Source: a virus
Length of the DNA: 27,191 bases
Virus record (IMG/VR): IMGVR_UViG_3300044638_001261
Location: 1 to 27,191 of that record
Direction: 5' to 3' (one strand)
Shown here: positions 1-27,191 of the stretch, one piece after another
How positions within the stretch are numbered: the stretch's first letter is position 1
Layout of the letters: the number at the start of each line of letters is the position of its first letter
Made by a program: the position numbers and the translations under genes
Notes under the pieces: generated by a model
Databases searched by the model: none
Told to the model about the DNA's origin: nothing
Seen by the model: only the letters and a program-made list of their open reading frames with translations

Positions 1-244
1 ATTTCTTCTTTCCTTTCTTGGTTTCAAAATAGCCGAGCCACTTTGTGCCCTCGACTTGGGGTTGGTACATCTTGATCTCGTAGTTGTCAGTGTGCGGTAC
101 GGGCACGAGGAACAGGTTGTACGGATAACCGAACCCGTCCATCATCTTGAGCAGTTCCCGTAGGTCACGCTTGTCGTTGGTTGTTACCCAGTCCGCTACG
201 CTGGATGCGTAGAAGTGGGCGTTATCTGGCATGTTCTCGTTCAT
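1..244 (-). CDS. Hypothetical phage protein, 3' end cut by window edge
   Basis: The reading frame opens at ATG 242-244 and runs without a stop off the left edge, giving at least 81 residues. It starts MNENMPDNAHFYASSVADWV and the visible end is lysine-rich (TKKGKKK). GGAG lies 7 nt upstream of the ATG, in the same GGAGAAGACAA context as other leftward genes here. The ATG overlaps the TGA of the upstream gene as ATGA, so translation is probably coupled. The central part (GYPYNLFLVPVPHTDNYEIKMY) alternates hydrophobic and polar residues like a small alpha/beta domain. I do not recognise a family or function. The final partial codon begins with T, so the gene could end right at the edge. Confidence 0.75.
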   Translation of the reverse strand, partial: MNENMPDNAHFYASSVADWVTTNDKRDLRELLKMMDGFGYPYNLFLVPVPHTDNYEIKMYQPQVEGTKWLGYFETKKGKKK

Positions 245-456
245 TTGTCTTCTCCATGTTCCATAGTTAAAGCCAAGCCCCATATGAGATAGGCGTCTAT
301 CACAGTCACCGCCTCTGGGTACAGTTGATAAATCTCCTCCTCGTCACGCCCCATGCACAGCATGAACACAATGTGCTCTACCTGTTTCTCAGGCACATAC
401 GCGCAGATGTTTCCATACGCCTTAACAAAGGCTTTAATCTCTTTCACTGTTCTCAT
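241..456 (-). CDS. Hypothetical small phage protein, 71 aa
   Basis: I start this gene at ATG 454-456 (MRTVKEIKAFVKAYGN), not at an upstream in-frame ATG, because GGAGAAAGCAA sits just before it and the ATG overlaps the TGA of the preceding gene as ATGA. The protein is acidic in its second half (RDEEEIYQLYPEAVTVIDAY) and predicted mostly helical. A bulky hydrophobic segment (VEHIVFMLCMG) lies around residues 28-38, but it is too short and interrupted for a membrane span. Its own TGA overlaps the next ATG in the same way, so it is the middle member of a three-gene coupled chain. No family is recognised. An accessory early protein is an inference from strand and position. Confidence 0.75.
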   Translation of the reverse strand: MRTVKEIKAFVKAYGNICAYVPEKQVEHIVFMLCMGRDEEEIYQLYPEAVTVIDAYLIWGLALTMEHGEDK

Positions 457-683
457 TTGCTTTCTCCTAAGTGTTGCCGCACTGCGGCGTCTATGACATC
501 CCATGTGATGCCGACATTGCAATCGAACGCACGAGCAACAAGCTCAAGCACCATCACGCAGTCATCCTCTGTGAAGTTCTCTGCCCCCTCTATTTCGTTG
601 CACGCAATCACATTGACTACATCTTCTACGCTCCAGTCATCACGCAGAATCCACTTGCTGTTTTCTTGAATCATCTTTGCCAT
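453..683 (-). CDS. Hypothetical small phage protein, 76 aa
   Basis: The start is ATG 681-683 (MAKMIQENSKWILRDDWSVE), preceded by GGAGAAGACAA. The longer open frame upstream lacks a ribosome site and overlaps the next real gene. The protein is acidic, with helices suggested by VEDVVNVIACNEI and EDDCVMVLELVARAFDC. It carries three cysteines that do not form a recognisable metal-binding pattern. The stop codon overlaps the start of the next gene (ATGA). It lies 11 nt downstream of the 49-residue gene that precedes it on this strand. No function can be assigned. Position in the leftward cluster suggests expression with the other early accessory genes. Confidence 0.75.
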   Translation of the reverse strand: MAKMIQENSKWILRDDWSVEDVVNVIACNEIEGAENFTEDDCVMVLELVARAFDCNVGITWDVIDAAVRQHLGESK

Positions 684-694
684 TTGTCTTCTCC

Positions 695-844
695 TTAGTT
701 GGTTGCGTTTATATCTACAAAACACTCGCTCTCGAATGAGGGGTCTACATCCGCCACTGCGTGGCGCTCCCCGTCCACCCACAAGTACACCTCGCAGTCA
801 GGTGGCAGGTGCTTTAACTGCTCGATCAGTTCGCTTGTCTTCAT
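695..844 (-). CDS. Hypothetical very small protein, 49 aa
   Basis: This short gene starts at ATG 842-844 and ends with TAA at 695-697. It encodes MKTSELIEQLKHLPPDCEVY followed by an acidic C-terminal half ending in FVDINATN. GGAGAAAGCAA precedes the ATG, matching its neighbours, which is the main reason to accept so short a frame. The opening resembles widespread small phage proteins of the form KxxELIExLkxLPpdaeVy, often near a conserved aspartate-rich turn. The resemblance is from memory and gives no function. A family A hairpin lies 18 nt upstream of the ATG, in the leader of this gene. Confidence 0.7.
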   Translation of the reverse strand: MKTSELIEQLKHLPPDCEVYLWVDGERHAVADVDPSFESECFVDINATN

Positions 845-862
845 TTGCTTTCTCCTTAAAGT

Positions 863-885
863 GCGGTCTGAGAACGGCAGACCGC
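863..885. repeat. Family A intergenic hairpin, copy 1
   Basis: Perfect 8-bp inverted repeat (GCGGTCTG / CAGACCGC, arms 863-870 and 878-885) around the loop AGAACGG. On the leftward transcript it sits between the stop of the 184-residue gene and the ribosome site of the 49-residue gene. It is followed by TAACCG on the plus strand, as in the other copies. There is no T-run, so it is not an ordinary rho-independent terminator. Confidence 0.85.
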
Positions 886-895
886 TAACCGCTTT

Positions 896-1450
896 TTAAA
901 CAACTCTCCCATTAGCTTCACAATCGGGGCAATCAGTCCAGACAGGGGACAGTTCCCCATCGAGGTCTATCCCAAAATGTTTGGCACAGGTTTCGCAGCC
1001 ATGCGTTTCGCTCCAGATAGCCTCGGCTTCCCGTTCAACTTCACTCAATGCGACATAGAAGCGGTTGTTAAATTCTTCTGGCTCTTCGTCCAGTTGCTTG
1101 GCTTCGACTTCAATGCTTTCTGTGCATTGGTCTACTCCCTCCACAATGCTCCCGACCATCATTGCGACAATCAGCACGCCTTTTTCGTCTAAGTCTTTCC
1201 AAGTCCCGAGTCGGCGCAATGCGTCACTGTGAACCCACTCGCTGACCAGTTTGTCAAAAGGGAAGTCATTGAACCCATCAGGCTCGATGGTCTTGTAGTA
1301 CTCGATCTGCATGCTCAGATACGCTCCGCAATCGGTGTACTTGTACACCTGCCGGTACAACTCAGCGGGACTGTCGGCATCGGGGAACGCTTCGGCAAAG
1401 TACTGGTTGTCGAGTTGATCGACATCGTACTCAGGGGGATGGTCTGTCAT
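896..1450 (-). CDS. Acidic hypothetical protein with C-terminal CxxC pair, 184 aa
   Basis: The gene starts at ATG 1448-1450 (MTDHPPEYDVDQLDNQYFAE) after GGAGAAGTGAA and overlaps the upstream TGA as ATGA. It ends with TAA at 896-898, next to the family A hairpin. The protein is strongly acidic throughout. A hydrophobic helix (GVLIVAMMVGSIVEGV, about residues 91-106) lies mid-protein. The C-terminus has C152-x2-C155 and C174-x2-C177, a plausible four-cysteine zinc knuckle with an 18-residue spacing. Such knuckles bind nucleic acid or mediate protein contacts in other families, but the family here is unknown. A DNA-mimic or regulatory role could be imagined from the charge, without direct evidence. 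Confidence 0.8.
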   Translation of the reverse strand: MTDHPPEYDVDQLDNQYFAEAFPDADSPAELYRQVYKYTDCGAYLSMQIEYYKTIEPDGFNDFPFDKLVSEWVHSDALRRLGTWKDLDEKGVLIVAMMVGSIVEGVDQCTESIEVEAKQLDEEPEEFNNRFYVALSEVEREAEAIWSETHGCETCAKHFGIDLDGELSPVWTDCPDCEANGRVV

Positions 1451-1854
1451 TTCACTTCTCCTTGTGGTGTGTAGCTCATGTCAAGAAACCCTGACGCATA
1501 TTCGCTGTCCTCCAGCCCGTAGCGAAAGCCCACATACTCGTAAGTCCCATCTTCACGCTTGCCACACGCATAGAAGAAACCATCGGCGTTACCGCTTCGG
1601 TAGTAAAACGCACTGCTCGCCCACTGTGCTCGGGTCTGCTCAATCTTTAACTCTCGCCACTGCCGATACCAAATGGGCGCGAACCACTCATTGATTTCGT
1701 GTCGGGCTTCGTAGTTTTCCCAATCCTCGAACTTGTGCTTGGCTATCCAGTCGGGCACTGTGTTTCTCAGTGCTGTGTGCATCTGTTGGTCGGTCAGCAC
1801 TAGGCTGTCGGGCCACTCGCCCATCTGGGCTTCCATTAGTGTGTTGTATCTCAT
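1447..1854 (-). CDS. Hypothetical phage protein, 135 aa
   Basis: I start at ATG 1852-1854 (MRYNTLMEAQMGEWPDSLVL) because GGAGAAGACG precedes it. A longer in-frame frame upstream runs through the A/B hairpin spacer and is unlikely to be translated. The protein is rich in aromatic residues, particularly tryptophan and tyrosine (WFAPIWYRQWRELKIEQ, SSAFYYRSGNADGFFYACG). It ends with an acidic, glycine-containing tail. No catalytic motif is visible and I do not recognise the family. The stop is ATGA-coupled to the zinc-knuckle gene downstream, so the two are probably made together. Confidence 0.78.
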   Translation of the reverse strand: MRYNTLMEAQMGEWPDSLVLTDQQMHTALRNTVPDWIAKHKFEDWENYEARHEINEWFAPIWYRQWRELKIEQTRAQWASSAFYYRSGNADGFFYACGKREDGTYEYVGFRYGLEDSEYASGFLDMSYTPQGEVK

Positions 1855-1871
1855 CGTCTTCTCCTTAAAGT

Positions 1872-1893
1872 GCGGTCTGAGACGGCAGACCGC
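1872..1893. repeat. Family A intergenic hairpin, copy 2
   Basis: Same 8-bp arms as copy 1 (GCGGTCTG / CAGACCGC) around a 6-nt loop AGACGG, one base shorter than the other loops. It lies just upstream of the ribosome site of the 135-residue gene on the leftward transcript, with CTTTAAGGAG between hairpin and start as at copy 1. Confidence 0.85.
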
Positions 1894-1907
1894 TAACCGG
1901 TAAATCT

Positions 1908-1923
1908 GGGGAGAATCCTCCCC
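1908..1923. repeat. Family B intergenic hairpin, copy 1
   Basis: Inverted repeat GGGGAG-AATC-CTCCCC. It lies between the TGA of the 250-residue gene (1941) and the family A hairpin, so the leftward transcript meets B and then A before the next start. It has no T-run. Confidence 0.8.
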
Positions 1924-1940
1924 GAGCCGATAGACACCCG

Positions 1941-2693
1941 TCAGTCTGGCAGGTCGATGCCGTGCCATGTCACCGGCACGAGGTCAGTCGGGCGCAGTAG
2001 TTTGATGGTGTGCATGGCCGCTTGCATCTTGCTGATCTGGATACGCATGTCGTTGATCTCCTGCTGTTTGAAGATGTGCGTGTCGGTCAACTTAGCATCG
2101 GCAAGCTCCACGGCCATGCGGCGCTCAAGGATGGCCAGCTCCTTGTCGGTGCGCTCAATGAGGCGGCGCTTATGTATGGCGTGCTGTGTCGTAGGCCATC
2201 GGCGCTCGAACGGGGTCTTTTGCCTCACGCCCTTGATGTAGGGTATCTGGGCGAAGTACTCCTTGATGAGCGCTATCTTCTTGGGCGGCATCCAGTCCGT
2301 CCAGTGCTCGCCTTTGTTGGGGACATTTGTCCCCGCCGCCAGTTTGGTGGGCGTTTCCTCTGAGGTGTTGGCCTTGAGTACGAGCCGCCCGATGATGGCG
2401 TCAAGCACCATGAGATAAGCCTCCAGTGCAAGGGTGCGTTCGGGGCTGTTATTGGCTAAATCTAAACTCAACATCCTCTGCACGATGCGGCGTTCGGCCT
2501 TGGCAGGGGCTATGAGGTCGCCCCAAAGTCGCTTGTGTTGCGTATCTCGGGCGAGATGTGCGAACTTCTTGTGCCTCTCGGACATCACCTGAGATATGAG
2601 TTCTTCAGCATATCCCAGCGGTAGCTTACGCTTGGCGAGGGTTTTGCGTAAGGTGCTTTCGCTCATACGCAGGTAGGATTTGGGAAAATCCAT
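1941..2693 (-). CDS. Hypothetical basic, coiled-coil phage protein, 250 aa
   Basis: Two in-frame ATGs (2697-2699 and 2691-2693) follow GGAG. The first is only 2 nt from it and the second 8 nt, so I choose the second (MDFPKSYLRMSESTLRKTLA). The same GGAGATATGACTATG arrangement recurs before the 46-residue gene at 3892. The protein is basic. Residues about 1-50 are helical and could bind nucleic acid. A central segment (HWTDWMPPKKIALIKEYF) precedes a long charged helix (IERTDKELAILERRMAVELA and onward) likely to form a coiled coil. It is the first gene left of the repeat-rich region at 2700-3098. A role in acting on that region is an inference from adjacency only; I do not recognise the family. 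Confidence 0.8.
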   Translation of the reverse strand: MDFPKSYLRMSESTLRKTLAKRKLPLGYAEELISQVMSERHKKFAHLARDTQHKRLWGDLIAPAKAERRIVQRMLSLDLANNSPERTLALEAYLMVLDAIIGRLVLKANTSEETPTKLAAGTNVPNKGEHWTDWMPPKKIALIKEYFAQIPYIKGVRQKTPFERRWPTTQHAIHKRRLIERTDKELAILERRMAVELADAKLTDTHIFKQQEINDMRIQISKMQAAMHTIKLLRPTDLVPVTWHGIDLPD

Positions 2694-2735
2694 AGTCATA
2701 TCTCCTTTTCATACCGAGTTTTGGACAGAGTGGGA

Positions 2736-2764
2736 ATTGTATCGCATGTTGTGCTAAGCGTCTG
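2736..2764 (-). promoter_or_regulatory. Weak candidate leftward promoter
   Basis: Read on the minus strand, TACAAT (plus 2736-2741) is a good -10 box. The hexamer 17 nt upstream (CAGACG, plus 2759-2764) matches the -35 consensus at only three positions and overlaps a TGGACA box. It would start transcription just before the 250-residue gene. It could need an activator, or be chance. Confidence 0.22.
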
Positions 2765-2998
2765 GACACCCCGCAGGCCGCATGGATAAAGGCATTGGAC
2801 AGAAAGTGTCCAGCTCACTATCTAACAAACAACTAGCCATAGCCAAAGCCTTTAAGTAAAAACAAAAGCCCGAGCAAACGCATATACACACTCTCTAATA
2901 TATATTATATATAAAGATTTAGATAGAGGGTGCGGACACTTACCCCCCAGAACCTAGCATCCATGCGGGTTGCGGCTGTACTGGGTGCTTAGCACAAA

Positions 2999-3086
2999 GT
3001 GCGATAAGAAGGGACGGTCTGGACACTTAGTCTTATCTCAATTTTGTACGAGTCTTATCTCAAATCCGTACCGAGTCTTATCGCAC
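2999..3086. repeat. Iteron-like repeats (AGTCTTATC)
   Basis: AGTCTTATCTCA occurs at 3029-3040 and 3051-3062. AGTCTTATC occurs again at 3074-3082, followed by GCAC. Spacings are 22 and 23 nt, about two helical turns, and the copies are separated by similar spacers containing GTAC. An exact inverted copy of the third repeat's 11 bp (GTGCGATAAGA, 2999-3009, versus TCTTATCGCAC, 3076-3086) closes the cluster on the left. Confidence 0.8.
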
Positions 3087-3098
3087 CCTGTTGTCTGC

Positions 3099-3114
3099 GG
3101 GGAGAAATCTCCCC
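3099..3114. repeat. Family B intergenic hairpin, copy 2
   Basis: GGGGAG-AAAT-CTCCCC. On the leftward transcript it begins 4 nt after the TGA of the 70-residue gene. The fixed, close position after a stop codon recurs at copies 3 and 4. Confidence 0.8.
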
Positions 3115-3118
3115 AAGA

Positions 3119-3331
3119 TCAGAAAAGTGCCTGCTGTACTGGCGCCATGTTGCGCTCAAGCCAACGCTCGAAGCTGGCCTCACAGGTAAAGGAGATGCCG
3201 CAGGTCGGTCTGCCCACGGGGACAGCCGAGGTGATCTTGAAGTCACGCCTGTCTGTGGGGTAGTAGTCGAATAGATCGTAGTCGCCGCAGGGCAGAGACA
3301 AGACGCCGACATGTTTGATGTGCTGTTTCAT
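3119..3331 (-). CDS. Hypothetical small phage protein, 70 aa
   Basis: The gene starts at ATG 3329-3331 (MKQHIKHVGVLSLPCGDYDL) with AAGGAG 6 nt upstream and stops with TGA at 3119. An overlapping frame on the same strand, 3055-3312, is rejected because it has no ribosome site and runs through the family B hairpin. The protein is near neutral, with several cysteines (PCGDYD, PTCGISFTCEASFERWLER) and a C-terminal amphipathic helix. No family is recognised. Its leader carries the full family B then A hairpin pair. Its 3' end borders the repeat-rich region, making it the last gene before that control region. Confidence 0.75.
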   Translation of the reverse strand: MKQHIKHVGVLSLPCGDYDLFDYYPTDRRDFKITSAVPVGRPTCGISFTCEASFERWLERNMAPVQQALF

Positions 3332-3348
3332 TTTTAACTCCTTGAAGC

Positions 3349-3371
3349 GCAGTCTGAGAACGGCAGACTGC
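3349..3371. repeat. Family A intergenic hairpin, copy 3 with compensatory change
   Basis: Arms GCAGTCTG / CAGACTGC around AGAACGG. Compared with copy 1 the third stem pair is A-T instead of G-C, changed on both sides, while the loop is identical. Stem conservation by paired substitution is what is expected if the fold, or the symmetry of a binding site, is under selection. Confidence 0.85.
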
Positions 3372-3384
3372 TAACCGGATTCTT

Positions 3385-3400
3385 GGGGAGGTTTCTCCCC
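3385..3400. repeat. Family B intergenic hairpin, copy 3
   Basis: GGGGAG-GTTT-CTCCCC. It starts 3 nt after the TGA of the 112-residue gene on the leftward transcript and is followed by the family A copy, repeating the order seen at 1872-1923. Confidence 0.8.
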
Positions 3401-3403
3401 GAC

Positions 3404-3742
3404 TCAGTAGTTGTAGCTGACACGGACGCGCACTGCGTATTCACGGGGGCTGACACGCTTGACGCTCGCCTGATGGGTAGCGCATCCACAGCAGTCGTAC
3501 TCGTGACGGCATCCACTGCCGCCGAGACTCTGCCCGATGGCACGAGTCAGGTCTTTGCCCTTGAGCGCCGAGGGTGCGACCACTCGGTAGCGGTATGATC
3601 CGCCATCGTCATAGCCCTCGCCCTCGGTCTGGCGGGTAACGCCTAGCACTTTGACAGTGCCGGTGAATTCCTCGGTGTCGAGGTGTCGCCATCCGTCCGC
3701 ATAGCGGTTGGTCAGGCGGGTAAACAGGTTGGCTTTGTACAT
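3404..3742 (-). CDS. Hypothetical protein with Cys-rich HEYDCCGC motif, 112 aa
   Basis: The gene starts at ATG 3740-3742 (MYKANLFTRLTNRYADGWRH). Only a weak GAAAG precedes it, and the upstream stop is 9 nt away, so it probably depends on re-initiation. A cysteine/histidine cluster (C78, H80, C84, C85, C87 and H90, in GCRHEYDCCGCATH) looks like a metal-binding site. It is followed by a basic beta-like C-terminus (ASVKRVSPREYAVRVRVSYN). I recall small phage proteins with a similar HEYDCCGC stretch, but no function is established. An N-terminal conserved block (TGTVKVLGVTRQTEGEGYDD) precedes it. Zinc or iron binding is an inference from the residues. Confidence 0.78.
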   Translation of the reverse strand: MYKANLFTRLTNRYADGWRHLDTEEFTGTVKVLGVTRQTEGEGYDDGGSYRYRVVAPSALKGKDLTRAIGQSLGGSGCRHEYDCCGCATHQASVKRVSPREYAVRVRVSYNY

Positions 3743-3751
3743 GGCTTGCTT

Positions 3752-3892
3752 TCAGAATTCGTTGGTGAGGATGGTTGCTACGGCTTGGGCGTCTCTGGCT
3801 TTGAGCGCTTCGACAATTGCAGGGTTTTCAAGCGCAAGGCTCGGGTCTACGCAGTGCTCAAGGCACAAGGTGAGGAATTCGTTTTGGGTCAT
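3752..3892 (-). CDS. Hypothetical small helical protein, 46 aa
   Basis: The chosen start is ATG 3890-3892 (MTQNEFLTLCLEHCVDPSLA). GGAG lies 8 nt upstream of it, whereas the alternative ATG at 3896-3898 is only 2 nt from GGAG. The product is acidic and helical, with a conserved-looking core DPSLALENPAIVEALKARD and ends in LTNEF. I recall similar short proteins in phages of aquatic beta-proteobacteria, as a family resemblance without known function. A terminator-like hairpin lies immediately upstream in its leader. It is 9 nt from the next start, so it is co-transcribed with the HEYDCCGC gene. Confidence 0.72.
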   Translation of the reverse strand: MTQNEFLTLCLEHCVDPSLALENPAIVEALKARDAQAVATILTNEF

Positions 3893-3906
3893 AGTCATAT
3901 CTCCAA

Positions 3907-3929
3907 TAAAAATGCCGCACGATGGCGGC
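3907..3929 (-). terminator. Possible attenuator or terminator in leader
   Basis: On the minus strand a 5-bp stem (GCCGC / GCGGC, plus arms 3914-3918 and 3925-3929) is followed by ATTTTTATT and then directly by the GGAG of the 46-residue gene. The stem is short, so partial termination or attenuation fits better than full termination. Confidence 0.35.
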
Positions 3930-3988
3930 GATTGACACGAAAAGAAACACCGGCCAAGCCTCCCGCTTGTACCGGTTGACAGAAACTC

Positions 3989-4004
3989 GGGGAGATTTCT
4001 CCCC
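3989..4004. repeat. Family B intergenic hairpin, copy 4
   Basis: GGGGAG-ATTT-CTCCCC, beginning 4 nt after the TGA of the 143-residue gene on the leftward transcript. No family A copy follows here. Confidence 0.8.
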
Positions 4005-4008
4005 AGAA

Positions 4009-4440
4009 TCACTTGGCGAATGCAGTAGCCATAGCCTTTGAAGCCAAGGACTTAGCGTTCTTGTACGCATTGGCCAGCTTAGCCAACTCTTTCGCCGCTT
4101 TCAGCAACTCGGCAGGGATTTCCTCCTCCTCTTTGAGGTTGCTTCCCTCTGCCCGAACGATGTGGTACGCAAACTTCTTGCCTGCCGCATTGACGGCCTT
4201 TTCATCCTTGGCGTTTCTCTCTGCCCGTGTCAGCGCCACGATCTTGGCCGCTTTCTCAGGTGTCGTCTTCAGGTTGCCCTGTACATACGATGTCACGAAG
4301 TCCGTCCGCATGGCCGCTTGCCCCTCTGCATCCGCCTTGTGATACGCCTTGTGAAAGGGCAGGGATGCCTCAAGGGTGAGGCGATCAGCGTTGCCGAGGC
4401 CGAGTGCAAACTGCGAGAGGTTGAGTGTGATTGTTGACAT
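4009..4440 (-). CDS. Hypothetical Ala/Lys-rich helical protein, 143 aa
   Basis: First gene of the leftward cluster. It starts at ATG 4438-4440 (MSTITLNLSQFALGLGNADR), with AAGGAC 8 nt upstream. The N-terminal third is mixed. The rest is alanine- and lysine-rich helix (TPEKAAKIVALTRAERNAKD, then an acidic LKEEEEIPAELLKAAKELAK and a basic C-terminus KNAKSLASKAMATAFAK). This composition is seen in nucleic-acid-associated and chaperone-like proteins, but I see no diagnostic motif. As the promoter-proximal gene with hairpins in its leader it may be the most strongly expressed of the set. That is an inference from position. Confidence 0.78.
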   Translation of the reverse strand: MSTITLNLSQFALGLGNADRLTLEASLPFHKAYHKADAEGQAAMRTDFVTSYVQGNLKTTPEKAAKIVALTRAERNAKDEKAVNAAGKKFAYHIVRAEGSNLKEEEEIPAELLKAAKELAKLANAYKNAKSLASKAMATAFAK

Positions 4441-4461
4441 TTGAAAAGTCCTTCTGAAGGT

Positions 4462-4477
4462 GGGGAGGTTTCTCCCC
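4462..4477. repeat. Family B intergenic hairpin, copy 5
   Basis: GGGGAG-GTTT-CTCCCC in the leader of the 143-residue gene. Unlike copies 1-4 it does not follow a stop codon, so a pure transcript-end role does not explain the family. Confidence 0.8.
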
Positions 4478-4487
4478 GTGGGTTGAT

Positions 4488-4509
4488 GCGGTTAAGTTCC
4501 CCTAACCGC
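4488..4509. repeat. Family A-like hairpin
   Basis: GCGGTTA / TAACCGC arms (4488-4494, 4503-4509) around an 8-nt loop. The TAACCG motif that trails the family A copies is here part of the stem. Paired with family B copy 5, it gives the same A-plus-B arrangement as at 1872-1923 and 3349-3400. Confidence 0.65.
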
Positions 4510-4516
4510 TAACTCT

Positions 4517-4545
4517 ATTGTACTATGAGGGGTAGCACCGAAGCA
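4517..4545 (-). promoter_or_regulatory. Weak candidate early leftward promoter
   Basis: The minus-strand TACAAT (plus 4517-4522) is a good -10 box about 80 nt upstream of the first leftward gene. No acceptable -35 lies 16-18 nt upstream. Another TACAAT precedes the 250-residue gene. A host sigma70 promoter helped by an activator, or coincidence, are both possible. Confidence 0.22.
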
Positions 4546-4729
4546 CTCACAGGGGAGAAACGGCTACCTGTCAACCCCACCCACCCCCCACCAAGCCTGC
4601 TACAGAGCGGGGTAGCTGTGCCACATGAACACTATTCCCCTCCGATAATCCCCATTTTTGTCAAACGGCACAAAATCAAAACAAGCGCTAAAGTTTACAG
4701 TTACCCCAAACACTCACCCCCACAAAATT

Positions 4730-4759
4730 TTGCAAAAATTCCATGAAACTATGTCTAAT
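4730..4759 (+). promoter_or_regulatory. Candidate late-operon sigma70 promoter
   Basis: TTGCAA (4730-4735, four of six to consensus) and TCTAAT (4754-4759, five of six) are separated by 18 nt. Transcription would begin near 4766, upstream of terS. The -10 box lies inside the palindrome at 4750-4769, so a bound protein would block or remodel this promoter. Confidence 0.5.
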
Positions 4760-4769
4760 GTTAGACATA
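4750..4769. promoter_or_regulatory. Perfect 9+9 bp palindrome, probable operator
   Basis: TATGTCTAA (4750-4758), two bases, TTAGACATA (4761-4769). Perfect symmetry over 18 positions and overlap with the -10 box fit a dimeric repressor or activator site that sets early/late timing. No second copy was noticed in the window and no regulator is identified. Confidence 0.65.
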
Positions 4770-4776
4770 CACAGAC

Positions 4777-4801
4777 AAAAAAATGCCCGGACAAGCCGGG
4801 C
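4777..4801 (-). terminator. Rho-independent terminator, leftward
   Basis: On the minus strand a GC-only 6-bp stem (plus arms 4785-4790 GCCCGG and 4796-4801 CCGGGC, loop of 5) is followed by one A and seven T. On the plus strand the A-run precedes the stem, so it acts leftward only. It would stop antisense transcripts coming out of the late genes before they reach the early cluster. Confidence 0.75.
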
Positions 4802-4833
4802 TAAGATGTATTTGCGTACATCAAGGAGAAGCA

Positions 4834-4869
4834 ATGACTACGAAAACGCAGACACCACTCAAAAAGTAG
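4834..4869 (+). CDS. 11-codon leader ORF, or amber-interrupted start of terS
   Basis: ATG 4834-4836 has an excellent AAGGAG 5 nt upstream and encodes MTTKTQTPLKK before TAG at 4867-4869. The frame is the same as terS: after TAG there are 13 sense codons and then the terS ATG at 4909. A short inverted repeat (GATGTA / TACATC, 4805-4822) lies just upstream. Either this is a translated leader peptide, or terS once (or still, by readthrough) began here. The other genes in the window contain no internal TAG, and TAG ends at least one (25881), so general recoding is not supported. Confidence 0.4.
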   Translation: MTTKTQTPLKK

Positions 4870-4908
4870 TGTATATTAAAGGCTCCGAGTCCGCAAGGTA
4901 CTACGCGC

Positions 4909-5571
4909 ATGTTGGATCACTTGTTAGATTTTGAGCCGCCAGTGGTTGAGGCCACCGGCAAGGACGTGTCCGGGTTGGACAGGGCAACGCCCGACCAAAT
5001 ACTCAACGCACAGGTCAATACGACCAAATGGCTGGAAAAACTTGGCGTCGAAGACGACCAAAAGATTCTGCAAGAGGCCGAAGCCAAGGCAGCACGCACA
5101 GTTTTCGCAACGCTGGCCAACAATGCGACCCCCGCCGAGACCAAAAACCAGTTGACGCTGCTCAAAACGCCGGAGTCCGTCAGGCATCTGGTGACGCTGC
5201 TGTCTGCATACGACTGGGAGTTTGTGGAGCAGGCCAAGCAGATGCGCGGCATGGCGGTCGCCAAGATTATTGAGGAAACCAACCACCCCGACGCCCGGAT
5301 CAGGCTTAAAGCCATTGAGATGCTTGGGCGCGTGACGGAAGTAGCACTGTTCACGGACAGGTTGGAGGTCAAGAAGACTGATCTGACGGACGCCGAGATC
5401 GACCAGAAGCTCCAAGACAAGCTCGACAAGCTGCTCAACGTCATAGATGTGGACATCACCGTTGGCGAAACCACGGCAGACATCACGGACGTGGAACCCA
5501 GCACGCTAGATGAGAGTGAGCACTCACTAACATCCGAAGAACCTCCAGCCCCCACCGACGATGAATCTTGA
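4909..5571 (+). CDS. terS: Terminase small subunit (putative)
   Basis: The 220-residue protein directly precedes the large terminase and overlaps it by 11 nt. This is the usual place for the DNA-recognition subunit of the packaging motor. The N-terminal half is helical (TPDQILNAQVNTTKWLEKLG, then a charged helix). Residues about 110-150 contain ARIRLKAIEMLGRVTEVALF-type sequence, which I recall from small terminases of T7-like and marine phages. The C-terminus is acidic and low-complexity (VEPSTLDESEHSLTSEEPPA). The start at 4909 has only a weak AAGG 11 nt upstream, whereas a strong ribosome site sits at the in-frame leader ORF 25 codons earlier. The functional N-terminus is therefore uncertain. 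Confidence 0.72.
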   Translation: MLDHLLDFEPPVVEATGKDVSGLDRATPDQILNAQVNTTKWLEKLGVEDDQKILQEAEAKAARTVFATLANNATPAETKNQLTLLKTPESVRHLVTLLSAYDWEFVEQAKQMRGMAVAKIIEETNHPDARIRLKAIEMLGRVTEVALFTDRLEVKKTDLTDAEIDQKLQDKLDKLLNVIDVDITVGETTADITDVEPSTLDESEHSLTSEEPPAPTDDES

Positions 5572-7105
5572 CGCGCTCAATCTGAAACCGGAAGAGGTCA
5601 AGGCCCTACGCGCAGCGTTGCCGACGATGACCAAAGCGGCCAAGCAGGATTTGATGGAGATGCTGGAGGTGTTTGAGGAGCGTGAAAGTCGTAATGCGCT
5701 CCACAACTCGCGCCTTAACATGATTGACTTCGCCAAGAAGGTGTACCCCGGCTTCAAGGTTGGGCCGCACCACAGGAAGCTGGCCAAGATTTTTCAGGAC
5801 GTGATCGACGGCAAAAAGAAGCGCGTCATCATCAACATCGCCCCTCGTATGGGTAAGTCTGAGTTCTCCAGCTACCTGTTCCCGGCGTACTTCCTAGGTA
5901 ATTACCCTAATAAGAAGATCATCATGGGCACGCACACGGCGTCCCTGTCGGAAGACTTTGGCCGCAGGGTCAGGAATTTGCTGGAGGACGAGGACTTTAA
6001 TACCGTGTTCCCGGGCACCAAGTTGGCGCAAGATCAGAAGGCTTCAGGCAAATGGAGCACTGACACAGGGGGACAGTACTACGCAGCCGGTGTGGGCGGA
6101 GCCTTGGCTGGACGGGGTGCTGACCTGTTCCTGATCGACGACCCGCACTCTGAGCAGGACGTTAAAGCCAACAGTCGTCTAGCGTTTGACACGGCGTGGT
6201 CGTGGTTCCAGACAGGCCCGTTGCAGCGCCTGATGCCCAATGGCGCGATCATTGTGGTGATGACCCGGTGGGGCCCACTGGACCTGACCGGGCGGCTGAT
6301 CGACTACCAAGTCAAGAACCCGGACTCCCCGCGCTGGGAGATCGTGGAGCTACCCGCCATACTGCACGAAGGCACGGACCACGAGAAGTCGCTCTGGCCG
6401 GAGCAGTGGCCGCTCGCTTCGCTGCTGTCCGCCAAGTCGTCGATGGACCCGAGGTATTGGAACGCGCAGTACATGCAGCAGCCCACCTCGGACGTGTCGG
6501 CCATCATCAGCAGGAAGAGCTGGAGAATCTGGGAAAAAGACGAGCCGCCCAAGTGCGATTACATTATTCAGAGCTGGGACACGGCCCACGAGACCAAAAG
6601 CACATCCGACTATTCGGCTTGTACAACTTGGGGAGTTTGGTACAACGACGAAGAAAACAACGCCCCGCAGGTCATCTTGCTGGACGCGTTCAAGGACAGG
6701 ATGGCGTTCCCTGAGCTGAAAGCAATTGCGTTCAAACACTGGAAAGAGTGGGAGCCGGACGCGTTTATCGTGGAGAAGAAAGCCGCCGGTGGGCCTCTGA
6801 TACAGGAGCTGCGGGCGATGGGCATACCCGTGCAAGAGTTTACGCCGAGCCGAGGAAACGATAAGATGGTGCGGGTCAACGCAATTGCAGACTTGTTTAC
6901 CTCCGGCATTATCTGGGCACCGGATACCCGCTGGGCACGCGAAGTCATCGAAGAGGTGGCGGCGTTCCCGGTAGGCGAGAATGACGACTATGTGGATACG
7001 ACCAGTCAGGCGCTGCTGCGCTTCAGGCAAGGTGGATTTATCTCACTGGACTCGGATGAGAAAGACGACAAGATTTACCGTGGGCGCGTAGCCGCCTACT
7101 ATTAA
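5561..7105 (+). CDS. terL: Terminase large subunit
   Basis: ATPase-nuclease that drives DNA into the prohead and cuts the concatemer. The 514-residue length is normal. Walker A is APRMGKS (94-100) and Walker B is LFLIDD (189-194), followed by the coupling-type motif MTRW (234-237). The C-terminal RNase H-like nuclease shows its acidic residues at QSWD (D340), IVEKK (E405) and DDYVD (D476/D479). The C-terminal half matches the phage terminase C-terminal family I know as TIGR01630. The start has no ribosome site and overlaps terS by 11 nt, so translation is coupled. The portal follows after 8 nt. The identification is secure; the packaging type (headful or site-specific) cannot be told. Confidence 0.96.
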   Translation: MNLDALNLKPEEVKALRAALPTMTKAAKQDLMEMLEVFEERESRNALHNSRLNMIDFAKKVYPGFKVGPHHRKLAKIFQDVIDGKKKRVIINIAPRMGKSEFSSYLFPAYFLGNYPNKKIIMGTHTASLSEDFGRRVRNLLEDEDFNTVFPGTKLAQDQKASGKWSTDTGGQYYAAGVGGALAGRGADLFLIDDPHSEQDVKANSRLAFDTAWSWFQTGPLQRLMPNGAIIVVMTRWGPLDLTGRLIDYQVKNPDSPRWEIVELPAILHEGTDHEKSLWPEQWPLASLLSAKSSMDPRYWNAQYMQQPTSDVSAIISRKSWRIWEKDEPPKCDYIIQSWDTAHETKSTSDYSACTTWGVWYNDEENNAPQVILLDAFKDRMAFPELKAIAFKHWKEWEPDAFIVEKKAAGGPLIQELRAMGIPVQEFTPSRGNDKMVRVNAIADLFTSGIIWAPDTRWAREVIEEVAAFPVGENDDYVDTTSQALLRFRQGGFISLDSDEKDDKIYRGRVAAYY

Positions 7106-7113
7106 GGATCAAC

Positions 7114-9582
7114 ATGGCAACGAACATCGACAAAGCACTCTTTCAGCAACCACAGGGCATCGACGCATTGGCCGAAGATGAGCAGGGCATTGAAATTGAG
7201 ATTGTTGATCCTGAATCGGTGAGCATTGAAGGCCCGGGGTTTGCCATTGAGTTGGCCAAGGTTGAGGCCGAGAACGACTTTGATGTCAATCTGGCCGAAG
7301 AGATGGACGAGAGCGCCCTTGGGTCAATGGCCGGGGACTTAGCCGAAGACATTGACAACGACCGCAACTCGCGCAAGGAGTGGGAGAAAGCGTACACGGA
7401 AGGGCTGAAGCTGCTGGGCTTGCAGGTCGAAGAGCGCACAGAGCCTTGGAACGGCGCGTCTGGTGTGTTCCACCCGATGATTACTGAGGCCGTGGTCAGG
7501 TTCCAGTCAGAGGCAATCACGGAGTCGTTCCCCGCCCAAGGGCCGGTGCGCACGAAGATCATCGGTAAAGAGACTCCGGAGAAGCAGCAAGCTGCGCGGC
7601 GGGTTGAGGCCGACATGAACTACGAGCTGACAGACGTGATGAAAGAGTTCCGGCCAGAGCACGAGCGCATGTTGTGGTCGCTGCCAGCCACAGGCTCGGC
7701 GTTCAAGAAGGTGTACTACGACCCCAATTTGGGACGGCAGGTGTCGATGTTTGTACCCGCAGAGGACATCCTCTTGCCATACGGCACGACCGACATGGAC
7801 ACTTGCTATCGCTTGACACACGTCATGCGCAAGACCAAGAACGACATCATCAAGCTCCAGCAAGCAGGCTTTTACCGCGACATCGATCTGGGCGACCCCA
7901 CACGCGAGCAGACCAACATTGAGAAAGCCAAGGACAAAGAGACCGGCTTCAGCGATCTGAACGACGACCGTTACGTCTTGATGGAGTGCCACGTTGACTT
8001 GGACCTCAAGGGGTTTGAAGACAAGGACGACGACGGCGAGCCAACAGGCATTGCGCTGCCGTACGTAATTACAATCATTAAGGGGACCAACGATGTACTG
8101 TCCATTCGACGCAATTGGCGCGAAGATGACGAGCTGCACCTCAAGCGCCAGCACTTCGTTCACTACCAATACGTACCCGGCTTCGGTGCTTATGGCTTTG
8201 GACTATTCCATCTCATCGGGGGATTTGCCAAGTCGGCCACCAGTATCATGCGCCAGCTTGTGGACGCCGGGACACTATCGAATCTACCCGGGGGCCTCAA
8301 GACTCGCGGACTTCGGATCAAGGGTGATGACACTCCGATTGCCCCCGGCGAGTTCCGGGACGTAGACATCGGCTCAGGCGCACTGCGGGACAACATCCTG
8401 CCGCTGCCATATAAAGAGCCGTCGGCTGTTTTGTACAGTTTATTGGGCACCATCGTTGAGGAAGGTCGCCGCTTCGCAGCTACTGCGGACATGAAGGTTG
8501 CCGACATGTCGGCCAACGCTCCGGTGGGTACAACTCTGGCTCTACTGGAGCGTCAGTTAAAAGTCATGTCGGCTGTGCAGGCGCGTATGCACTACGCGTT
8601 CAAACAAGAGCTGCGCCTCTTGGCCGGTCTGATCCGTGACTACACAGACCCCGCGTATGACTACGAGCCGGACCGTGGTGGACGCAGAGCCAAGGCAGAA
8701 GACTACAACCACGTAGACATCATCCCTGTGTCGGACCCCAACGCGGCAACCATGAGCCAGCGTGTGGTGCAGTACCAAGCCGTTATCCAGATGGCGCAGA
8801 TGGCCCCCGAGATTTATGACCTGCCCTTGTTGCACCGCAACATGCTGGAGGTGCTGGGCATCAAGAACGCCGACAAGCTCGTGCCGCTGCCAGACGACCA
8901 GAAGCCAAGAGACCCTGTGTCCGAGAACATGATGGTGCTTAAAAGTGAGCCGGTCAAAGCGTTCCTGTATCAAGACCATGAGGCGCACATCAAGGTACAC
9001 ATGTCAGCAATGCAGGACCCGATCATCATGCAGTTGATTGGCCAGAACCCCAAGGCCGCGATGATCCAAGCGGCCATGATGGCGCACGTTGCTGAGCACG
9101 TTGGTTTTGCGTACCGTCAGAAAATTGAGCAGCAGCTTGGCATCCCCCTGCCGCCGGAAGACGAGAAACTCCCGCCACAGGTCGAGGTTGCACTGTCCGC
9201 CATGATGGCGCAGGCTGCGCAGCAGGTTCTCCAACAGAGCCAAGCGCAGCAAGCCCAGCAACAGGCTCAGCAGCAAGCCCAAGACCCCGTGCTCCAGCTT
9301 CAGCAGCAGGAGTTGCAGATCAAGCAGAACGAGTTGGCGCTCAAAGACAAGAAGATCACTATCGATGCCGCCGCCCGTGCGGACGAGCTGGACCTCAAAG
9401 AAAAGGCGTTGGCTGCAAAGATGGAGTTGGACGGCTTCAAGGCGGGCCAGCAGGCCACGCAGGCCGAAAAGAAGTTGCAGTCCGACCAAGAACGAGAAGG
9501 TGTCCGCATGGGCATCGACATCGCAAGAAGTCGCCAACAGGCGATGCAGAAAAACCAACCACCGAAAGGCCCGGCCAAATAA
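7114..9582 (+). CDS. Portal protein
   Basis: The 822-residue product follows terL with AAGGA 6 nt before the ATG. The portal forms the dodecameric ring at one capsid vertex through which DNA passes and on which the terminase docks. Typical features are an acidic N-terminus and a first conserved block (NSRKEWEKAYTEGLKLLGLQ; TEPWNGASGVFHPMI). Further blocks are SLPATGSAFKKVYYDPN and the central GFGAYGFGLFHLIGGFAKSA. Residues about 700-735 are glutamine-rich (QAQQAQQQAQQQ), and the remainder to 815 is a long charged coiled coil, like the barrel extension of P22-type portals. The length and tail extension suit a podovirus-like portal. I am confident of the class and less so of the subfamily. Confidence 0.9.
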   Translation: MATNIDKALFQQPQGIDALAEDEQGIEIEIVDPESVSIEGPGFAIELAKVEAENDFDVNLAEEMDESALGSMAGDLAEDIDNDRNSRKEWEKAYTEGLKLLGLQVEERTEPWNGASGVFHPMITEAVVRFQSEAITESFPAQGPVRTKIIGKETPEKQQAARRVEADMNYELTDVMKEFRPEHERMLWSLPATGSAFKKVYYDPNLGRQVSMFVPAEDILLPYGTTDMDTCYRLTHVMRKTKNDIIKLQQAGFYRDIDLGDPTREQTNIEKAKDKETGFSDLNDDRYVLMECHVDLDLKGFEDKDDDGEPTGIALPYVITIIKGTNDVLSIRRNWREDDELHLKRQHFVHYQYVPGFGAYGFGLFHLIGGFAKSATSIMRQLVDAGTLSNLPGGLKTRGLRIKGDDTPIAPGEFRDVDIGSGALRDNILPLPYKEPSAVLYSLLGTIVEEGRRFAATADMKVADMSANAPVGTTLALLERQLKVMSAVQARMHYAFKQELRLLAGLIRDYTDPAYDYEPDRGGRRAKAEDYNHVDIIPVSDPNAATMSQRVVQYQAVIQMAQMAPEIYDLPLLHRNMLEVLGIKNADKLVPLPDDQKPRDPVSENMMVLKSEPVKAFLYQDHEAHIKVHMSAMQDPIIMQLIGQNPKAAMIQAAMMAHVAEHVGFAYRQKIEQQLGIPLPPEDEKLPPQVEVALSAMMAQAAQQVLQQSQAQQAQQQAQQQAQDPVLQLQQQELQIKQNELALKDKKITIDAAARADELDLKEKALAAKMELDGFKAGQQATQAEKKLQSDQEREGVRMGIDIARSRQQAMQKNQPPKGPAK

Positions 9583-9777
9583 ATGATCCAAGACTTCGCA
9601 CGCGTATTGCGCGAACAAATACGCAAAGACATGAATAACTACGCTGACGACGCCGCCAGCGGAGCATGTCGCTCATTTGAGGAATATCAAAAACTCTGCG
9701 GAACCATTCAGGGTCTGGCTATTGCAGAGCGTTATGTACTCGACCTTGCAAAGAAAGTAGAGCAATCAGATGAGTGA
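9583..9777 (+). CDS. Conserved small phage protein, 64 aa
   Basis: The ATG follows the portal TAA with no gap, and the gene's own TGA lies inside the next gene (8-nt overlap), so it is translationally chained. The protein (MIQDFARVLREQIRKDMNNY...) is an all-helical, charged chain with the core CRSFEEYQKLCGTIQGLAIA and a C-terminal helix RYVLDLAKKVEQ. I recall small proteins with a SFEEYxxxxGxIxGL core at this place in many phage genomes. None has an assigned function that I can name. Location between portal and chaperonin suggests a role in connector or head assembly, as inference. Confidence 0.82.
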   Translation: MIQDFARVLREQIRKDMNNYADDAASGACRSFEEYQKLCGTIQGLAIAERYVLDLAKKVEQSDE

Positions 9778-10195
9778 AATTCTTTTGCCGCCGGGTATTA
9801 CCTTACCCAAACACATCCAGCCCCTAGATAAACCCGAGGAGGACGGCGACAAAGGGTCCGCCTTGCCTGTACCGACGGGCTACAAGATGTTGTGTATCGT
9901 GCCTGCCGTGGACGAAAAACTCGCCGGGACATCTCTTGACCTTATCCGAGATGCCGCGACCATGCGCCTTGAAGAGAGCGCCACAACCGTGCTTTGGGTT
10001 ATGAAGCTCGGGCCAGATGCGTACAAAGACACCGCCAAGTTCCCATCAGGTCCGTGGTGCAAGGAAGGTGACTTTGTGCTCGTGCGTACCTACACCGGTA
10101 CGCGTTTTAGGGTGTTTGGTAAAGAGTTCAGAGTATTGAACGACGACCAGATTGAATGTGTTGTGCAAGACCCCCGTGGGTATACCCGCGCTTGA
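9770..10195 (+). CDS. GroES-like co-chaperonin (Cpn10 fold)
   Basis: The 141-residue protein has the Cpn10 signature order. An N-terminal strand (PTGYKMLCIVP, about 35-45) leads to a mobile-loop-like segment (EKLAGTSLDLIRDAATMRLE). The C-terminal barrel reads GDFVLVRTYTGTRFRVFGKE, then FRVLNDDQIECVV, which parallels the GroES pattern of V-x-Y-x-GT-x(n)-G-x-E/Y-x-V-L-x-D-x-I-x-x-V. Phage GroES analogues (T4 gp31 is the proven case) cap the host GroEL so that it can fold the capsid protein. The gene sits between portal and scaffold, three genes ahead of the major capsid protein, which fits that job. It is longer than the 97-residue GroES because of an N-terminal proline-rich extension and a wider loop. 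No phage GroEL is visible. Confidence 0.8.
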   Translation: MSEILLPPGITLPKHIQPLDKPEEDGDKGSALPVPTGYKMLCIVPAVDEKLAGTSLDLIRDAATMRLEESATTVLWVMKLGPDAYKDTAKFPSGPWCKEGDFVLVRTYTGTRFRVFGKEFRVLNDDQIECVVQDPRGYTRA

Positions 10196-10205
10196 AGGAG
10201 CAAAA

Positions 10206-11150
10206 ATGCCTGCTTTTAAATTTCCTGATGAGATTGAAGACAAAGACGTTGTGGTTTCACAACAAGAAGACGGTGATGTCGAAGTTGAAATTGTTGATGA
10301 CACACCGGAGCGCGACAAGGGACGAAAACCCTTAGACCGGGAGGTGGCTGACCCCACAGATGCTGAGATTGAAACCTACACGCGTGGGGCGCAGGAACGC
10401 ATCAAAGAGTTGACACACGCCCGTCACGACGAACGTCGAGCAAAAGAGGCGCTCCAGAGAGAAAAGCAAGAGCTTGAGCGTCTTGCACAACACATGCACT
10501 CGGAGAACCAAAAGCTCAAACAGTATGTGGACAGCGGTTCCCAGCAGTATGGGGAGATGGCAAAAACCGCAGCCGAAGCTGAGTTGGACAAAGCCCGCCG
10601 AGATTACAAAACGGCGCAGGAAGCGTTTGACACGGACGGCATCATTGCGGCGCAGGAAGCCCTGACTGAAGCCAAAATGAAAATTGCGTCAGTAAAAAAC
10701 TTTCGTCCAACTGCTTTACAACAGGAAGAAAGTGTTGTACAAACTAGGCAACCCGCACCCCAACCGGTGCAACCCGACGAAAAAACCCTGCGCTGGCAGG
10801 CCAAAAACCAGTGGTTCGGGGCCGAGGGGTTCGAAGAAGTTACCAGCTTTGCACTAGGGCTGCACCAGAAACTAGTCAATAACGGGGTCGATCCCCGCAG
10901 CAGTGAGTATTTCGAGCGGATTGACGCTCGCGTAAAGTCTACGTTTCCTGAAGTCTTTGGCGATGCTGAAGAGCGTAAGGTAACGGATTCCCCAAAAAGG
11001 CCAACTTCGGTTGTTGCCCCAGCAAATCGCTCTACGGGCGCAAGAAAAGTACAACTGACACCCACGCAGGTAGCGTTGGCGAAGAAATATGGCCTTACCC
11101 CGCAGCAGTATGCAAACGAAGTAGCAAAATTGGAGAAATTAAATGGCTGA
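10206..11150 (+). CDS. Scaffolding protein (putative)
   Basis: I start at ATG 10206 (MPAFKFPDEIEDKDVVVSQQ), 6 nt after GAAGGAG, instead of an upstream in-frame ATG inside the previous gene. The 314-residue product is highly charged and lacks globular motifs. It has an acidic N-terminus, a long coiled coil at about residues 60-165, a proline/glutamine linker (TRQPAPQPVQPDE) and a C-terminal helical block ending QLTPTQVALAKKYGLTPQQY. Scaffolding proteins of this architecture sit just before the capsid gene, bind the inner face of the forming shell through the C-terminus and leave or are degraded. Composition and position support the call; no sequence motif proves it. Confidence 0.75.
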   Translation: MPAFKFPDEIEDKDVVVSQQEDGDVEVEIVDDTPERDKGRKPLDREVADPTDAEIETYTRGAQERIKELTHARHDERRAKEALQREKQELERLAQHMHSENQKLKQYVDSGSQQYGEMAKTAAEAELDKARRDYKTAQEAFDTDGIIAAQEALTEAKMKIASVKNFRPTALQQEESVVQTRQPAPQPVQPDEKTLRWQAKNQWFGAEGFEEVTSFALGLHQKLVNNGVDPRSSEYFERIDARVKSTFPEVFGDAEERKVTDSPKRPTSVVAPANRSTGARKVQLTPTQVALAKKYGLTPQQYANEVAKLEKLNG

Positions 11151-11598
11151 AACAATAAACCGAAGTCCCCGTGAACTCGACTCACGCGCAAAAACAACTC
11201 GTTATGTGTACACACCTTCGAGTTCCTTGCCTAATCCGACACCTGATCCCAATTACAGGTATCGGTATATCATGACTAGCATAAATGGGCAGGCGCAGCC
11301 TACCCATGTATCAAAAATGATGCGAGAAGGCTGGGAACCCGTGAAGGCGGTGGACCATCCGGAGTTGCTTCTGGAAGGTAGTGCTAAGACCGGAAACGTA
11401 GAGACAGGTGGCCTCATGCTTTGCAAACAGGCCATTGATCGCGTACAAGTACGGAACGAGTATTACGACCAACAAGCGGCAAACCAGATGGCCTCTGTAG
11501 ATAACAGTTTTATGAAAAATAATGACCCGCGCATGCCGTTGTTTGCTGACCGAAAGTCATCAACAACTCGTGGCGGATTTGGTTCAGGTTCAAAGTAA
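11143..11598 (+). CDS. Conserved head-cluster protein of unknown function, 151 aa
   Basis: The ATG overlaps the scaffold stop by 8 nt. The core pattern is YRYRYIMTSINGQAQPTHVS followed by MREGWEPVKAVDHPELLLEG and NVETGGLMLCKQAIDRVQ. I recall this order (RYRW, a REGWEPV element, EhPe, GGLmLCK) from proteins at the same site in pelagiphages, cyanophages and uncultured marine phages, where no function is known. The C-terminus (RKSSTTRGGFGSGSK) is glycine- and serine-rich and probably flexible. Its constant place between scaffold and capsid genes suggests a minor capsid or assembly factor. That is inference. Confidence 0.8.
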   Translation: MAETINRSPRELDSRAKTTRYVYTPSSSLPNPTPDPNYRYRYIMTSINGQAQPTHVSKMMREGWEPVKAVDHPELLLEGSAKTGNVETGGLMLCKQAIDRVQVRNEYYDQQAANQMASVDNSFMKNNDPRMPLFADRKSSTTRGGFGSGSK

Positions 11599-11612
11599 CA
11601 AGGAGTCCTTAA

Positions 11613-12230
11613 ATGGCCGCTACCGCTTCCCCCTATGGGCTACGTCCCATTAATCGCGTTGATGGCATGCCCTATGCCGGTGCAACTCAGACGTTTCTGA
11701 TTGACCCGGCTGGCGAATCCACCAACATTTTCTATGGTCAAGTTGTCATTATTGGCTCGGACGGCTATCTAGCCATCTCCACCGCCACTGGTGCCGACAT
11801 CACGACTAACAACCTTGGCGGCAACGGCATCGGTGCAATCGGCGTTTTCGTCGGCTGCGAATTTGTCAATGCACAAGGACAGGTGATTAACTCGCAGTTC
11901 TACCCCTCCGGCACAACCGGCGTGGTTACGGCTAAGGTTATTACTGACCCAAGCGTTGCGTTCCAAGCACAGCTAGATGGTTCTGGCACTCAATCAGTTT
12001 TGGGCACTAACACCTTCTTTGCCGCTGTACAGTCCACTTCTACAGGTTCTACCCGTACAGGTAACTCGACCAGCGCTTTGGATGCCTCCGTGGTCACAAC
12101 TGCTGCGGCTTTCCGTATTGTGGGCTTTGTTGAGCTGGAAGGCTTCTCGGAAATTGGCGACGCGTTCACTGATGTGTTGGTTAAATTCAACCCCAGTGCC
12201 CACTCGTATTTAAACAACGTCGGCCTGTAA
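11613..12230 (+). CDS. Head-associated structural protein, possible decoration protein
   Basis: The gene has AAGGAG 8 nt before the ATG. The 205-residue product opens MAATASPYGLRPINRVDGMP, a start I recall from structural proteins that precede the capsid gene in environmental phages. The rest is beta-rich with many Gly, Thr and Ser and few charges (LIDPAGESTNIFYGQVVIIG; LGGNGIGAIGVFVGCEFVNA), and ends in AFTDVLVKFNPSAHSYLNNV. Such composition fits a capsid-surface or cement protein. It is 11 nt ahead of the major capsid gene, so both are probably made in large amount from one transcript. The specific role is not proven by any motif. Confidence 0.7.
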   Translation: MAATASPYGLRPINRVDGMPYAGATQTFLIDPAGESTNIFYGQVVIIGSDGYLAISTATGADITTNNLGGNGIGAIGVFVGCEFVNAQGQVINSQFYPSGTTGVVTAKVITDPSVAFQAQLDGSGTQSVLGTNTFFAAVQSTSTGSTRTGNSTSALDASVVTTAAAFRIVGFVELEGFSEIGDAFTDVLVKFNPSAHSYLNNVGL

Positions 12231-12241
12231 GGAGTTAAATC

Positions 12242-13171
12242 ATGGCAATTTCACGCGCACAACTACTTAAAGAACTCCTCCCGGGTTTGAACGCACTGTT
12301 TGGTTTGGAGTACGCTCGCTACGGCGAAGAGCACAAAGAACTGTACGAAACAGAATCTTCTGAGCGTTCGTTCGAAGAAGAGACCAAGCTGTCCGGTTTC
12401 GGCGCTGCACCTGTTAAAAACGAGGGTTCGTCCATCGCTTTCGACAACGCGCAGGAAGCCTTTACTGCACGCTACACCCACGAGACCATTGCTCTGGGCT
12501 TCTCCATCACTGAAGAAGCAGTGGAAGACAACCTGTACGACAGTCTGTCTGCCCGCTACACCAAGGCTCTGGCTCGCGGTATGGCTTACACCAAGCAGGT
12601 TAAGGCCGCTGCGGTTCTGAACACAGGTTTCTCTGGCACCGCTCTTGGCGGTGACGGCGTGTCTCTGTTCGGTTACAACGCCTCTGCCGTTTTGGTCGGC
12701 CATCCGCTGGTTGGTGGTGGCGTAAACAACAACACCCCATCCACACCCTCTGATTTGAATGAGACTTCTTTGGAAGCCGCAACCATTCAGATCGCTGCTT
12801 GGGTGGACGAGCGTGGTCTGTTGATCGCTTCCAAGCCTGTCAAACTGGTGATCCCACCATCTTTGATGTTCGTGGCAAAGCGTTTGCTGGACACCGAACT
12901 GCGAGTTGCTACCGCTGACAACGACATCAATGCGTTGAAGTCAATGGGCACCATCTCTGCTGGTTACACCGTCAACCACTATCTGACCGATCCGAATGCT
13001 TGGTTCCTGACCACAGACGTTCCTAACGGTTTGAAGCACTTCGAGCGTGCTGCGATGACAACATCGATGGATGGTGACTTCGACACCGGCAACGTGCGTT
13101 ACAAAGCCCGCGAGCGTTACAGCTTCGGCTTCTCTGACCCACTGGGTATCTTCGGATCACCCGGCGCGTAA
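12242..13171 (+). CDS. Major capsid protein (HK97 fold, putative)
   Basis: The 309-residue protein has an ideal AAGGAG 7 nt before the ATG. It has the N-terminal helix and E-loop-like region (SERSFEEETKLSGFGAAPVK, then EAFTARYTHETIALGFSITE) and a central domain with KLVIPPSLMFVAKRLLDTEL. The C-terminal end VRYKARERYSFGFSDPLGIF matches the capsid C-terminus pattern (RYKARERYSFGWSDPRGxFGS) that I know from HK97-fold capsids near the Mu gpT group. Position after the scaffold, and a strong terminator 11 nt after the stop, fit the most abundant virion protein. Codon use is regular and GC-balanced. The GroES-like protein upstream may help fold it. Confidence 0.9.
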   Translation: MAISRAQLLKELLPGLNALFGLEYARYGEEHKELYETESSERSFEEETKLSGFGAAPVKNEGSSIAFDNAQEAFTARYTHETIALGFSITEEAVEDNLYDSLSARYTKALARGMAYTKQVKAAAVLNTGFSGTALGGDGVSLFGYNASAVLVGHPLVGGGVNNNTPSTPSDLNETSLEAATIQIAAWVDERGLLIASKPVKLVIPPSLMFVAKRLLDTELRVATADNDINALKSMGTISAGYTVNHYLTDPNAWFLTTDVPNGLKHFERAAMTTSMDGDFDTGNVRYKARERYSFGFSDPLGIFGSPGA

Positions 13172-13182
13172 GGGTAAATGAG

Positions 13183-13212
13183 AAAAGGGGGCCTTGTGCC
13201 CCCTTTTCTTTT
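13183..13212 (+). terminator. Strong rho-independent terminator after capsid gene
   Basis: A 9-bp stem (AAAAGGGGG at 13183-13191 with CCCCCTTTT at 13199-13207) and a 7-nt loop are followed by CTTTT. It lies 11 nt past the capsid stop and divides the late region, so genes from 13312 need their own promoter or readthrough. Confidence 0.93.
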
Positions 13213-13231
13213 GGTGTATATTGCAGCTATT

Positions 13232-13287
13232 CCGGGCTTTCCGGTGTATCAGACAGTCCCGGCTGACGACATGCAGACTGATACGCC
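13232..13287 (+). ncRNA. Structured leader with pseudoknot potential
   Basis: Between the terminator and the next gene, GGTGTATCAG (13243-13252) pairs with CTGATACGCC (13278-13287) in a 10-bp stem with one G-U pair. CCGGG (13232-13236), outside the stem, can pair with CCCGG (13258-13262) in its loop, which gives an H-type pseudoknot. CCGG (13232-13235) can instead pair with CCGG (13241-13244), competing with the base of the long stem. The element ends 24 nt before the start of the next gene. I cannot assign it to a named RNA class; a DNA-level operator is an alternative. Confidence 0.5.
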
Positions 13288-13311
13288 TAACTTGCATGTA
13301 AGGACCATATC

Positions 13312-13884
13312 ATGGCATTGACCACATTCTCCGGCCCAGTTGCTTCGCAAAACGGCTTTATCACCACGATTTCCAATTCTTCCACTGGAGCATCCGCCTT
13401 CAATGCAAGCACGACCGCCGTCACGATGACGGGCGTTGGCGGCACAGGCGGACGCACCTTGTTCGAGATGGGCACTAACGTTGCTCTGGGTTCGTTCTCT
13501 AACGCTCTGAAAGCCCAAGTCACTTACGGTGCTACTGGTCGCACGACTGGTCTGGGTTCAGCCTTTGTTGCTGAGTTGACCCTTTCTGCTGGTACTTCTT
13601 CCGGTACCTACTCCCCTGTTGAAATCGAGTTGAACGCTGATACTGGCGCTTCTACCGGCACAGCAACTTCGCTGATCTACGCTTCGGTTAACGGTACAGG
13701 CAAAGCGACTGTCGATACCAACGGCTACCTGCTGAATCTGGCGGGCGTAACTGTTGCTGCTGCCAAATTGGCTGCCACTGGCACAATTACCAACGTCAAC
13801 GAAATTACGCACGGCCTTCGCGTGAAGATTGCTGGTAGTGACTATTACCTGCTGGCCGCTACTGCCGCTAACTTCAACGCCTAA
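13312..13884 (+). CDS. Putative virion surface or fibre protein, 190 aa
   Basis: The start has AAGGA 8 nt upstream. The protein (MALTTFSGPVASQNGFITTI...) is rich in Ser, Thr, Gly and Ala with short beta repeats. It contains an EIELNADTGASTGTATSLIY segment and ends in GLRVKIAGSDYYLLAATAAN. I recall proteins that begin MALTTFSGPVxSxNGF downstream of capsid genes in aquatic phages, annotated only as structural. It is the first gene after the capsid terminator and the pseudoknot-capable leader, so it is probably controlled separately from the capsid. A decoration or head-fibre role is likely but unproven. Confidence 0.72.
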   Translation: MALTTFSGPVASQNGFITTISNSSTGASAFNASTTAVTMTGVGGTGGRTLFEMGTNVALGSFSNALKAQVTYGATGRTTGLGSAFVAELTLSAGTSSGTYSPVEIELNADTGASTGTATSLIYASVNGTGKATVDTNGYLLNLAGVTVAAAKLAATGTITNVNEITHGLRVKIAGSDYYLLAATAANFNA

Positions 13885-14048
13885 TGGCCGCGCTGGATAG
13901 GGACTACCTGTTGGGTTTGAGGGGTCAGGCACTTGAGCAACGGCAAAAGTATCTGGACCTTATCCAACAGGCTAACGGTGCAATTGCAATGGTGGATGTT
14001 TTGTTGACCGAATTAGATCGACCATCAGCAGAACATAACGAGGATTAA
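13884..14048 (+). CDS. Small helical protein, 54 aa
   Basis: The ATG shares one base with the upstream TAA (TAATG), a re-initiation arrangement. The product opens MAALDRDYLLGLRGQALEQR and continues as a single charged amphipathic helix (KYLDLIQQANGAIAMVDVLL) with an acidic tail (LTELDRPSAEHNED). Helical peptides of this kind, with an AxGAixxxexLlxxL pattern, are common next to phage structural genes, and I cannot assign a function. It ends 2 nt before the next gene, so it belongs to the same operon. Confidence 0.72.
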   Translation: MAALDRDYLLGLRGQALEQRQKYLDLIQQANGAIAMVDVLLTELDRPSAEHNED

Positions 14049-14050
14049 TC

Positions 14051-14566
14051 ATGACAATGCAATATGATGTAAAACAAGGCCATTTAAACCAAAGCGGTTT
14101 CTTTGTAAAGTATCGTACTCGCGTTAAAGGCGTTTCGTTTTTTGGCGGCAGTGGAACTTTGGTTTTGTTTGATACAACCGCAGCTCCAGTCACTTCTAGC
14201 GTAACTTATGGTCGCAGCGGCACAACCGTGACGATTGGAAAAACTGCGCATGGGCTAACAACCGGCACTGTTGTTGGCATTCACTTTGACAGTGGCTCAG
14301 GTGGCGCTGCCACTGATGGAAATTACCGCATTACCGTAACAACCGCAGATGCGTTTACGATCACAGACATCAATACTGGGAATATTACAGGTTCTCCGGC
14401 AGCGCTTTATGTCAGTGGCGCAAATCGTTGGCTGTTAACTTACGAAACTCACTCATCAGACGAGTTTCAAAATGCCCCTGTTATTCCCGGCGAAGGCGTA
14501 CTGGCAGTTAATGGGATTTACGCCTATATGGACGCCATTGACGGAGCGCAGATTTATTATGGCTAA
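14051..14566 (+). CDS. Structural protein with FCCH-like beta module, 171 aa
   Basis: GAGGA lies 6 nt before the ATG. The central part (about residues 50-105: VTYGRSGTTVTIGKTAHGLT, then TDGNYRITVTTADAFTITDI) has the pattern HGLxTGxxVxxxFxSGxxxxDGxYxVTxxxxxxFT. Phage proteins with this pattern are often labelled ubiquitin-activating E1 FCCH domain proteins. In phages the module is a structural beta domain and no enzyme activity is implied. Residues outside it are also beta-rich and end in GVLAVNGIYAYMDAIDGAQI. A virion or connector role is likely from composition and context. It overlaps the start of the next gene by 8 nt. Confidence 0.72.
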   Translation: MTMQYDVKQGHLNQSGFFVKYRTRVKGVSFFGGSGTLVLFDTTAAPVTSSVTYGRSGTTVTIGKTAHGLTTGTVVGIHFDSGSGGAATDGNYRITVTTADAFTITDINTGNITGSPAALYVSGANRWLLTYETHSSDEFQNAPVIPGEGVLAVNGIYAYMDAIDGAQIYYG

Positions 14567-14816
14567 AAAGAAAGGCCCAGTTCTCTCGGTTGGTCGCGGC
14601 GAAAAGCTGCCGGTCTCCAAGGGAGCGGGCTTGACTGCCAAAGGCCGTGCCAAATACAACGCAGCTACGGGTAGCAACCTGAAAGCTCCCCAGCCCCAAG
14701 GCGGCAAGCGCAAGGATTCGTTCTGCGCCCGTATGTCCGGGATGCCGGGTCCAATGAAAGACGAAAAGGGTAAGCCCACCCGCAAGGCGGCTGCTCTGAA
14801 AAGATGGAAGTGCTGA
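14559..14816 (+). CDS. Basic conserved phage protein, 85 aa (DUF6321-like)
   Basis: I choose ATG 14559, which overlaps the upstream stop by 8 nt; GGAG lies 12 nt upstream. A longer in-frame extension inside the previous gene has no ribosome site. The product is strongly basic: MAKKKGPVLSVGRGEKLPVS, then LTAKGRAKYNAATGSNLKAP and DSFCARMSGMPGPMKDEKGK, ending ALKRWKC. This sequence is highly characteristic of a small conserved phage family that I recall as DUF6321. The number is from memory. The function is unknown; the charge suggests DNA contact inside the head or on the connector. It starts the run of Lys-rich small proteins that continues to 16827. Confidence 0.82.
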   Translation: MAKKKGPVLSVGRGEKLPVSKGAGLTAKGRAKYNAATGSNLKAPQPQGGKRKDSFCARMSGMPGPMKDEKGKPTRKAAALKRWKC

Positions 14817-14817
14817 C

Positions 14818-15066
14818 ATGACTGAAGACGCTATCCAAACAGCCCGTGAACTTGCTACGCATGCGTCCGACATCAAGCACTTGCAAGATGACATGGACAA
14901 GATGCTGGAGAACATGAAGGCCATGCAGGCAACGCTGACAGCCATTGACAAAACGCTGTCTGAGGCTCGCGGTGGCTGGAAAGTTTTGATGTTGGTTGGC
15001 GGAGCAAGTAGTGTCGTAGGCGCTGGTTTAGTTCAGCTTGTTAACTGGTACGCAGGCGGCAAGTAA
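14818..15066 (+). CDS. Coiled-coil protein with C-terminal membrane segment, possible holin-like
   Basis: The 82-residue protein starts 1 nt after the previous stop. Residues 12-50 form a heptad-rich helix (TARELATHASDIKHLQDDMD and on to AIDKTLSEA). A hydrophobic span follows at about 54-74 (WKVLMLVGGASSVVGAGLVQ), ending in YAGGK. A short coiled coil before one membrane span resembles XhlA-type haemolysin/holin-associated proteins of phages. The arrangement would place the coiled coil in the cytoplasm. No endolysin is adjacent, so a lysis role is uncertain. A membrane-associated DNA-entry function is another possibility. Confidence 0.7.
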   Translation: MTEDAIQTARELATHASDIKHLQDDMDKMLENMKAMQATLTAIDKTLSEARGGWKVLMLVGGASSVVGAGLVQLVNWYAGGK

Positions 15067-15734
15067 TGTATCTGACAAGCAACATCCCGTACTTCAAATG
15101 CTGGGTGCGCAAAGAGTTTACGAATGCTCACCAGAAGTACCAAGGTGAGTTTATTCACGGGTTGGCAGTGGCGGTCACTACCATTCCTGACAGAAGTTTG
15201 AGTTTTCAGATAATCTTCACTGGCCTTGAGGCCGAAGAGGGTGAGAACGTACATGGTGGGGCAATGTGGGCGAGGATGCCGCTTGCTGCGCTTGTTGGAG
15301 ATATTCCGCTGGAAGTGTGGCCTGAACGTATGTTGAACCACTTGTCGCAGCCTTGGGACTGCAACTCATACAATCACTCCATCATCAGCTTGGAGCGTGC
15401 AAAGCCTTCTCCGTGGATGTGCAAGATAGGCGGGGAGTTTTACACCGGCAGGTATTTGTTCACTGTAGATTACGCAGAGAGCGATGTTTCTGAAGACCCG
15501 TCACAGCACAAGCAGAGTCATGTGCTGATATTGACGGACGCAGGTAAGTGGACTGGAAATGTTGTGGCGCTGCCCAACAACCGGGTCCGGGTAACAAGTC
15601 CAGCCTATTGGCAAACTGGACAGGGAGCGCCTGATTTCAGGCCAAACCAGTGGATTCACTGTGCGGAGCAAGATGACTCGTACATGGATGCGGAGCAGAC
15701 GTTTAACAACCTTTATCAGGAGCAAGAGAAATGA
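15066..15734 (+). CDS. Conserved phage protein of unknown function, 222 aa
   Basis: The ATG overlaps the upstream TAA by one base (TAATG). The start MYLTSNIPYFKCWVRKEFTN and the blocks GGAMWARMPLAALVGDIPLE and QPWDCNSYNHSIISLERAKP are ones I recall from conserved hypothetical proteins of cyanophages and uncultured marine phages. A further block, YTGRYLFTVDYAESD, precedes DPSQHKQSHVLILTDAGKWT. The protein looks like a single soluble alpha/beta or all-beta domain with tryptophan-rich patches and no export signal. A virion structural role is plausible. It overlaps the next start by 4 nt (ATGA). Confidence 0.78.
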   Translation: MYLTSNIPYFKCWVRKEFTNAHQKYQGEFIHGLAVAVTTIPDRSLSFQIIFTGLEAEEGENVHGGAMWARMPLAALVGDIPLEVWPERMLNHLSQPWDCNSYNHSIISLERAKPSPWMCKIGGEFYTGRYLFTVDYAESDVSEDPSQHKQSHVLILTDAGKWTGNVVALPNNRVRVTSPAYWQTGQGAPDFRPNQWIHCAEQDDSYMDAEQTFNNLYQEQEK

Positions 15735-15796
15735 TGAAATCAAAAATGATGGCCAGTGGCGGCATGATGAAATCCAAAATGATGGCCAGTGGCGGC
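15731..15796 (+). repeat. 33-bp tandem duplication inside coding sequence
   Basis: Units 15731-15763 and 15764-15796 differ at one base and encode MMKSKMMASGG twice. A degenerate partial third copy (ATGATGGCCAGCCGTGGCATG-like) begins the next gene at 16024. Confidence 0.9.
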
Positions 15797-16021
15797 GCTA
15801 TGCCCATGAAAGACGGCAAGCCTGCTTTTGTTGGCGACGGCGTAGGCAAGATGAAAAAAGGCGGCATGCCACCAGCATTGGCCAAACACGCAGCAAAACC
15901 CGCTTCCAAGGCCCACAAAGGTCTGGCTGGTGGCGGCATGACCAAAATGGGCGCAGTAAAAACGTCTTCTGGTCGTGATGGTATTGCTGTTAAAGGCAAG
16001 ACCAAAGGCCGGATAGTTTAA
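15731..16021 (+). CDS. Basic Met/Lys/Gly-rich protein with C-terminal DGIAxKGxTKG tag, 96 aa
   Basis: GGAG lies 8 nt before the ATG, which overlaps the upstream TGA as ATGA. Residues 1-22 are the duplicated unit MMKSKMMASGG. The middle is low-complexity (KMKKGGMPPALAKHAAKPAS; HKGLAGGGMTKMG) and probably disordered. The last residues, SSGRDGIAVKGKTKGRIV, match the ends of the products at 17760-18473 and 18873-19076. Proteins of this composition recur in environmental phages, as far as I recall, without assigned function. Strong positive charge suggests DNA binding or head filling; the terminal peptide may be a docking tag. Both are inference. Confidence 0.8.
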   Translation: MMKSKMMASGGMMKSKMMASGGAMPMKDGKPAFVGDGVGKMKKGGMPPALAKHAAKPASKAHKGLAGGGMTKMGAVKTSSGRDGIAVKGKTKGRIV

Positions 16022-16023
16022 AC

Positions 16024-16314
16024 ATGATGGCCAGCCGTGGCATGGGGGACATCAACCCCAGCAAAATGCCCAAGGGCAAGAAGATCACCCGCAAGGATGA
16101 TCCGAACAAGGTTGACTTGTTTGCTAAAGGTGGCAAGGTGAAGTCCAAGGTCAATGAGGCTGGCAACTACACCAAGCCTGAGCTACGTAAACGCATCTTT
16201 AACGCCGTGAAGGCAGAGGCCACAGCGGGCACTGGCGCAGGACAATGGAGCGCCCGTAAGGCGCAAATGGTGGCGCAGCGTTACAAAAAAGCTGGCGGCG
16301 GGTACCGTGACTAA
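16024..16314 (+). CDS. Basic conserved phage protein, 96 aa
   Basis: The gene starts 2 nt after the previous stop without a clear ribosome site, so it relies on coupling; a second ATG follows immediately. An N-terminal low-complexity part (MMASRGMGDINPSKMPKGKK) leads into a conserved domain: VNEAGNYTKPELRKRIFNAV, then GQWSARKAQMVAQRYKKAGG at the end. The NxAGNYTKPxxRKxxF and GxWSARKAQxxAxxYKxxGGGY pattern is one I recognise from many marine and freshwater phages and some large eukaryotic viruses, always as a domain of unknown function. It is very basic, probably nucleic-acid binding. It overlaps the next gene by 8 nt. Confidence 0.82.
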   Translation: MMASRGMGDINPSKMPKGKKITRKDDPNKVDLFAKGGKVKSKVNEAGNYTKPELRKRIFNAVKAEATAGTGAGQWSARKAQMVAQRYKKAGGGYRD

Positions 16315-16648
16315 ATGGTCAGACAAGCGCAAAAAGGCAATTAACTGTGATGCCCCCAAAGGGTTCTCGGAGAAAGCCCACTGCGCTGGAAAGAAGAAGA
16401 TGGCAACAGGCGGCTTGGCTAAACCGCAACAGTCTCTAAAGGACTGGGGCAAACAAGACTGGAGAACCAAAAGTGGTAAAAAATCTTCTGAAACAGGTGA
16501 GCGATACCTTCCAAGCGCTGCGATTAAAAGTCTCAGCCCTGCTGAGTACGCTGCGACGACCAAAGCCAAGCGGGCAGGAAAAGCCGCCGGGAAACAGTTC
16601 GTAGCGCAGCCCAAGCGTATTGCAAAGAAAACAGCGGGGTTTAGATAA
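16307..16648 (+). CDS. Two-module basic protein (KWSDK and DUF5872-like), 113 aa
   Basis: The start is GTG at 16307, overlapping the previous gene by 8 nt. No ATG in this frame would retain the conserved N-terminus. Module one (about 1-31, KWSDKRKKAINCDAPKGFSE, then HCAGKKK) has paired Cys and His residues. Module two (about 42-113) contains SLKDWGKQDWRTKSGKKSSE, TGERYLPSAAIKSLSPAEYA and KQFVAQPKRIAKKTAGF, a pattern I associate, from memory, with DUF5872. Homologous modules occur separately or together in phages and large DNA viruses. Function unknown. Its charge and neighbours suggest a packaged DNA-binding protein. Confidence 0.8.
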   Translation: MTKWSDKRKKAINCDAPKGFSEKAHCAGKKKMATGGLAKPQQSLKDWGKQDWRTKSGKKSSETGERYLPSAAIKSLSPAEYAATTKAKRAGKAAGKQFVAQPKRIAKKTAGFR

Positions 16649-16827
16649 TGGCTGGTAAGAAATTTATCCAAGAAGCAATCAAAAAACCCGGTGCATTACG
16701 CGCCGCGCTTGGTGCTAAAGAAGGCAAGCCGATTCCAGCCAAAAAGCTGGCGGCTGCGGCCAAAGCCCCCGGTAAACTAGGCCAACGTGCCCGGTTTGCT
16801 AAAACGCTCAGAGGCTTTAAGAAGTAA
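16648..16827 (+). CDS. Small basic protein, 59 aa
   Basis: The ATG shares a base with the upstream TAA (TAATG). The product (MAGKKFIQEAIKKPGALRAA, then GAKEGKPIPAKKLAAAAKAP and ARFAKTLRGFKK) is about one quarter lysine and arginine. It has a recognisable KFIQxAIKKPGALRxxLGxKxGxxIPAKKLxxAA pattern that I recall from phages and large DNA viruses. No function is established. It is the last of the consecutive basic proteins and is 3 nt from the adaptor gene. Its short length makes it easy to miss in automatic annotation. Confidence 0.82.
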   Translation: MAGKKFIQEAIKKPGALRAALGAKEGKPIPAKKLAAAAKAPGKLGQRARFAKTLRGFKK

Positions 16828-16830
16828 CCT

Positions 16831-17763
16831 ATGGCAACCACCTCTGGCACAGCAGCCTTTAACCTTGACCTGACTGATCTGGTCGAGGAGGCGTTTGAGC
16901 GCGTCGGTAGCGAGATGCGTACTGGCTACGACTTGCGGACTGCCCGCCGGTCGCTGAACCTGCTGTTTGCGGACTGGGCTAACCGTGGCGTGAACATGTG
17001 GACGTTTGAGCAAGGCTCCATCACTTTGGTGCAGGGGCAAAACACTTACGCCCTGCCGTCAGACACCGTTGACCTGCTTGAGCACGTCATCCGCACTGGT
17101 GCTAACACGGCGTCTACACAGGCAGACCTGACGATCACCCGGATCAGCGTATCAACCTACGCCACGATTCCGAACAAGATTCAACAGGCGCGGCCAATCC
17201 AAATCTGGATTCAGCGGTACAACGCACAAAGCTCGCCTACGGGCCTGACGCTGAACGGCACCATTACCTCTACGGCTACAACACTCACCCTCAGTTCTAC
17301 TGTGGGCCTGCCAGCTTCCGGTTTTATCAAAATTGACAACGAGACCATCAACTACAGCTACATATCAGGGAATACCCTAAACAACTGTTTCCGCGCTCAG
17401 AACAACACCACCGCAGCCTCTCACACTACGGGCACAGCCGTGTTCTTGGAACAGCTCCCGGCGGTCACTGTCTGGCCAACGCCGGATGGCTCACAGACCT
17501 ACACGCTGGTTTACTGGCGTTTGCGCCGTACGCAGGATGCCGGTGGTGGTGTCAACGTCATGGATGTGCCTTTCAGGTTCGTGCCTTGCATGGTGGCTGG
17601 GCTGGCCTACTACTTGGCTATAAAGGTGCCCGGTGGCATTGAACGTCTGGGCGTGCTCAAACAGCAGTACGATGAGGCGTGGCAACTGGCTTCGGATGAG
17701 GACCGTGAAAAGGCGGCTGTACGGTTCGTGCCGCGCCAGATGTTTATTGGAAGCGGAACATGA
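16831..17763 (+). CDS. Head-tail adaptor or tail-completion protein with inserted beta domain, 310 aa
   Basis: The N-terminal helical domain (FNLDLTDLVEEAFERVGSEM, then YDLRTARRSLNLLFADWANR) and the C-terminal helices (FRFVPCMVAGLAYYLAIKVP; LKQQYDEAWQLASDEDREKA) have the layout of P22 gp4-like tail accessory factors, which extend the portal and anchor the tail. Residues about 140-204 form an inserted beta module (ATTLTLSSTVGLPASGFIKI, then NNCFRAQNNTTAASHTTGTA). Its pattern is frequent in phage tail proteins (GFPxxGxIxIxxExIxY, CxRG-like, AxxHxxGxxV). The insertion probably faces outward. The gene overlaps the next by 4 nt (ATGA). The connector role is well supported by context; exact family assignment is tentative. 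Confidence 0.78.
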   Translation: MATTSGTAAFNLDLTDLVEEAFERVGSEMRTGYDLRTARRSLNLLFADWANRGVNMWTFEQGSITLVQGQNTYALPSDTVDLLEHVIRTGANTASTQADLTITRISVSTYATIPNKIQQARPIQIWIQRYNAQSSPTGLTLNGTITSTATTLTLSSTVGLPASGFIKIDNETINYSYISGNTLNNCFRAQNNTTAASHTTGTAVFLEQLPAVTVWPTPDGSQTYTLVYWRLRRTQDAGGGVNVMDVPFRFVPCMVAGLAYYLAIKVPGGIERLGVLKQQYDEAWQLASDEDREKAAVRFVPRQMFIGSGT

Positions 17764-18473
17764 AGTCAAAGAAAGTGCGTAAGTTTTCCGGTGCGGAGGG
17801 TAGTTTTATACTGCCCGCACAGGTGCGCACTTTTGCCGAGACGGTTGCAGGTAACCGCGACCCCATCACAGAAAAAAATTTTAGTAAAAAAGAAACACAA
17901 CAGATGCGCGACGCTATTGCGCGTTCGAGGGAACGGCAATCGAAGATTGTAGAATTTGAAAAAAGCAAAGGTCGTAGAGGATACTACGACGAAACCGTAG
18001 ACTATAAGGATTACGGCGCGGACAAGTTAAGACAGATGGACTCTAAGAGAGACTACAGCCCCCTACCGGGTGATGCCGCAAGAAACACATTGGGGCGTTT
18101 TAAGTACGAGAAGACGCCGGAAGGTCGTTTGGTTGTAACCGACAGTTACGATTTCAAAGACGATCTCGTGGATAAAAACTCAAATATCCCGCGTTCGAAA
18201 GACTACGAAAAGTTGAGCACGTTTGAAAAACTGGGCAAACTGGCAAAAGACACTATTGCTTCGGACAAAGGAGGTTTAACAACGCTCCCCAGCCGTGTGG
18301 GTAGTGCGTTTGTCGGAGCCGCATCCCGACCCGTGCGTGTTGACCTCGGAGAAGCCCCCTTTAGAAAAGGCGGAGCAGTAAAAGCACGAGCGCACGGCCC
18401 ATCACGCACAAGTTCTTCTAAGCGCGGCGACGGCATTGCCAAAAAAGGCTTTACCAAAGGCAAGGTGCGATAA
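17760..18473 (+). CDS. Unknown basic protein with polyvalent-type motif and C-terminal RGDGIA tag, 237 aa
   Basis: The start overlaps the previous TGA (ATGA) and GGAA lies 6 nt upstream. The segment AARNTLGRFKYEKTPEGRLV followed by VTDSYDFKDD resembles a short conserved motif (N-x-LGxF-x-Y/W ... V-x-D-x-YDF) that I recall from large phage polyvalent or injected proteins. Here it stands in a small protein. The N-terminal third is basic and helical (KKETQQMRDAIARSRERQSK). The C-terminus (FRKGGAVKARAHGPSRTSSS, then KRGDGIAKKGFTKGKVR) carries the tag shared with two other products in the window. A virion-packaged protein is likely but unproven. Ends in TAATG with the next gene. Confidence 0.72.
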   Translation: MKSKKVRKFSGAEGSFILPAQVRTFAETVAGNRDPITEKNFSKKETQQMRDAIARSRERQSKIVEFEKSKGRRGYYDETVDYKDYGADKLRQMDSKRDYSPLPGDAARNTLGRFKYEKTPEGRLVVTDSYDFKDDLVDKNSNIPRSKDYEKLSTFEKLGKLAKDTIASDKGGLTTLPSRVGSAFVGAASRPVRVDLGEAPFRKGGAVKARAHGPSRTSSSKRGDGIAKKGFTKGKVR

Positions 18474-18862
18474 TGGGCAACCGTTTTTCCTCCGGCAAGA
18501 ACTCGATTGCCATTTGCGACAGGTGTGGTTTTCAGTTTAAGCTGACCAACCTGCGCAAAGAAGTTGTTAAGACAAAGATTAACAACACGCTGGTCTGCCC
18601 GTCCTGCTATGACCCGGATCAGCCACAGCTCCAGTTGGGCATGTACCCAGTAGATGACCCGCAAGCGGTGCGCAACCCCCGCAGGGACTCAACGTATGTT
18701 GAGGCTGGTGTAAACACGGCAGGGTTCAATACCGGGGGTAGCCGGGACATCCAGTGGGGTTGGTATCCGGTTGGTGGTGCTAGCTTCTTCACCGAGTTGC
18801 TGACGCCAAACAATCTGGTGTTGACTACAGCGGTGGGTCAAGTGACAATCTCAGTAACCTAA
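18473..18862 (+). CDS. Zinc-ribbon structural protein, 129 aa
   Basis: The ATG shares a base with the upstream TAA. Residues 1-50 contain C15-x2-C18 and C42-x2-C45 (ICDRCGFQFKLTNLRKE ... TLVCPSCYDPDQ), a standard zinc ribbon with a knuckle spacing of 23 residues between pairs. This is followed by a proline-rich linker and a small beta-rich C-terminal part (WGWYPVGGASFFTELLTPNN). Small zinc-ribbon proteins at this place, next to adaptor genes, are common in aquatic phages in my recollection. Their role is probably structural, stabilising a virion interface. There is no sign of a helicase or polymerase to which the ribbon would belong. Confidence 0.8.
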   Translation: MGNRFSSGKNSIAICDRCGFQFKLTNLRKEVVKTKINNTLVCPSCYDPDQPQLQLGMYPVDDPQAVRNPRRDSTYVEAGVNTAGFNTGGSRDIQWGWYPVGGASFFTELLTPNNLVLTTAVGQVTISVT

Positions 18863-18872
18863 GGAGTTAGAA

Positions 18873-19076
18873 ATGGCCATATCGTACAAAACCAGACCAG
18901 CCCCAACAAAGGCAGTGCTTCCGCCAACGAACAACGACAAGTATTTGGCGGATGTAAACGTGTCAGTGGGCAACAACCGCAGTAACGATTACAAGCCAAC
19001 CAAGACCACAGGCATAGTGACCCGGGGTAATGGCTGCGCCACTAAAGGCATCACCGCCCGAGGACCAATGGCGTGA
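18873..19076 (+). CDS. Small protein with C-terminal tag variant, 67 aa
   Basis: AAGGAG lies 8 nt upstream of the ATG. The N-terminal part (MAISYKTRPAPTKAVLPPTN) is proline- and threonine-rich and likely extended. The end, TRGNGCATKGITARGPMA, is a divergent version of the RGDGIAxKGxTKG peptide that closes the products at 15731-16021 and 17760-18473: a R-G-N-G pattern, then ATKG and T-x-R-G. The protein has little else, so the tag may be its main functional part. The stop overlaps the next GTG as GTGA. No independent function is recognised. Confidence 0.75.
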   Translation: MAISYKTRPAPTKAVLPPTNNDKYLADVNVSVGNNRSNDYKPTKTTGIVTRGNGCATKGITARGPMA

Positions 19077-19759
19077 ACTACACCCAGTTAACAAATGCGA
19101 TCTGCGATTACACGCAGAACTTCGACCAAGACTTCATTGACAACATTCCGGTGTTTGTGGAGCAGGCCGAAGAACGCATTTTTAACACTGTCCAGTTCCC
19201 GGCACTTCGCAAGAATCAGTTCTCTCTCATAACGACCAACAACAAGTACGTGTCTTTGCCAAACGATTTCTTGTCTGTGTTTTCGTTGGCATTGGTGACA
19301 GGTGTTACCGGCGCAAACCTAGACACTGGCACGTACGAGTACTTGCTCAACAAGGATGTAAACTTTATCCGGCAGGCTTACCCCAGCCCGAACGCAACAG
19401 GCGAGCCAAAATACTACGCTTTGTTCGGGCCAACGATTGTCAGTTCAGCGATCACCACTGAGCTATCACTCATCCTCGGCCCAACGCCTGATGCTGCGTA
19501 TTACGTAGAGTTGCATTACTTCTACTACCCCGTTTCAATTGTCACGGCTGGCACATCTTGGCTTGGCGATAATTACGATCCCGTCCTGTTGTACGGCTCT
19601 CTGGTAGAGGCAAACACGTTCATGAAGGGTGAAGCCGACATGACCGCCTTGTACAACGGAAAATACACAGAAGCTTTAGCACAGGCCAAACGACTTGGTG
19701 ATGGACTTGAGCGCGGAGATGCGTATCGGGACGGTCAGTACAAGCAAAAGGTGATCTGA
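19073..19759 (+). CDS. Head-tail adaptor (SU10-adaptor-like), 228 aa
   Basis: The start is GTG 19073, overlapping the previous TGA, with GAGGA about 8 nt upstream. The N-terminal helical bundle (YTQLTNAICDYTQNFDQDFI, then IPVFVEQAEERIFNTVQFPA) and a following beta region (NKYVSLPNDFLSVFSLALVT) lead to C-terminal helices (LLYGSLVEANTFMKGEADMT, TEALAQAKRLGDG). This is the pattern I know from adaptor proteins such as that of Vibrio phage SU10, which bridge portal and tail. Together with the product of 16831-17763 it suggests a two-layer connector. Identification is by pattern and not by an unambiguous motif. Confidence 0.75.
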   Translation: MNYTQLTNAICDYTQNFDQDFIDNIPVFVEQAEERIFNTVQFPALRKNQFSLITTNNKYVSLPNDFLSVFSLALVTGVTGANLDTGTYEYLLNKDVNFIRQAYPSPNATGEPKYYALFGPTIVSSAITTELSLILGPTPDAAYYVELHYFYYPVSIVTAGTSWLGDNYDPVLLYGSLVEANTFMKGEADMTALYNGKYTEALAQAKRLGDGLERGDAYRDGQYKQKVI

Positions 19760-19760
19760 T

Positions 19761-20177
19761 ATGGCATTTGACCAGACACTCACCACAAGCTTCAAGCAGG
19801 ATATTTTGCTGGGTGTACACGACCTTGACACAGACACGCTGAAGATGGCCTTGTACTTGGCGACAGCCAACCTTGACGCAGACACCACCGTTTACACAGC
19901 AACAGGCGAAACATCCGGTACAGGCTATACAGCCGGTGGCAATGTGTTGACAGGCGTTACGGTTCAGACCTCGGGCACAACAGCCTTTGTAGATTTTGCC
20001 AACCCCACATGGAACCCCGCCAATTTCACGGCACGTGGCGCGTTAATTTATAACGTCACCAAGAGCAACAAAGCGATTGCTATATTGGACTTTGGCTCTG
20101 ACAAGGTGGCGACCACCACCTTTGTTGTTGAGATGCCAGCCAACACAGTGTCATCTGCGTTAATTAGAATTTCATAA
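19761..20177 (+). CDS. Conserved structural protein, paralogue 1, 138 aa
   Basis: AAGGTG lies 7 nt before the ATG and the previous stop is 1 nt away. The chain contains TDTLKMALYLATANLDADTT, then VYTATGETSGTGYTAGGNVL and a C-terminal FTARGALIYNVTKSNKAIAI, with LDFGSDKVATTTFVVEMPAN. This DTxKxALY ... EvsGtGYtaGG ... ALIYN ... nkAIavLDFGsd arrangement is one I recall as very frequent in environmental phages, near tail fibres. No function has been shown that I know of. Beta-rich composition suggests a virion protein. The gene at 20391-20867 encodes a clear paralogue. Confidence 0.82.
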   Translation: MAFDQTLTTSFKQDILLGVHDLDTDTLKMALYLATANLDADTTVYTATGETSGTGYTAGGNVLTGVTVQTSGTTAFVDFANPTWNPANFTARGALIYNVTKSNKAIAILDFGSDKVATTTFVVEMPANTVSSALIRIS

Positions 20178-20185
20178 GGACCAAC

Positions 20186-20380
20186 ATGCTTGTAACCACA
20201 ACCAAAGGCGACATGGATGACTCCCTGCTTGAAAAGCGGGAAGGCACAGTGGATAATGACAACGAACTCACGACATGGGTTGAGTACTGGTTGGACGGAG
20301 AGCTTGTCCACCGTTCTGCGCATGTGACCTTGAAAAAAACAGCCGTCTTTGGTGGCGGCGAAACAGCTTCTTTTGCTTAA
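20186..20380 (+). CDS. Small conserved protein between paralogues, 64 aa
   Basis: AAGGA precedes the ATG by 5 nt. The acidic product (MLVTTTKGDMDDSLLEKREG, then DNDNELTTWVEYWLDGELVH and LKKTAVFGGGETASFA) has a central WVEYWLDGELVHRSAHV strand pair that looks like a small beta domain. I recall similar MLVTTTKGDMDeslLekreg openings in phages carrying the flanking gene family, so the three genes may form a conserved cassette. No function is known. It is 10 nt from the second paralogue. Confidence 0.78.
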   Translation: MLVTTTKGDMDDSLLEKREGTVDNDNELTTWVEYWLDGELVHRSAHVTLKKTAVFGGGETASFA

Positions 20381-20390
20381 AGGATAAATC

Positions 20391-20867
20391 ATGGCAAACA
20401 CTCAATCAATGTGTACCTCGTTCATGGGCGAGCTAATGACCGCAACCCATAACTTTGGAACGGCACCGACCCGCGGAACAAGCGCAACCGACACGTTTAA
20501 AGCGGCTTTGTATTTGACATCCGCCACAGTTAACGCATCTACCACGGCGTACTCTGCTTCGAATGAGGTGTCTGGTACGGGTTACTCCGCAGGGGGCGTA
20601 ACGGTAACGGCTGCAACCCCTCCTACGGCAACAAACTCTTCGGCAACTGCGGGGGTGGCGTTTTTTACCCCTTCGGCATCCATTGTTTACACAACAGTAA
20701 CTTTGTCTACGGCGTTTGATGCGGTGTTGATTTACAACTCTACGCAAAGTAACAAGGCGGTTTCTGTCCATACGTTTGGCAGTCAGACCATCACGGCGGG
20801 TACTTTTACTTTGACAATGCCTGCTGATACGACATCAACTGCTTTGTTGCGTCTGGCTACAACCTAA
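20391..20867 (+). CDS. Conserved structural protein, paralogue 2, 158 aa
   Basis: AAAGGA lies 7 nt before the ATG. It aligns by eye with the product of 19761-20177: TDTFKAALYLTSATVNASTT, AYSASNEVSGTGYSAGGVTV, DAVLIYNSTQSNKAVSVHTF and the closing FTLTMPADTTSTALLRL. It differs by a longer N-terminus (MANTQSMCTSFMGELMTATH) and an insertion of about ten residues before the AVLIYN block. The pair therefore arose by duplication and diverged. Two subunits of one virion complex, or alternative versions, are possible. The function is unknown. Confidence 0.82.
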   Translation: MANTQSMCTSFMGELMTATHNFGTAPTRGTSATDTFKAALYLTSATVNASTTAYSASNEVSGTGYSAGGVTVTAATPPTATNSSATAGVAFFTPSASIVYTTVTLSTAFDAVLIYNSTQSNKAVSVHTFGSQTITAGTFTLTMPADTTSTALLRLATT

Positions 20868-20892
20868 GCGGAGGCGGCGTAAGCCGTAGACC

Positions 20893-21735
20893 ATGTTTGG
20901 TATATCCGCATTTGCACAGGCCCCATTTGCGGCTCTCGGTGAAAACGTAGTCGTCGTTGCCCTGACGGGCGTGTCCGCGTCCGGGAATGTTGGATCAGTT
21001 CTCAGTGGGCAAGAACTAACGGGCGTGTCTGCGTCTGGGGCTGTTGGGTCTGTAACAGGCTCAAGCACCGTTGCTCTGTCGGGTGTTGCGGCCTCCGGTT
21101 TTGTTGGATCAGTTACTGCGGCTTCGACAGTTGCCCTGACGGGCGTGTCTGCATCTGGAGAGGTTGGCACTGTTGCTCGCGGGGACACAGCATTTGCTCT
21201 GTCAGGGGTAGAGGCTTTAGGGGGTGTTGGTTCCGTCGGGGTGACAAACTCTCTTGCCCTGATTGGCGTGTCTGCGGCGGGGGCCGTTGGTACTGTTTCT
21301 CGCGGGCCAACATTATTTGCCCTGACAGGGGTTGAGGCTTCCGGCGCTGTTGGGACAATGATCTACAACGAGTCGGATGCAACATCCGGCGATGTGGCAA
21401 TAGGCGAAGTTGGCACAGTAGCCCCCTCTCTCACCGTCGCTCTTACGGGGGTGGCGGCTTCAGGTTTTGCAGGCACGGTGAGCCACAGCAAAACAATTGC
21501 GCTGACTGGAAATTTGGCAATCGGAACCGCTGGATCGGTTGGGTTTACAGAGTCTTTTGCGCTGTCTGGGGTGCAAGCCTCGGGCGCGGCTGGAACTGTA
21601 ATCGCCGTTTATTGGATTTTGGTAGATGACAGTCAAACTCCAAACTGGCAAAATATCAACGATTCTCAAACACCCAACTGGGCGCTGGTAAATAACGCAG
21701 AAACGGCTGATTGGTCGTTGGTTGAGACGGATTAA
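20893..21735 (+). CDS. Tandem-repeat structural protein, 280 aa
   Basis: The start MFGISAFAQAPFAALGENVV lacks a well-placed ribosome site (GGAGG is about 17 nt upstream) but is retained because I recall the same opening in related phages. From residue 23 to about 235 there are eleven units of 18-21 residues around ALTGVSASGxVGTV. C-terminal to them is a tryptophan motif used three times (DDSQTPNWQNINDSQTPNW, then NNAETADWSLVETD). Gly/Ala/Val/Ser repeats of this period suggest a beta-solenoid or beta-helix rod. A tail-fibre or surface-fibre shaft is likely from the neighbourhood, and a virion-bound adhesin is the alternative. The DNA repeats are diverged, so the protein is not a recent expansion. 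Confidence 0.78.
   Translation: MFGISAFAQAPFAALGENVVVVALTGVSASGNVGSVLSGQELTGVSASGAVGSVTGSSTVALSGVAASGFVGSVTAASTVALTGVSASGEVGTVARGDTAFALSGVEALGGVGSVGVTNSLALIGVSAAGAVGTVSRGPTLFALTGVEASGAVGTMIYNESDATSGDVAIGEVGTVAPSLTVALTGVAASGFAGTVSHSKTIALTGNLAIGTAGSVGFTESFALSGVQASGAAGTVIAVYWILVDDSQTPNWQNINDSQTPNWALVNNAETADWSLVETD
20959..21600 (+). repeat. Eleven diverged coding repeats (GVSASGxVGTV)
   Basis: Each unit is about 54-63 bp. The best conserved DNA core resembles CTGACGGGCGTGTCTGCGTC. Units 8 and 10 have lost the GV-SASG core (TSGDVAIG, LTGNLAIG), which breaks the regularity in the C-terminal half. Confidence 0.8.
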
Positions 21736-21743
21736 GGATACAT

Positions 21744-22202
21744 ATGGCTCTCGTACTTGCAGACCGGGTAAAAGAAACAACCACCACGACAGGTACTGGG
21801 ACAGTAACGCTTCTGGGCGCATCAACGGGGTTCCAGTCGTTCGCGGCAGTTGGCGACGCCAACACCACCTATTACGCTATCGTGGCTCAAACCGGCACTG
21901 AATGGGAAGTTGGGATTGGTACGTATGCAACATCAGGCACAACCTTAGCCCGAACAGTGGTGTTGTCATCGTCTAACAGCGGATCAGCAGTCAACTTTAG
22001 CGCCGGAACAAAAGACGTATTTGTTACCTACCCGTCAGAACGCGCCGTGATTGGGGGTGAGGGTTATGTTGAAAACTCCGCAACGGTTGCTGTTAGCTCG
22101 ACTATTACGGCAGGAAACAACGCCATGAGCGCGGGGCCAGTCACAATTAACTCAGGCATTACAGTAACAGTTCCTAGCGGTAGCCGCTGGGTTGTCGTTT
22201 AA
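21744..22202 (+). CDS. Tail-fibre-related protein, 152 aa
   Basis: AAGGA lies 6 nt before the ATG. The N-terminal block MALVLADRVKETTTTTGTGT with TGFQSFAAVGDANTTYYAIV, EWEVGIGTYATSGTTLARTV and GTKDVFVTYPSERAV is one of the commonest modules in phage tail-fibre regions, as I recall. It probably attaches or folds the fibre base. The C-terminal 45 residues (TITAGNNAMSAGPVTINSGI, then VPSGSRWVVV) repeat at the end of the next gene's product, showing a shared C-terminal module. The short length suggests a fibre subunit or a truncated fibre. It is followed by a 57-nt spacer. Confidence 0.82.
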   Translation: MALVLADRVKETTTTTGTGTVTLLGASTGFQSFAAVGDANTTYYAIVAQTGTEWEVGIGTYATSGTTLARTVVLSSSNSGSAVNFSAGTKDVFVTYPSERAVIGGEGYVENSATVAVSSTITAGNNAMSAGPVTINSGITVTVPSGSRWVVV

Positions 22203-22259
22203 CGGCAGTTGCCCACCATGCTTAAATCTGCGAAAATAACTTGAACGTAAGGGAAAGAC

Positions 22260-23228
22260 ATGGCAAGCACGTATTCAGACCTTAAATTTGAGCTGATTGG
22301 CACGGGCGAACAAGCAGGCTCTTGGGGCAGCACGACCAACGATAACATTGGCACGGCTATTGAGCAGGCCCTTGTCGGATTAGGCAACCCTGTTTTTACC
22401 AGCGACACCAACCTGACTATCAGCCTGAGCAACACAGTTGCGCTTCAGACGGCGCGAGCCTTGGTCCTGAACGCTACGTCTACGGGCAGTCTGACGGTTA
22501 CCCGTGAGTTGGTGGTGCCAACCATCGAGAAGCAGTACATTGTTCAGAACAACACCTCGGGCGGTCAAAGCATTACCGTGAAGACCTCGGGCGGGACGGG
22601 TATCACGGTGCCCAACGGGCGCAAGGCGCATTTGTATGTAGACGGCACCAACGTCATCCAGATGTTCGACTTCGTAGACATCAACGGTGGTGCAATTGAC
22701 GGCACTGTTATTGGTGGCGCTACTACGGCAGCGGGTAGTTTTACAACACTCAACGCCACCGTCTTGACCGCCACCGCAGACTCGGCCTTCACGTCTACAG
22801 GTGCTGTGCAGATTTCCAAGGGAACGACAGCAGAGCGCCCCACGGGCGTTACGGGCAAGCTAAGGTTCAACACTACCACTGGTGAGTTTGAGGGCTACAC
22901 GGGCGCTGGTTGGGCTTCTGTGGGCGGTTCTGCAATTGTCAACGACACCAGCACAGCGTCAAATATTTTCCCGCTGATGGCAAGTGCAACAAGCGGCACG
23001 GCCTTGACAGTCAACACCAGCAATGCCAAGCTGCTGTACAAGCCTTCAACGGGGGAGTTTCAGTCAACAGTATTGGTGGCCTCAAACGGCATTGTGGTGA
23101 ACAGCCAGACGGTGGCAGAGAATTACACTATTGCCGCAACAAACAACGCAATGTCCTCTGGCCCAATCACTATCAACTCCGGCATCACAGTCACAGTCTC
23201 CAGCGGCTCTCGCTGGGCTGTTGTTTGA
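22260..23228 (+). CDS. Tail fibre protein, 322 aa
   Basis: AAGGGAAAG precedes the ATG. The N-terminal domain (MASTYSDLKFELIGTGEQAG, SWGSTTNDNIGTAIEQALVG, then IEKQYIVQNNTSGGQSITVK) is a module I recall at the base of many phage fibres. Residues about 180-225 hold the frequent GTTAERPTGVTGKLRFNTTT and FEGYTGAGWASVGG element. The C-terminus (TIAATNNAMSSGPITINSGI ... GSRWAVV) matches that of the previous gene. The arrangement fits a receptor-contacting tail or side fibre built from exchangeable modules. No enzymatic domain is seen. Adjacent fibre genes follow after 12 nt. Confidence 0.85.
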   Translation: MASTYSDLKFELIGTGEQAGSWGSTTNDNIGTAIEQALVGLGNPVFTSDTNLTISLSNTVALQTARALVLNATSTGSLTVTRELVVPTIEKQYIVQNNTSGGQSITVKTSGGTGITVPNGRKAHLYVDGTNVIQMFDFVDINGGAIDGTVIGGATTAAGSFTTLNATVLTATADSAFTSTGAVQISKGTTAERPTGVTGKLRFNTTTGEFEGYTGAGWASVGGSAIVNDTSTASNIFPLMASATSGTALTVNTSNAKLLYKPSTGEFQSTVLVASNGIVVNSQTVAENYTIAATNNAMSSGPITINSGITVTVSSGSRWAVV

Positions 23229-23240
23229 AAGGAAACAAAC

Positions 23241-23915
23241 ATGACTTTAATTCTAAGCGGCACTGACGGCCTTTCTGATGTGGACGGCACAGCAGCCGCC
23301 CCTGCTATTCGCGGCACTGATGCCAACACCGGCATCTTTTTTGGTACAGACATCATCGGGTTTAGTGAAGGCGGTGTTGAGTCTGCGCGGTTCAACGCAG
23401 ATGCCCAATTTGTTGCCGCCTCTGGTACAGCCGCGTTGCCCGTCATTACGACTACCGGCGATGTCAACACAGGCATCTTCTTCCCTGCCGCTGACACAGT
23501 GGCTGTCAGCACTGGCGGCACAGAACGCGCCCGTATCGAATCAACGGGAAATTTCCTTGTCAAGCGACAAATTACTTCATTTACCACAAACGGGTTTGGA
23601 GTTTTTCGTTCGGGAAGCAGTCTTGATGTTGCAGATGGTTCCACCATTACCTTATCTAGTGGGTCTGCTGCTCAATTGATTTGTGTTACATGTGGGACTT
23701 CTGGAAATGGGGGCACATTTTTTGCCAATTACAATGTAACAGTTTCACAAATTGGCGGGTCTGCTACTCAAATATCAACTACTGATGCAGGTGTTGTTGA
23801 TATTGCTGTGTATAAATCTATAAATAACAACACAGTTACATTTAAGAATCGCTCTGGATTTACAAAAAATTACACAATCTCTATTTTTTGTGCCGACAAT
23901 GGTGACACAGTTTAA
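23241..23915 (+). CDS. Tail fibre protein with NTGIFF repeats, 224 aa
   Basis: AAAGGAAAC precedes the ATG. The N-terminal half has two copies of a fibre repeat: APAIRGTDANTGIFFGTDII and LPVITTTGDVNTGIFFPAAD, each followed by a GGxExARxxxxG element. Such repeats are typical of phage fibre shafts and S74-associated fibres. From about 23580 the DNA becomes clearly AT-rich and the protein turns Asn/Ser/Thr-rich (SINNNTVTFKNRSGFTKNYT), so the distal half looks separately acquired. This is the expected place for receptor specificity. No chaperone domain is visible at the C-terminus. Confidence 0.82.
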   Translation: MTLILSGTDGLSDVDGTAAAPAIRGTDANTGIFFGTDIIGFSEGGVESARFNADAQFVAASGTAALPVITTTGDVNTGIFFPAADTVAVSTGGTERARIESTGNFLVKRQITSFTTNGFGVFRSGSSLDVADGSTITLSSGSAAQLICVTCGTSGNGGTFFANYNVTVSQIGGSATQISTTDAGVVDIAVYKSINNNTVTFKNRSGFTKNYTISIFCADNGDTV

Positions 23916-23929
23916 TTAAAGGAAAAATC

Positions 23930-24172
23930 ATGCAAGTTGAAATCAAAAACTTTGAAAACGAAACTGACAATAAGTTTGTCGGCTTTAATATTCGCAACGA
24001 TGCAAACGCTTTGTTTATTATTGACAAACGAGTTCCATTGGTAAATGGAAAAACTGATGAGCAATATGTCCAAGATGCGCTTGCTCTTGCAAAACCAGAG
24101 ATTGACGAATGGTTGGCATCACAGTCTTTTGTTGGTCGCAAGTGGAATATTGCAACCAACTCTTTTGAATGA
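23930..24172 (+). CDS. Small fibre-associated protein, 80 aa
   Basis: AAAGGAAAAATC precedes the ATG. The AT-rich gene encodes MQVEIKNFENETDNKFVGFN, then ANALFIIDKRVPLVNGKTDE and a C-terminal EIDEWLASQSFVGRKWNIAT. Small acidic proteins directly after fibre genes are often fibre-assembly chaperones, but I cannot confirm this from sequence. Base composition matches the AT-rich distal half of the preceding fibre, so the two may have moved together. The TGA overlaps the ATG of a 19-codon frame that leads into the next gene. Confidence 0.72.
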   Translation: MQVEIKNFENETDNKFVGFNIRNDANALFIIDKRVPLVNGKTDEQYVQDALALAKPEIDEWLASQSFVGRKWNIATNSFE

Positions 24173-24228
24173 CTAAAACAGCAGCCATGACAACCCGCAT
24201 CACCGCACTTGAAGGAGCAGCAGCATGA
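24169..24228 (+). CDS. 19-codon coupled mini-ORF, possibly a remnant
   Basis: ATG 24169 overlaps the upstream TGA (ATGA), and its own TGA at 24226 overlaps the next ATG (ATGA). It encodes MTKTAAMTTRITALEGAAA, whose end resembles the ARIxALEAA coiled-coil tails of fibre-assembly proteins. It also contains GAAGGAG that serves as the ribosome site of the next gene. It may be a relic of a longer assembly protein or a coupling device. Confidence 0.35.
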   Translation: MTKTAAMTTRITALEGAAA

Positions 24229-24836
24229 GCAGCATTGCAGTAACGGCCTCGGCAACCGGCACGGGCACAGTCACCCTGTTAGCACCCATCACAAACACAA
24301 ACAGGACGCTGACGCTGCCTGATGCTACTGACACAGTGGCGGGTATTGCCGCGACTCAGACGCTGACTAACAAAACTATAAATGCAAGCCAATTAGTTGA
24401 TGCGTCTGTAACACAAGCAAAACTTGGAACAAACGTGGCTGGCAACGGCCCTGCATTTAGGGCAACCCGTTCAACAGCGCAGACCCCATCAAGTAGCACT
24501 TGGACAAAAGTTACGTTTGATACAGAAACATTTGACACAAATAGCAATTTTGCTTCCAGTAGATTTACGCCAACTGTTGCTGGGTATTATCAGTTTAATT
24601 GGTCGGGTGGTGTTACGGGGTCTGCAAGTGAAGCATATGTGGCACTCTATAAAAATGGAAGTAATGAAATTTATAATTTTATGATTGGTGTCTTAACACA
24701 AAATGGGTATTTTGCAAATGATTTGCAATATGCTAATGGCACGACTGACTATTTTGAAGTATATATTTATATTACTGATGATGCCCCGTCTTGTAGTGTT
24801 TTAAATATGTCTGGTTTTCTTGCAAGGGGCGCATAA
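24225..24836 (+). CDS. Tail fibre protein with C1q-like jelly roll, 203 aa
   Basis: GGAG lies 8 nt before the ATG. Residues 1-75 form a fibre-base module (TVTLLAPITNTNRTLTLPDA, then TQTLTNKTINASQLVDASVT), also seen in diverged form in the product of 24995-25594. Residues 76-203 (GPAFRATRSTAQTPSSSTWT, TFDTNSNFASSRFTPTVAGY, YQFNWSGG, ending VLNMSGFLARG) have the pattern of the C1q/TNF-like trimeric jelly roll, which many phages use as a receptor-binding tip. The jelly-roll half is markedly AT-rich compared with the base module, a sign of module exchange. Confidence 0.85.
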   Translation: MSSIAVTASATGTGTVTLLAPITNTNRTLTLPDATDTVAGIAATQTLTNKTINASQLVDASVTQAKLGTNVAGNGPAFRATRSTAQTPSSSTWTKVTFDTETFDTNSNFASSRFTPTVAGYYQFNWSGGVTGSASEAYVALYKNGSNEIYNFMIGVLTQNGYFANDLQYANGTTDYFEVYIYITDDAPSCSVLNMSGFLARGA

Positions 24837-24837
24837 C

Positions 24838-25002
24838 ATGACACTCTACGACAAAATCAAAGCACTGTATCCTACGCTGACTCAGCAGGACTTCCTGACC
24901 ACCATCCGCTTGCAGAACGACTCTGACGGCAAGGGTGACTACATTGCCGCTTGGGATCACCCGACCCTGGCACGACCCACTGAGGAGCAACTGAATGGCT
25001 AA
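24838..25002 (+). CDS. XkdW-like small tail protein, 54 aa
   Basis: I start at ATG 24838, 9 nt after AGGGG and 1 nt past the previous stop. An earlier in-frame ATG lies inside the previous gene. The product MTLYDKIKALYPTLTQQDFL, then LQNDSDGKGDYIAAWDHPTL and PTEEQLNG follows the XkdW pattern (LYPxLTxxDF, DxSDGxGxYIxxWxxxxxxPTxExL) known from small proteins next to tail-fibre genes. Their exact role is not established. It is GC-rich, unlike its AT-rich neighbours on both sides, and overlaps the next gene by 8 nt. Confidence 0.8.
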   Translation: MTLYDKIKALYPTLTQQDFLTTIRLQNDSDGKGDYIAAWDHPTLARPTEEQLNG

Positions 25003-25594
25003 CGGAACAATTGCAGCAAGCCAGCTTGAGATGCTGTCCCTAAGCGGGACGGGCATCATCACCATCACGCCACCGGCTACCAACACGAACAGGGCGATCA
25101 CTCTGCCTGACGCAGCGGGTGCGCTTGTTGTGTCTGGCACAACCCCGAGCTTGAACGGCATCACCTTCCCCGCTACGCAATCGGCAAGCGCTGACGCAAA
25201 CACGCTGGATGATTATGAGGAGGGGACTTTTACGCCAATCATTGTTGGCGGCACTACTGCTGGTACAGCAACATATACCTCGCAAACTGGTCAGTACACA
25301 AAAATTGGAAATAGAGTTTTAATTAGCATTCGAATAGGTTATAACAGCGGAACTGGAACAGGGACTTTAAATATAGGTGGATTACCCTTTACAACAGATA
25401 GCGCAGGCGCATCTTTAAGTAACTATTCTGATGGTATTTCAATGACAGCAGGCCATGTAATGCAACTTATAACAGGAACTAGTAACACACTAATAAATGT
25501 TAATTCAGTCGCAACTGGCGGCGGTTCTGATGCAAATGTTGCTTATGATGCACAAGGATTTATGGCAGTAAATGGTAATTACAAAATTGCTTAA
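24995..25594 (+). CDS. Tail fibre protein with LDDYEEGTFTP motif, 199 aa
   Basis: The start overlaps the XkdW-like gene by 8 nt. The N-terminal module (MANGTIAASQLEMLSLSGTG, TPPATNTNRAITLPDAAGAL) parallels that of the product of 24225-24836. ANTLDDYEEGTFTPIIVGGT (about residues 69-88) is a very common junction in phage tail fibres, after which the receptor-binding part begins. That distal part (about 89-199) is Gly/Asn/Thr-rich and encoded by AT-rich DNA. Together the fibre genes look like parallel N-terminal adaptors carrying different tips. Multiple fibres or alternative specificities are possible. Confidence 0.84.
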   Translation: MANGTIAASQLEMLSLSGTGIITITPPATNTNRAITLPDAAGALVVSGTTPSLNGITFPATQSASADANTLDDYEEGTFTPIIVGGTTAGTATYTSQTGQYTKIGNRVLISIRIGYNSGTGTGTLNIGGLPFTTDSAGASLSNYSDGISMTAGHVMQLITGTSNTLINVNSVATGGGSDANVAYDAQGFMAVNGNYKIA

Positions 25595-25638
25595 TTATCT
25601 ACATTGGATTATGCAGTCGGACATTTAAAGGAAATCAA

Positions 25639-25881
25639 ATGGCACTCACCGAAACCAAAGTTATCGACCAAATCACCGTCACCGAGAACGGCATTGTGCT
25701 GTACCGCGAGGCTACACGCATCCTAAAAGACGGCGACCAGATTGCTCAGACCTTTCACCGCACCAGCCTGACACCGGGCCAAGACCTCACTGGTCAACCT
25801 GCCAATGTCGTGGCAATCTGCAATGCGGCTTGGACTGCTGAAGTGGTTGCGGCGTATCAGGCTCAAGTCGCAGCAGCTTAG
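25639..25881 (+). CDS. Small conserved protein after fibre genes, 80 aa
   Basis: AAAGGAAATC precedes the ATG. The protein (MALTETKVIDQITVTENGIV, LYREATRILKDGDQIAQTFH, then PGQDLTGQPANVVAICNAAW and VVAAYQAQVAAA) has the ViDxIxVtEnGiVqvRexTrIlxDGxxix+++HRxxlxPGxDl pattern that I recall from small proteins in phage fibre regions. The function is unknown. It is GC-rich, in contrast to the preceding fibre tip. It ends with TAG, the only CDS in the window I found with an amber stop apart from the leader ORF at 4834. Confidence 0.8.
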   Translation: MALTETKVIDQITVTENGIVLYREATRILKDGDQIAQTFHRTSLTPGQDLTGQPANVVAICNAAWTAEVVAAYQAQVAAA

Positions 25882-25903
25882 CAAGAAACGGACTGTGTAA
25901 ATT

Positions 25904-26062
25904 GTGGACGCGCTGCCGCCATTACCGCCAGCAGCACAAGCACCTGCTCCAACCTTTGAGTGCGTAAGGTGGTCGTGGTCCTCGGACCGCAAAGAAGTTT
26001 GGTGTCTCCAGTGGCGAGAAAAAGGCAAACCTGAACCTAAGAAGGTAGCGGAAAGTGATTGA
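25904..26062 (+). CDS. Small Pro-rich protein with GTG start, 52 aa
   Basis: The frame is closed upstream by TAA at 25898-25900 and the first possible start is GTG 25904; no ATG is available. The product begins with a proline-rich stretch (DALPPLPPAAQAPAPTFECV) and continues RWSWSSDRKEVWCLQWREKG. The tryptophan/cysteine block looks like a small beta domain. I recall phage peptides with a CVRWxWxSDRKEVWCLxW pattern, without known function. It overlaps the next gene by 8 nt. The weak ribosome site keeps confidence moderate, but the conserved-looking aromatic block supports translation. Confidence 0.62.
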   Translation: MDALPPLPPAAQAPAPTFECVRWSWSSDRKEVWCLQWREKGKPEPKKVAESD

Positions 26063-26525
26063 TCCGATTACAGCCCTTGCAGGCATACAGGCAGCAGTTG
26101 CGCTCATCAAGAAGGTCAGCAAAACCGTTGACGATGTGTCGTCTCTTGGGCCTGTCCTTGGCAAGTACTTTGACGCAAAGTCCACCGCCACCAAGGCGGT
26201 TGTTCAGGCCAAGAAGTCCAAGTCATCAATGGGCACGGCCATCCAGATCGAGATGGCGCTCGACCAAGCTAGACGGTTTGAAGATGAGTTGCAACTCCTG
26301 TTCATGCAGGCGGGGAAAATAGACGTCTGGAACCGCATAAAGTCCAGAGCAGCGGCGATGGATGTGGAGTCTGCCCATGATGCGCGGCGGGAGCGTGAGT
26401 CTGCGGTCAAGCGCAAGCAAGAGATGGATGAGGTTGTTGAGTTGGCCTTGCTGGCAGTTATCTTTTTTAGCTTAGTCGGGGTGATCTTATATTTCACTAT
26501 TGGCATCCTTGAGCAGCAAAGATGA
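26055..26525 (+). CDS. Membrane-anchored conserved phage protein, 156 aa
   Basis: The start is GTG 26055 inside the previous gene. The opening (MIDPITALAGIQAAVALIKK, then VDDVSSLGPVLGKYFDAKST) and a charged central coiled coil (ARRFEDELQLLFMQAGKIDV; SAHDARRERESAVKRKQEMD) precede one membrane span at about 129-151 (ELALLAVIFFSLVGVILYFT). I recall the same architecture, with the MIDPITA start, as a conserved hypothetical in cyanophages and other marine phages. A C-terminal anchor with a long cytoplasmic coiled coil could serve lysis timing or virion assembly at the membrane. Neither is proven. It overlaps the next gene by 4 nt (ATGA). Confidence 0.8.
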   Translation: MIDPITALAGIQAAVALIKKVSKTVDDVSSLGPVLGKYFDAKSTATKAVVQAKKSKSSMGTAIQIEMALDQARRFEDELQLLFMQAGKIDVWNRIKSRAAAMDVESAHDARRERESAVKRKQEMDEVVELALLAVIFFSLVGVILYFTIGILEQQR

Positions 26526-27130
26526 GTGACGAGCGTTTAAACCTAGTTGACAAAGTGCTGGCGTATGTCAGCAGCCCGTTCCGTCTCTTTGCAATGGTGC
26601 TGATGGCCGTGCTCACGTTTGCTGGCTACTTTGTATATACAAACCAAGAGTTGTTGATAGGGGCGTACAAAGAGTCCAGAAAGATTCCCAGCATTGCCGA
26701 AGACCGCGTAGAAGACGCAGCAGCCCATCTGTTTAAACAGTCTGGCGCACAGATCGTGGCGGTGTTCAAGGTCAACTCAATGTTTGGCACACGCATCCTG
26801 CACCGGGCCTACGCCAAGGACGGCAGGGACAAGACAAACGACGGGCTGGACGTGGGGCTGTTTACACAGAACGCAGGCAACAATTCGGATGTGGTCAAGC
26901 TCATGGCTAACGAGATTCCGTGCAGCGAGTACAAGTCAGCGCAGTCGGAAATGGGTTTGTGGTACATCGCCAAGGGCGTTACCTATACGTGCCGTATCAG
27001 TGTGCCACCGGAACCGGGCAGATTTGTTGGGCAAATCACCGTTGGCTGGGCTACCCAGCCTGAAGACATGGACAGCACCCGCGCCATGCTTCAAATTGCA
27101 GCAACCATGCTTTCAAGGAGTAAACAGTAA
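26522..27130 (+). CDS. Inner-membrane protein with periplasmic domain, 202 aa
   Basis: The ATG overlaps the previous TGA. A single N-terminal membrane span at about 20-39 (FRLFAMVLMAVLTFAGYFVY) is followed by a globular domain (RVEDAAAHLFKQSGAQIVAV, then MANEIPCSEYKSAQSEMGLW, YTCRISVPPEPGRFVGQITV). By the positive-inside rule the short N-terminus is cytoplasmic and the domain periplasmic. Two cysteines (C132 and C155 or thereabouts) could form a disulphide there. The domain pattern (KVNxxxGxRxLxRA, GxxYxCRxSVPP) recalls a family of uncharacterised phage membrane proteins. Holin, antiholin or superinfection-exclusion roles are possible; none is supported directly. Confidence 0.75.
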   Translation: MSDERLNLVDKVLAYVSSPFRLFAMVLMAVLTFAGYFVYTNQELLIGAYKESRKIPSIAEDRVEDAAAHLFKQSGAQIVAVFKVNSMFGTRILHRAYAKDGRDKTNDGLDVGLFTQNAGNNSDVVKLMANEIPCSEYKSAQSEMGLWYIAKGVTYTCRISVPPEPGRFVGQITVGWATQPEDMDSTRAMLQIAATMLSRSKQ

Positions 27131-27191
27131 TGGATTGGCTTAAACAAATCGCGCCCACAATTGCCACGGCAATGGGCGGTCCACTGGCGGG
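27130..27191 (+). CDS. Start of conserved phage protein MDWLKQIAPT family, cut by window edge
   Basis: The ATG shares a base with the upstream TAA (TAATG), and GGAG lies 14 nt upstream. The visible part, MDWLKQIAPTIATAMGGPLA, matches the opening of a small protein that I recall in a very large number of phage genomes, usually near lysis genes. The family combines a Gly/Ala-rich amphipathic N-terminus with a helical C-terminus and has no proven function. Only 20 complete codons are present. Confidence 0.8.
   Translation, partial: MDWLKQIAPTIATAMGGPLA

Follow-up and report, generated by a model that had tools for sequence, protein, structure and literature searches.

What function is served by a gene-free stretch in which repeated boxes, inverted copies and an A/T-only run lie side by side is the question raised by this locus. 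To our knowledge, replication origins are unknown for nearly all uncultured phages, and a first-pass annotation had read the stretch as a possible iteron-type origin. The window, by which we mean the whole stretch of DNA analyzed, is a virus record of 27,191 bases in which end repeats are absent. The element occupies a 419-bp gap between two leftward genes, namely a 252-aa gene (1941-2699, start at 2699) and a 70-aa gene (3119-3331, stop at 3119). The sequence comparisons described here suggest that this element is probably a bidirectional phage origin in which iterons accompany a melting core and a pair of ssi-like hairpin sites facing outward, and a putative origin was located in this way from sequence by independent signs converging on one place. 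The element and its boxes are as follows.

2700-3118, unstranded: intergenic element, putative origin region, without credible ORF; its profile matches about 25 further loci upstream of TerL
3029-3037, plus strand: iteron-like box 1, AGTCTTATC
3051-3059, plus strand: iteron-like box 2, AGTCTTATC
3074-3082, plus strand: iteron-like box 3, AGTCTTATC, missing in the relative L003
2999-3009, minus strand: inverted 11-bp box copy on the outer boundary of the right arm (see below), GTGCGATAAGA at 2999-3009 versus TCTTATCGCAC at 3076-3086
2796-2812, unstranded: TGGACA palindrome TGGACAGAAAGTGTCCA
2896-2915, unstranded: A/T-only run of 20 bp

The boxes were largely found as the first-pass annotation had described them. 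The three direct copies of AGTCTTATC, starting at 3029, 3051 and 3074, lie outside the right arm and are 22 and 23 nt apart, which corresponds to two helical turns and is near the helical-turn spacing of the direct repeats in iteron origins; the box is absent elsewhere in the window, and dinucleotide shuffles gave a mean count of 0.08, with none of 100 shuffles reaching three. The exact 11-bp inverted copy and the five TGGACA boxes (+2722, +2763, +2796, -2807 and +3020), two of which form the palindrome, are also present, and the gap indeed holds no credible gene, whereas the A/T-only segment measures 20 bp and not the 18 bp given previously. Over the whole window, TGGACA occurs 20 times compared with 17 expected, that is, without over-representation; since this hexamer is common across the window, only its clustering in the gap is notable.

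The 252-aa gene was found in ten viral contigs at 70-99% identity, and the region upstream of it is shared. The first-pass annotation had named repeat spacing in relatives as a check, and in close relatives the 22-23 nt spacing is retained despite drift of the box, which reads GAGATAT or GCGATAT in place of GAGATAA; L003 has lost one box, and two are present in L007-L009 and L011. In about 25 further contigs that encode a related TerL, a profile of the region detected diverged copies, which lie 2-3 kb ahead of that gene in unchanged orientation. The conservation of the region in close relatives is similar to that of the whole neighboring gene and exceeds that of the third codon positions of that gene, as in L009 (70% versus 56%). 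The enriched boxes vary among members, including GATAAGA, GTGGGTA, TGCGAAA, GTGGACA and TCCACAA. The phages carrying the element form a large, little-known family from fresh water (lakes), the terminase of which is related to that of the abundant HTVC023P-type pelagiphages. Family genes include a family-A (PolA) DNA polymerase, an SNF2-type helicase, an exonuclease and a DUF927 primase-helicase, the last being present in 12 of 13 long family records; these genes are absent from the window fragment itself.

Beyond its boxes, the gap constitutes a single large imperfect inverted repeat around the A/T core, which was overlooked in the first-pass annotation. Its parts are listed below.

2740-2825, plus strand: left arm of the long imperfect inverted repeat; alignment to the right arm gives matches at 63 of 85 positions, with an nhmmer self match on the opposite strand
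2919-3006, minus strand: right arm of the long imperfect inverted repeat, recovered by alignment, nhmmer and dyad scan
2883-2942, unstranded: least stable 60-bp stretch of the element, putative melting region (-65.8 kcal/mol versus a window mean of -85.7)
2775-2792, plus strand: degenerate inverted arm motif copy in the left arm (PWM score 20.8)
2954-2971, minus strand: arm motif copy AACCCGCATGGATRCTRG in the right arm (PWM score 35.4)

A dyad scan performed without alignment to relatives gave a score of 62 for the gap versus 34 at the runner-up in the window. The element is the strongest dyad of the whole sequence in the window and in 9 of 11 relatives, ranking second in G009 and third in G007, and at the level of single loci, the strongest inverted repeat fell within the same zone, 1.7-3.3 kb upstream of TerL, at 38 of 44 loci. 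Because A/T-rich DNA readily self-pairs, the scan was redone leaving out the central 90 bp and weighting G/C matches. In this version, the element kept the top rank in 8 of 12 genomes; it came second in G009 and fourth in G010 and lay outside the top four in G002 and G007, and DSL-LC04 dropped out. Therefore, the dyad claim is strong for the family as a whole, not for each member, and is weak for DSL-LC04. The principal conserved feature is the pair of mirror-image arms, and the direct repeats are just one part of the element.

No equivalent dyad was seen in the scan of the terminase relatives HTVC023P, HTVC027P and MinM2. In phage 023Pt_psg01, the strongest dyad (52, next 40) lies in a large gap before terS (L145:13639-13861), with GGCACACTTGGCACA repeats between its arms. 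The top dyad score of all loci (113) was recorded in L044, the iteron of which is AAAGCGTGCAATGA at a spacing of 21 nt and in which a segment of approximately 38 bp with a GGACAG box is duplicated beside the element (L044:757-890). A telomere resolution site (telRL) was considered for the dyad and rejected, as the arms are imperfect, whereas such a site has a perfect central palindrome, and the protelomerase family PF16684 was absent from 13 records, with the positive control matched.

The calculation of duplex stability points to the same place. In all 11 related genomes or long contigs and also in DSL-LC04, the 60 bp with the lowest stability anywhere in the sequence lie inside the element, so that the easily melted A/T-rich region adjacent to the repeats of iteron origins is represented here by the genome-wide stability minimum of the relatives; at the level of single loci, the least stable 60 bp fall inside the zone upstream of TerL at 41 of 42. 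In the 27-kb window fragment, one other locus is less stable than the element. Past the core lies an 80-nt stretch that is rich in T when read on the strand of the 252-aa gene (T 0.34-0.39, A 0.20-0.24).

Each arm contains one copy of a motif, CCCGCATGGATRCTRG, the two copies being inverted. The left copy, which is degenerate in the window, is better kept in relatives, with PWM scores of 30.1 in L013 and 33.4 in L016. Many members have a copy of CGCAACCCGCATGGATRCTAGCG in each arm, inverted and 170-200 bp apart, and a recognizable motif is missing in about a third or more of members. One inverted site per strand, the arrangement of an ssi pair, is therefore found in many members, the exceptions being L067 and L073, in which both copies point in one direction. 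On each strand, the motif is located 5' of the A/T core, and priming there would thus lead outward on both sides.

The arm motif is not confined to this family. The pattern AACCCGCATGGATRCTRG was found in at least 120 IMG/VR stretches, compared with 5 for a shuffled pattern of equal composition; 40 of the new motif loci match the family TerL, and most of those remaining are other phages with 41-67% GC. At the non-family loci, 15 copies follow an ORF of 550 aa or longer at a distance of no more than 400 bp, and no copy precedes such an ORF within the same distance, the background for this position behind a long ORF being 3% of random positions. Nine of the ten such long ORFs tested have primase/helicase domains (DUF5906, VapE-like, PriCT_2, Toprim and AAA_25), and the tenth is a terminase. 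Among 60 nearby ORFs of the non-family loci, DNA primases and integrases were the commonest named families, and for 54 ORFs more than 3.5 kb off, no primase was among the 25 families listed. The motif is intergenic in annotated records. In 4-kb E. coli plasmids, its neighbors include iterons and an A/T-rich tract as well as a DnaA box and the rep gene; in a pIGWZ12-type plasmid, about 200 bp separate it from the iterons, A/T-rich tract and rep gene, and in a Deefgea plasmid, a copy with three mismatches adjoins a replication initiator gene. Further copies occupy intergenic gaps in phages of Pseudomonas, Erwinia, Klebsiella and Escherichia, several of them without an adjacent primase, and RaK2 and the detreviruses carry it without a neighboring primase gene.

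Known sites were compared as possible sources of the motif. Neither the R100 replication region tested nor phage P4 contains the motif, and the R100 G site and P4 crr were rejected for want of a match. A text search of 5.39 million papers, covering little of the older plasmid literature, found the motif letters nowhere in print. As R100 and P4 lack the motif and some phage copies have no primase nearby, its link with replication is an association only. From its position and hairpin shape, we infer that the arm motif may act as a single-strand initiation site. More tentatively, the CCCGCATGGATRCT hairpins could be an undescribed, widespread priming signal that is shared by phages and plasmids otherwise unrelated, most of them from Proteobacteria, and that is read by a common host factor, for example DnaG primase; the present phage family would then pair them, mirrored around a melting core, to start both leading strands. 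The motif may serve as a searchable tag for locating the replication regions of unrelated phages and plasmids, and it raises the question of which primase or host factor reads it.

Two further occurrences of the motif were observed. A Pseudomonas aeruginosa plasmid has four tandem copies at exactly 128-bp spacing upstream of mobI (L272:2875-3280). The jumbo phage RaK2 and its relatives have two sites with a perfect 21-nt match to the variant AACCCGCATGAATACTGGGTT (L277:3001-3021), which are intergenic and situated among lysozyme-like and small unknown genes.

Concerning the function of the element, the origin proposed in the first-pass annotation is supported by the retained box spacing, the stability minimum, the family-wide dyad and the primase-linked motif, although the direct repeats on their own make up only part of it. 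In the mechanism that we envisage, a phage initiator, either the 252-aa neighbor or the DUF927 primase-helicase, would bind the boxes and arms on both sides; the A/T core would then melt and the helicase would load, and the hairpin-forming motif on each strand would provide the start of leading-strand priming, outward in both directions. No DnaA box was found in the window element; a DnaA box is not needed in phage-type origins. In several genomes, the cumulative GC skew reaches its minimum no more than about 1 kb from the element, where gene direction switches too, and leftward genes compared on both sides of the element showed a weak skew difference (p = 0.04, the relatives not being independent). 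Because gene direction changes nearby, the GC skew argues neither for nor against an origin.

Such an element is known in kind, and what distinguishes it from described phage origins is the mirrored arrangement around the core together with the shared arm motif. In the IncQ plasmid RSF1010, RepC binds the iterons, the helix opens and the primase starts at ssiA and ssiB, one per strand, resulting in bidirectional replication (PMC6925257, PMC4434180). By analogy, the element would resemble RSF1010 oriV in its iterons, strand opening, one site per strand and bidirectional start, whereas here both putative ssi-like sites flank the A/T core. The pIGWZ12 origin, situated upstream of rep, contains iterons together with DnaA boxes and an A/T-rich region (PMC6856555), and the plasmid type has the same motif near the iterons and rep; in pIGRK, an ssi palindrome is located beside 20-bp iterons with 2-nt spacers (PMC6854812). 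Both plasmids differ from the element in having a single motif and a Rep-type initiator gene, and the long dyad is not seen there. In herpes simplex OriS, inverted binding boxes flank an A/T-rich spacer (PMC12543377), giving the same box-core-box symmetry in an unrelated virus; origins of the OriS type also use an SF2 origin-binding protein of the UL9 type. The bacteriophage lambda origin likewise has phage iterons beside a melting A/T-rich region (PMC5043065), but it lies inside the O gene, and no O/P homolog was found beside the element. In phage P4, the cis-acting crr directly follows the primase-helicase gene, which is the position of the arm motif in many unrelated phages, but P4 lacks the motif and its crr is a pair of direct repeats.

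The gene next to the element bears both on the identity of the box binder and on the possibility of a regulatory function. The relevant features are given here.

1941-2699, minus strand: all-helical protein of 252 aa, candidate binder, with homologs encoded immediately downstream of the element in almost all cases
2736-2741, minus strand: TACAAT, a possible -10 element for the 252-aa gene on the outer boundary of the left arm; conserved as GCGATAYRAT in close relatives

A homolog of the 252-aa protein is nearly always encoded directly downstream of the element (27 sequences, with the exception of L078). Its AF2 model is all-helical with a pLDDT of 89; a fold search with this model gave no match in PDB, and the BFVD matches were uncharacterized proteins of uncultured phages only. 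No known family was found for this neighbor, no known initiator was found beside the element, and the alignment of the diverged 252-aa family is without conserved stretches. In a second class of relatives, the protein encoded behind the element has an N-terminal zinc ribbon (CxxC...CxxC; L041:7067-7813), and this class matches the 252-aa family only faintly (E about 3e-4). GTGGGT boxes track the zinc-ribbon class, with a mean of 4.2 versus 0.6 per 600 bp, uncorrected for kinship, as would be expected if the neighboring protein binds the boxes. From its adjacency and this correlation of protein class with box type, the 252-aa protein is a candidate box binder.

The same observations would fit a complex operator/promoter, in which a repressor or activator, perhaps the 252-aa protein, binds the boxes cooperatively and controls the leftward early operon. 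The boxes are in a flanking position, their type follows the class of the neighboring protein, and -10-like hexamers beside the 252-aa gene are present in most members and better than background across the family. We nevertheless consider an operator alone unlikely, since the dyad and melting core span 270 bp, mostly distant from the gene start, a symmetric divergent promoter is implausible where the right-hand genes are also leftward, the arm motif elsewhere sits downstream of primase genes and not ahead of them, and a sigma-70 promoter scan gave no consensus-grade match. With regard to possible promoters in the arms for a T7-type RNA polymerase, a search with PF00940 gave no match, the positive control being likewise unmatched. 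Initiators usually autoregulate, and the operator and origin readings can therefore both hold.

A packaging (pac) site bound by the small terminase is very improbable. Pac sites may contain repeated boxes and the element lies 2-3 kb upstream of TerL, but four leftward genes separate it from the likely terS (4909-5571), a genome-wide stability minimum is no feature of pac sites, and the arm motif also occurs in plasmids.

Least probable of all is a structured RNA (a leader, ribozyme or small RNA), for although the region folds far better than shuffles (z = -6.1), the two strands fold about equally well in 30 members, arm mismatches on the transcribed strand show no G-U excess (50 G-T versus 78 A-C, a rough test as the rows are related) and Rfam gave no match, so that a DNA-level dyad is the simpler reading.

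Apart from the putative origin, a palindrome GGGGAG-N4-CTCCCC occurs five times at the ends of leftward genes in the window (1908, 3099, 3385, 3989 and 4462), and relatives have palindromes of other sequence at comparable places, for example GGGGACACAATGTCCCC in L027 and L034. These gene-end palindromes are likely to be phage-specific terminators or RNA-processing hairpins.
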